Positions 1-64,000 of a stretch of 64,000 nt of DNA are shown piece after piece. The notes under the pieces are model-generated. The model was not told the DNA's origin and searched no databases. It saw nothing but the letters and a program-made list of their open reading frames with translations. The stretch is from Dentipellis sp. KUC8613. Its lineage: Eukaryota; Basidiomycota; Agaricomycetes; Russulales; Hericiaceae. The number at the start of each line of letters is the position of its first letter. Positions within the stretch are counted from its first letter, which is position 1. The position numbers and the translations under genes are program-made. Location: assembly GCA_002286715.1 (NCBI GenBank), contig NSJX01000012.1, positions 576,140 to 640,139 of the forward strand. The letters are read 5' to 3'.

Positions 1-585
1 CCCACCTCTGCGCAAATCCCTCCGCATACCATCGAAGAGCAAACACGGAATCGGCAAGGGCTTCGAGCCCGCCTTCCCGTCGCCCGAGATCCTCGCGGCG
101 CACGACGTGCAGCCCGCAGACATCTCCCGCCTCCTGGAGGACTGCCACCTCGTCGGCGAGCTGGGTGCAAATCAGTGCGTCGGCGCATGTCCTCCGCCAA
201 CGCCCTCGGGCGCGACTGGACTGCCGGACTTCATTGCCTTGGCGGCGGAGAGGGAGAAGATCGCGGACGCGAACATGTACGAGGAGGATGTTGTAGAGCT
301 GCTGGAGGTGTGGGACGAGGAGTTCTTCGCTCCCCGCAAGCTGCACGTCTCGATTGAGCACGAGCGACCGGGGCGAGCGGGGAACGGCTCCAACTCGACA
401 GAAAAGAAGAGCGCTGAGCGTCGCAAAGCGCAGGCTGCGAAATCGGTGCGTCTTTCTTGTGAATGGACATTTTGTGTTCGTGAATGACTCACCTCTTGCA
501 TATTCAGGCCGCACGCAGGATTGAGAAGGTCTCTGCGGAGAGCGACAAGCGTGTGTATCTCGTCATTTCGAGTTGTGAAGAATGA
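1..585 (+). CDS. Family member 1 (3' part only), PPxY/YLVIS family, unknown function
   Basis: The gene enters from the left edge, so its N-terminus is missing. Reading from base 2, the visible protein begins in the conserved core, with RIPSKSKHGIGKGFEPAF, then AHDVQPADISRLLEDCHL, then the second block LLEVWDEEFFAPRKL. A short basic region follows (KKSAERRKAQAAKS). A phase-0 intron at about 446-507 leads to a last exon of 26 codons with RVYLVISSCEE before the stop at 583-585. It aligns block for block with six other genes in this window, but it lacks the glycine-rich stretch between the blocks and its tail is altered (SSCEE in place of SNR). The function is unknown to me. The family assignment is secure; the biological role is not. 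Confidence 0.85.
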
Positions 586-1475
586 GTCCTGTTATCTAGG
601 AGTAGAGGTTCTGATTCGCTGAGCATATATTACCTGTTACTGTAGGCAGTGTACGATTGGGTTCTGTATTTATATACCTGTTCCGGAGATGAAAAGTTCC
701 TACCTCCCACTTTAGTATCTCAAAAGCATCAGGTCACCTTGCCTCTTGGTCTACCGACACAGAATTCGTGTAAAGACTCCGCCCGCCGGTGCAACCGGGG
801 TGCCATGGAGACGCGACCACGGCAAGCTCCGGCGGCAGCGGCGCCGGCGTCAGTCCCCAGCGGACTCGGAAACTTGCCTTGAACTTGTAACATCTCTCTC
901 TAGAACGTGCACCGTACCCCACTACACGAGTTCACGCAGTAAGTGGCGAAAGGTAGTGGAGTGGACGATTGACTCACCACTACATAATTACAGTTCTTCC
1001 AACTCCCCGCGAGCTTCGACAAGGCCTCGACGATGTCCATGGTTCCGGCGGGTCATTCGACAGCTCAAGAACCCGTCAGCATCAAAGTTCTTCGTATGTG
1101 CCCATTCCCTATTCAATTGCACTGATACACGTATCGTCCTGCCATCAGGTTGCGCCTAACATCTATTGTGGAGCACTGAATTTCAAGATCCCTGCGTCGT
1201 GAGCACTGAAATGAAGAGAACATGGGATCTCTACTGGCGACTTCGCGCCCTGATGGCGGTGTCGCTGCGAAATTTCACGGCTTCTGGTACTAGCGAATCG
1301 TGCACATTGCTAGTCGTGCACGGTCTACAGCATTTCACTTCTTAGGCGCTACTCTGGGTCTCAAGATGTCATATATAAGAACTCAGAGCTCTGGCGAACG
1401 AGTCTTATTCCCCATCGGTTTTACTGTTTTGCCTTTGCCATCCTATTCTCTCCCACTTCACTACCGTAGGCAATC
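586..1475. other. Intergenic, promoter of the next gene
   Basis: Short open frames here have no coding character that I can recognise. The only clear signal is a TATA box just upstream of the next family gene. Confidence 0.5.
1372..1378 (+). promoter_or_regulatory. TATA box of family member 2
   Basis: TATATAA lies about 100 bp before the ATG at 1476. Equivalent TATA-like boxes lie 75-105 bp before the start codon in most other family genes, which supports both the start choice and strongly regulated expression. Confidence 0.6.
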
Positions 1476-2785
1476 ATGTCTGAAAAATCCGAGAAGAATT
1501 TCGACTTCTCTGACTGGTCGGACAATATGCCTCATGCACCTCCTGCGTACGGTCGCTTCTCCCCTCCCCCTGGACCTCCGCCGCAGAACCCCTTTCACCA
1601 GTCAAGCGGCTATCACTCGGATGACCTAGTGTACAGCGGTAGCCGTAGCCGCGGCCTAAACGACTCGTACTACTCTCCTCCTCCCGGCGACCCTTATGGT
1701 CGAGGTTCGTCTCCATACGGCGGGCCCAGCTATGCGGGTTCATCACAATATCAAGGGCCTCCGCAAGGCTACTACCCCTCCGCCTCCGGCTACTCGCAGA
1801 ACGACCCATCCTACCGCGATGGACAGCAGTTTCCCGGTTTCTCGTATACAGGCAACACACCACACAAGCGCGACCCGCTCAACCCGCCTCCCGCCTGCTT
1901 CATGCGCCGCCCGAACCCACAGTGCCCCTACCCACGCCTCCAGGAGTCCATCCACATCCCCGCGCAGGACAAGAACACACTCGAGAAGGGCTTCATGCCC
2001 ATCTTCCCCGCGCCGCAGCTCCTCATGGCACACGACGTCCAGCCCGCCGACCTCGCGCGCCTGCTGGAAGACTGCCACCTCATCAGCGCGGAGTCCGTCG
2101 GGCAGAAGATCACCGCGAACGTCGCGCCGCTCGCAATGGGCGTCGGCTTCCTCCCAGGCCTGCTCGTCACGCACGGGCTCGAGAACCGCATGAAGCGCGG
2201 CAACATCGAGGACGCGGCGGGGCTCGTCGAGGTCTGGGACGAGGCGTTCTTCGCGCCGCGCCGGCTCCGGCTCACGATGCAGCGTGGGCGGGCGTATGAG
2301 TACAACGACTCCAGCTCGTCGGACTCGGACTCGGACGATAATTACAGGCACAGGACGTCCCGCGGAGCGTACGACATGATGCCTCCGCCGCCCGTCGTCG
2401 GGTACGGCTATCGAGGCCTTGTCGGCAGAAGGTCTGCCCTGGGCCCGCGCCCGACCCTCGTCGGTGCTTTGCGCGCGGAGGCTGGCATCAGAGGTCCGGG
2501 ATTGCTCGGAGGCGTTGGGCTCGTCCGTGGAGCGAGGATGGCGCTGCAGCAGGAGATCGTGGCTGACCAGTACGCGCACCATGACCAGCGCCTGGCGGCG
2601 GAGGACGCTGAGCGCGCGCGCAGGAAGGCCGAGCGTCGTGCGAGGAAGAAGGCGAAAAAGGTGTGTGCGGCTGCTGTGTTGTTGATAAGGCTGGCTGCTG
2701 ACGCTGTCGATAGGCTGCAAAACGTGGCGCAGGCGTTAGTGGCATGGGAGATCAGCGCATCTATCTCGTCATTTCGAACCGGTGA
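1476..2785 (+). CDS. Family member 2, PPxY/YLVISNR family, unknown function
   Basis: Predicted 418 aa in two exons (1476-2660 and 2714-2785). The order is: acidic start with SDWSDN, then a PPxY motif (APPAYG, about residues 22-27); a Pro/Ser/Tyr/Gly-rich low-complexity region to about residue 120; FPGFSYTGNTPHKRDPLNPP; the core with IPAQDKNTLEKGFMPIF and DLARLLEDCHL; a glycine-rich segment (APLAMGVGFLPGLL) and EVWDEAFFAPRRLRL; an acidic Ser/Asp tract; a Gly-rich spacer; and a basic Ala/Arg/Lys helix. The last exon encodes 23 residues ending GDQRIYLVISNR. There is no signal peptide and no convincing membrane segment. A PPxY motif normally binds WW domains, for example those of Rsp5-type ubiquitin ligases; whether it does so here is inference. 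I do not recognise the family. Confidence 0.88.
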
Positions 2786-3228
2786 AGAAGCGATGATACA
2801 GGTTAGAGCGCTACAGAAGCCTTTTGGGCCTCCTTTCATGCGATTTGATCTGAAGTGTTAGTGTGTCTTCGTGGAGGTGGACTGTTTTTTTCTCTGCTTC
2901 GTGTGCTCTGTAACTTGCGATGGAGGTGAATGGTAGTATAGCTCTAATACAAGTCATAGAACACTGGTATGCAACAAACATTTGCAAGTAAAAATTTGTG
3001 ATGCCGCCAAATGTTGATGCTTGCACAGCTTTCGAGCGGGCTCACGTCAGGGCACTGGGATGCACACAGCTGTGCTACATGATGTACACCGCTCAGTGTT
3101 GACTTCCTCCCTTCGCTCTTGCTTCAATTCGTCGTTTTGTACGGGTACAATTGAAAGCATCACCGCCGGTAATATCTCTTTCGGAAAGCGGCTGCGCATT
3201 TTCATTTTGGCTCGGTCAAAATGTCCCC

Positions 3229-3234
3229 TATAAA
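3229..3234 (+). promoter_or_regulatory. TATA box of family member 3
   Basis: TATAAA lies 92 bp upstream of the ATG at 3321, matching the spacing seen for the other family genes. This argues for 3321 rather than any earlier start. Confidence 0.6.
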
Positions 3235-3320
3235 GAACACCGCCGTGAATTTTGCCATCGTTGTTACTTGACTTTATCCACCTCCTCCCATTTCCAACTC
3301 CTTTTCCACACCACTTTCCG

Positions 3321-4524
3321 ATGATCACCTCCGAGAAGAGGGGCGAGTTGACTGGCTATTCGGGAGGCGCATCAGAGTCACTTCCTGCGTATGCACCTCC
3401 TCCCGGACCCCCACAGCAGAACCCCGGTTTCTACCAGTCGAGCGGTGGACACGGCAGCAATGACAGTCGCGGCCTCGCTGACTCGTACTATGCTCCTCCC
3501 TCTCATAGCCCATATTCCTCAGGGTTGTCTCCCTATCCACCCGGACATCCTCCCCAAGGACATTACCCATCCCCACCCATCTCTCAGGGCGGTTCGCCCA
3601 ACCCGAGCGATATGAATCTCGCGCAGCAATTTCCCGGGTTCACATACACTGGCAAAGCCCCCAGCAAGCGCGACCCGCTCAGCCCACCCCCCAGCGCCTT
3701 CGCGCGCCAGCCCAACCCGCAATGCCCATACCCGCCGCTCCCCGAGCCCATCCGCATACCCGCGCAGGACAGGAAGACGCTCGACAAGGGCTTCATCCCG
3801 ATGTTCCCCGCACCGCAGTTCCTGCTGGCGCACGACGTGCAGCCCGCGGACCTCGCGCGCCTGCTCGAGGACTGCCACCTCATGAGCGCGACGAGCATCG
3901 GGCAGAAGATCACCGCGAACGTCGCGCCGCTCGCGATGGGCGTCGGCTTCTTCCCGGGCATCCTCATCTCGCGTGCGCTCGAGAACCGCATGAAGCGCGG
4001 GAACGTGCAGGACGCTGTTGGACTGATTGAAGTGTGGGACGAGGCGTTTTTCGCGCCACGCAGGCTGCGGGTGGCCCTGCAGCGCGGGAGGATGAGCGGC
4101 ACTACGATTGACAAGCGCGACGATTCTTCCAGTTCGTCGTCGGATTCGGATTCGGACTCGGACGACGATCACAAGCCGAAGTACTCGCACGGCACGACTG
4201 GTCAGGGGCAGGCGGGGTTGGGCGTTGGGGTTGGGGCGGGAGTCGTTGATGGGCGTGCCGCCCGCAAGGCTGAGAAGCGGGCCAACCGTGACGCGCGCAG
4301 AGCTCAGAAGCGGGCTGATCGTGACGAGCGTAGAGCTGAGAAGAAAGCGGATCGTGCGCAGCGGAAGGCTGAGCGTCGTGCTCGTAAGGAAGCTAGAAAG
4401 GTATGTTCATTTCTCTGGGATCCATGTTGGTTTCTCACAATGTTGGTTTCAGACTGTCAGGCGCAGTGGTGGTATCGACGGGAATATCGACGAACGTATA
4501 TACCTCGTTATCTCAAATCGGTGA
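3321..4524 (+). CDS. Family member 3, PPxY/YLVISNR family, unknown function
   Basis: Predicted 383 aa in two exons (3321-4400 and 4453-4524). The N-terminus has LTGYSG and then SLPAYA, an LPxY variant of the PPxY motif, followed by a proline-rich stretch. FPGFTYTGKAPSKRDPLSPP leads into the core with IPAQDRKTLDKGF and DLARLLEDCHLMSA, a glycine-rich segment, and EVWDEAFFAPRRLRV. A Ser/Asp tract follows, and then a long charged helix built from repeats of the type RAEKKADRAQRKAERRARK. The 23-residue last exon ends DERIYLVISNR. It is the closest relative of members 2 and 4 and stands head to tail behind member 2, as expected for a tandem duplicate. The function is unknown. Confidence 0.88.
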
Positions 4525-6547
4525 AGCCGTACGGAGATCCGAAGCTTTATATGTATGGTTTCGGGCGGGAATTTATACCGAATTCTTGCCGTAGGCTCTC
4601 CCTGTGGTCTTGACCCTATGGCGAATGCATCTCTCGTTTCAACGAACCGACTGAACGAAGTACGTGGGTGTTCATCCTCTCGGTTGTGGTGACAGTACCT
4701 ACTCGTTGACGGCTCTGCGGGAGGAGCGTCTGTTTCCGTCTCTTCAGAATCCCTAGATTCAGGAATAAATCTGGCGAATACTCATCGATCCACAATTCAC
4801 TTCCTTCCCCTCACATCGGCATTTTCTGACGTATGAGGGTATAGCATCCTTGACAGGTCAACTTGTTCTCCCGTCTTCAAATCAATAAGACCGGGCGCGC
4901 CGTTCCATATCCCGTGGCGACTTTCCTGCCCGTCATCTCCTTCGAGGAGGACGGCCGCCCGACTTTGTCTCATCATTCAGAACGCCTAGGTGACGTGCGC
5001 TGGGCTGTCTGGTGGAGCAGTAAGACCACGAGCACGGGGGACGGTCAATCGAAATGAGATGCCAATCTAACCCGAGAAAGTTTAGAGCCTCGTATCGTAT
5101 AATATTACGATGGTGCGGGGGTACGCCTACATACGAAGCTAGGTTGAACATGGGCAGAAAGACAGTCCCGCCCGAACGGGCGAGGGCCTCCCACGCGCGG
5201 GCGGGACAGGGGCGGAGGGCGGGAGGGACGTCTGGCACCGCCGGCAGGAGCGGCAGGGGCGGCGGACGCGGCAGGGAGGGGCACGGACTCGGGCCACCCC
5301 TCCATGAGCCTCCTGGCCGTCCCGCGCGGACGTCGTGCACGGCGCGACAGGGCACGTAAGGCGCGTAAGGGCCGGGCCGGGCGCCTGCACCTCCTGCAGG
5401 TGGGGCGCCGGGGGCGCGAGGGCGCGAGGGGGGCGAGGGGGGGGCGCGGGAGCGCGGGGGGGAGGACGCCGCGGGCGTCGACGGCGTACATACCTACCCA
5501 ATAAAAATATTTGGAACCACGGAGCTGGGTGAGCGACGTCGGAGGAGGCGACGAGCGAAGGGGGCGGATGGGGGCGGCGGGCGGACGGCGAGGACACGGA
5601 CCGCGCGCCGAAGGCGCGCAGCCAAAGACAGGGCCAGACCTGGGGCGGTCCCTCGGGTGGGCGCTCCGGGCAGCCCGGGCGCCTGTCGACGGGACTGTCG
5701 CGCTGGCAGCGAGGACTGTCATTTTGACGGGCAGAAGGCGTTTCTGCTCGTCGGCTCTCTGGCCCAGCAGTCGCACTGCTCCCCGCCAGAACGCGAGCCG
5801 CTGCGCTGCGTCCCTGTCACAATGACAGTCCCCGCCGGCGCACAACGACAGTCCCCGCCGCGGTCGCATTCCGCTTTCGGTCCCGTCCCGGCCGCTTGCC
5901 GCCCGTCCCGGGCCCGTGTCTCTCCCTCTGCGTCTCCCCTCGTCGCTCCCCGCCATCACGCAGCGTCGCCGTCGCCCTCGACGCCCCCGTCGCACACCGC
6001 CGCATCTCGCACCTCGCACGTTGCCCTCTGTGCACCGTCCTCCGACCGGTCGCGAAACGACAGGCCGGTGCCGCCGTGCGCTGCCTCGACGAGCTCGCGC
6101 TCGACCCGTCCCTCGCCCCTCGCCCTCCGCCTCTCGCCTCTCGCCCCTCGCCCGCTTTGCGTGGCGTGTCGTCTCGCGCACGCCACGCTCCTCTGACTCG
6201 CGGGTCACCCGTCCGTGCACGGAAACGCCTCCTACGGCGTGATTTGCGCGTGCGAGCGGACGTTCCGCGTTCTCCCCATCGGCGCTCGCTCGCGCTCGGA
6301 TCGCCAACGAACGAACGACGAATGACGAACGACGACGGTGACCGACGCGCTGCCGTCCCTGTCGCGCTCCCGCCTGCCTGCCTCACCGCGTTGCCGCACC
6401 GGCGACCTGCTGCTGTCACCGGAAGCGCCTCTCGCGCCAGCCGGCCTCTGCACACCCTCCCGGCGTCCTCGCCGTTCGGCCCCTTCGTCCCCTACCTGCA
6501 CCCCACCCCGCTCGCCATCTCGAACGCTCGCCCGAGTGCCCAGCAAC
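4525..6547. other. Non-coding, compositionally skewed flank of the first mobile block
   Basis: From about 5160 to 5620 the plus strand is very G-rich, with runs of GGGG. From about 5860 to 6540 it is C-rich. Long open frames here (for example minus 5105-6307 and plus 5896-7269) come from base composition and carry no recognisable domain. Copies of GACAGTCCC or its complement GGGACTGTC occur at 5160, 5691, 5713 (partial), 5824 and 5847. The same motif recurs near 14607 and 14655, beyond the other side of the XPG/recombinase/SAP gene block. I read this as a terminal or subterminal region of a mobile element, but the exact border is not visible. Confidence 0.4.
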
Positions 6548-8478
6548 ATGTTGTACGTGCGTTCTTGGCAGGTAAGTCGGCGGCCGCTCATCTCGCTTGC
6601 CTGAGCGCGGCTGACTGCGACGCCGGGCTGCGCAGGTGGTCCGCGATGCATCGACGCATCGCACGCTCACCGACATCGCGACGCGCGAGCGATGCCCGCC
6701 GATTCAGCCGGGGCTCGGCTACGTGCTCGGCATCGATGCAAGGTAAGTTTGCGTGTTGCTGCCGCAGGGACCACCGGCATCGGGCTCACCGCTCGCCTTT
6801 CGTTCCCCCCAGCGCGTGGCTCTCCTCTGGTACACCCATCGAGGAGAACGTGATCACGCGGGGCCCAAACCCTGTGTTTGCGGCAGCCTTCCACCGGCTT
6901 GCGAAGATCCTCAAGGCCCCCGTTGCCGCTCTTTTCGTATTCGAGGGTGACCAGCTCCCCGATGCGAAGCGCCAGAAACATGCCGCCACCCACCCAGATT
7001 GGGCTGTCGAGGGCCTCAAGAGCCTCATCACAGCTTTCGGCTTTCGTTACCATGAGGTGAGCCACCGCTGGCATAGCTGCATCGCGTCGTCGGCCCTCGC
7101 GCGCGGCGGTGCCTCTGGTAAGCATGGCTCACCAGACCCCATTCAGGCCCCGGGCGAGGCCGTTGCGGAGCTCGCACGCCTCAATGAGCTCGGCCTCGTC
7201 GACACCGTCGTCTCAGACGACGCGCGCTCAGCGCTTCTCTTTGGTGCTGAGACCATCACCCGAAAGTAAGTGAAGCCCCCTTGGTGCCACCTCCGCCGTC
7301 GGTCGCACTGACTGCCATACTGATCCCTTTGACCCCAGCATCGACCCGTACACACCCGATCGCATCTCGGCGGTGGTGCACGTCCATTCAATGGATGTCG
7401 TGTACAACGGGGTGCCGCTTTCGCGGGCGGCGCTCGTCCTTGTCGCCCTCCTGACGGGTGGCGGTGGTTCTGAGGTAGGCTGTGCTGCATTCTGTGACAC
7501 CATTTGTGCATGTACTGATTGAGCACACGTCTCACATCCCAGGGCATAGATGGGTTCGACATCGACATCGCACTCCGGCTTGCACGCTACAACATTGCCG
7601 AGGAGCTGGTGCAGCTCGCACAGGAGCCTGACACCGATGCACACCAGGAGCTTGCTGGCCAGTGGGTTGACCGGCTGCGCTCCTTGCTGTGCCTAGACCC
7701 CTCTGGCCACCTTGGCGGGAACCATGAAGCACTCGCAACTGCTGTGGCCACCACCCCAGGCTTTCCTGCTCTGGACATCGTGCGAGGCTGCTACTCTCCG
7801 CATGTGTCTGAGTTTCAGGATCTGCTTGCCATTGATCGCAAGTGGCGCCTGCCGGACATTGATGGCCTTCTGCAGTTCTGCATGGAGCATTTTCACTGGC
7901 GGGCAGGTGCTGAGTTGGCCAAGAACATGCGCAAGGCCATCTGGCCAGGAGTTTGCTTCCGTGTCCTGTTGGCGGCACCCACAGCCATGAACCTTGTGAG
8001 TGCCGAGTCCTCTCTACTGCCACCAATGACCCCAATTAATCTCAATCCAGGAACTGCTCTTGCCGCTCAGCATGGCCGGTCTCGGGGCTCCTGCCCTTGG
8101 TAGGCATGCTAGCAACAAGGAGCGCATCTCCGCCTTCATACTGAAAGCTGACCTGGATGTGCGTACATCACGGCTCGGCCCAGTCATGTATCGGGTTGAG
8201 TGTGACATCTCTACCTTCCATGCCCGACTTTGTGTGGCCATAGGCAGCTGCAGTCCTGAGCTCGTCCACTTGAGCCACCCTTGTGAGCTGGTGGTTCCTG
8301 TTCAGGTCCTGCATGATGCATTCCCTGATTGTGTCCGGGCTGGTGTGGGGCCATATCATGCTCCTGCACTGCAGCCTCAACATGTAGGTCTCTGATGCTC
8401 CTGAGCCGCCCTGATACTGACAGTGATCACGTTCAGAATGTGGTCATCGACCTCACAGCGGACTCCGACTCAGACTAG
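6548..8478 (+). CDS. XPG/FEN1-like PIN-domain protein, probably nuclease-dead
   Basis: About 485 aa over eight exons (first 6548-6571, last about 8438-8478). It shows the XPG-N block YVLGIDASAWL, then FVFEGDQLPDAKRQK, then the XPG-I block APGEAVAELARLNELGLVD with SDDARSALLFGAETI, and then the helix-hairpin region LLTGGGGSEGIDG. Family members normally carry acidic metal ligands at these places: EAEA, DDVD-like and GGDY. Here they read EAVA, DDAR and GGGG, so only the first Asp, one Glu and one Asp remain. Catalysis is therefore doubtful. The C-terminus (VVIDLTADSDSD) looks like a SUMO-interaction motif. XPG-like proteins are abundant in Agaricomycetes. This one lies tail to tail with a tyrosine-recombinase gene, which suggests a place in a mobile element (inference). 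The start is uncertain because the first exon is only 24 bp. Confidence 0.8.
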
Positions 8479-8660
8479 GTTTGCGGTGTGAGCCGTGATT
8501 TTCTGTACCCTGTATCATTCTCCCATGTATCCTAGTTCTATATTGTAGCCTTGTCTTTCTGTCCCCTACTCTAGTTTTGTAACATAGAGCTGTAATAATC
8601 ATGGTCTCATTCTGTAAACAGCCATGGGTGCACATGTGCCAGAGTCCCTGAGCCGGTGAA

Positions 8661-8955
8661 TGAGTACGAGTTAGTGTATTATACAGGAAGAGCTGGGCAA
8701 TATGGATTCATGCACCAATCAGCTGCTTAGGAATGCTGTTGGCTGGCACGAGATCTTCTCAAAGAGTACAAGTTAGTGTATTATACAGCAAGAGTGGGGA
8801 AAGCAAGGGCAAAGGACAACACCAAATCATGCATGTATAGGCAGGAGGGCTTCTGATGTAGACACTGAGTGAACAGTGGAAGAGAGAATTAGGAATTCAT
8901 GCACCAATTGGCTGCCCAGGTGCGCTGTTGGTTGGCGGGATATCTTCTCAAAGTG
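8661..8955. repeat. Degenerate direct repeats between XPG-like and recombinase genes
   Basis: A unit beginning AGTACGAGTTAGTGTATTAT near 8663 recurs near 8767. A second unit, TTCATGCACCAATCAGCTGC near 8704, recurs in changed form near 8896, each time followed by a GCTGTTGG and ATCTTCTCAAA segment. The arrangement looks like an old partial duplication in the 3' spacer of two convergent genes. Confidence 0.6.
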
Positions 8956-9163
8956 TCTGACTGACCCCTGTATCATATATTGAATCATATTCATCTGCCG
9001 TGGACTCGACACAGAACATCTCTGATTGTGGTGTTCACTTCTCTACTTTCTTGTGTGCTAAGTGAAGGGCTGGGGACTGTACTCTATATTGTACTCTAAT
9101 AATGTTTCAGGCCCACCAAAAAATCTCACACCATCAAATCACCATGGTGCAAAGTCTAACAGT

Positions 9164-10958
9164 TCAAGAACACATGCACGACCTTCCACATGTCGGGCAT
9201 CTTTCTGTGGTCTGCTTGTCAGGATTGAAGTAATCCTCACGATCAACAGCCTCATCTGTCCAGGACACCAGATACTTGAACAGGGTCCCCATCTCACCTC
9301 GATCAGACCATCCACCCCAGCTACAGACCCGAGTAATTGGCCAGCGAAGTGATTTGACAAGATATTGTGCACCACCACGACGGAAGGAGTGGGTGCCATA
9401 AGGCTGAGGGTTGACATGGATGTCGCACAGACTGTTGCGAAAGCATTCCAGGAAGGAATCATCAGACTGCAGAGATCATGACAAAAGCCAACATAACTGA
9501 GCAATCCGATCTTCATTCTGGACAAGATCAATGTGACATACCATCTGCTTCTCAAAGTGGTCACTGACTTGAGATCCAAATCTGCGACGGAAGACAAAGC
9601 CTTCCGCAGGAAGGCCAAGGCTCAAAGTTGACATCCGCCACTTGCAAACGGCCAGAACTGGGTCAAGCCATGGCTTGTTTGAATTGCCATAGAGGATGAA
9701 GGGCGAGATGCCTGTCACAGATTTGCATTAGTTTCAGATGCAGCCCAGGGGATGGCAACAGAATAAGAAGGGAGAGTCTGACAACATACCACCGGTCTGA
9801 TGTGTCTTGCGATAGGGCAGCTGGAGCCTAATACGCGCCTTTTCAGGTTTTCCTGGCACCGGCTCGATGGTTATCCAATGCCACTCAATCCGCAGAGCCT
9901 CGTCAAAGCGGAGGAGGCAGAAGAAGGCAATCAGGTAAAGAGCATGAAGCATCTCCCTGAGATTGGAGCCTGCCCATGACTCTGGGCTCTCTTCTTTGGC
10001 TCTGCGAGAGACGGGAGAGTAGTCTGGTTTGTTCGACTTTGCCTGTTCGATCATGAGATCATACAGCTTCTTGATGATGGTGTTGTCAATGGCCCTTGCA
10101 CTGGTGACAACCTCACCAGAGTGAACCTGACCGCAAGTCAGCCACCGTCATTGACCCAAAAAAAAAGGAGAGCAGCAGAAAGTTTGGCACTCACCTTGCG
10201 TCGGCGCAGGCTGATCATGTACTCAGAGACCACCAACCCCACCGATGGGTTGCCCAGAAAGTGGCCAGAGGCACTGCCATCCTCCACCCAGGGCAGACTC
10301 CCTCGTCCGTACTCACGTCCAAACTTGTGACTCATGGCAGCACGCATCTTCTGTGCATGCGCATAAGACAAGACCTTCTCCGACAGCAGCCTCGGTTTGT
10401 TGGTGTAAATATCAATGGAATCACATCTACAGAAAAAGAGATTTTATATGGGACTCCTATCAGCACGCAGGGCCATGGCAGAAAAAAGAAAGCAAAAAAG
10501 TAAAAATAACTAAAAATAACTAAAAATAACTAAAACTCAAAACATACTTTTGCATGATCCACAGTGCGATTTGTGTTGGAACACTTGCTGGAATGTTTCC
10601 TGATACTAGCTGCTGCTCAAAGGCCTCTGCACTGCTTGTGTATCCATGAGCAACACTGAACTGGACAAATTTGGTCCACTGTCTGTAGATGAAGGCAAAC
10701 ACAATGAGCATGCAGGAGGTCTCAACAGGGTGTTCAGGACACATACCTCTGATATTCCTCCAGAGTACTGGCAACAATGACTTGCTCAGATGCCTTCTGG
10801 AGAGAGTTCTCCATCTTCTTCTGGTCAAATGCAATGGAGGCCTCCAGGCTCTCAGCCTCCTCCAGAGACTCAGCCTGTGCAAGACCCATGTCTGAGTCTG
10901 CACTGCCAGTCCCATTGAGCTCTGCAGAGAATAGAATATCTGGATGGATTGACGGCAT
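9164..10958 (-). CDS. Tyrosine recombinase (Crypton-like integrase)
   Basis: About 470 aa in six exons on the minus strand. The N-terminal part (QWTKFVQFSVAHGY) resembles a core-binding/SAM-like domain. The catalytic part has the first Arg in LLRFDEALRIEW, then LPYRKTHQTGGISPFILYGN across a splice junction, the HxxR box in GTHSFRRGGAQ, the Trp-rich step CSWGGWS, and FKYLVS, whose Tyr is the likely nucleophile. The protein ends with a small Cys cluster, CPTCGRSC. The layout is that of Crypton-type recombinases, which move DNA through circular intermediates (family knowledge). No frameshift or stop is seen. The start is taken as the ATG at 10958; a longer frame to 11162 is possible. It diverges from the SAP-domain gene and converges on the XPG-like gene. 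An intron contains three copies of TAAAAATAAC (10501-10530). Confidence 0.85.
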
Positions 10959-11234
10959 TTGGAAAATGTTGCCTGCACACAGAGGAGGTGCACGAGCGGG
11001 AGAGAGGAACGTGCAAGAGCGCTGCAAGCCGCGGGCACGGTTGAACTTGTGATGACTAATCACCGAGCGGCAGGACATCGGACCCGCTACTACTACCCTC
11101 TGCGACAGACAGCGGGAGGGCATTGTCGTGTGCCTGCTGCTGCTTTCGAGACAGTGCACCATTCTGTCTTTGTCTCGCTTTCCTTCTTTTTTTTCTATTT
11201 TTATCTTGCTTCTGATCAGCCCGACAAGCCGTCA

Positions 11235-13155
11235 ATGCAGCCGGCTTCTCAGAAGCAGCGCACATCGGGAGCGCCCCTGTTGCCCGAAGTCCTCCGGCTG
11301 CCTCGACTCGGTGATCCATTGCAAGCAGGATCAACCCCAGAGCTAGACCGTGTCGAAATGTGAGTCCGGATGACCTTCTCACATCACTGATCATTGATGG
11401 CTGTCGTGCGCGTCATGGAACTCGGCATCTGCAGAAACCGTGCCCTCACGAAGAACCGTCTCGGCCAGTACCTAAGAGGCTATGGCCTCCCACACACCGG
11501 GAAGAGGGAAGACCTCATTGCTCGCCTCCGAGCGTACGCAGACGACCCAAGCCAATGGACCGGGTGAGTATGAGCCCTGACCCCACCGTCGCTCGTTGAC
11601 TCATCGCAGTGTTTCCGTCACACCAGTCAATATCAAGGTGCGAAGGCACACGTACGAGGCAGCAACAATGGCAGCCGTGCGCAGCGCAACTCCGCAAAGC
11701 GTTGTCGTGCGCAGTTCGCTGTTGCCGAAGACCACGACTCGGTCTTGTATCCGAGCAAGCGGACCGCGCTGAGCCTCCCCGACCTACGGACGGGACACGA
11801 CATCGAGGCCGAAAACGCTTTGGTAAGTGCCGCCATGTCAGACAGAGACGACGCTGATCAAGCCACGGAACCCGTCGCAGGCCGCCAGTGTCGTCGCGCT
11901 CGCAGCGCTGCCTTCCCCCACGATGACAGCGTCGCCGACAGGCCAAGATACCAGAACGAGCGTGCCCACCGAATGTGGGGCTTCCTACACATGCAGCGGC
12001 GAAGCGGCAGCCTTGGTGAGTCTCGATAGTGCGTGCAATTCCCGCGCGATGCTCACGCGTGCAAGGACAGGCCGAAATACGAAGCCTGCGACGGGACGTG
12101 CACCGGCTCAAAAGCGAGGTCTACCAACAGGTGCAGGGTGCCCTACTGCTTCACACAAGCACCGCTCCTTGCGCTGTTCCAGGGGCCGCTCTTTTTGCTC
12201 ACCCCACAGCCGCATGCAGCGCAGCCACGCCGGCCGTCGTCGTTCCCGCTCCCGTTCCCATGCCCGCCTGTTTCCATGGGCTGTCGTGTGTGCCCCCAAC
12301 CCTGCCGCCCGTCGCCACGTCGTCTCTCGTTCCCCACACAGCCGCCTCGACACCGGCACCACAATCCCACGGCACATCGCGCGCACCGCTCGGCAACACA
12401 ACCGTGTGCTCAAGCATCAGCGGCACCCGCACCCGCACGCTGTATCTCGACGCCGCATGCTCCGACGGCGTCGTGTTCGATCTTGCGGCGCTCCGACCAC
12501 CTCCCACCATCTCCTTCAAGGACAACCTCGACGGCCTGTTCGTGGAGTGGTACGCATCCGACCGGATCGTGCTCGGAGGCCGGGGCATCCCAATCCGAGT
12601 CTGGGACAGACTCTACAAGAAGGCCGGTCCCACCGCGCACGATGCAACACCGAAGCGGATGCCAGCCGACGTCCCGCGCCTTCAGAAGGCATGGAGGAAG
12701 TTCCGCGGGACGTGGGGCCAGTGGAAGGTGCGTCTGACCACGCGTCGCTGCCGAGGGTCGTCGCTGACGATCGTCGCCGCCCGCAGTTCATCATGGAGGA
12801 GTTCGAGCGGCTCGGCTCGAGCTCCACCACTTTTTGGGCCGAGTACAAGACCGAGACGGGCGGCCGGATGCTGTACCAACACATCTTGGACAGCCTGCAG
12901 AACGAGCGCGCGCGCGCGACCGCCGACCTCGATGGCCTCGTCGCCCGCATCCGCTCCTTCTTCGGCGGCGACCTGCGGCACCCGGACGCGCGCGGCAAGT
13001 TCGTCTACAAGAAGTCGGGGCGCACCGTCGTCGTCTCGACCAACGCGCAGATTGTGGAGCGGTGGACCCAGCTCCTCGACGAGCACGACGATCTGCGGCT
13101 CCGGTGGGAGCACTCGCAGCTTACAAGCAACTCAGAGGGTCCAGGAGCTGCTTGA
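11235..13155 (+). CDS. SAP-domain protein with Trp-rich C-terminal domain
   Basis: About 540 aa in six exons. Exon 2 encodes a SAP-type DNA-binding helix pair (LTKNRLGQYLRGYGLPHTGK then REDLIARLRAYADD). Exon 3 continues with AKRCRAQFAVAEDHDSVLYP. A short coiled coil follows (EIRSLRRDVHRLKSEVY), then an Ala/Pro-rich linker. The C-terminal domain has GLFVEWYASDRIVLGGRGIP, WDRLYKK, and WRKFRGTWGQWK, and continues in the last exon with FWAEYKTETGG and FFGGD. I recall this Trp-rich domain as recurrent in mushroom genomes but do not know its function. The gene starts about 280 bp from the recombinase start, facing away, so a shared promoter is likely. A role as DNA-binding accessory of the recombinase is inference. 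Confidence 0.72.
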
Positions 13156-13379
13156 ACTGCAGGCTGATCTGTGTTCTGCCCTCCTTTCGTTCTAACCTAA
13201 AGCACTCTAATTTCTTTCTATCTACAGTCTTTTTTTTTTCTAATGTATCTACTTGAAACCGTAATGAAACCTTCTCGCCATCCTCCTGCGCCCTTGCATC
13301 CTCCTGTGCACTTGTACGCTGTGTCGTTTCACGGCAGCGTCCTTCCCCCGTCGTCCCGCACATCGTACCCGTGCGTCCC

Positions 13380-14060
13380 GTCGTCATCTACGCGACACCG
13401 TCTCTCGCGCCGTATCCTGTTACCCCGCCCGTGCGTCGTGTCCTGTCGCCCCGCGTTGTGTCCCGCCCGCGCGCTGTGTCGCCCTGCCCGCGCGTTGTTT
13501 TCCCCCGCTCGCGCGCTGTGTCCCGCACATGCATTGTGCCCCCCTGTGAGTTGTGTTGTGTCCCGTTCGCTGTGTCCCGCCCGCGCGTCGTATCCCGTCG
13601 CCCTGCCCGCGCATCGTGTCCCGTTGCCCCACCCATACGTCGCATCCTGCCCTGCGCACGCGCTGTCAAGCCTCGCGGGACGAGATCCTCATCCCCCTTC
13701 GCCCCCCCCCCGCGCGTCGTTTCCTGTCCAGTGCAGGCACCATGCTCGTCTTGCACGGCGTTCTTGTGCGGTGTTCGACGTTCGGCAGCGAGCTCGTGCA
13801 GGAGTGGGCGGGAGAGCGCAGGGAGATACACGAGGCGCGGGGCCGATAGAGGGGAAGGCGCGGAGGCGCACCTTGCGAGGAGGGACGAGGGACGCGCGCG
13901 CCGCCCGCGCGTTGTGTTCGTTCTTGTCGCCTCGCCCGCGCTTGCCCCGCCCGTCCGCGTGTCATGTCCTGTCGCCCCGCCCGCGCGTCGCGTTCACTCT
14001 TGTCGCCACGCCCGCGTGTCGTGTTCGTTCTTGTCTCCCCGCCCGCCCGCGCTGCAGCTC
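13380..14060. repeat. C-rich minisatellite-like tract
   Basis: Imperfect 20-25 bp units of the type CGTGTCCCGTCGCCCCGCCC repeat at about 13390-13690 and again at about 13905-14060. Beyond this the plus strand turns G-rich (about 14100-14600). The plus-strand frame of 477 codons at 13243-14676 is a by-product of this composition. The region mirrors the skewed arm at 5160-6540 on the other side of the three-gene block. Confidence 0.6.
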
Positions 14061-14605
14061 GGCTGCTGTCGCATTCCCCCGGATGCGGGCTGCTCGCGTC
14101 GAGCGGATTGTCCCGCTTTGCCCGCGTCGGGCGTCGTTCTTGTCGTCAGGCGGGGCCCTGCGTCGGGTTTTGGTGGTGGTGCGGCGGGCGACGGCGGGCG
14201 ACGGCGGCAGCAGCGAGGGTGAGGCGAGTGGTACAGTGCGAGGGCGAGGGTGGGGCACGAACGCGCGAGAGGGCGTTTGGTCCCAAACTGCCCCGTTGTG
14301 GGGCCGCAGCCGGGCGGGATCCGGCGTGGACACGGCGCTGCGTGCGCTGGCGAGGGGGCCCCGGCAACGACGCGGCACGGCGCGGCCGCAGCGACTGGCA
14401 GCGGCGGGAGCGGAGAGGCGGCGCGGGAGCAGGGCGGGAGCAAGACGCAAACGCCAAAGGGCGACTGCAGAGCGCAGCCGCCCAGGGACGCGGAGCTCGG
14501 GGTCCTTTCACGCGGCATCGTCGGCAGCGGGGATCGCCGGCGGCATCCCTTGCCGCGGTGGCTGGCGGTGGCGCGTCGAACGGTCGACCCGGTGCCAGGG
14601 GTCCC

Positions 14606-14668
14606 GCCCCGGGACTGTCGCCGCGCCGCCCAGGGGACCGTCAGGTTCCGCGCGGGGACTGTCCTTTC
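14606..14668. repeat. GGGACTGTC motif pair at right flank of first mobile block
   Basis: Two copies of GGGACTGTC (starting near 14607 and 14655) and a variant GGGACCGTC between them match the motif cluster at 5160-5859. They lie immediately before the target duplication of the second element. Confidence 0.45.
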
Positions 14669-14670
14669 GA

Positions 14671-14679
14671 CCCTAGAAG
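14671..14679 (+). repeat. Left 9-bp target-site duplication
   Basis: CCCTAGAAG directly precedes the left inverted terminus. An exact copy follows the right terminus at 21555-21563. Confidence 0.85.
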
Positions 14680-14840
14680 TAGTCTCGGTTCCAGACGTTC
14701 GAGGGAAGGACTGATTCCGGCCCGGTGACCGAAGCGGAGATGTAAATCGGAGTCAAAAAAGTCGTAAGGTTCATGTGGGGGGTCCTCCCCTCGAACGTCT
14801 GGTGCATTTCGATAGAGAAACGCACCTCGGTGACAATCAG
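14680..14840 (+). repeat. Left inverted terminus with internal foldback
   Basis: The 21 bp at 14691-14711 (starting CCAGACGTTCGAGG) and at 14782-14802 (ending CCTCGAACGTCTGG) are reverse complements with one mismatch. This end can therefore fold into a 21-bp stem with a loop of about 70 bases. The same segment matches the right end in inverted orientation. Confidence 0.75.
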
Positions 14841-15029
14841 TCACGGCACGTGGTGCGTAAGTAACGGATGTAACATATGTGACATGTCCCACATGACACG
14901 CAAAATGAGCAATCGAGCTTTCGGAGGGACTGTCAGAGTCAAACAGAAGGAAACATTGAAGATGTAGATAGCATGAAGGCATGCATGTGCAGAAAATTTC
15001 AGCGACGACGGCGGGAAGCAACGGCCGGC

Positions 15030-15120
15030 AAAAAAGTAATGGCACCGGCCAGCCTCGAACACAGATCGCGCGAAGCGATGCGCAATGGATCTACAACCCA
15101 TATGACCACTGCACTACTCA
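15030..15120 (-). other. tRNA-like, RNA polymerase III-like segment
   Basis: On the minus strand, in order, there is an A-box-like TAGTGCAGTGG (15116-15106); a perfect 5-bp anticodon-type stem with a 7-base loop TTGTAGA (15101-15085), which would present anticodon GTA; a second small hairpin; a B-box-like TGTTCGAGGCT (15061-15051); and a run of six T (15035-15030). The loop context resembles tRNA-Tyr, but the acceptor and T stems do not pair. This is not a functional tRNA by eye. A tRNA-derived relic or SINE-type promoter is the best reading. Confidence 0.35.
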
Positions 15121-15230
15121 ACCTTGAGAATCTTCGCTGCTTCACGATACATCAGGTGTCGCTTCGCTGAATGCTTATGTCATCATCTAAATACGGCATC
15201 TCGTGCAAGAAGTCTTTTCAACTCAACACC

Positions 15231-17887
15231 ATGCCGACATCTGCACCTTCTGGCCCTGATTCTGCTTTCTCTCTCCATGAATTCTTCGACAATATCTCTT
15301 CTGATGATGATCTTGATGATGTTGATAATCTCTCTATTGGAGATCTTGACGGATCTGATGATATCTCAGATATTGAACCTGTTGTTGAGTCTACACCACC
15401 AATTCAGCATGCTCGGACTACCTCTCTTCGCTCACAAATGCAGGGCAACATTGCAGCAAAATTGAAACGGGTATTTTCCTGTTTGGAGGATGAGGGCCTG
15501 GACATCGTTTTGTTCCTGGATTATCTCAGCTGGGGTGATGAAGACTGCATCTCCGATCCAAGACTCCTCTATGAACGTACTGCGCTCTTATCAAGCAACA
15601 TACTTCCCATCATCTTGCGTCGCTGGTGGAATCCGCCAGGTGGACGAGCAAAACAGGGGCGAGGAGTACTGACAGAATTTGCAGTGGCTTGCACTGCAGA
15701 ACTGGTTGAAGCGGAGATTGCCCGCATCGCACCTGCAATGAAGTCGTCTCCTGATCCTCTATCGGTGGAGTCCCTCACATCTCTGGATTTCCATGCCTTA
15801 TCCATGCACCTGAAATCCCCTCAAGGATGTCCAATACTATGGTCAATTCTTCAGAGAGCAGGATGGAGCAAAGAACAAGCCACCCGCAATACACACAAAA
15901 CACCTGACAATGTATGTTTCTTCATCTTTTTCTTAACAGCCTACCTAACACAAAGTTTTAGGTCATCATGAATATACTGTCCATGCTTTCATTTACTCGA
16001 TCCCATCATCACAATCGCCTCCCAATGCTTTGGTCCATATATCTCAAATCGTGTGGCCTTTCGGCTCGTGCATTTGATGCCCTTCATGCTGTTGGGCTTC
16101 TTATGAGTCACAAGTGGACCACGACAGCTTTTGCGAGCATTGCAAGTCGTGCTGAAGAGGCAGCACAATCTGCAATCAATGGTCAAGCCACCTTCCTTTC
16201 TCATGACAACCTGAACATCCCGAAACGTGTCTTCTCGATGCGGTTGGAAAATCAAAGTCATTTTCATAGTGCATGTGCAGGTACATTATGGGTTCTACCC
16301 AAGGAGATTGTATTCCCTGCCACCCTCAACCGGGAGATGCAGGAGTCTCGTATTCAAGGCAGCAAGGCCCCATTCAATTTCTCCCAACTTCTTGACACTG
16401 ATCCGATGGTCTATGGACGTCTTCGCAATCAAGGTGTCTATCAGATTCTCTGTTTTCTACTTGACTGCCCAGCATTTGCTACTTATCAACACCGCAATGA
16501 TCCTATCCTATCTCCTCCCCCACCAGTACATCTCCTGCCATGTGGACCAGAACATGTCATCAAGCAGTTTATCCTACGCACCGCAGACATTGATGAAGCA
16601 AGCTATGAAGGAAACGAGAAGGTTCTGGCCGAGTGGCAACGACAACTGAAGATCGACTCGTTAGCCGAGATGAAGAAGACATCAACAGGTCGTCTAATAC
16701 CAATTGTCGGAGACCAACTCACCGTCGACCGCCTCCGTGGTCTAGCAAAGTACCGTCATGATGATATCAACAGCTATGAAAGGCTTGATTGGATTGTCAC
16801 TGTCAATGGTTGGTTTCATATTGAAATGGCCTTTGCAAGTTCTCTGCATAAGCAGCATCTTGGGACTTCTGGGGGTATTGGACTCCACAAAGCATTTGAT
16901 GTACTACAGCGCAAGGGACTCATGTCAACACAAGTCAAGGGCCCCTTCTGGCACCATCTCGATGAAGCACTCACCCACGTTGCAGAGGCTCATTTTCGAG
17001 CACTGTGGGTTCTCCTCGGCAAAACCAAAACCATTGGAGATCTTGCGCAGAAGACACCTGCAGAACTTCTCTTGCTGGCGGAGGACATCTATGATCAATA
17101 TGCATGTCGTCGTGCACTTTTGAAGATGCAACTTCGTCATGAACAAGATGAGGTTAAATATCAGTCAATCCTCTTTAACGCAGATGTGCTCTCGTACCTG
17201 GACTTGCGCGACGCAACCCGTACTGGCGATGTTGGCCGCATAGAAGATTTGATCCCAACCCTATTATTACGATTTGCTGGCGGCGGGAACAGCAAGTACA
17301 TGATTGAAATGCTGGAGCTCGTGCAAGGACTGCGCTGTGAATGGCCCAAATCAGTGAAGTGAGTCGCACATTATCGGCAACAGGGATGAGCACTGACTCA
17401 CTATAAACGGGCTTCCAGAGACATTGTACGAACACACTGTTGGCTGGTCAACAGAACCGGGAGGCGTGATGGCTTTGTTCCGACCGATCGTGCACAGGAG
17501 CAGAACATCAAAGACCTCAAAGTTACGTACCATTCGTTCGGACCAGGCGCAACGCTCGCGTACTTGACGAAAATCTCGCCGGCTGTGCCTGTCCTGCGTG
17601 AGGTCAAAAAGCATATCAAGTGGCAGTTAGAGACACTACTTACTCGTGGAGACCGCCACTCATCTCCCAACAAGGAAAAAGATATTGAAAAATACACCGA
17701 TATCGTGCTGAGCGAGCGGTGGTTCACATACGAAAAGAACCGTCGGCTGAAGAAGCCAGGAGACCGCGCAAAGGACTTCATAACTGAGGGTGTGACGGCC
17801 CTTTTTCAAGACAAAGCCATTGAGCGGTGGTGGAAAGGACGTTCGTTCGTGCGCTCCACTCAGGAGAAGTGGCTCGATGAGGCATAA
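15231..17887 (+). CDS. DUF6589-type protein, putative transposase
   Basis: 848 aa in three exons (15231-15911, 15962-17358, 17419-17887). The N-terminal 60 residues are acidic and disordered. A helical region follows, and then the most conserved part: PIVGDQLTVDRLRGLAKYRH, DWIVTVNGWFHIEMAFAS and, in the last exon, CWLVNRTGRRDGFVPTDRAQ, EQNIKDLKVTY and GDRHSSPNKEKD. These match my memory of DUF6589, a family common in Agaricomycetes and without a proven function. Its position inside a bounded element with a target duplication supports a transposase role; the Asp in GDQLT and acidic residues further on could serve an RNase H-like fold, but that is inference. An in-frame ATG at 15171 is an alternative start. 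No disruption is seen. The gene ends 122 bp from the end of the helicase gene. Confidence 0.8.
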
Positions 17888-18009
17888 TGTACTATGATAG
17901 GTTATAAACAGGGTTTACGGCGTACTACAGCACACCGACAATCGGTGTCCTGCATACCTACGGAGCTGGTATTCATACAGGTTAATAGATATTTCCATAA
18001 AGTAGAATT

Positions 18010-21000
18010 CTAAATACCTGTTCGGCGTTGCGAGTGTTCGCCGCTGAAAGGGAACATATCTCCTACGCTCGGAGATGACGCGGATGGACTCCGCACGGGA
18101 ATACGAAGTCGAGGGACAGCCGGCATGTTGCAATCGACCTGAGTGCTCCCAGCGCCGCCAGAGAACCGAGATTCGGGGGAGGGTGATGGTGGAGCGCCGC
18201 AGAAAGGTGGTTGATAGGAGTATCCCATAAACCCTGCTGCATCACCCCGCGGCAGCGGCGCGGGTGGCGTGTAGTATGGCGGGTGTGCGTACATCATGAG
18301 AGCGGGCGTATTTCGCGCAGAGGGTGGAAGATTTGGTGAAGGAGCGTGCGGGGCTGATGGGCCCGGAGGCGTTGATGTGAATCCCTGGCGCGCACCGGGA
18401 CCAGCGAAGGGAAGGCCGTACAATGGCTCGGATTGAATCCAAGGTGCGTTGTGTTGTTGAGCGACTCGATAGTGCGCAGCATGGTCGCGCGCGTCGGACA
18501 GCGCGCGCGCATACGAGTGATACGTGGCAGGTGTGGTGCCGCTCGTGTCGCTCGTGTTCGCAAGTGCGTGTGCGTCCGCGATCCGCGCGAACCGATCCAC
18601 ACGTGTAGCGTCTCTGTACAGTCCGTTGAAGGGGCCAGGCGCAGATACCACTGGGGTACCCGGATTGCTATGCAGAGTGGCCGAAGGAGGTGCCACCGCA
18701 TGCGCGCCATGGCCATACGAGCCGCTTGATGCGTGCAGATCGCCAGGTTGGCCGATCGCTCGCATGGTGAGGGTAGCTTGAGGGGTGGCAACCAGCGGGA
18801 TGGCTCCGTATAGCGCAGGTGGTCGACAAAGCGTATGAGGACTGGGCATTGGCGAATCGGGGAACGAAATGCGGGGCGCGGATTGAGTCTGTCTTACCAT
18901 TAGCGATCGAGTCTCGGTGAGGACAGGGCAAATGACTTACATTGACTATGTTTGCAGTTTGGACAGGCTCGACGCGAGCCTTGCGAGCACGCGAAGCCCG
19001 CGGCTTCGGCGGCTGGCGTCTGCGCTCTTCGCGTACTCGTTCCTGCTCGTCCTTCTTCGCGCGCTTCTTCTCCGCTTGCTGTCTTGCCGTTTCCGCCTTC
19101 TTCGCGTCCATCTTGACCTTATGTTCGTACTCCTTCCGCCTCCGCACCTTCTCATCAACGCTCTGCATCAGCCCGAGGACCTCAGGTCCATGTCTCTCGA
19201 GCCATATCCAGTTCGCCGCTGGAGCGTCGACATCCGCGACTAAACGCCAGCGCCCGTTCGACGCAAAGGAAGTGAGCACGGTGTCGGGCATGACCCCCTC
19301 GACACCGTATGGGGCTGTCGAATAACGCTTCGACCAGGTGTCCAAGCGCCAACGTTCGAGAGCTCTCCTTGCCTCAGCCAGGTGCTCCTTCTGTCGGGTC
19401 GCAGGACCTTGATCAGGATCGCGCATCGTGCGCTTCCCGAATGCGTTTCGGGACTTGCTGGGAGTCGGATGGGAAACGACGGTGCCCGCGTCGTCGTCGT
19501 CGTCAACGCGAGCTGGGTTGGGAGTATGAGGGCGAGCGTCGATGTTCATGTTTGGTTGACAGGCATCGCAGCACATGCCCAAAGGTGCTATCATGATGGT
19601 GATGTAATAAGCCGCATGTAGTAGTGCTTCTAAATGGATATACGCACGCTGTCGTGTCGGCGGATTGAAGAAGTACTCGTCCGCTATGTCGCGACGACAC
19701 TGCTCTCCCTCGAGCCAGGTTCGCAAGCCCTCCTCGATAGTTTTGACGTATACGACGTCGTCACCTTCTTGCCGAGTCTTCTTTCCTTTTTCCTGGAACA
19801 CCGAGGGCTGAACCAGAAGAAAAGCTTCACCCTGCATGTCTTGCTGCCGCGCCGCACGCCCTGCTCGCTGGAGCCAGATCGAGAGGGAGCCTGGGACCAT
19901 GAATTGAGCAATGATCTTGATTCTCGGTATGTCACATCCCTGTATGGCCTGCTGTTCAAAAGCTAAACTTTCTTAACAGAGTGTTGACGTACGATACCAG
20001 CTGCTTCGGACGCAAACCATATGTCCATGCACTCGTCACAAAATTGGTCGTAGCAATGGCGTTTCGATTGAGGACCGCGACGGGAATTGTAGCACCCGAC
20101 GCGGTGGCGCAGATGTTCGGGAAGACGTTCTCGAAACCAACGACACGCTTCCATGGACAACTGAATATCATCGAAGAAGACAATGGCGCGTTGAAGGGTT
20201 GGCTCTGCTTCCGTCGGAAGCAGAAAATCGAGACTCTCCAGGTCCGATTTACCAGCTTTCATGTGGATGACTCGCCAAGCAATGTTTGGACGGTCGTTAC
20301 CTAGGTTGAGATGGTACGTGTTTGTTTTGTCCATCTGCACAGATTTTCGTATGGTGACGAGGTCTGCTGGCGTCAAAGTTGCAGACGTGACAAGGAACGG
20401 CACCTGCGCGGACACAAACGCGCGCAGCGTACCGAGCTGCAGATATTCGGTGCGAAATTTCTCACCCCATTGCGTGATACAGTGCGCCTCGTCGATAATG
20501 AACGCGCTGATCTTCTCCGAGAAATCAGAGCTGCTCAGGAGCGCGCGGAACCTGTCGTGCTGCAAGCACATGTTTGGTGAGGTGACAAGGATTTGATATT
20601 TGCCCCTCTCGATCTCCTGCCGCGCGCGGATGAGGAACGCATACAAGATACGCGCACGAACCGTACCTTTTGCAGCGCGTCCGTGTATGTCGTTCCATTC
20701 ACGGCCTGTGCAGAGACTCCCAAGGCACGAAAGCGACGAGCCTATATTCCATTTGGTCAGTTCCTAGCCCTGCACGAGACACCCGAGACCACTGACCTGA
20801 TCTTCTTCAAGTGCATTTAAGGGGGAAATAATAATAATGATCTTGTCGGGTTGATAAAAGAGTGGCAGAATGAATGGTATAGTTTTGCCTGCACCAGTCG
20901 GGGCAATGAGCTCGCAGTCCACGCCGAGGATGAGACTTTCGGCAATGTCTAACTGCCAGTCATGAGGGACTATGCGACCTTCAGATCGAGTCTTGCATTG

Positions 21001-21234
21001 TTCAAGCATTTTCCTTCGAGCTTCAAAAGAGTTGTAGTTTGAACCTGCTTTGGCCCGCTTTCGAGCAGCTTCGAGCAAAGCTTCCGACCTTTGCCGCTGT
21101 TTTTCGTGAGCATCCGCTCGAGCCTGCCTGTCCCTTGATGGGGCACTGGCTGCCGGGGGATTTTCACCCTCCTCGACTGCACTGCTTGACGGTGCTGGGT
21201 CGTCATCCGGGGCAGGCTCGACGTCGGAGGCCAT
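18010..21234 (-). CDS. RecQ-family ATP-dependent DNA helicase
   Basis: 1004 aa in five exons (21234-20797, 20741-20667, 20616-19993, 19939-18941, 18888-18010). The N-terminal 50 residues are acidic. Helicase motifs in order: Q-like PHDWQLDIAESLILG, Walker A APTGAGKT, motif Ia in ARRFRALGVSAQAVN, DEAH box FIIDEAHCITQWGEKF, motif III VTSAT, motif V AAGIGCDIPRIKIIAQF, and motif VI WLQRAGRAARQ. A zinc-binding subdomain follows, with CRRDIADEYF and later MCCDAC. The rest is a charged Lys/Arg/Ala coiled coil and a tail of about 290 residues rich in Pro, Ala and Ser. All catalytic motifs look intact. The junction at 19993/19939 reads through only with the GTACGT donor. RecQ-like helicases are multicopy in mushroom fungi; here the gene lies within transposon ends. 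Confidence 0.85.
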
Positions 21235-21384
21235 GGTTGGTGGACACAACTTAAAATTGTGAGACTGTCCCTTACTAGTCTCATTTTGTCATCCTGGATG
21301 CGTAAGAAATCGACGCGTCTGCGACGCGTTTCGATCACATGACGGCCTGTACAATTTATGTAATGTCACGACGTGCACCCCTCT

Positions 21385-21554
21385 ATACGAAGTACACCAG
21401 ACGTTCTAGGAGAGGATCCTGCGCGTGAACCTTACTGTTTTTTTGCCTCCGACTTGAAACTCCGACTCGGTATCATCCGAGATCTCGATAACACACCTAC
21501 CCTCGGATACAGAGCGCAAGGGATCCTTCTCCTAGAACGACGGGAACGAGACTA
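21385..21554 (-). repeat. Right inverted terminus with internal foldback
   Basis: CGTTCTAGGAGAGGATCC at about 21402-21419 and GGATCCTTCTCCTAGAACG at 21521-21539 are reverse complements apart from one inserted base. The hairpin design thus matches the left end, although the sequence between the stems has diverged. Confidence 0.75.
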
Positions 21555-21563
21555 CCCTAGAAG
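21555..21563 (+). repeat. Right 9-bp target-site duplication
   Basis: CCCTAGAAG follows the right terminus and is identical to 14671-14679. Confidence 0.85.
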
Positions 21564-22106
21564 CGACTATAGCCCAATATTCTGATCAAGTAGTTATAAT
21601 AAGCAACGCATCTTATCTAGTTTCGAGTCATGGGGGTAAGTTCGAATTCACTCCGCTACTACTTACCACGTAGCGATTGAAATTGGAGGGTGCTAGCAGA
21701 GATCAAGATGAAAACGTGTGAGCATGAAGTACACACTAGTTTTCGAAATGACGCTCATATGATATCCAACCATCCGACCAGTTCGCGCTGCGATTGGGAA
21801 GATGATTGCGCTGCGGAGGAAGCCCTAGGCCTCCGCAGCACAATCCACAAAAAGGTTCAGTGGCAGTGATGCGACGGCACTGCTTCCCCTCGGTGCCGTC
21901 TGCCAATGCGTGCGCAGTGACGTCTATTTGCATGAGTTCTCCGAGAGCGCTCGTTCCATTCGCTACAGAAACGAGCTGGATAGGCGCTGCGGCCCTGGAT
22001 ATCAAGATGCCGACGTCTCATAAAGCTGTCGCTGGCCCAATCCGTCCTCGTCGACTTCTCTCCACCATCTTCCCCCACTCACCTCTCCGTCACCTTGTAA
22101 CAGGCG
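21564..22106. other. Intergenic, promoter region of family member 4
   Basis: No coding signal. A weak TATA-like CATAAAGC at about 22019 sits 88 bp before the next ATG, at the spacing seen for sister genes. Confidence 0.45.
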
Positions 22107-23437
22107 ATGGCGATAATTCACGAAAAATCTGATAAAACAGGCGAGTTTACCGGTTGGGCAGAAGATACCATGCCAGAGGCGCCTCCGGCATACGCTCCTC
22201 CACCCGGACCTCCGCCTCAAGCGTCAAATTCTAACCAACCAGGAGGCTATACCGATGAGAAAGGGCAAGGCAGCAGCCGCGGCCTCGCGGATGCATACTA
22301 CGCTCCCCCTCCCGACAGCCCGCACGCCTCAGGATCGTCTCCCTACCCCGCGGGATCGTCATCCCAGAGTCCTCCCCAAGGATTCTACCCATCTCCGTCT
22401 GGCTTCTCCCAGGGTGGTTCGCCCAACCCCGACGACGCGAATGCCGGGCAACAGTTTCCCGGCTTCACCTACGCCGGCAAGCCGCCCGCGAAGCGCGACC
22501 CGCTCAACCCACCTCCCGCCTCCTTCTCGCGCCAGCCGGACCCGCAATGCGCTTACCCACGACTCCGCGAGCCCGTCCGCATCCCCGCGCAGGACAAGAA
22601 GACCCTCGACAAAGGCTTTATCCCCATCTTCCCCGCGCCGCAGCTGCTGATGGCGCACGACGTGCAGCCCGCGGACGTCTCGCGCCTGCTTGAGGACTGC
22701 CACCTCATGAGCGCTCCGAGTATGGGACAGAAGATCAGCGCGAACGTTGCGTCGCTCGCCATGAGCATCGGGGCTCTCCCGGGTTTGCGTATCACGCGCA
22801 CGCTCGCGGGCCTCGTGAAGCGGGGAAACGTCGACGACGTGGCGGGCCTCCTTGAAGTCTGGGACGAGGCGTTCTTCGGGCCGCGCAAGCTGCGCCTCAC
22901 CATGCAGCGCGGCAGGAACAACGACGATGATTCTTCGTCGTCCAGCTCGTCAGATTCGGACTCCGAGGGCCACCACAAGCATAGGAGATCTCACAGTGGA
23001 GCAGATGCGTACAATGGCAAGGCTCGACCGGGATCCACAGGACTGGGCGGTGGAAGGATCGTCGTTGGGGGCAGCAGCTTGGGGATGCGGGCAGAGTTTG
23101 GAAGAGGCTTCGGTGGAGGTGGCCGGCCTGGTCCTGTTGGTGGACTGGGTGGCGGACTTGGTGTGATCGCGGGAGCGATTGGGTCGAGGATGTCGATGAG
23201 GGAGGAACGCATAGCAGAGAAACGCGCGTATCGTGACGATCGTAGGGCCGAGAGGAGAGCAGACCGTGCGCAGAGAAGAGCCGAGCGTCGTGCGCGGAAG
23301 GCAGCCAGGAGGGTGAGTGAATCTGTCCAATTCGTCGAGCGTGCGGCTTCTGACTCCGATCGTAGGCTGTATGGCATAACGACGGTGTCAGCGGTAGTGT
23401 TGACGAACGCATCTATCTCGTCATTTCGAATCGGTGA
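22107..23437 (+). CDS. Family member 4, PPxY/YLVISNR family, unknown function
   Basis: 425 aa in two exons (22107-23312 and 23366-23437). It begins with TGEFTGWAEDTMPEAPPAYA, with the PPxY motif at about residues 25-30, and then APPPGPPPQ and a Ser/Pro/Gly-rich region. FPGFTYAGKPPAKRDPLNPP precedes the core IPAQDKKTLDKGFIPIF and DVSRLLEDCHLMSA, then EVWDEAFFGPRKLRL, a long Ser/Asp tract, a glycine-rich spacer and the basic helix RAERRADRAQRRAERRARK. The separate last exon ends SVDERIYLVISNR. It is closest to members 2 and 3, from which it is now separated by about 17.5 kb containing the mobile blocks. The function is unknown. Confidence 0.88.
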
Positions 23438-24156
23438 CACGTCTTCGTGGCTCCGGGGTGCTTCGACTCAGCGAGAGAAGTATTGGAGGTAGCGGACTTG
23501 TAGGCCGATTTTTGTGTACATGCTATACCCACGTTCGCCTTGACTTGTTGAAATCAGGCAGGATGCTTGAACAGAGCGTCAGATTGTTGCAGAAAACCAA
23601 AATATTGCACTTGCCTTGTTCCATGTTTCACGTATCAATAATGCGTGACTGCGGGAGCAACGCGCGATGCACACGCTGCGTCCAGCTCCAGGCAACGTGC
23701 TGCGCTTCTTGTGCTCAGAAGGGCGTGAAATCTCTTTGCACGTTTGTCAGGTGCTTATGAACCTAGGAGCAGTGCGAGCGGGTGCCTTTACAGCCTCTCT
23801 CGTTCTACTCTACCGAGCGAGTTTGAATCGCTTTGGGCCATCGCGCAGGAAGGTTCGAGGACATGCAATCGAGCTGTACCATTATGCATCAATCGGGCGC
23901 GTCTCTTGGATATGACACGTTTAAGTGAGCCGGCTGAGGTGGGTGCATGTTTTCCTTAATTTAGGTGCGCATCAGTGCTCACACACTTCACCGGTGACTC
24001 CCCGCAGCTTCGCGCAGGGTTTCATATCGACAGGTGATATCGCGACGTATCCATATCCACAACAGCCCCCCGCAGCGCTCAGAGCGACTTAATAGCGAGG
24101 CGCGCATAGTTACCGTCGGTTCCATCGCAGTTGTATCCGCACCCCGCATCCTTACC
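23438..24156. other. Intergenic
   Basis: I see no gene or clear element between family members 4 and 5. Short open frames lack recognisable content. Confidence 0.5.
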
Positions 24157-25150
24157 ATGTCTTTCACGAACACTCCAGGCAGACGCAGGTCCGACCCGGA
24201 CGACAAGGAGCTCCCACCCCCCGCCTATCGTGCGTCGCTCGGTGGCCCTCCAACGCACGCCCATCATAGTCGGCAAGACAAATGGGATCAATTCGGAGCA
24301 GTTCAAGGACCATCGTCCAGCGCTCGCGGCTCCGGCCATCGTAGCTCAAAACGCGCGGCATCCTCACCTAATGTCCCCATCAAGGGAGATTACTTCCCGA
24401 CATTCGACCACCCTCGCACCAACTCTCCACAGTCCATCGAGGCTCTTGACCCCTGCAAGTTGGATGGCTTCACTTACACAGGCAAGGTGGTCTCAAACCG
24501 AGACCCTCTGAAGCCACCACCACCGGCTCTCTCCCGCCCTCCAAACCCCGAATGCACCTACCCTCTCCTCCCCCAGCCCCTCCGCATCCCAGGCCAAAGC
24601 ACGCACCTCAACAGCGGCTTCCAGCCACTCTTCCCCGCGCCGCAGCTCCTGCTCGCACACGACGTGCACCCGAGCGACATCTCGCGGCTGCTCGAGGACT
24701 GCCACATCCAGGGCGCGCGCAACCTCGCGGAGGACCTCGGCGCGAACGCGGCGCTGGGCATGAGCCTCATGCCAGGCCTGTTCGCGGCGGATGCAATCGT
24801 GCGTGCGGTGACGCGCAGGCGGAAGCACAAGGTCGCGGATCTGGTGCGCGTGTGGGACGAGGCGTTCTTTGCGCCCCGCAGGTTGTGTGTGGCGATCGAA
24901 TATGAGGGGCTGGATGGAGCGAGGTTGGGTGGAGAGGCGGAGTCGAAGGGGTATGGGAGTGATGGTGTGTGTGCCGGAATGTCCAGGGAGCCTGTAGAGA
25001 AAGCAGCGCGGCGGCAGCAGAAGGAACAGAAGAAGGTATGTTTCGTATTCAACCATTTTTAGCATTGACGAGTCTGACTTCAGCACGTAGGCTGCAAAAC
25101 GATCTAGGCAGTCTGTAGGGCGACTCTACCTGGAGATCAGCAATCGTTGA
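24157..25150 (+). CDS. Family member 5, PPxY/YLVISNR family, unknown function
   Basis: 312 aa in two exons (24157-25035 and 25091-25150). It is a divergent, shorter member. The N-terminus carries LPPPAYRAS (PPxY at about residues 22-26). The core reads GFTYTGKVVSNRDPLKPPPP, then RIPGQSTHLNSGFQPLF and AHDVHPSDISRLLEDCHI, a glycine/alanine/methionine-rich segment and RVWDEAFFAPRRLCV. The acidic Ser/Asp tract is absent and the basic helix is reduced to AARRQQKEQKK. The 19-residue last exon ends GRLYLEISNR, the only copy with Glu in place of Val. Retention of both terminal motifs despite loss of the middle spacer suggests these are the constrained parts. Confidence 0.85.
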
Positions 25151-26521
25151 CCGATTTGCCGTGTGGTATTTATTATATTTTTATGATGAAGCGTCGTATA
25201 CGAACATACCTTGTAACAACCGCTATTCGTTGAATCTTTTCATTTGCACTTGCCTGACCTCTGACATGGTTGACTAGGATCCTATACACGGCATGGCGAG
25301 GAGCCAGTCTCTCGCTTCAAAGAGGTATGAGAATTTGACGCATTGACGTACTACAGATCCTCGAAAACATATGGAAGCGCTTTGGTCGCTTCTCCACTAG
25401 CGGCGATCGACCTACACCTAGTCCGCATGAAGCTAGTCGAAGTTCATTTGCGAGGCATCGTCTTCATCGGGCGTCTTGAGCGCCCCGGCGCGTTATCTAA
25501 TCCCGACGGCTTCTGTCAAAATACCATCTGGCGATGCGGACATCTCACCACGCACTTATCCAGAAAAGCATCACACCATGGTGAACTTCCCTTCAAGAAG
25601 CTTCATTTTTGTGCTATCCCCTTGCACCTAGATACAGCTCTCGCAAATGGAGTCAGAAGCGCGACGTTCTGACTCTTGACACCACCGACTCGTTGGCCTT
25701 CAACCAAACTTCAGTATCGGCATTTTCATGGCTGTGACCGAACTCACCTTCTGAAGTCTGCATTTTCTGATCTCCCGACGGGGATTTGGATGCACGAGAA
25801 GCCTTCGGAGCACAGCATCCTTGAGTGTGCACGATCACCCCATGCAGTGCGGACTCAGGCTGCTGCGGAATGCTTGTTCCCCCCGCATCATCCAAGTCAC
25901 CGTGGCCATCCCCTTTGTCTCGTCGATTCTGCGCGCTGTATCGAACATTCCGTCAAAGCCAGAGCTTCTCTGCAAGCAGCTCCAACACACACCTGTCGTA
26001 TTTTTCTTATCCCATGGCACCATAGAGGCTCACTCCCGCGCGCTCGACCTTGCTGCACCAGCAGCTGCAGCCTCTTATCGACACAGCCCCATCCGCGAAG
26101 CATCCTCCGAACCGCCACTTCGCCCCCACCTGCGGGTCACCCAGACAACACCAGCAAGCCCAGGCCAGGTAAGTCGCATTACGACATCTCAGTGCTCAGC
26201 GCTGGGGATTCGGGAGCCCCGTCCAGCGCACGCAGCACAGGCGGCAGCACTGTCCCGGGGCCTCCATTCGACGTCTTCGGGCTCCAACGCGGGCGCGGGC
26301 TATTCCTGGCCGTGCGCCGTGTCCGTAAGTATACGCGTACGCAGTCCGCGTCTTCCGGATGGAAGACTATTGTTCTGTGTGCGGGCGCGTGCCTGTCACC
26401 CGCGGAGGCAGGCATGGGCTATAAGGACGCCTTGTTCTCTCCGCGTCCGTGCTTGCACCCACTCCCGCCATCCAGATTCCACCAGCCATCCGTACCTTCG
26501 TCTTTCCTTTGACTTGATACC
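25151..26521. other. Intergenic, promoter of family member 6
   Basis: About 1.4 kb without a supportable gene. The long frame that starts at 25821 is a shadow of the following gene and has no ATG-proximal support. Confidence 0.5.
26420..26426 (+). promoter_or_regulatory. TATA-like box of family member 6
   Basis: TATAAGG lies about 100 bp before the ATG at 26522. Confidence 0.5.
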
Positions 26522-27482
26522 ATGGCGGACTACGCGGGTTCCGGTTATCGAAACGACAAGGCGTATCCACCAGATTACGCACCTCCTCCTGGTCCCCCGC
26601 CCCTTCCTCCCACACATCCCGATCAGACACCCTACTCCCCAGCTCCCTCCAACAACCCCTACTACGCCGACTCCGACGCCGCCGGCCGGCCGCCCTACAT
26701 TCCCTACACGCCCACCTCCGCGAAGTCGCCCGCCCCGCCCCGCGCGCCCTCGCCTCTCAACCTTCCTCCAGGCGCCAACTCCACCGACCTCGAAGAGCTC
26801 AAAATCGCCGCACAAGAAATCCCCGGGTTCACCTACACCGGCAAAGCGCCCCCAAAGCGCGACCCGCTCTCCCCGCCGCCCGACTGCCTGCGGCGTCCTC
26901 CACCGCCCGCCCCAGCGCTGCCGTACACGCGCCTCCCGGGCGCGATCCGCATCCCCGCGCACGGGAAGCACCACCTCACGTCGGGCTTCGAGCCGATCTT
27001 CCCCGCGCCCGCGTTCCTGCTCGCGCACGACGTGCGCCCGGGCGACCTCGCGCGCCTGCTGGAGGACTGCCACCTGCTCGGCAAGCTGCACCCCGCGCAG
27101 TACGTCGTCGGCGGGCTCGCGCCGCTCGTGCTCGGCGTCGCGTTCATCCCCGGCTTCTTCGTCGCGCAGGCGATCAACTCGGGCTTCAAGCGGCGCCATG
27201 TCGAGCAGGTCGGCGATTTGGTGAAGGTGTGGGACGAGCTGTTTTTTGCGCCGAGGGGGCTGCATGTGTGGGTGGAGAAGGGCAAGGCGCAGCAGCGCCG
27301 CGAGGAGCTGATGCCGGAGGCGGGCCCGTCGAGGGCGGGCGTGAGTCCGGAGCAGGAGGAGGCTATTAGGAAGGTGCGTTGGTGTTGGTTTCTAGGCGAT
27401 GGTGATGGTTAGCTGATGAGATGGTTTACAGGAAAAGAAGAAAAACCGCGATCGCCTGTTCCTTGTCATCGACAACCGGTGA
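26522..27482 (+). CDS. Family member 6, PPxY/YLVISNR family, unknown function
   Basis: 300 aa in two exons (26522-27373 and 27432-27482). The N-terminus has AYPPDYAPPPGPPPLPP, a PPxY motif at about residues 17-20. A proline-rich region leads to IPGFTYTGKAPPKRDPLSPP and the core RIPAHGKHHLTSGFEPIF, AHDVRPGDLARLLEDCHLLG, a hydrophobic Gly/Val/Leu stretch (GGLAPLVLGVAFIPGFFVAQ, about residues 198-217) and KVWDELFFAPRGLHV. The Ser/Asp tract is missing. The last exon is the shortest (16 residues) and ends DRLFLVIDNR. The hydrophobic stretch is the most membrane-like in the family, but it contains several Gly and Pro residues and I would not call it a membrane helix without a prediction. Confidence 0.85.
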
Positions 27483-27909
27483 AGCAGAGTCCTAGCTTGA
27501 CTCGTCACCTTTATACCACACAAATACCTCGATACCATGCATTGCATCTTCCTCCTGCTGTGGAACTTACCAATACAACCCTCCCCGCCTCCCCCGACAC
27601 ACCAAAGTCGAATAAATGCCAAAGGCGTCAAGTGTGTAAATTAGAACGCAGAGCCTGCTAACAATCCAGTAAAGCTATTAATCTTGCCTCGTGCGGCGGC
27701 CGTAGGGGATTATAAAGTGCGAGTAGAGCGGTCATCAGAGTTTTCGTTTTGAGTCGTTCGTTTTCGGGTCGTTCTTGTCTTGTTGAGTGCGGATCCCATA
27801 TTAGACACGCCCGCGCGGAGCGGGCGGAGATATGCTACGAGAAAAGAAAGAACAGTCAGTCAGTAGGTTAAGAGGAGAAATGAGAGACTCACTGCAGTAT
27901 ACAACAGCA
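27483..27909. other. Intergenic between two 3' ends
   Basis: Convergent spacer between family member 6 and the F-box gene. No gene is seen. Confidence 0.5.
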
Positions 27910-29318
27910 TTACTTCAAAGCATTAACAATACCCAACTCCACCCCCTCCGCATCGCACGCCCTCCTCAGCACCGGAATAAGCGGGTGTGCACGCCCGCCC
28001 TGCGCCAGCAGCAGCGTGACACTCTCCAGCGGCTTCCTGACCTCACCCTCCCCAGCACCAGCACCCTCCCCCGCCTTCCTCCGCCGCAAATACTCCACCA
28101 GCACATGCAGCGGCGTCAGCTCATCCACCCCAATCGCGACCTCCTTCACCCGCGCAGGCAGCGCGCGGCGGAACAGCGCCGCGCCGGCCCACGCATCGCG
28201 CACCTCCAACCTTTTCAACACAGGCACATACCCGAAGAGCCGCTGGAGCTCCGGCGGGCACTTCGTCGGCAGCGAGGGGATGGCGAGCGCGGTGAGGCCC
28301 GCGCCGTGCGCGGCGAGGAGGACGTCGAGCAGCTCGGGGGTTGGCTGGCGCGCGAACGTGAGCGAGCGCAGTGCAGGCGTGGACGCAGTAGGGTTGAGGA
28401 GGTAGGTGAACAGCGCAGGCGAGGCCGCCGGGTCGACGTTAAGCTCGAGCTCCTCGATGGCGCCTGCGTAAGGGGTGACGTCCGGCGGGAGCACGGGCGC
28501 AGCACCGCGAAGCGCGAGGTGCGTCACGTCCGGGAGGAGCGCGAGCAGCTGGAAGAACTCGCCGCAGGTGCCGTCCGCGCCGGTCCAGTTCGCGAAGGCC
28601 AATTTCGTGACGGCGCGTGTGCGCGGGGCGGCGAGGAGCGCGAGCGTCTCCGCGTCAAAGGACGACGGGCGTTTCGTCGTGCGCGCAATGTCCACGTCCA
28701 GGGCGGATTGTGAGGCCGACGGGGCGCTGTAGAGCGCGATGTCGAGCGTGGAGACATTGCGGCACACCGAGAACGCGCGCGCGAACGTCGCGGCGCGGAG
28801 GCAGCCCGGCTGCGCGGGGTCGAGCAGGACCTGCAGCGTGCGCACGTTGTCCGCGAGGCGCGCGCCGCGCGCGCCCGATGTGACCGTCTCGATAAATGTC
28901 GCGCATGCGCGCTCGGAGCGCAGGGAGAGCGTGCGGAAGAGGAGCGACTGCGCGGGGTGCGACCACGCGCGGGAAACAAGTGCGCATGCGCGCAGGAGGG
29001 CGGCGTCGGTGTTGGTGTCGGTGTCGGCGGTGGCGTGTTCGAGAATGAGATATAGTACATCTGTGTTAATTTGCGGGAGAGACGTGTAGTTTTGGGAACG
29101 AGCGACGTCGCGGGATGGGGTTGGTGTCGGTGAGCTTGGGGTGGTGGTACTCGTACACGGAAGCGAGAACGCCAGGTCAATCTCAACGGGTTTCGGCGCC
29201 AACTGTCGAGATCCACAACCACATCAACATCCGCAACACGAAAGCGATGAATAAAAAAGACAGGACTCACGAACGACGGCAGCACATCCCAAAACCCAGC
29301 AAAATTCAAGTACCCCAT
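27910..29318 (-). CDS. F-box-like protein
   Basis: About 445 aa. The main exon (from about 29201 to 27910) has an F-box-like segment near its start: LPQINTDVLYLILEHATA followed by LRACALVSRAWSHPAQSLLF. After it comes a leucine-rich, repeat-like region without strict LRR consensus, as is common in Agaricomycete F-box proteins. F-box proteins recruit substrates to SCF ubiquitin ligases (family knowledge); no substrate can be inferred. The main exon has no early ATG. A short first exon starting at 29318 (MGYLNFAGFWDVLPSF) joined by a GTGAGT...CAG intron supplies one and fits a TATA box on the same strand near 29450. Confidence 0.7.
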
Positions 29319-29443
29319 GACAGCGGTCGGCACGAACGATCAAAAGAGCGACCTCGCTGGTGGTACGTGGTGGTACGAGAACAAGAGAAAAGAGAGAACG
29401 ACGCGTACAGACGAGCTACGTCCGCATCCATGGCTTCTGCCAG

Positions 29444-29452
29444 GTTATATAC
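29444..29452 (-). promoter_or_regulatory. TATA box upstream of F-box gene
   Basis: On the minus strand GTATATAAC stands about 130 bp before the proposed ATG at 29318, which supports the short first exon. Confidence 0.45.
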
Positions 29453-30366
29453 GGCGGCGAGAGTCAAGAAACTGGACTCGGAAAGCAGAAACCGTGACCG
29501 TGTACGCGTGCCGCCCTCGGAGATGAAGCGCGCACGGCTGTTGCCGCGCCGCCGACGCGCCGGGTCCCCCCATCTTTGCAATCGCACACCGGCAGTGCAT
29601 GCGCACGGGCTGCTGGCAACGGTCCCCGGGTCGCTGTAGCCCGTCGAGGTGACTCTCACCAGCCCGCTGCGCGCGCCAGCATGCATACGAACGACACATG
29701 TACAGAAAAGAACCAGAAGACGTCAACGATTTTCCTTTTCTGCTGCCTCGTTGACTCACATGGGACGCACGCAGCACCTGCCCATTGTTTCCTCCGAGCC
29801 TGACGCTGCGCCGTCGTCACAAGGCGATCGCGGCGTACGTATTTGCCTCTTGCAATCACCCGCCTGCGGTGTATTTTCGTCCATTGTGCACCGCGGATCC
29901 TTCATCTCCGGCGCGAGGATGCAGGTGCAGCGTCGCACGCGTACGGGAGTCGCGACTCGGGTCGGAGCCTCGGATCCTCGAATCCTCGCAAGACACCCAT
30001 GTCCGCCGCCGGTAAGTACCACGAAGCCTGCGTCCATACGATCATGACGTTGACTCTCATGGGATGTCGACACACTCTTGCCCAAGATACCTGACGGATT
30101 ATGCACATCGTGCGATGTTGCTTCCAATGCTGGGTCCTCGGAATCTCGCACTCACCAGACGCAGACGGATCACGCACGTGGACGCCGACCATCATAATCC
30201 CGCACCCACAAATCATAAATGGAAGCACATGTACATTGTTTGCACACCTGTCTTGGCTTTGACTGCAGATTACACACACATACACACCGAATGTCTATAT
30301 GGTCCGTTAACTTCTTTTCCATATCCCTCTTACAACAACAACCCCGACTCCAACTTCAGCACCCGT
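29453..30366. other. Intergenic
   Basis: Upstream of the F-box gene and downstream of enolase. I see no further gene here. Confidence 0.5.
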
Positions 30367-32134
<1,768 letters not shown>

Positions 32135-32532
32135 GGCTGGAGGAGATGAGGGGGATGAGGAGAAGAGAGGACGGAGCGACGGAGGGTATTTACGCCCGCC
32201 CGAAACGGCGATTGACAAGTCTGGGGCATCTTCTCACGCTGATTATCGTACCCCAAAGGCCGAGGCTCTCATAAACACCATCCAGCGCGGACTCTACCTC
32301 ACGAACACTCTAGCTTTCGTCTGGTGCTCTCCCGAGCCTCGAGCCTTGCTCAATTTATAGCTTTCGCAGCCCGGCACATACTCACGCTGTCCGGGTGCCC
32401 TGAACTGGTCAGCTGAGCACACAGGTACCCAGAGCAACCAAGGTGGGAACCACATGTCTAATCCTCCGAGAAGAAATGCGCCAGATCGCGCTATAAGCCA
32501 TAGATAATTGTCAGACCATATCCATACGCTGA
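32135..32532. other. Enolase promoter region
   Basis: About 400 bp upstream of enolase and downstream of the NOG2 gene. Short open frames only. No sharp TATA box is seen at the usual distance. Confidence 0.45.
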
Positions 32533-34832
32533 TTACCTCTTCCTCCGCTCGCCATCGCGCCCCTTTTTGCCCTGCAGCGACTTCATCAATGCTGCTTTTG
32601 CACGGTTCTTGTTCTTCACGTTCGCTCCCGTGTAGAAGTTCTCCGCCTTTTTCTGTAACGCGCGATGTGAATTAGCAGTGCCATAACGAGGGAATCAATC
32701 ACACGTACTTTGTTGGTCTTCATACGAGGCTCCTTCACAGGTGCCTTGGAATCGTCCGAGTCTTCTGCAACTTGGGGATTTCAAATTAATATACTTCAAC
32801 GATCCACTGAACCGAATAGTTGGCTTACCTTCTTTCGACGCCGGTGACTCCTCAGCCTCAGCCTCAACCTCAGCTTCGACCTCGCCTTCCCCACCCTCAG
32901 GGAACACATCAGCCCAAGCCAGCTGCTCTTCCTCCTCTTCACCTTCCGCTTCACTTCCTTCATCCTCATCCTCATCCTCCTCATCCTCACCCTCCTCTGC
33001 CCCACTCACCGCGCCCTCCCCATCCTCCACCTCCAGCGGCCGCACATCCTCACCCACAAACGTATTCTTCTGCATAATCGAGCCCAAATTCTGCCTCACA
33101 CTCGGCACATGCTCCTCCGCCTCCTCCACCTCCTTGCCCTTGCCCTTCGCCTTCGCCTTCCTCGCGCGCTCCTTCGCCTCCTTCGCATTCAGGCTCTCCG
33201 AGCGTTCCGGCGGGGGCACAAAGTACGGGATGCGCCCGCGCACCCAGTCGCTCAGCACGACCTTCGCCGCGCCCTCCAGGTCCGGCTCGCCGCCCTTCAG
33301 CAGGCGTCCCTTCATGCGCGCCAGGCGGTCCAAAAACTCCTCCGCGCTCCACGCTTTCGCCGGATCCGCCTCGTCCAGCAGCGGCACGCCGTACGTGCGC
33401 GCCAGATAGAGCGGCTTCACGCGCTCGAGGAGCACGGGGACGTGCTCCGAGGGCGTCGGCAGCGCCTCGACGCGCACGACGCCCTTGAGCACGGTCGCGG
33501 TCTGCGAGTCGTGCGCGGACGAGGGCACGATGCCCGGGCAGTCGATGAGGTAGATGCGCCGCGTGAGCGTGATGTACTGCCACACCTTCGTCTCGCCCGG
33601 CACGGGCGCGACGCGGCACACCTTGCCGCTCTTGAGCGTGTTGATCACGCTGCTCTTGCCCACGTTCGGGTACCCGACGAACCCGACTGAGATCTGCTTC
33701 TTGTCCGCGTGCAGCTGCGAGAATTGCCGCAGCAGCTGGATGAGCGAGCCCTTCCCGAACGAGTGGTTCGGAGACGCGTGGAAGGCGATGGTGGGGTAGC
33801 GCGGCGTCAGGTGCTGCACGTAGCGTGCCTGATATTATGCTCGTCTCAGCCATAGAGTTAAAAAAAGGAGACGTGAAAAAAGACGCACAGTGACCCAGTT
33901 CGGGACCAGATCGCACTTGTTGATGATAAGCACGACCTGCTTGTGCGCCTTCTCCTTGCGTATATACTCCAGCACGCTCTCGCACATCGTCCCGAGCGGG
34001 TCGCGCGCATCGAGGACATGCAGCACGACGTCCGACGAGTCGATGACCTTGTACAGCTCGCCGTAGATGCGGCGGCTCGTGCCCTTGGCGTAGATCGGCT
34101 CGTTGTAGTCCGCATGCGTGATCGCGAACGCGCTCGTCTCGCCGGCGCCCGCGTCGAGCGCCTCCGCCGCCTCATCCGCCCCGGCCGCGCCCATCTTGCT
34201 CAGCTCCTCGAAGGTGCCGACGTCCAGCCGCGGCCGTTTTCGCTGGGCCTTGGGCCCGAATGTCTCTTTGAAGGATTCGGTTTCGACGATGTGCGGACGC
34301 TGCATGCGATCGCATGAATTTATGAAACGGTTCGAAAGAACTGCAGCGAGAAACGCACCTTGCGAGCGCTGGGATTCAAGTCGTCGTCGAGGAGCTGCAT
34401 CGGCAGTTTATTGCGGCGCAGGAGCACAGAGTACGGGTCATGCTGCTTCCCCTGCAAGCTCGTCCTAAACTGGTCCAGCGCCGTCTGCGAAATGACCCTC
34501 GTATTCCCTGCCCCCCACACGTCCGAAAATCAGCACCCCCTCCCAACCATAAAAACAAAAACACGCCGCTACGCACCAAACCACCGCCGATCGGGCTGCA
34601 CCCTGCCCGGCTTCGCCTCGTCCTCGCCCTTCTGATACGCGGCCGCCTCGACGATCTTCCCATCGCGGTCGCGCACGGCCTTGCCGCCCGTAAGCATCTT
34701 GAGCCGCTTCACGGTCTTGCCATCGCGGTAGAAGTTCTCGCCCTTGACTTTTCCGAGCCCGTGTGTGTGCGCGGAGGACGAGGAGCGCGCCTTGGGCGAG
34801 GAGGTTGTTGGTTTGCGTTTGATGGGTGCCAT
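32533..34832 (-). CDS. NOG2: Nucleolar GTP-binding protein 2 (NOG2), ribosome assembly GTPase
   Basis: A circularly permuted GTPase of late pre-60S ribosome assembly, acting in nucleolus and nucleoplasm. The N-terminus has the NGP1-type block [18 protein letters not shown], then [10 protein letters not shown]. The permuted motifs follow in order: DARDPLGT, G4 INKCDLVP, G1 [17 protein letters not shown] and G3 [25 protein letters not shown] precedes G1. After the GTPase comes IPYFVPPP, a long acidic Glu/Asp-rich stretch and a basic C-terminal tail ([19 protein letters not shown] and GRDGERRKR). Several short introns are present. The start at 34832 gives [14 protein letters not shown]. The length and order match the eukaryotic NOG2 family. 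Confidence 0.95.
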
Positions 34833-35196
34833 GGTTCGGCGCCTTACGCTAGGCGGGGTTTTGGGTATCGCTGGCTGTGAAGCGGGAAGATGCACGAGGG
34901 AGGAGGGGGTGCGAGGAGTATAAGGCCTAAAATGGTAACGGGGAGAAATTCACTGGGCGCCTATGATTTGATATGTCTTTTGATTATTAATCATTTACTT
35001 AGAGAGAGTATATAACTATAACCTCAAGGTTAGACGACAGATATTCAGCTCAATTTCTTACTATTAGCACCTGCATGTACCTCCAGGCTCCAGGACAATA
35101 TATAGGATTGAATGTGTCGCGAACCAAACTTCACATGCATATACAATACAGAAAACAAAACAGATTGTCAAAAGTCCCAGCCAAACCAATTTGCAA
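34833..35196. other. Intergenic
   Basis: AT-richer spacer between the NOG2 start and the 3' end of the RS-rich gene. Nothing further is seen. Confidence 0.5.
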
Positions 35197-36788
35197 CTAA
35201 AATCCCTCCTTGCCCATATCCCACTCCCTCACCGCACCCTTCTTCGCATACTGAATATCCATCACACTCACGCCCTCCTCTCCCCACGCCGCACCCGCAC
35301 CCGGCTTCTCCACCTTCTTCTTCCCCTTCTTATCCACCACCCCGAGCCGCTCCAGCCGCTTCTTCTCCGCGCGGTCCTCGCGCCGCAGGCGTATCAGCTC
35401 GAGCATCGCGTCCCAGCCCTCGAACTCGGCGCCGTTGATGAGCCCCGTCGCGGGCACCTCGGGCGGCGCGAGCGGCGCGACGTCCAGGCGCGGGTCGTAC
35501 GACGCCTCGAAGTATTTGTCCATCTTGGACGGCAGGTCGAACGCCGGCGCGGGGCTGGCGGACCGCGAGCGGGAGCGGCGCTTGGGGTGCGGAGAGCGCG
35601 CGCGCGAACGTGGGGGAGAGGTGGGCGCGGTGCGGGAGGACGAGGAGCCGGGGCCGGGGGAGGTGAGGCGGGAGACGGCGGGCGGTGTGGGCCCTGGGGT
35701 CGGAGAGCGTGAAGGGCTGCGTCGTGATGGGGGCTGCTCGTCTTCGGCTGTGTCTCTAGCCCGTCCTTTACCCTTGAGTTTCCGACGGAGCTCTGCCTCG
35801 CGCTCTTCGGTATTGTCCTTGTTATCCTTGCCAGTTGCTTCGAGACTAGCACTGCGTGCGCGAGAGGCGCTTTGTGTGTTGCGCTCGGAAGACGCGACGG
35901 AAGGAGACCGGCGGCGGCTCCTCTTCGAAGACCTGTACTCGGAGGGAGAGTCGCTGCGGCTGCGTTGTCGGCGGCGGTGAGAGCGCCGCGAATGGCGGGC
36001 ACTGTCGGTAGACCTGTCTCTATGCCTGCGCTCTCTCGACCGCTCGCGTTTCGGCCGCTCGTCGTCCTCTTCGCTACGTGTGCGCGACCGGCGTCGGTGC
36101 CTCGAGGATCTCTCTCTCTCCCGCTCTCCCGATCGTGAGCGACGCAGGCGCCTCCTGCTATCCTCCCTTTCATCATCACTCTCCTCGTCTCTCCTTCTAT
36201 GTTTCCGACTCCTGCGTCTCTCCTCATCCCCATCCCGCCTCTCCCAGCTCCTGTCCCTTCTCTTTCCCCGACTGCCCCGATCCCAGCCCCCTTCATCGCG
36301 ACTGCGGCGCGCGCCACCCATGAGTCGCCGCATGCGCTCGGCCGTCGCCGCCTCCTCCGCGCGCGCCCTGCGCTCGCGCCGCTCCGCCTCCTCCTTCTGT
36401 GCACGGATCTCCGCCGCAGAGAGCGCCTGCGCGCGCAGGATCGTCTTGTTGTGGTCGTCCGTGCTGCGGATGATGGACGAGAGGAAGCGCTTGTTCGTCC
36501 GTGGCGCGTTGCTCTCCGACCTGACGTGCACCACACACACTCTCAGCATCTAACCTAGTACTATATTGATTACAATGAGAGAGACGGGACGTACCACCCA
36601 GCTTGCGGCAGAAACGCCTTGACACCCTCCTTACCATACCGCTCCGCCTTCTGTTTCGCCTCCTTCAGTATAAGCTCGGCGACATGGCGGTCCAGGTCGT
36701 CGTTCGTGATGGTGCCTGGAACGGATGCGCCCATCTGTGCGCGCACGAGGTCGGAGACGACGGAGGAGAGGGAGGAGGGGCCCGCCAT
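35197..36788 (-). CDS. RS-rich nuclear protein, possibly splicing related
   Basis: About 505 aa in two exons with an intron near 36588-36519. Exon 1 (MAGPSSLSSVVSDLVRAQMG, then DLDRHVAELILKEAKQKAER) ends GVKAFLPQAGW. Exon 2 opens with SNAPRTNKRFLSSIIRSTDD then HNKTILRAQ. The centre is an RS/RD/RE-rich domain of about 200 residues. The C-terminus is more ordered: SKMDKYFEASYDPRLDV, EFEGWDAMLELIRLRREDR and a last line DIQYAKKGAVREWDMGKEGF. RS domains are typical of splicing and nuclear-speckle proteins, and this supports a nuclear RNA-processing role by inference. I cannot name the ortholog with confidence. The conserved ends suggest a widely shared eukaryotic family rather than a lineage-specific gene. 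Confidence 0.75.
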
Positions 36789-37089
36789 CGGTGCAGCAGC
36801 TGGTGGCGGTCGGTGGAATGCCTGGAAAGCAAGTGCCAGGTGCTGAGGCGAGATGGGCGCTGCCTACTTTCGGCGTCTGCCGGCCGCGGTGCCGCCCAGG
36901 AACCGGCATGTTGGCTACTGCAGCAAGTGAGTACTTAATTACAGGCATCTATTCACGACGAAGTCAAGGTTCTATAGCAGTTTATTCTAAGGATTACATC
37001 AAATCATACCACAGGTCATGTTCGCCACAAAGTCATAGAACCTAATTCATAGCCTAAAGCGAGCGTAGCCAAGACTTCTGGCGCTCACT
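36789..37089. other. Intergenic
   Basis: Spacer between the RS-rich gene start and the 3' end of family member 7. No gene is seen. Confidence 0.5.
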
Positions 37090-38311
37090 TCACCGGTCCG
37101 AAATAACAAGGTAGATGCGTCCGCTACCATTGCCAATGGTGCCGCTGCCGCCGCGCCGCGAAGCCTATAAATGCCAATATCATCAGATACCGATACGTAT
37201 TGCGGAGAAGCACACATACCCTTTTGTCTGCCTTCCGCGCACGCCGATCAGCCTTTCGGTCTGCCTTGTCGGCTCTGCGGTTTGCTCGCCTGCCTAGGGC
37301 ACCACTGAAGCCCTCGTATCCGCTCCCCTGACCTCGCCCATCATATGCGTTCCTTCCATACGTCCTGTTACGCCTACGACCGCCGCTCGAGTCCGAGCTT
37401 GAAGACGAACTGGACGAGGAGCCGTCGTCATCGACACCATCGCCGTCCATCATCGCACCACCGGCCCCAGTACCGCGCTGCATCGTAATCCGCAACCTGC
37501 GCGGCGCAAAGAACGCCTGGTCCCACACCTCCACAAGCCCAACCACGTCCCCCACATTCCCGCGCTTCATCCGCTTCTCAATCGCGCGCGTCACGAACAG
37601 GCCGGGGAGGAACCCGACGCCCAGCACGAGCGGCGCGACGTTCGCCGCGACGCGCTGCCCCACGGACTCCGCGCTCACGAGGTGGCAGTCCTCGAGCAGG
37701 CGCGCGAGGTCCGCGGGCTGCACGTCGTGCGCCATGAGCAGCTGCGGCGCGGGGAAGACGGGGACGAAGCCTTTGCTGAGGGTGCTTGCGTCCTGCGCGG
37801 CGATGCGGATGGGCTCGTGGAGGCGGGGGTGGGGGGATTGGGGGTCCTGCGGGCGCGTGAAGGAGGGGGGAGGCGGGTTGAGCGGGTCGCGCTTGCTGGG
37901 CGCTTTTCCGGTATATGTGAATCCGGGGAATTGCTGTCCCTGGTTCACGCCTTCTGGGTATGGAGAGCCGCCCTGGGAGTAGTCGGAAGGAGGCTGGTAG
38001 CGTCCTTGGAAAGGGCCCTGGGATTGTGACGGTCCGCCATAATTGGATCTGCCGTAGGAAGAGGGTCCCGGAGGATAAGGAGACGACCGGGAGGAGGAAG
38101 GGTGATTGGGAGGGGGTGGGTAGTACGGGGCTGCTTGGACCCCGTCGCCGTATCCCTTGTTGTCCGAACGACCACTTGACTGGTGGAAAGGATTCTGCGC
38201 GAGTGGCGGGAGTCCGCGAGGAGCAGAATATTGCTGGTACGCGGGAGGCTCCTCTGGTATGTCGTCGGACCAGCCAGTGTGTTCGGCTTTCTTCTCGTAT
38301 CTATTGGACAT
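37090..38311 (-). CDS. Family member 7, PPxY/YLVISNR family, unknown function
   Basis: 388 aa in two exons (38311-37220 and 37164-37090). The N-terminus reads AEHTGWSDDIPEEPPAYQQY, with PPxY at about residues 21-26, followed by PLAQNPFHQSSGRSDN, which is nearly shared with member 2. FPGFTYTGKAPSKRDPLNPP, IAAQDASTLSKGFVPVF, DLARLLEDCHLVSA, a Gly-rich segment and EVWDQAFFAPRRLRITMQRG follow. A Ser/Asp tract and the basic helix KADRKADRRARKADKR complete exon 1. The last exon gives 24 residues ending SGRIYLVISDR. It is the only copy on the minus strand and lies some 10 kb from the main array, separated by housekeeping genes, so it was relocated or inverted after duplication. Confidence 0.88.
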
Positions 38312-38383
38312 CGTTGTCTGTGGCGAAATGAATGAGGGGAGAGCAGTCTAGACGGTTTAAAAAGAAAAGCTTGGACATGGCGC

Positions 38384-38390
38384 CTTTATA
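38384..38390 (-). promoter_or_regulatory. TATA box of family member 7
   Basis: On the minus strand TATAAAG sits about 75 bp before the ATG at 38311. Confidence 0.55.
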
Positions 38391-39248
38391 CAAAACAAAT
38401 GGACATTTGAACAGTGCAGTCGAAGACTGAAATCGAGGAGAAGTCGTATGTGCCGTTGCTTGCGAAACGGATGGAACCCATTGACGCGTTCGAAGTGGGA
38501 AACTGGTGTACACAGTCGTGTGCCCAGGCGCGAGCCCTCCAGAAGGCCACAAAGCTGTGTAGCAGCAGACACAGCCGCTTGGTCAATCTAGTGAGTAGGT
38601 GTATTCTGTCCGCAAGCGCTTCATTCGTTCATATAGCACAGCCGTATTTCCGGCCGCGCGCGATGATGGTATATATACCGCAGGATGCTGGTAAATTATC
38701 CCTGAAGTGGCAGACCAAGATTGACAACGGAGCGTCGTCACGCCAAATTCCACAACTTGCGGTCAAAGCTAAAGTGAGTCAAATTCCGTCAGGATCATAA
38801 GCTCCATTCCTTCTTCGTTCTAAGAAAATACCCATCGAAGGTGTTTCTCAAACCCCGGAGAAGCGCAGCACGACTGAACAGCTGTCAAGTGCAGGCCGCG
38901 TTCGTCGGATTCACGGTGCATCTTCGCGGAATCTCCGAGCTCCGCGATGGCCAAGGTTGTCTTCCTGCGTTTCACATAATTAAAAACGGACGCGACCACA
39001 GACGCTAGAGGAAAATGGAGAATAAGTATGTCGCTCGGAGTCCGTGGCTGGTGTGGGGAAATGTTGCCGGGAGTTGCCGGCCGGGATGCCGTGTCATGTG
39101 GACCGAGGCCCTGGCCTGGACGACGTAGGGAGCCAGTGCCGTTATCGTGCGACCCCACGCTTCTCTTCTCTCCACTACAAGACTACTCAATTCACTACAC
39201 ACACCGCTGCTCAGGCCATTAACAAGGTCATAGAGCACTTACGAACAT
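38391..39248. other. Intergenic, divergent promoter region
   Basis: Lies between two divergent starts, family member 7 and the LysM gene. A plus-strand TATATATA occurs near 38670, but I see no gene it would serve directly. Confidence 0.4.
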
Positions 39249-40053
39249 ATGGGCCGCTGGACGCAATATGACGAGGTGCGTGCGCGCGGCTTTGTGCGGA
39301 ACCTACGGCTACGGAGGCTAATTGCGCGGTTACTGTCTTCTTTGTCTTTTGCCTTTGTCACGCCAGGATGAATACCGCCTGCCCGAGGGCATGACCCGGG
39401 TCGGCTACGACAGCGACACCGGCAAGTACTACTTTCGCGACAAGGATGGCTCGATGTGGGAGGGCGCCGAGGGCGCACAGTACGGCGAGATGAGGCGTGG
39501 TGCGTGCGGCTGCCACGTTTGCTGGCCCATGTACTGACGTGGACGTGGACGTGTCGCTTCACAGTGTCAGACGTGCCCATCGCAATCCCAGAAGCTGAGG
39601 ACGAGGATGTTGAGAGCGGGCCCCGGCGTGCAGACGGCTATGCCCCGCTAGCCCCTGGTCTGGTGAGCACTGTCACGTTATCTTATCAGACTAGTGCACG
39701 ACCGAGACTCTGACTGACTTGCTCGTGTCGCCTCGCAGGGCCAGGCCCCGACGCACGCCGTCTCCGACAGCTCGTACCGCATGCTCTTCCCGTTCTTCCT
39801 CATCGTCATCGTCGTCCTGCTGCTCGTGCTCCGCGTCTTCGTCTTCCCCCGCTCGACCACGCACGACGCCGTCGTGCTCTGCCCCAAGGGCAGCACCGCG
39901 TCGACGATCGTGTCGGGCGACACCTGCTGGGACATCGCGGAGGCGCACGGGTGCAAGCTCGATGACATCATGAAGCTCAACCCGGCGCTCCAGTGCGAGG
40001 CGCTCAAGCCGGGCAACAAGATCTGCGTCCCGCTCGACGACACCTCTGCCTAA
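39249..40053 (+). CDS. Membrane-anchored LysM protein with WW-like N-terminus
   Basis: About 180 aa in four exons; the first is 27 bp (MGRWTQYDE). The second exon, DEYRLPEGMTRVGYDSDTGK and YYFRDKDGSMWEG, looks like a WW fold in which the first Trp is replaced by Met and the second is kept. A short acidic linker follows, then one transmembrane helix (MLFPFFLIVIVVLLLVLRVF), and then a C-terminal LysM domain (IVSGDTCWDIAEAHGCKLDD and LNPALQCEALKPGNKICVPL) with four Cys that could pair. There is no signal peptide, so the topology is probably type II with the LysM domain facing the ER lumen or cell exterior. LysM binds N-acetylglucosamine polymers such as chitin (family knowledge). A cell-wall sensing or anchoring role is inference. 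Confidence 0.82.
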
Positions 40054-40367
40054 TCTGTTACACGTTACATGTTACATGTTAACGCAAATGCCCCCGCTGG
40101 CCGATACATACCAGTTTTGAAGGATTCCTGGACATACCATCTCTCACGCACATACATATCTGTAATTTTAGTTGTAACATACGATGCGCTCGTTCACTCA
40201 CCAGTGGCCATACGGAGGTTGTGCGTGAAGACCGGACCACTAGCTGCGCAAGAAAAATCATCACCTCTATCCGGTGCTACACGGCTAGCTGCATTACATT
40301 AATACTCTGTTCTTCTTCCATCCAAAACCCAGTATCATCTATACAAAACTCGTTACTGCGTATACAC
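40054..40367. other. Convergent spacer
   Basis: 3' region shared by the LysM gene and the importin gene. Nothing else is seen. Confidence 0.5.
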
Positions 40368-43300
40368 TTACTGCTGCGCCTGCGGCTGTGGCTGCTGCTG
40401 AAGCACCCTCTGCACGACGACCGTCTCCTCCGCGTTGAGCTGGTCCACGAGCGCAGCGAAGTTGCCTGCATTGCTGGCTGCGCACTGCTGCAGGAACGAG
40501 ATGGTGTGCTCCTATAAGATAGCGTAGTCAATATACATATTCGTATATTTCGACCAGGGACAACGTACCCTCAGGTCGATCTGCGAAATGGGGTCATTGC
40601 GCAGGTCCTCGTCGTCCCCATCATCCAAATAATCGTCGTCGTCGAACGCGGAGCCCTTGACGCCGATGATGTCGCTCAGGAAGGCGAGCTCATCTTGCTT
40701 CAAGCCCTGGTTCAGCTTCTCCTCTTCCGTCCACTCGTCGTCCTGTACCCAGTCGCGCTTCGTCAATACGGATGTCGCGCATAAGGAAATGACGTTGCCA
40801 AAGCTTACGCCATCGTCAGACTCGATGTCCAGCATGCCGCCCGGGGCAGCCATACTCGCCGCCTCGCCGTTCGTCTGCAGGTCGTGCAGAAGCAGCTTGA
40901 GCGCCTTGACGGGGAACGGCACGGAGGTGAATTCCAAGGGCGCTATAACCAAGCAAGATCATCAGTCCGTATTTCACACCACAAATCACCCAAAAAGAAA
41001 AAGACACCGACCAGCCTTCGTCTTCGAGCGCGTCATAATGACTGCCCCGAACCGTCAACCACCGATCCAAAATCCTCGCCAAACAAGCATCACGACTCAC
41101 CATCGCGCGTCTCCGGCCGGACCACGATATCGCCCTTGACGAGCGTCGTCTGCACGCTCGCGCGGTCCGCGACGAGCAGGCGCCCGAGCGCGAGGCTGCT
41201 CACGCGCGTCGGCCAGAAGCCCTGGAACGTCTCCGCGTTCTCGCACCACGTGTTGAGCAGCACCGCGAGCGCGGGGCGCCCGCCGACGCTCACGCCCTCG
41301 ACGAGGTCCAGCACCGTGTCGCGCTGGTTGTAGATCAGGAACGCGAAGGGGATGATCAGGCTCTGGCGTCACCCACGATCCATTGTCAGTTTAGGCTCCA
41401 CAATAAAAGACGCCCGCAGGCGAAGCGAAGGGGAAACGCACCTGCAGGAACGTCGCCGTCTTCGCCGTCGCCATACGATTGAGCATCGCCTCGAGCAGCT
41501 CCGGCAGCACGGGCAGCACCGCGTCGCCCGCGCGGCGCAGGAGGTGGATGATGAGGTCGCCGACGAACAGCCCGCCCGACTCGTCCTGGTTGTGCAGCAG
41601 GCGCGCGATCACGCCCAGCACGCTGCCCAGCCCCGTCTGCCCGTCCGCGCCGGCCCACCCCAGGAGCTGGTTCACGTCCTTGCGCACGACGAGCGTGAGC
41701 AGGCTCACGCCGTTCTGCGTGTGCCGCGATCAGCCCCATTAGCGCATGAAGGTGAGGGATGTGTGGTGAGGAGAGGGGAAGAGCGCACCTGCAAAACATC
41801 CCGGTCCTCCGCGACCTTCATGCACGCGAACAGGTTCGGCGCGACGGCCGCGAAGAAGCCCTCGCCGAGCCCCGCATCGGGCGCGCCCTCGATGAGGCTC
41901 GTCACGAGCTCGATCGCGGACGACGCGATCCACGACTGCTCCGGGTCGCTGTTCGCGATGGCCGCGGTGAGCTTCGGCAGCGTCTGCTTGACGGCGGTCT
42001 CGTACACCCCGGCGGTGGGCGAGCCGGCGATGGAGGAGAAGATGTCGGTGAGGACGGAGAGGAAGATCGGGTCTGTGGGGAACGATGTGTGTTAGTCATA
42101 AATCGGGACTTTTGGGACTTTTGAGATAGGACGTGCCTTTGATGTTCTTCGTCCACACCTCGAGCAACGCAAGCACGAGATCGTTCGCGAGGTCGACGGT
42201 GAGCCACTTGCTCCCGTCAACAGCAACGACAACTCCGAGCGTCTCGAGCACCAAGGACAGCGTGTCCTCTGTCGTCTGTAGCAGGAACGGCCCGAGATCC
42301 CTCGTGATCCTCGGAGCTACCGAGACGAGCGCGGAGTCCTCGATGCCTTCGCAGAAGCTGCCAACACCCAACACTCAGCTCAGGCAGGCAGAGTAGTATG
42401 ACATGGAGCACTCACTTGTGGATGGCCTTCACGGCCGAGATTTTGAATGGAATGCCGGTCTCGCTCGCCTCGATGACTTGCACTGCTGCGTCGAGGTACT
42501 GTCCTGCCACTTCAGTAGGCAGGAGCTTGGAGTAACGACTGGCGAAGACGAGGCAGCGGCCCTGGAGGAAGGGACATTCTACGTCACGCCGCGGAAATCA
42601 TCACGAATCATCCCAAGCGTACAGCTTGAAGGAGACTTACCTGAGAGTCTGAGAAGCGAGGGGATAACCTCAGAGAGGAGGTATCCGATGTTCAGCGGCG
42701 CCGCTCTGCCGGATTCCTTCTCGTCCTCCAGGCATTCGAGAATGGCTTCAGCTTGGGAGCCGAGGACTGCGAGCAAGCCCTCGAGAGGGCGCCACCTAAT
42801 AACCAAGCGGGATCAACATACTGTTCGAGTAAAGGACACAAGGAACCGACCAGTCAGCATTGCCCGCGTCCCGCGCGCTGCGCGATTCGTTCACAACGGA
42901 CTGCGAAGTCGTCTCGAGGGCCGCACATGCCGATGCCGGCGCACGCTGCAGAAGGGACTACAAAACCAGAGTGATCAAAAATTAGCATGCGGATATAGCC
43001 AAACGAGCAGGTGATTTGGACGTACCGAGAGCAGGTCGAACACGGCCACGCGCACGCTGTATGCCTGCGTATCATCGTCCTCCTGCGACACGAACAAGTT
43101 CGCGTCCGAGGCCCAGTCGTCTTCCTACAGAACATAACCCATAAGCGCTCCTTCCTCTTGTGAAGACAGTATCGAAATGCTCACATTCTCACTCGTCATC
43201 TGCGCCCACTTGACCGCCGCATCCACCACCGCGCCGAGCCGCCCACTCTCCTCAAACCACGCCCTCGCGCGCCCGCCGCGCGCGACCGCCGACACGAAGT

Positions 43301-44684
43301 CGACGAGCGGCGCCGCGAGGCGCGGGAGCTCGACGTTCTCGCCGTCCTCCTCCGACTGCGGGACGTCGCCGGCGGGCGTCGGGGAGAGGTAGTACGCGTA
43401 GAAGGTCGGGAAGAGCGCCTGGAGGTGCGTGAGCGAGGCGTTGAGGTAGGCGGGGAGGTACGGCGCGAGGGCGCGCGGGAAGGAAGTGTGGATCGTGTCG
43501 AGGGTCTGAGAACCGTGGGCTCTTAGTTGATAGAGCAAAGGTGCTGAGAGGATGAGGGACGTACGCGGAAGACCTGGATGCGGATAGCCAGCCCATCCCA
43601 GGATGGGCCGCTGACGTCCTGCCTGGGGTCAAGGTCAAGCAGGACCTTGAACGCGTCGAGCCACACGGGGAGCACAGATGCCGATGCCTCTTTCACGGCT
43701 TGCGGGTGCAGATCCTTGACCATATACAGCGCCTCGACGCACTGGCGGAACACGGCGATAGTCCGCGAGCGCGTGAGCGGGGTATGTTGCTACCACGCCG
43801 AGCTCGTAGTCAATACAATCCTCAGCAGGCCTAGGATGAGAAGAGCAGACACACCTCGTTCGCGCCAAGGATAGAGAGAAGAACGGGAAGCAGCTCGCGC
43901 AGGATAGGGAGGATCTGGTCCTCCGTGAGCTCTGTGCGGATGAACTCCGTGAACACCTGCATGGCGCCGTGCACGCTGTCAGGCGAGCCGGAGCTGAGGA
44001 GGCCCAGGAGCGACGTGAGGAGATCGGGATACTCGTCCGGCCAATCGCTCATGGCGATCGTGGAGAGCGTGTGTGCCTATATGCGCGTGCGTCAGTCGTG
44101 GAGCTGTCGGACGAGCGCGATAGGGGCGTACGCAGAGAGAGCGGATTTTGCGGATGGGGTCTGAGAGACCTTGGAACACGATGGTTCGGATTTGCGACTT
44201 CACCTGTGGGGCGGTAGGCGTGAGCGGAATGGAGGACGCATTTCAGTACGGATGCGGGCGCACCTCGACGGGTGGAGCGTTGCCTTTGAACTGCTGGAAG
44301 AACGGCGACCAGTGCTCTTCGACGTATTTTCGGAGGAGGATGCTCGCGGAGTGCTTCCAGACAAGCCATCAAGCTGCTGTTACGCGATGAAGGACGGTAC
44401 TGGGAACTTATCTGGCGCAGCGAGAGATCGGCATCTTGGGCATGAATGAGTTGCGCGAGTGAGAGTGCAGATTCTACACGTCAAATATACGGGTTACAGG
44501 TCAGATTAGCGGTGGGCCACGCGTGAAAAGACAGTCAGACGCGAGAATCAGCAGGCGAAGGCCAGTGAGGCGTACGAGGGTTGGTGAGAGACTCGGAAAG
44601 CTTCAGTTCCGCAGCAATGCGAACGTTAGGGTCTGAGTTGAGAGTTGAAGTGAGCAGCTGGGCGATATCTGCCGCTGAAGCCAT
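40368..44684 (-). CDS. KAP114: Importin-9/Kap114-like karyopherin
   Basis: Nuclear import receptor of the importin-beta family, roughly 1000 residues from many short exons over 4.3 kb. The start is MASAADIAQLLTSTLNSDPN, followed by ALSLAQLIHAQDADLSLRQ, LRKYVEEHWSPFFQQFKGNA and VKSQIRTIVFQGLSDPIRK, the importin-beta N-terminal Ran-binding region. HEAT-type helices continue throughout. Near the C-terminus there is an acidic loop (DDDDYLDDGDDEDLRNDP) and ISQIDL, then FLQQCAASNAGNFAALVDQ and LNAEETVVVQRVLQQ with a Gln/Pro tail. The acidic insert close to the end and the last helix fit importin-9/Kap114, which carries histones H2A-H2B and TBP (known for yeast and human). I am confident of the family and fairly confident of the subfamily. 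Confidence 0.85.
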
Positions 44685-45041
44685 GGTGGGTTGGTGGGGA
44701 AGGAGGAGGACGGAAGCAAGTTCAAAGACGCGTCGCGTCGCGTGTTAGACAGAAAATCGATGGCACGCGTTTACCGGCGTCTATTGAAATAGCTCTGACT
44801 TCGGCTCACAGCCAGTACTAGTCAGGCAGTTCAATTCAAGGATCGACTTGGTAGGACACTCGGCTCAAGAAGCGAAGGCACCGCTGCAGAGTGTATGCCA
44901 TGACCTGACAGTTGTCGGGAATATGAAACCTCAGAATCCCAGCAGCACGGTCCAATATGAATGGAGATGCAATTAGATGGATAAAGTACGCAGTGTATAC
45001 CTCCAAACCAACAATCGAGAATGCAAGCAGCAGGCTTGAAT
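44685..45041. other. Intergenic
   Basis: About 360 bp upstream of the importin gene and downstream of uS15m. No gene starting with ATG is supportable. Confidence 0.5.
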
Positions 45042-46063
45042 TCAAACCACGAGTTCGCCCTCTACACTCTCAGGCTCCAGGCCAAGCCTCTCCAGCACCC
45101 TGTCGTATCGGTCACGGTCATAGCTTTTCAGGTAACGCAGGATTTTTGCACGCTTGTGAACAAGCTTGCGCAGACTACGACGATTGCCGACGTCGCGTTT
45201 GAACTTCGTGAGATGTTCCCAGAGGTTGCGGATTTGAATCGTCAGGAGAGCAGCTGGGCAAAAAAAACGATGATGGTCAAAATCCTGCAAGACGAATGGA
45301 CGAGACAACGACGTACCCTGCACCTCCGGCCTGCCCGTATCATTCTCCTTCCCACCATCCGAGAACTCCTTTATCACACGTCTCCTATTCTCGTACATGA
45401 TACCGCCCTTGTTCGCATTCGACAGATCCACAATCCGCGCAAGCATGTTCGCCTGGACCACAGACGTCGAAATGTTGCGCTTCATCGCGCCCGCGAAGTC
45501 AAACGTGTCCATCGGGTACTTGGCATGCTCCACGCGCGATCGCGTCTCCGCATTCCCAACTGGCAGATGCTCGAACAGCAGCCGCTTCTCGGGCTCCGTA
45601 ATGCCATACGCGAACGTCTTCGGGAGCGTCACCGGGCCGCCGCCGACGCTCTCGAGTGTATGTAGCACTTCGTGTCCCTCTACAGGAGCAGCATCGAGCG
45701 GAATCGGCGCGAGCTCCTCGGGCTTGACGAGCACGCGTGCGAGGTCGCACTGCGTCCACTTCGCCTCATCCCCCGGGCGCGTCCCGAGGACGACGTGCGG
45801 CCGTTCTGCAGCCGCGCGCTCCTCAATCTTGACACGCTTTTCGAGGTTTGCCTGTCGGGTGAGGCGCGCTTGGCGGCGACGCGCAGACTCGGCGTGCGCG
45901 GGCGCGGTCGTGTGCAGGCTGGCGGCGACAGGTATGCGCGCCGTGGACGTCGTCGGGCGGGTGCCTGCAACGCAGCATCAGAGTCAGTATCAAGTATTTC
46001 TGCAAAATCCCATATGTGCAGCTCACCCTGAACGAAGCACGTCCGGAGGAGGTTGTACGACAT
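45042..46063 (-). CDS. Mitochondrial small-subunit ribosomal protein uS15m
   Basis: About 310 aa in at least three exons. The first exon (MSYNLLRTCFVQ) and the following Ala/Arg/Ser-rich stretch (ARIPVAASLHTTAPAHAES) form a plausible mitochondrial targeting sequence. The middle contains KRNISTSVVQANMLARIVDL. The C-terminal domain is the S15 fold: NDTGRPEVQ joined across an intron to AALLTIQIRNLWEHLTKFKR, then DVGNRRSLRKLVHKRAKILR and YLKSYDRDRYDRVLERLGL. The H-x-D-like rRNA-binding region of bacterial S15 is recognisable in altered form. Length exceeds bacterial S15 by more than 200 residues at the N-terminus, as usual in fungal mitochondrial versions. It acts in the mitochondrial 37S subunit. 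A TATA-like sequence on the same strand lies near 46174. Confidence 0.92.
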
Positions 46064-47734
46064 GCTCGTCGACGATGCGGTTAGCGTTCAGCAGGCCGCT
46101 TCAGAGCCAAAACTCGACTGGTGCCCGCGCCTGCCCTAAAGAATCCGCAAAATGCCGACCGCTGGGGTATATAAGACCGCGCGGCGCGGGCATTTTCTCT
46201 TCAAGGGAAATGCCACGCTGTTCGATGTGAGTCTCCACCGTCGTGACAGTGCCAGAGACTCTTCGGAGTCCTGTCATTCTCGAGAGGGACCCAGGATAGG
46301 AAGTGTGGTGTCGCCGCACAGAGGGCGCTGCATGTCGACATAAACCTGGAACATCTTCTCACATACTTTATGTTGTCCTGTGCTGTTCGACGAATATTAT
46401 TTGTTTTGCTCTCTTTCTCGTTGTTTAGCCTGATCAGATCAGTTGACGTCAATTCTGCGAAAGTAATCGGAGTGTCGTCTGCGCATCATCATGTTGAAGC
46501 TTGAAGAACGAAAATTTTCGGAGGACTTCTACTCCATCGCTGGTGAGTTGTACACCGTCGCGTCGGCCGCCACGAACGACGATGCGGTCTTTTGACATCG
46601 TACCACTCACTGCCCTCAGATTACCCTCAGTCATATTCGTCTTCAACGTCGAGATGTCCGACCGTTCTGCGGCTAGCTGCCCATCGGGCAACAATTCATA
46701 GGTCAAATCTCACCTCGTAGCTGCAGATCAAAGACCGCATAGGTTTTCCGTGCTAAATATCTACGATTGTCTCGGAAGAACTGCCAAGAATCTCCTTGCA
46801 TACGAGGAGAAAGACATCAATCATCACTGCGCGCAGGAGTTGAACATGATCAGGGCTTGTTGTTCGCCACTCTGACTCGAGCGGCGAGTTGGGCAAAAAT
46901 TGTGGTAGGGCTACATCAATGTCTCTTCAATCCATGCTCAGTTACTGTCGATACTAAAAGGCCTGTGTTATAGAGCATTGGTTCAGATGCATACGTCTGA
47001 GCACTCCTGACACGAGCCCGAGCGCGCACATGGGTACTCAGATACACCCAGCATCATGCGGGGGGCATGAAACGTAGTAACGAGCCGTGACCAGCGGTAC
47101 GTGCGGTAATTGCATCGAAGCGTCGTGGGACCTCATCTAACATATTCTATAGTGACGCATACTGCGCTTTACCATCCGAAGTCGCGTATCTTGATGGCCT
47201 TCACGGCTCGAGCGAAGGCGAGTACATCCTTCGCCTCCTGCGTACCGTGCAGGTGCCGAACATTCAGGACGTGTATATATGATTACATCACTTACCCATT
47301 TTGTGTTACTCGCTTTGAATGTGAACGCCTTCTGTTCAAGCCTCTTAGGATTGACGATCGGGATCTTCTCCTTCTCTGAACGCTTTGTTTCCCCGACGAC
47401 AACCTTGGCTGATTATCATCTCATCGTAGCAACCCTAGTAGGCAAAAGCGGCCAATCTAGCCTCTGCACTGACAAGAACGTTTCGACATACTTTCCTAGG
47501 TTAGGCTCATGGCCAAGGTCGACGCCTCCGCATACCGGGCTTTGCGAATCTCGTTTCGTTCGCTGAAAGATGATACCAGAAGCATTCTCCATCCTAGTAA
47601 GCCAGGGTATACAGCTGTGAGTATATAAACTCTACCACTCTACAGTAACACACCATCACTTTCGCCCCTTGGAGGCTCCTCAGCCGTACCGCCACCTCCC
47701 ACCCCGTTCAACTCCTGCCCTTCCATCCAGCACA
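46064..47734. other. Intergenic; one coding-like orphan stretch
   Basis: No complete gene is supportable. On the minus strand 46706-46449 keeps an 85-codon frame (ending HDDAQTTLRLLSQN) with protein-like composition but without an ATG at its head; it could be an exon remnant. From about 47280 the sequence resembles the region upstream of the second zinc-finger gene (from about 50830), so that part belongs to a segmental duplication. Confidence 0.4.
47622..47628 (+). promoter_or_regulatory. TATA box of zinc-finger gene, copy 1
   Basis: TATATAA stands about 110 bp before the ATG at 47735. Confidence 0.5.
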
Positions 47735-49492
47735 ATGCATAGTCACAACCGACCACCCACAATGACGGGTCTGCATAACGACACACCTGAAGTAAGCTGC
47801 CTCTATTTCTCTCTCTCTCTCTCATTACGCGCGCATTGCTGACCACGCTTTGGCCATTGGAGCCATACGTCCTCTCCCTGCACGACGTCGACACGGCCAC
47901 CTCGACTTCGGACCGGTACCAGGTAATGCACGTTCACCCGTCACAACCGCGATTCCTGCGCTTAATGGGATGCACGCCACAGTACCCGTTCACGCTTGGC
48001 GGCCTCGAAGCGCGTGGCGCATATGCACTCGACAATCCTAACCACAATTCCGTGAGTTCAACCACGTCGACAGTCAAATAACTCACCTACCATTCACAGA
48101 CCTTCTCGCTGAACGAGCCTCTGTCGCTCGCAAACCGTCTTCCAGAGGACATCCACCTCATTGCGCCACAGGCGCCACCGACTGCCCCCAGCCGAGGCAC
48201 TGATATCTACGTCCAGCACAGGGGGCCGTACGACTGCCAGGTATGTTTGAATATGCAATGAGAACGTCTTGCTCACATCACGTGTACCACCACCAGCAAT
48301 ATGAGGATGTGTTCGACGCTCCCCATGCCCCGCCACCTTTTCCTCGACGGGAGATGTTACCCCTGCCGCAAGCTCAATGGAGCCCCGGGTCACTGTTGTA
48401 TGGCTCGGCTCCCTCGTCATCGGCCCCGAGGTCGTGTTGGGCACCAAACGGCAGCCCAAGATACGCGCCACCGATACCCGCGCCCCCCGCCTACCTCAAT
48501 CCCTCCGGCGTACAAATCGGACACTTCATGTGTCTGTCCTCGTTCGATGCCCCGCGCACCGGGGTCGAGAACGAGGCGCCACCGTCAGCACCAATCCCGC
48601 CGCGTTCGACGACACAACAGTTCGTCGCACAGCCGTCCGTGCAGGCATTGCCCATGCCTAGGTATGGCGGGCTTGGCTTGGGCTACGATGGCATCCCCAT
48701 GCGCGCGGAGTCCAATTCCAGCCACGGCCAACAGATGGCCCCGGGCTGGTTAGATACGAGTCTAAGAGATAGGAGCAAGTGAGTAGAGAATGCAGGATAC
48801 TGCACGATGGACACTGACAATCCCGCAGCTATCAAGAGTTGCGCACGTCAAGACGCGAGGGCGCCGACCCTTTCGCCCCACAGACCGCGAGGTCAGGGCA
48901 GAAGGCGAAGTCGACCCTTGCCACTAAGAAAAGTAGAACCTCGGAAAATGACCGAGGTCATGAAGACATCGCCGGCCTGTTCACCGACAGGTTTCTACCC
49001 TTGCCGTTGCAAGGGCCAGACGCACCGCCGCCCACGACCGGAGCACGCGGGAGCAAGAAGGCGAAGCGCACGAAGAGAATAAGAAGGTCACGTACTGCCG
49101 CCCCAGCGCCAGCGCCAGCGCCAGCACCGCAGCTGGCCCTAGAAGAGCTGCTTGGCATGAGCCTGCCGTGGCCAGACCCGTCAGTGCCCGCGCGCCTTGA
49201 CAACGGAAAGTGGGGCTGCCCGTACGACGGGTGCAACAAGAGCTACGCACACGCCGGGGACGCAAAGCGTCACTACGCGAGTGCGCACGGTGGCGTTGAC
49301 TGGAAATGCAGGAAGTGTGGGGCCCTGTTTACTCGGCGCGATAATACGCGGAGGCACGTAGAGAGCTCGCATGGGATAAAAGAGGAGATCGATCGGTGGG
49401 TGATGAAGATCAAGAACGGTGGGGAGCAGGAACACGTGGTGGGTGCTACAGTGGACGGCGACGCAGGTGCAGGTGTGTGTGTACGTGGATAG
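47735..49492 (+). CDS. C2H2 zinc-finger protein, duplicate copy 1
   Basis: About 490 aa in six exons; the first three are short (about 19, 20 and 23 codons). The N-terminal half is Pro/Ser-rich with little order: FSLNEPLSLANRLPEDIHLI, YVQHRGPYDCQ, then the long exon with MLPLPQAQWSPGSLLYGSAP. The last exon has an Arg/Lys-rich, NLS-like segment (GSKKAKRTKRIRRSR), an Ala/Pro run, and two C2H2 fingers: CPYDGCNKSYAHAGDAKRHY with ASAH, and CRKCGALFTRRDNTRRHVES with SH. It is probably a transcription factor (inference from fingers and NLS). It differs from copy 2 mainly in exon 2 and in the fingers. An alternative start lies at 47764. Confidence 0.78.
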
Positions 49493-49691
49493 GTGAGCCT
49501 GAGGGTGGTCATTGTCAGTCGAGTCGGCGCAAGCGTGGGGGAATGGCTGCGGGGATCGCAGGAGCAAGATGGTAAGATACACCTCGGCACTTTAAACGTC
49601 TCTTCTCTGCTTCTTTGTCTTGCATCGAGAACTTGATGATCCCCTGTATTTAGTTTATCGATGAACATATGTCCGTGGGATTCATTGTGGA

Positions 49692-49978
49692 CTAGAACGT
49701 GCCCGAGGGAGCCGTCTGCGCTGCTTCGCGGGTTGTATGTTTTCTCTGGATCCAGGACTTTCAGGTTATATTAGGAGGTGAACTTGTTACTTACGTTTGA
49801 GCTGCGTCCTTTTGTACTCGTGATAGTGCGAATAGGAGAGCAGCTCGGTATTTCCACGAGCAATATACTGATTGACCTGTGCGGTGAGAGATGCTGCGAA
49901 GATTGTGGTCCAGAGACTAGCATCGGCGTGGCCGCGTGATTCGAGGTCCGCGGGACTTGGTCGACTCGTTGACACCAT
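49692..49978 (-). CDS. Small candidate gene, unknown function
   Basis: Predicted 74 aa in two exons. The first (MVSTSRPSPADLESRGHADA, then SLWTTIFAASLTAQVNQYIA and LLSYSHYHEYKRTQLK) has a good GTAAGT donor at 49787-49782. The second, after a CAG acceptor near 49722, would add PQTAPSGTF and a stop at 49692-49694. The middle could be an amphipathic helix. I do not recognise the protein. The frame lies next to the duplicated zinc-finger gene, and a matching 5' fragment occurs at about 53580-53600 beside copy 2 without a continuing frame. The call rests on splice signals and codon character only. Confidence 0.35.
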
Positions 49979-49994
49979 TCGAAATTACTTCCGT

Positions 49995-51387
49995 TCAACC
50001 CAGGCTACACCTCACGTCGACTCTAAACTCTAGTACGTAGCTTTCTTTCTCATTCGGAGAGTCCGATGCCACAGCCGCTTGTATATACATGCTATAGCCG
50101 TATCTCACTGTCGAACGCTACCTGAATCTCGTGCAAATCAGACCCTAACGCGCCACGGAAGCACCATGGTTTGTAATGTCACCAGGTCTGAACATTCCTG
50201 GACCAGTGTGTAGCCAGTGTGTGTCAAGAGCAATAGAGACCTGTTTCTCTAGGCCCCACGCCGCCGTCCCCGCAGACTCACACTCAAGTCAAGAAACCCG
50301 ATTTGGCTCCACATTCTGGTCAGAGGGTAGAAGCTACCGACAGGTACGCCAATCTCGTGAATACATCCAGAACCTCGTGAGATTCCTGCCAACTACTAGG
50401 GCATGGGACGACCCGTGAATGTCCAAACGATGGGAATGGCAGGCGATGGTGTTACGAGATCTTAGAGTCTCAGTATCCGCCCGCCCTGTAGGATTCGTCA
50501 GGCAGGGAACGCTCATCTCGGAAGAAAGTGAACTCATGCGTGTGTGTTCAGTGACGCGCAGCGCCAGCCAGGAGCCTGCAGTAGCCTCCAGGCCGTGTCT
50601 GAGGGTCCCTGAACTTTCTGTTGGCTTCGCGATCAGCACCTGGTTCCACCATGACAATCCATCCTCGCATCTACCGCGCTTTGCTGTCCCCGAGTCGTCC
50701 GAGATTGGACGCCACTTACGGTCCTTGCGCCTGTCAGAAGGTACGTCTTGCCTCGTGGATTACACGCTTACATGAGCGGTAATGAGCGGGAGGATAGGTA
50801 CGTTCGGCAAGCATGAATTTGGGATGTTTTGTTCGCCTTTGAACGCGGACGCCTTTCGTTCGAATGGCCTGGGAACCCATCGTGGACATCACGGTCGCGC
50901 TTTTGTCCTATCATGACGCTTTGCTGGTTCGTCGATAATCAAGTTGGCCGGATCGTCACCTTCTCCCTTTTAAAGCTCCAGCCCCCAATCCTAACACACG
51001 AAAGCAGGCGATTCAGCCTCTGCACTAACGAGAACGCATTCGACATACCATCGTAAGCTAGGCCCATGCCCACGCCCAACGTCAGCGCATGCCATACATG
51101 CGCATCAGAGGCACCCCAGCCTCAGACTCCGACGCGAACGAACACGCACGCGCATGCTAGGCTTTGGTGCGCCTCATGCCGTCCGTCGGAGGATTGGACT
51201 AGGAGCATTTTCCACACTGGCGGACCAGAACATCTAGAAGTGGAAATCGTAGTTTGAATGACAGTTGCTGGTATTTAAGCTCACCACCTTGCAACTGACG
51301 CGCCATCCTTTTTGTTCCTCTCGACACATTGTCTAGTCCCCTCCCATCCTCCCTCCCGTACTACAACCTACTCCCCCTACCCCCAAG
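49995..51387. other. Intergenic between the duplicated zinc-finger genes
   Basis: No gene is supportable at 50000-50800. From about 50830 to 51310 the sequence resembles the region upstream of copy 1. A TATTTAAG near 51275 may act as TATA-like box for copy 2. Confidence 0.45.
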
Positions 51388-53640
51388 ATGTATCCTGGCT
51401 ATCCGGCCTTCCCTGCACACCCGCAGGACGAGGTCTTCGAGGTAGGCTGTCTCCGTTCCTCTTCGCAAGCGCAATGCTTACCATCCTGTGCTTCGGATAG
51501 CCAAGGGTGAAAGAGCTCACCTCACAGAGTATAGCTGCTCTGCTATCAGGGAAACGCCAGGTAACGCTCGCTCATCCATCCGCCGCGGTCTGCGCTTGAC
51601 ATGAAGTACGCCACACCAGTCCCCATTCTCACCTGGCGACCTCGGAGCGGGTGGCGCCTACACATTCGCCAACCCCAATCTCTACTCAGTGAGTTCAGCT
51701 ACGCCGGGAGTGGTACCCAGAACGACGACTGACGCACTACTCACAGAGCTTCCCACTCAACGAGCCTCTGTCCCTCCTAAACCGTCCTCCAGAGGACATT
51801 CACCTCAATGCGCCACATGCGCCACCGATTGCCTCTGGCCAAGGACCTGACATCTACGCCCAGCATAGGGGTCCGTACGACTGCCAGGTATGTTTAAACA
51901 CGCTGATTAGAACGTCTTATTCACATAACGTGCTCCAGCAGTATGAGGATGCGTTCGACGCTCCCTATGCCGCGCCACCTTTGCTTCGACGAGAGATGTT
52001 GCCCCTGCCGCAAGCTCAGTGGAGCCCCGGATCACTGCTGTATGGCTCGGCCCCCTCGTCATCGGCCCCGAGGTCGTGCTGGGCACCAAACAGCAGCGCA
52101 AGATATGCGCCACCGATACCCCCGCCCCCCGCCAACCTCAACCCCTCCGGCGTGCAAATCGGACACTTCATGTGTCCGTCCTCGTTCGATGCCCCGCGCA
52201 CCGGGGTCGAGAACGAGGCGCCGCTGTCGGCACCAATCCCGCTGCGTTCGACGACACAGTTCGTTGCACAGCCGTCGGCGCAGGCATACTCCATGCCTGG
52301 GTATGGCGAGCTCCGCTTGGGCTACGACGACATCCCCATGAGCGCGGGACCCCATTCCAGCCCGGGCAAACAGATGGCACCGGGCTCGTTCGATACGAGT
52401 CTGAGAGATAGAAGCAAGTGAGTAGAGAACGCAGCATGCTGCACGATGCACGCTGACAATTCCACAGCTATCAAGAGTTGCATGCATCAAGACGCGAGGG
52501 CGCCGACCCTTTCGCCCCACAGACCGCGAGGTCAGGGCAGAAGGCAAGGTCGACCCTTGCCGCCAACAATTGTAGAACCCCGGCAAATGACCAGGGTCAT
52601 GAAGACATCGCCGGCCTGTTCACCGACAGGTCTCTACCCTTGCCGTCGCAAGGGTCAGACGCACCGCCGCCAACGACCGGAGCGCGCGGGAGCAAGAAGG
52701 CGAAGCGCACGAAGAGAACGAGGAGGACGCGAGCCGACGAAAACCGCTCAAAGCAGGAGATCCCGGGAGCAGTAAGGCTCGGGAATGGCAGATGGGGCTG
52801 CCCATACGAGGGCTGCATAAAGACCTTCCACCGCAAGTACGACATGAAGCGGCATTGGAAGGTCATCCACGCCGACAACAAGACCGTCTTCTACTGCATG
52901 CGGTGCAGCAGCACGCTCAACCGCTCTGACAACGCTTGGAGACATACCAGGTTGGTGCACCTTGAGGCAGGGCGCGTTGAGGATATCGTAGCGATCGATT
53001 GTGGTGAGGAGCAGGCTGCGCTGTGGGATTTGCAAGACGTAGAGTGAGTGGTGCGATAGTCGGGGATGCAAACGCGCGAGGCGAGTGGAACGTGAGTGGG
53101 TGTAGGGTAGGTAAGAGATGTCGCTGGCGGGAGAGTGGTCGTATTGCAAGGCAGGCGTCGTAGAATGCCATCTGGAAGAAATGGGCGTCGTGAGTACCAG
53201 TGTTGGGTGAGGTTGGACGCACCAGTTTTTTTTTCTCTTCTTCTTAGGGCCCCCTCGTGGCAGCTTATCGATGGGGCAATGTCTGTGCGGTCCGTGGATG
53301 AACTTTGTCGTGCATCGTGTGAGCACGATTGCCAATCTGCATCGGCATCATCGTTTCGATGCGCAGCTTCGTGTACTTCTTCTCCTGGAGCGATGTGCCT
53401 TTATAATTAGTAGAAATATATTATGCTTATCTTCTCTGACTCATATTTGGACAGTTGTGAATCTGTAGAGAACTGAATACTTGAGCTTGAGCGAAAGATA
53501 TCGTACGTGAGTGACGACGAAGAGACGTTTCGGGCGCTAGACTGATCGTTCGGAGACGCCCGACATATTGCGGCACGTGCGAGGGCCGCGGGACTTGGTC
53601 TTTCGTGGACTTATACTTCCGCCCAATGTCAACATTATTT
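50830..53640 (+). repeat. Segmental duplication, copy 2
   Basis: Second copy in the same orientation, about 3.5 kb downstream of copy 1. Similarity runs through the upstream region, all N-terminal exons and the NLS region, drops at the fingers, and resumes at about 53580-53640 with the fragment AGGGCCGCGGGACTTGGTC. Confidence 0.6.
51388..53047 (+). CDS. C2H2 zinc-finger protein, duplicate copy 2
   Basis: About 445 aa in six exons, parallel to copy 1 in exon order. It starts MYPGYPAFPAHPQDEVFE, with a second exon SIAALLSGKRQ that does not match copy 1. From FPLNEPLSLLNRPPEDIHLN through DTSLRDRSKNYQELHASRRE and GADPFAPQTARSGQKA the two proteins are close to identical. The fingers differ strongly: CPYEGCIKTFHRKYDMKRHW with KVIH, and CMRCSSTLNRSDNAWRHTRL with VH. 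Both keep C2H2 spacing. The Ala/Pro run before the fingers in copy 1 is replaced here by a short charged linker. A likely DNA-binding regulator with altered target preference (inference). Confidence 0.78.
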
Positions 53641-54198
53641 GCTTTCCTTCCTGTGCAGTTCGTCAGTTGAGCTCAATTGCCGGTATATGCAGGCTTTGAA
53701 GCATTATTCCAGTACAAAAAATATCGGAAAAGAATACTAGGCAATACACATCGAGAGGCGCTGTCGTTACGCCCAGATTCTTTCGGCGCCGAAATTGAGC
53801 AAGTGAGCTGTGGGTACGCAGGCTCGCGGATCCGGAGGCACAGCATGCGTCCAAGATGATGGTCAGTATATACCGACATGAATGCCGCCGCACTGCTAGG
53901 ACGTTTGATTAGAACGAGGTTTCGTGCCTGTTCATTGGTACGGGCCAATGTGTGCTTGTAATGTACCTATGAGTACACCACGCCCGGAAATGGATGCATG
54001 TGCATGTACACGCACCATCGCCCACCATGCGTTGCGTGTCGATAAGACTCATGAATACGGAGAACGCACCTGCTTGATTTGCAGGGATGGAGCAGCACGA
54101 TCACCGCGGCGAGGCATGTTTTGATATCAATAAATAATTTACGTTCCATAGATATGCAATGCTACGCTTGCCAGCCTTCGTTCCCCTTCGCTCTATTA
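53048..54198. other. Intergenic
   Basis: Apart from the tail of the segmental duplication (to about 53640) I see no gene or element here. Confidence 0.5.
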
Positions 54199-56956
54199 TC
54201 ATGAGAAGCCCGTCCTGATGGTAGGGCTGAAAATTGGGAGTGGGTGTGCCTACCAAGCGAGGTCGCGTCAGTCTCGCCCACGGCGCGCGGTTAACATTCT
54301 CGCTCACCTCCGTGTTAAACACGTATTCTACATGTCAGGATCCCACATGAGCAAGCAAATCACCACAAGCGCAGCACAAACGGCACTCACTCGATAGTGG
54401 TATAGTATCTCCATCCGAAAACAACAAGAACAGGTATTTGAACGTCTCACTCTGTACGCCCATTCACATACATCAGCACCCCTTACCCCCATCGCACAGT
54501 AAGATGAAATGCAGGCGACGCACCATCAAGAAAGTCTCCATCTTATCCTCCTGGCGCGCCGGCACCTCGTCGACGTTGATGATCGCCGCGTACCCGCCCG
54601 AGGGAACCTTGCAGTGCGTCTCAATCGCGCGGAAGATGTCCCAGCCCCACTCGCGGTAGCGCTCGTCGCCCGTGAGGCGGAACGCGACGAAAAGCGACTC
54701 GACGGTCTCTGGTCTATATCAAGACCGACGTTAGCTGTGAGTTCAAGGCAGATGGTGGAGGAGAGAAGCGGACCGAAGAATATATCGTGCGTCATAGGGC
54801 GGGAACGCACCGGGACTACGGGGGCGTTAATAGATCAGAACGAACGAAGTATCAAAGAATGAATCATGGCGTACCGAGCACCCTTAATGTACCAATCCCT
54901 CGGCGCCGCACCCAACATCTCATCCATCCCGTCGCTCGGGATCCTGAAGTACGCAATCTCCGGCGCAAGGCCACTACACAACGCACACCGTCAGCCCATG
55001 TGTCTCTGTCTCGCCTGAAATGTACACTACTGGGACGTACGTCTGCGTATCGTGCGTCGCCATGCACGTCCGGAGGAGCTCGTAGCCTGTCTTCCAGTCC
55101 CTGCGGCCCTGCTCCGTGAGCTCCTCCGGGAGCGGCGGGATCGAGACAGGGTGCATGAGCGCGCCGCAGGTCGTCGCGCCGAGCATGAGCGTGCCGGCGA
55201 AGAAGCAGACTAGGAAGTCCTGCTTTGGTGTCAGGCGCCATGAGCTGGGGATGATGTGAGCGGGAAGAGGGGAAGGAGGAGTGAGGAGTGGGCGTACATG
55301 TCGCCGATCGGGGACCGCTCGGGGATGAGCTCGGAGGTGTAGGTCAGCCCTGTGGACATGCCGCGGCGAATGAGGTGGTCATGGATCGCTTGCACTGCGT
55401 CGTCGTACATCTGATGAAGTCGTCAGATGAGCTACGAGGACCGAGAGGACGATGAGCTACCTCGCGGTAGACAGGTTCTTCGAGATTCTGTGCAGCATCA
55501 GTTTGAGCTGCGTGGAGTGCTATGAGGTAGACATTACCGTTTGCACGTACTGCTTCCTACGGGTATCGTCAGCACTGAAATAATATACGTTGATTATAGG
55601 CGACCTACAGGAGGTATTCATAGTACGAGTCTCCACGCGACCCGAGGCGGATCGCGGATGTCACGAATCTGCCATCCCGCGGGCTATCGTTGCCATGCAT
55701 CGTGAGTCAGGGCAACACTAGGACAAGAGAGGTCACGTACTTCATGAAGATACTCGCCAGACCCGGAGGCATCCGTGCAGCCCTAATCACCGCCATGACC
55801 TGTCAAGACCTCCTCAGCTCGTGACCAAGCGACCGAAGTCTGCCTACCTACCTGCTCGGCTTTCTTCCAATAAATATCCTCGTCCGTCAGCAACGAGAGA
55901 TATCGGAACTCGAGCTGCAGCGTCGACGCCTCTGCAGTGCTGATCAATCCTTGATTGTCGGTGTCCGCAACGCCCTTGCGCTGTGCGAGGTTGACCATCG
56001 ACAACGGGAGCCCTGAGGGGGTATCGAATACGGGCAAGAGCCTGTCTGCGAGCTCCTTCGCCTTGTCGAGGAACAGCTTGTCCTCGCCGGACAGGTGGTA
56101 TGCAGACAGTAGACCGCCCAGGACGCGGATAGTAGTCTGTGTTTATCATAATTAGAGCAGGAAATGCTGAAGAGACTCATGAGCCAGGGAATATATACAC
56201 TACCTCAAAGGTATTGAAGTTCGCGTCCCGGTCCAGCGTCATCTTATTCTCGACCCACGACCGGGCGCGCTGGTATTCCTCATCAAGCCCCATGAGAAGC
56301 ATGGTATCAAGCGAATCGACGACGGTGTACCCAATCCCGCCCGCGGTCGTCAAATTCGAGCCGTTGCGGCTAATGGGGTGGTATTCGTCCGAGCCCATGG
56401 CGTCCCTCTCTGGATCCGTTAGCAACGCGTCCTCATTCATCATGGTATCAGAAATAGCTACCATATGCAAGCCACGCATGCTGCAGCCGATTGCGCGTCA
56501 GCGTCCCGCGCGTGGAGGTGGAGCAAGTACTAGGCCGCGACGCACCTTGAACGCGTTCACTACTGCTGCCTGCTTCGGCGCGTCTGCTTCGAGGCCAATA
56601 TACGTGCTCTTGCTCGTGCCCGGCAGCTGGTCAGCTGGCCTCCCTAGCCATAGCTCGGCAGCTTGTTTCAAAGGCGCAGGATACTACAAATTCGTGTCGC
56701 ACTTAGCAGCCGTCCGCGCCCAAACATACATAACACACCTGGTACAAGAGAAACACAGCCACAAACACTAGCGAGGAGAGCAAAAGTCGCAGTGAGCCTG
56801 CCGATGTCTCATGCTGCACGGTATCCTATATGGTGCCCGTGAGTATATGGACGCAGGTTGTGTGAAACGAGCGCGTACGGCCTGGTCGGCAGGCGTGGAG
56901 GCCGGTTTCCCATTCGGCGCGGTTTGCTTCCGTTTTCTGAGCGTTGGCTCAGCCAT
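54199..56956 (-). CDS. GH47 class I alpha-1,2-mannosidase
   Basis: Processes N-linked glycans by removing alpha-1,2-mannose in ER or Golgi. About 540 aa from many short exons. Exon 1 is cytosolic and basic (MAEPTLRKRKQTAPNGK); exon 2 supplies a type II membrane anchor (LRLLLSSLVFVAVFLLYQ). The catalytic domain shows AVVNAFKHAWLAYERDAMGS, DEYHPISRNGSNLTTAGGIG, YTVVDSLDTMLLMGLDEEY, ILGGLL-like VLGGLLSAYHLSGEDKLF, TAEASTLQLEFRYLSLLTDE, SRGDSYYEYLLKQ, LPE-containing GLAPEIAYFRIPS, LRPETVESLF and METFKYLFLLFSDG-type sequence. The C-terminus is EYVFNTEAHPLPIFSP. Acidic catalytic residues expected in the HxE- and ExxE-type positions appear to be present. ER versus Golgi isoform cannot be decided by eye. 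Confidence 0.93.
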
Positions 56957-57931
56957 GGCGGGGGTATCTTCGTGGTATGCTGCTCACAGAGCGGTCGGAA
57001 GGAGTGAACGGGAGGAGAAAGAGACGTTGGAGGGGGGCACGCTGGCAAGCAGACGTTGTTCCAGAGCCAGCGCGTTACGCCAGCGCTGCGAGCATTTCGG
57101 GAATCGTAGGGTTCCTGGGGTCTCATGCGGGGTGATCTAATCTAATCTCACTCAAACGGAGGCGAATTCGACCAATCAAACCGCTAGAACCCGCAGAAGT
57201 TCGCCAGCGTGATAGCAATGGTAACGTACACTGAGAGCAGAATGCATATGTAGCGCATGGCGACGAGAATGGACAGCGTTCATAAAATCTCGTGAAAGCG
57301 TGATTTTTGGAGGAGACAATATTATGAGAATCCCTGTGCGATTTGACCATCATCATTGATCAGTCCTTCCCCTGATTATCGATACTTCAATTTCTTCTCC
57401 ACCAGTTTCAAGAGTACTCCACAAAATTTCGCCAGAGATGGAGCTCTCATTACGAACGATTTTCATGGTGATAGTCCGCTGTTGAAGAAATAATTCCTTC
57501 AATTTACTTGCCAGATATAATTGTATTTGCAAGTAACTAATTTACCGCGACGGGTAAAGGTGCGTAGACGCTTGGAGTCGTCTCTCAAGTGTTTCAAGAG
57601 AGATGTGATTTGAAGTTTAATTCGATGCCCCTCCGAGTCTCGCCAATAGAAACCCGATATTTATTCGACGCTGAAAACGGTGGGTTTGACTCCGCTTCAG
57701 ATTCGCCGGCTACCTGCGAGATAGATCTAGAGTATATCAGCTCCAAGAGCTGAATTATGCAAAGAAATTTCCAGAGAACCTATGAACTTGGCCATGGAAG
57801 GGCGATGTCTAATCCAAGTCATGGCGATTCGAAAGTAAAGTTGGTACGAGCACATCGGTTGGCCGAGGAGCCGGGTATATATATTGGAACTCCGCCCAAC
57901 GCGCCGCCGGGTAACCGCGCCGGTCTGCTAA
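56957..57931. other. Divergent promoter region
   Basis: Between two divergent genes. No coding signal was found. Confidence 0.5.
57876..57884 (+). promoter_or_regulatory. TATA box of TPR-like gene
   Basis: TATATATAT lies about 50 bp before the ATG at 57932. Confidence 0.5.
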
Positions 57932-60590
57932 ATGTCGAAATTTGAGCTCGACGTCGCGCCCGATACCGCCGCCCCCGCCCTCGTCGCCCGACGCGACGAC
58001 GCCCACATCATGGCGGAAGCCCTCCCTGACAGCGCGCCTGCTCCCCTGGATATTGATACTGTTATCATGACCCCTCAAATCCTCTCACCCTCCATCTCGA
58101 ACGCGTCAAGCTCGGTCACGGCCACAGAAACAGACGTGTCTGTTCCCGTGAAGAAAAAGAAGAAAAAGAAGGCCAAGAAAGCGAGCAAATCAAAGGCAAA
58201 TGGGAGCACCAAGACTGCTGCAGAGGATGATGAGGCACGTCCTCCTGTGCTGTGCATTAGCCGTAACAAGCACTGGCGCTACATTAGCTCCTACCATGTG
58301 CGTCTCAGTTCCCTCGTCTCTCTGTGCAGTCTCAAACACGACACTTAGGGGCCATGGCTACAACTACCTATCGAGCTTCTCGAATCCCTTCTCTCCCTCA
58401 ATCTTGACCCTGCAACTCTGCAGGCACCCGGGACATATCTGCCACCTCTCCCGACGCACTCCCTCTCCAGCTCATCCTCCTCGTTCCCGCGCAGACGAGA
58501 CCGTGGCTTCGCTAGCCTCGGCGATCACTCTCTACCAGATACCCCCAACGGCACATTCACTCCTCTACCACCCCCTCCACCGCCTCCGCTACCTACACCC
58601 CCTCCAGGTAAAGCAACCCCTCCGCCGATCGACCCAGGTGTCTTCCGCTCAGTCGCAACCATTCGGCGACTTATCGATGAAGCTTCCGAGTTATCTGTGC
58701 GTGCGTCCTCTGGTCTAAGCGCTGCTGCGCTGGGCTCGATGCGAAGTCCAAGCTCGCTCGCCATGAACAGTAGTCCCTGGGCGATCGCACAGTCGCTCGG
58801 GTTCAACCCGCTCGGCGATAACACGGGCGGCCGTAATGTGGCCATGTCCGCTATGCGGATCCACCGCCTACGCGCGCTCGCCGTGCAGAAGCTCGCAGCC
58901 GCATACCGTGCAGATGAGATCGCGTCGAGTGTTATGGTCATGCAGGGCGGAAGTGTGTTCGACGACATCGCCGAGCGCGTGCTCAAAGTTGGTACGTGAA
59001 CCTTCTTCCCTCCTGGCAGACCGATGCCGAGCGAGCAACCAGATCCGAACGACGCGGACGCAAAATACGTTCACTTCTTCCACGAGAAGATCCCTTCGCG
59101 GTACGTCCTGCGTTTCTCACCTTCTCCATCCTCTCATGGCCCTCGGCAGGCAGCTCGCCGAATCCACAACGACACAGGTTCTGGACGAGCTGATCGCCCT
59201 GCACCCCCAGCGTCTGGAGCTGTTCCGTACGCGTGGGATCGTGCATACCTTCCGCGACGAGTATGTGCTCGCCGTGAAGGATTTCACACATGCCCTGCGC
59301 GAAGCACGGGCGGTCCGCAAGGCGCGATCATTGCACCGTAACAACACTGTTCCGTCCAAAGGCAACAAGAAAAAGAAGGGTGCGACCAAAAAGGCGAATG
59401 GGCGCGCACCGCCGAGCGGGACGAGCGCTGCGACAGACGGCGGAGACGGCGCAGAAACGACTCCAGACGGACTACCTCGACACCCTTCCGTCCTCGCAGA
59501 TGCACCCGAGCCCATCGAACCCCAAGTGCTGTTCCTGCGAGGCGCGGCGTACCTGCAGCACGCCGTATTCCTCATCGAAGAGGCCATACTCAAGCTCGAG
59601 GGCGTGCGCAAGACGACATCCAACGACGGCGCGGAGTTGCGGCTATGCTACATCGAGAATGGGCGGTTTGGCGGCGTCGAGATCGGCAATCCAGACGGCC
59701 CGCTCGGGCGCAAGGACGGACCCAAGCTGCAAGCCTACCGCGCGCAGCTCGCAGAAGAGGCCTTCCGGGAGCAGATCGGGACGCTGCTCAAGAAGAGCAT
59801 CCGTGACCACGAGCGGTTCCTCGCGCACTTCGACTCGCTCGAATCGCCGACCCCACCGCACGCCGAGGACGACATCGTCTCGCGCACCGCCTACGCATTC
59901 CTGCTCTCCGAGGCGCTGCGGCCCGGCTCGCACGCGACACCGCCCCCGCCGCCCGACTCGCCCGCGCTCTTCACGACGTACCACCCGCTGCTCGTCGAGG
60001 CGCACTTCTCGATCCTCATCTGCCAGCTCATGCTCGCGGACTTCCCCGCGCTGCTGCACACGTTCGCGCGCACCGCGAGCCTCGTCGACGGGCTCGAGGG
60101 CTACCCCGTGTTCCTCCCGCCGCGCTCGATGTCGCAGGCCGAGTTCGTCGAGGTCCTCGAGCGCCTCGCGGGCGGCTGGCGCGTTGGCGTGGAGCCGCAC
60201 TCGCGTGTGCGGTCCACCAATGGCAAGCTCGCCATCGAGGCGCCGCCCCTGCCGCCGCCTCCGCCTCCGCCGCCCTCCCCACCGCCCAGCGATCCGAATG
60301 GACCGTCGACGTCGGGCGCGACGAGCTCGTCTGCGCCGTCGGGCCGCGATACGCCATCAACGGGCCCGCTCGGGCTGGATCTCGCTGAGGCGCTCGACTG
60401 TGCGCGGATCCTGCTCGCGCCTGTGGCAGCGCGGCAGCGCGAGCGCGCAGAACAGGCGGCGGCGGATAGGGCAGCGGGCGGGAAGAAGAAGCCGGCGCCG
60501 ATCAATATCCCGCTGCATGGGCCGCGAGTGGAGATCGTGTTGGCGTGGCTGGCGGCGGTGTGGTTGGTGGAGCTGGAGGGTGCCGCGTAG
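57932..60590 (+). CDS. Conserved TPR-like protein of unknown function
   Basis: About 800 aa in a few exons (first 57932 to about 58280; introns near 58281-58350, 58992-59040 and 59103-59145). The N-terminus is disordered with a Lys-rich run (KKKKKKKAKKASKSKAN), followed by CISRNKHWRYISSYHGPWLQ and LPIELLESLLSLNLDP. A poly-Pro loop comes next, then a helical region with HRLRALAVQKLAAAYRADEI. TPR-like helices appear from DPNDADAKYVHFFHEKIPSR and LDELIALHPQRLELFRTRGI to VLAVKDFTHALREARAVRK. The C-terminal third has long helices and another Pro run. I recognise the HWRYISSYHGPWL block as a conserved fungal signature but cannot name a function. TPR folds act as protein-binding scaffolds (family knowledge). 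Confidence 0.78.
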
Positions 60591-61265
60591 GCGAAGGCGG
60601 TAGGCGGCAGCTGGACGGTATATGGTACTGTAGGGCTATGCGTAATGGGTAATTTATTCATGGGGTGCTTGGATTTTGAAAAGGGTTCGTTTTTGGTGTG
60701 AGACGGAGGACGGGGACGGGGATACGGACGAGCTCGCTGGTGTGATGGGAAATGATACATCGGCATGTGCTTGTGCATTCAAGCTGTCACTCGTCGCCTT
60801 CAAATCGCCGGCGGCCTGCCTGAGGACGAAGGAGTGCTAGTACGACAGCTATGCGGAATCAGCGGTGCGCGCGTGCCTCCCGCCGTGCTTCCGACGCCCG
60901 AGTCACGACGACCCGTGCGCTGGGTCATCATGTAGCATTTTGGCAGCAGCATGCAGACGTACACGTACATATCATATCGCAGTCGCTCGGACCATGCACA
61001 AGCCCGTGCCCTGTCATCGGTCACCGACACTGGTACCCTCATCACATCATCTATCGATCCTTGGCTCTTGACAGAAAGAAACGAGATCACCTGGAGTTCT
61101 AGTCCCAGCAGTGTAGATTGCGATGTGACAGTCGACTTGCTTGCATGCGGTTCGAGGTTCGAATTCGGATGGCTCTCCAGTGCTCCAGCTCCAATTGACC
61201 AGCTATCGGCTATCGCATTTCGAAGCGCACACCTGGGGTTCGCCGCTGCGAATATACATATTGGA
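60591..61265. other. Convergent spacer
   Basis: 3' regions of two convergent genes. The antisense frame at 60800-61783 is a composition shadow. Confidence 0.5.
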
Positions 61266-62083
61266 TTAGTCCTTCCCATGATTACTACTGCGGATCTCCT
61301 CCCTCGCGGGCCGTGCGGCCTTCTCGATGCGCTGCTGAATATGCGGAAGAAGCATGACTGCGGCGCCGATGACGGAGACGAGGAACGCGAGAATTGGGGC
61401 CACGGATGCGGGGAGGACGCCGAGGAGCAGTGGCTCAAGGCGCACGATGAATGGGACGGGCGGCACTGGGTGCGGCTGTGTTGACGGCGGGCGTACCCCG
61501 GTGTCAATGAGACGTATGCGCGCGTATTGCCGGCGCGTCTGGGTAGATGAGGGCGAGCGGTGGGCGGTGGGGTACAGGCGTGATGCGAGGGTGGAGGGTG
61601 TATACAGATCGATGAGGAAGTCAGCGGGGGACTGTAGATAGATGAACGTGAGCTAATTTTGTGATGTGAACGTAGAATAGTGCAGACGTACAGACGCGGG
61701 CCAGGAGATGCGAAGGGTGTACTTCGAGAAGTCCGACCACCGTGCGTCGTCCAAGTCCAGAATGAGCCATATCTCATGCTCACAGTGCACGTTCAAGGAC
61801 GTGTTCCCGAGTGCCGTTTCACATACTTCGAATGGCGAAGAGCCCAAGGGCGCAGGGAGCACGTCTGCCCGGGTCTCGCGTGCATTGTCGTGCAGTACTG
61901 GCCTGGCGCGGGTTTAGGTCAGTGAGCACAAGGCGACGAATATGGCACTTGCCAGCTCGCCGCCTCTGGGATTGAGATGTCCTCGTCGAGACTAGCGGCG
62001 AAATTTACGATCTCTGTGTTTGCGAGGGCAAAGAGCCATTGTGTCGTGCTGAGCGCGAAGAAGAAGATCGCGGTCGCGAGCAT
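61266..62083 (-). CDS. ER membrane protein resembling Pga1-type GPI-mannosyltransferase II cofactor
   Basis: About 235 aa in three or more exons. It begins with a signal peptide (MLATAIFFFALSTTQWLFAL), directly followed by ANTEIVNFAASLDEDISIPE. A luminal domain has VHCEHEIWLILDLDDARWSD, FSKYTLRISWPAS and PADFLIDLYTP. It ends with one transmembrane helix (LLGVLPASVAPILAFLVSVI, about 20 residues from LEPLL) and a short basic cytosolic tail (RIEKAARPAREEIRSS). A signal peptide, compact luminal domain and single C-terminal helix fit the Pga1 family, which supports the Gpi18 mannosyltransferase in GPI-anchor synthesis. The name is tentative and based on architecture and the NTE-x-x-x-F start. The acceptor of exon 2 (near 61880) is not the usual CAG. 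Confidence 0.6.
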
Positions 62084-62565
62084 ACCGGCTGGCGGTCACG
62101 TGCTCGATCTTCAGCTTCATATCTGTTCGTGAGCACGAGTCTTTGCGTTTTGCTCTCTCGAACGAGCGATAGATTAAATACACTCCGTTTAATATGGGAT
62201 CTACGCTATATTTTCGGAAATTAAAGTCGAAGAGTGAGTCGCGACCGAACAGCAGCGGTCTCCGTTGCAGCTTCGTCAAGGGCGAGCAAGCATATGACAT
62301 ACTGATTGCCATACGGGTAGCGGGAATGCTCCGGAAGTCTCGATATCAGCTGGTGTACATGCAGTAGAACAGGTGTGAGTAGACTATGATAGGTAATATT
62401 AAGATCGAGAAGGGACGTGGATACGAACGCTGATAGAAGGAAGACATAATGATAATCTAACAGTCGATATGAATGAAAGCAGGTCGACAGATCACAGCAA
62501 ATGATAGCCAAACTACGAAAACACGACGAACGATGAAGGACACTGTGGGAGCAACAGAAATGAAC
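62084..62565. other. Intergenic
   Basis: No gene is seen between the ER protein start and the 3' end of the zinc-finger gene. Confidence 0.5.
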
Positions 62566-63488
62566 TCAGTCCGACAACGAATCTGCACTACTGTCCTTGC
62601 GGCGGCGCTTGCGCGCCGTCGGGGCGCGGGTCCTGAGATGGCTCTTCTGATGCAGGGCGAGATGATCCCGCCGACTGTACGCCTTAGAGCACCCCGGAAA
62701 GTCGCATTGGTGTGCTGCAGAACGGTCACCCTCAGCATCACGCAGCACGGAGCAAATAAAGAAATAGCACGTACGGCGTTCGAGCGAGTGCACCGAGAGC
62801 ATATGGCGCCGCGCGTGTTCCGGCCGCGTGAAATGCTTGCTGCATCCCTCGTGCTCGCACGGATACGTGCGGTGCTGCACGTCTCGCGCCCTCTTACCGC
62901 GCCCACGACCACGCGAGTGGCCGTGACCTGCCTTCGGCTGAACAGGGCCCGACAGCGGCGCGCTCTCCTCAGGTGTCGGCGATGCCGCAGAATCGGGAGA
63001 AGGGTACGCCAATTCCTCGTCTATACTTTCTGGCGTCGCTCGATCGAGATCATGACGCGTGTCGACGTCCGTACACGCGTCTTCGTGCGCTGGACGTGGG
63101 CTGTCGCTGACTGTGGCGACCGCGGCGGGTGCGGGATCGCGGGCTGAAGGATCCTCCCCGCCATCCTCCCGCCGGGACCGACTGTCCTTCTCCACCTCTA
63201 TTGAGCACGCGCCGGGAATCACGTCGTTCGTCGCTTCTGCCGCGTCGATTGGTATTGGTATTGGCACCACCGGAACGTTGGAGAAGACCATGACGCGTCC
63301 AAAGCGCGGAAACGTTAGTGGCTGGAGGACGCAGGCTTCGAATGCCGCGACTGCAGCCCCTGATACATTCTGGAAGGAAGAGAGAAGGATGAGCGACGCG
63401 ATCGGGTGAATGGGTGGATGAATAGAGTGTGGCGCACCGCGGCGTTAGCGGAATCGAGGATGTGCGACAGGTCATCGAGCAGATCCAT
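62566..63488 (-). CDS. C2H2 zinc-finger transcription factor-like protein
   Basis: About 260 aa in three exons. The first exon is short (MDLLDDLSHILDSANAA), joined to NVSGAAVAAFEACVLQPLTF. The middle is acidic and disordered. A basic patch (SRGRGRGKRARDVQHR) precedes two linked C2H2 fingers: CEHEGCSKHFTRPEHARRHM with LSVHSLERPHQ as linker, split by a 70-80 bp intron near 62775, and CDFPGCSKAYSRRDHLALHQ with KSH. A Lys/Arg-rich segment (TARKRRRKD) ends the protein. Finger spacing and the linker resemble the Msn2/Mig-type pair class of fungal regulators, but the target cannot be inferred. It is unrelated in sequence to the duplicated zinc-finger genes of this window. Confidence 0.78.
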
Positions 63489-64000
63489 CCTCGAGATGGA
63501 TGTGCCTTGGCGTCGCGATTTTCACGGAGCTATGTACAGCGAAGAGGTTGAGGGTCACACATCCATGGTTCCGGAGGTGATTGTCGAGTATTGAGGGCGC
63601 GACGCGAGAAATGCTGAGCGCGCCGCATCGGAAGTAAACCACAGCACCTTCCTTATATGGATAGAAGCACGCGCCGCCACGTGTGCCTCGCAACAACGAG
63701 GATGTTGAACTTGACCACGACCACCGACGCGTTCGTCGTCGTCCAACAAGCTGCATACCTGCCTTTCTCTGGGTTTCCTCTCCCCAGAGCGGATGGCGCG
63801 GAAAACTTCTAGAGTATGCGCGTCATACAGCAAGGTGCATATGATTTCTCGGTCTACATTCCAGGAACCCCGATTGATTAACCCACAGGCGCCAGTCTGT
63901 GCCAGTCATTGCGCTCAATTACGGTGCCGACGGCAGCAGCCTCGAGACTCGGTGCGCCTCGATCTACCTCCGTGCCTCTTCATTCACGTTTCCATCCTGC
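63489..64000. other. Right edge, no firm gene
   Basis: A minus-strand frame (63833-63555, containing YDAHTLEVFRAIRSGERKPR) has protein-like composition and a possible donor after the Arg/Gln-rich segment. It may be an exon of a gene that runs beyond the window, but I cannot support it further. Confidence 0.3.

Follow-up and report, generated by a model that had tools for sequence, protein, structure and literature searches.

An autonomous-looking DUF6589/RecQ transposon in a fungal genome, very probably of the AcademH lineage

Structure of the element

The DNA analysed here (the window) is a stretch of 64,000 nt belonging to contig C22 of a host genome of 34.1 Mb in 171 contigs. Two convergent genes in it, one for a DUF6589 protein and one for a RecQ-like superfamily 2 helicase, lie within an element of 6,875 bp (14680-21554) that has imperfect terminal inverted repeats and is bracketed by an exact pair of CCCTAGAAG (Table 1). 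A first-pass annotation made from the sequence alone had proposed a complete transposon at this place. Its exact 9-bp duplication was found at both borders, its near-inverted 13-bp ends and its size were borne out to the base, and the presence of DUF6589 and RecQ-like genes was confirmed by matches to the PF20231 and TIGR00614 profiles.

The sequence at the right end, GGGAACGAGACTA, has the reverse complement TAGTCTCGTTCCC and is thus nearly inverted with respect to the 13 bp at the left end, TAGTCTCGGTTCC. Inward of these 13-bp ends, 84 nt at 14728-14811 are 77% complementary to 21388-21471, and an inner inverted copy of the motif CCAGACGTTC lies inside each end of the element. As single-stranded DNA, the left end (14680-14815) is predicted to fold more stably than its shuffles (z -3.61); a right-end piece, which spans its inverted pair incompletely, gave no excess over shuffles (z 0.48). 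The extended left end is 78% identical in the copy on C9, and the extended right end is 98% identical on C11.

Table 1. Features of the window element (positions in the window) and locations of related elements (by contig)
Feature	Location	Strand	Length	Details
Left target-site duplication	14671-14679	.		CCCTAGAAG; 9-bp duplications in 8/8 two-ended copies
Left terminal inverted repeat	14680-14692	+	13 bp	TAGTCTCGGTTCC; 9 exact genome copies
Extended left end	14680-14811	+		Inverted pair 14691-14711 / 14782-14802, 95% complementary; pairs with right end
Pol III-like unit	15051-15116	-		Box A-like, box B-like and downstream T6 run; points to left terminus
DUF6589 gene (probable transposase)	15231-17887	+	848 aa	Predicted introns 15912-15961, 17359-17418
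RecQ-like superfamily 2 helicase gene	18010-21234	-	1,004 aa	Convergent with DUF6589 gene
Helicase predicted introns	20796-20742, 20666-20617, 19992-19940, 18940-18889	-
Extended right end	21388-21554	-		Inner inverted pair 21397-21413 / 21528-21544
Right terminal inverted repeat	21542-21554	-		GGGAACGAGACTA on + strand
Right target-site duplication	21555-21563	.		CCCTAGAAG
Window copy	C22		6,875 bp	Duplication CCCTAGAAG
Full-length relative	C11		6,906 bp	Duplication GTGGAGCGC
Large copy	C86:309227-321989		12,763 bp	Duplication ATGTACATG
Short copy	C86:285023			Duplication ACCCGGATG
Short copy	C150			Duplication AAATAGAGC
Short copy	C1			Duplication CAAGAATTG
Short copy	C9		1,424 bp	Duplication GTCCTCATA
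Short copy	C121		260 bp	Duplication AGGACATCT
Distant complete element	C161:176132-183614			Duplication TCGGCGAGT; ends TAGTCTCCTT/TAGTCTACCT
Distant complete element	C112:123370-130923			Duplication CGAAACTGA; ends TAGCCTCGGA/TAGGCTCGTA

Related copies and their divergence

The 13-bp left end occurs exactly nine times in the genome, the window counted, as against no occurrence of a backwards control, and queries of about 150 bp from the left and right ends had 14 and 10 matches, respectively (window again included). Eight copies, the window element and seven others, can be read at both ends, and every one is flanked by an exact 9-bp duplication; the eight sequences all differ, and a single copy with its ends fixed would show such a match by chance with a probability near 4^-9. 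The genome search with terminal sequence that had been suggested as a check thus yielded further copies with duplications of their own, which support the description of the window element as a complete transposon. The companion check, for an empty site holding a single CCCTAGAAG, found none in this genome. The queries were eight constructs, each joining 110 bases of one flank to 110 bases of the other, and the search method passes over common words and gives scores to candidates alone. Its 27 matches were the 16 flanks in their own places and 11 fragments, none longer than 49 bases, of the flank to the left of a single C86 copy.

Three further cases stand outside the eight two-ended copies. 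One is a split insertion whose left end lies on C128 and whose right end lies on C67, the same 9 bp, CCCGAACAG, flanking both; at C128:1046159-1046696 the left end of this copy adjoins inverted element DNA, and the arrangement reflects either a rearrangement or an assembly break. On C61 the right end alone was seen. On C90 the left end alone is present, the right side having been lost: a near-identical copy of the 1.4-kb element, at C90:216500-221209, is cut by a nested insertion of 2.2 kb with a repeat of about 6 bases at its flanks.

Several observations concern individual copies. The large C86 copy is about 70% identical over DUF6589 and helicase parts, and carries about 5.4 kb of extra DNA within the start of the transposase gene. 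Three of the short copies contain 1,100 to 1,145 unread bases (N). A tRNA match at C86:284794-284865 lies about 160 bases from the C86:285023 insertion, and tRNA matches are many on both C86 and C128 (63 of the 890 candidates were scored).

In an alignment of 6,942 columns, the window copy and its full-length relative on C11 share 89.3% identity. The figure varies along the element in mosaic fashion: it is 93-99% between the left end and about 17154, 87-91% from there up to 17979, 75-86% over 17980-20179, and 94-99% onward to the right end. The pattern at 17980-20179 suggests that recombination between subfamilies may have taken place. Some of the short copies are younger. The last 150 bp are identical among C9, C86:285023 and C150 (C1 agrees in only 135 of 151 columns there), C86:285023, C150 and C1 each match C9 at 91 of the first 93 bp, and for C90 the agreement with C9 is 227 of 227 columns and 99.4% of 1,056. 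The first-pass annotation had taken the exact duplication and undisrupted genes as signs of recent activity. The genes of the window copy are indeed undisrupted under the predicted splicing, as against two in-frame stops in the C11 helicase copy. Recent activity itself is supported for some short copies, by the near-identity of C9, C86:285023, C150 and C90, but not for the window copy, the relative of which on C11 stands at 89.3%; and since exact duplications accompany all eight two-ended copies whatever their age, exactness is no proof that the window copy is recent.

The DUF6589 protein as a probable transposase

The PF20231 profile matches two exons of the window gene (E 2.5e-95 and 4.1e-22). 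In P0001, an annotated homologue of equal length that is 96% identical to the window protein, the same domain spans residues 361-773. In all, 106 homologues of the DUF6589 protein were found, their sources, where named, being mushroom-forming fungi.

A structural model of the protein (pLDDT 88.8) was compared with the chains ranked by Foldseek, among which the best matches, weak ones, were the P-element and Hermes transposases. The matched fold covers residues 145-756 for the P-element protein and 282-757 for Hermes, with a long insert ahead of the last acidic residue. The triad D309/D478/E720 is retained in 75 of the 77 homologues that are ungapped at those columns; at no column between the second D and the E did more than 3 of the 86 sequences have a C/DxxH motif. 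A sequence search of the PDB with the main DUF6589 exon gave no match, and no other transposase domain was detected in seven scanned reading frames or in P0001. Between the window and C11 copies, the gene has a dN/dS of 0.13 and no stop.

Computation thus suggests that DUF6589 is a DDE-type transposase with an RNase H fold like that of hAT and P transposases and a long, mostly helical insert between D478 and E720. Fold, triad and recurrence with RecQ in distant elements (see below) together argue for a transposase rather than a passenger, and DUF6589 is probably the transposase of this element. The mobile context claimed for DUF6589 at the outset is in this way both supported and sharpened.

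The helicase and its association with DUF6589

The helicase frame analysed has 3,015 bases, the acceptor of its third intron having been revised by hand. One exon matches the RecQ family profile TIGR00614 with E 4.3e-18 and 65 bits, a score for a single exon that falls short of the curated cut-off for whole proteins (219.8); DEAD is above its cut-off on two exons and Helicase_C is below. The solved relatives of the protein are RecQ5, WRN and BLM (E down to 2.6e-11), and no other RecQ domains beyond the core were matched in the window helicase. The comparison with C11 gave a dN/dS of 0.24 overall, 0.12 for codons 70-560 and 0.53 for the tail; this value and that of DUF6589 indicate that both genes look held under purifying selection. 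RecQ-like helicase genes that have the core and no other RecQ domains are described from fungal subtelomeres in the available part of one report (PMC7473861). The window helicase is likened to these by description only, and differs from them in sitting in a transposon beside a transposase gene.

The two genes recur together. In this genome a RecQ match lies near 8 of the 12 DUF6589 places (C22, C11, C86, C67, C112, C7 and two on C161), DUF6589 stands with no nearby RecQ on C68, C93, C82 and C164, and the helicase occurs without DUF6589 on C36 and C163. The genes are convergent at C7 and at both C161 loci, as in the window, and divergent at C112. Four of these paired loci are distant from the window family, and at two of the four, 9-bp duplications with TAG ends delimit complete elements (Table 1); none were found at the other two. 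As a control, 60 dinucleotide shuffles were made of each locus: a TAG-ended pair never appeared, and any 9-bp pair at all was present in 0, 0, 5 and 4 of 60 (first C161 locus, C7, C112 and second C161 locus). Pairs of 7 bp at C112 (2, against a shuffle mean of 0.40) and at the second C161 locus (5 against 1.38) were taken as chance, none being TAG-ended. Across fungi, 10 of the 63 best helicase matches share both species and an equal-sized contig, taken as the same contig, with a DUF6589 match; among these 10 is an Agrocybe contig of 5,312 bases.

Pol III-like subterminal units

Between the left terminus and the DUF6589 gene, the window element carries a short unit with box A-like and box B-like sequences and a T run. 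Its counterpart is present in C11 and in the C128 element DNA, and one unit was found in the large C86 copy. The 1.4-kb C9 copy, which has no genes, has four (element positions 350-978), all leftward; the C161 element has two near its right end (7073-7280), and at C7 there is one upstream of the transposase gene. Where ends and genes are both known, each unit sits between one end of the element and the start of a gene, facing outward. Two further matches were noted, an extra one at C7 on the plus strand and one in the region of the second C161 locus, where no element ends were found by which to place it. The C112 element had none.

With box A, box B and T run together, shuffles gave means of 0.00-0.07 (40 shuffles each; 1 against 0.00 for the window copy), the remaining 57 kb of the window gave no match, and about 50 kb of other sequence gave one background match, on C61, besides C128. 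The T-run criterion was added after the data had been seen, and this test is therefore post hoc. In a looser scan of box A and box B, with no T run required, the window copy had 1 match where its shuffles averaged 1.5, and the large C86 copy had 7 where they averaged 2.7 (maximum 10); neither rose above shuffles, and the C9 copy alone stood out (4 against 0.23, maximum 1).

Two other identities were considered for these modules and set aside. Neither ARAGORN nor Rfam recognised a tRNA in them, the Rfam limit being E 1 in general and E 10 for the C9 copy, and the name tRNA is therefore withheld. A dispersed short repeat was also considered as their source; DNA searches matched only element copies or rearranged element DNA, in a comparison that more diverged copies would escape. 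A literature search on subterminal modules of this kind returned no matching paper, which is weak evidence. It is a tentative suggestion that transcription units of Pol III type are built into DUF6589/RecQ transposons, where they might give rise to a non-coding RNA or a TFIIIC-bound boundary aiding expression, chromatin access or transposition. Such units, if real, would be unusual in a DNA transposon; they may be more novel than the transposon itself, and remain a lead.

Proposed mechanism and significance

The following scheme would be consistent with these features. The DUF6589 protein would bind the terminal and subterminal inverted motifs, pair the two element ends and cut through the D309/D478/E720 site. 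The ends would then be joined to a target cut at positions 9 bp apart, giving rise to the 9-bp duplication. With less confidence, the RecQ-like helicase may unwind the palindromic ends, the excised ends, or a gapped donor or target during transposition or repair. Short copies with no genes would have moved in trans.

DUF6589, a domain listed as being of unknown function, gains in this way a function that can be tested, and the triad together with defined ends makes a direct excision assay possible. Both window frames are open under the predicted splicing, so this copy may itself be autonomous. With a plausible candidate for autonomy, short copies that are nearly identical and a partner helicase all in one family, it becomes testable why some DNA transposons carry RecQ.

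Relationship to known transposons

Among the elements that come into consideration, hAT and P transposons have duplications of 8 bp, Kolobok duplicates TTAA, and MULEs can produce duplications of about 9 bp and capture genes. AcademH elements are reportedly DNA transposons of the Academ superfamily, and the defining work is said to be that of Kojima in 2020 (Mob DNA 11:15).

The window element is very probably an autonomous-looking DNA transposon of the AcademH lineage. The assignment follows from the helicase and the 9-bp duplication, as reported for AcademH: in the accessible portion of one account, duplications of 9 or 10 bp are linked to a helicase in AcademH, and those of 3-4 bp accompany a nuclease in AcademX (PMC10045372). 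AcademH is described as low-copy in Basidiomycota in the part consulted of another (PMC10799480), and Academ is counted among the DDD/E superfamilies in the available text of a third (PMC9587614). A low-copy AcademH element and no new kind of transposon is thus the most likely reading, in a comparison with AcademH made by description only. The novelty implied by the first-pass annotation is reduced accordingly, helicase transposons with 9-10-bp duplications having already been named AcademH.

That the element belongs instead to a separate new superfamily, with helicase and duplication length convergent with AcademH, is unlikely. The likeness to Academ does rest on descriptions rather than direct sequence comparison, and a search of open-licence literature found no relevant paper on DUF6589 or PF20231; against this, helicase, duplication, host range and low copy number all fit the AcademH descriptions in the parts available. 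Less probable still is a MULE, hAT or P-like element that has captured DUF6589 and RecQ as cargo and is mobilised in trans. MULE behaviour would accommodate both the duplication length and the capture of genes, and the DUF6589 fold does resemble hAT and P transposases. However, that transposase-like fold comes with a triad, the pair is kept with TAG ends and 9-bp duplications in two distant families, and the scanned frames and P0001 offered no other transposase domain.

KolobokH, another lineage of fungal DNA transposons in which a RecQ helicase is encoded, is a quite improbable home for the element, since Kolobok duplicates TTAA and the 9 bp here are of variable sequence. KolobokH is known from fungi only and carries its helicase downstream of the transposase domain, whereas here the helicase is a separate, convergent gene on the other strand, although the accessible text also mentions a Kolobok of a red alga in which the complementary strand encodes RecQ (PMC9587614). 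A chance 9-bp repeat with inverted ends around two host genes, in favour of which only the absence of an empty site could be cited, is refuted by different exact duplications at different sites in all eight two-ended copies.

Compared with known systems, the AcademH-like element resembles hAT (Hermes) and P elements in the predicted fold of its transposase, RNase H-like and with a long insert, and differs from them in its 9-bp rather than 8-bp duplication and in a main DUF6589 exon with no sequence match in the PDB. The C/DxxH motif between the second D and E, given in the available text as a feature of Kolobok, hAT, P, MuDR and Dada (PMC9587614), is not conserved in DUF6589. With KolobokH the element shares a fungal host and a RecQ helicase, and it is set apart from AcademX by having 9 bp rather than 3 or 4 bp duplicated. 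As for AcademH, the DDD/E transposase is matched here by prediction, from triad and fold, and the outward Pol III-like units are a difference from the AcademH descriptions as far as these were available; the likeness lies in the helicase gene, the 9-bp duplication, the fungal host and the low copy number.
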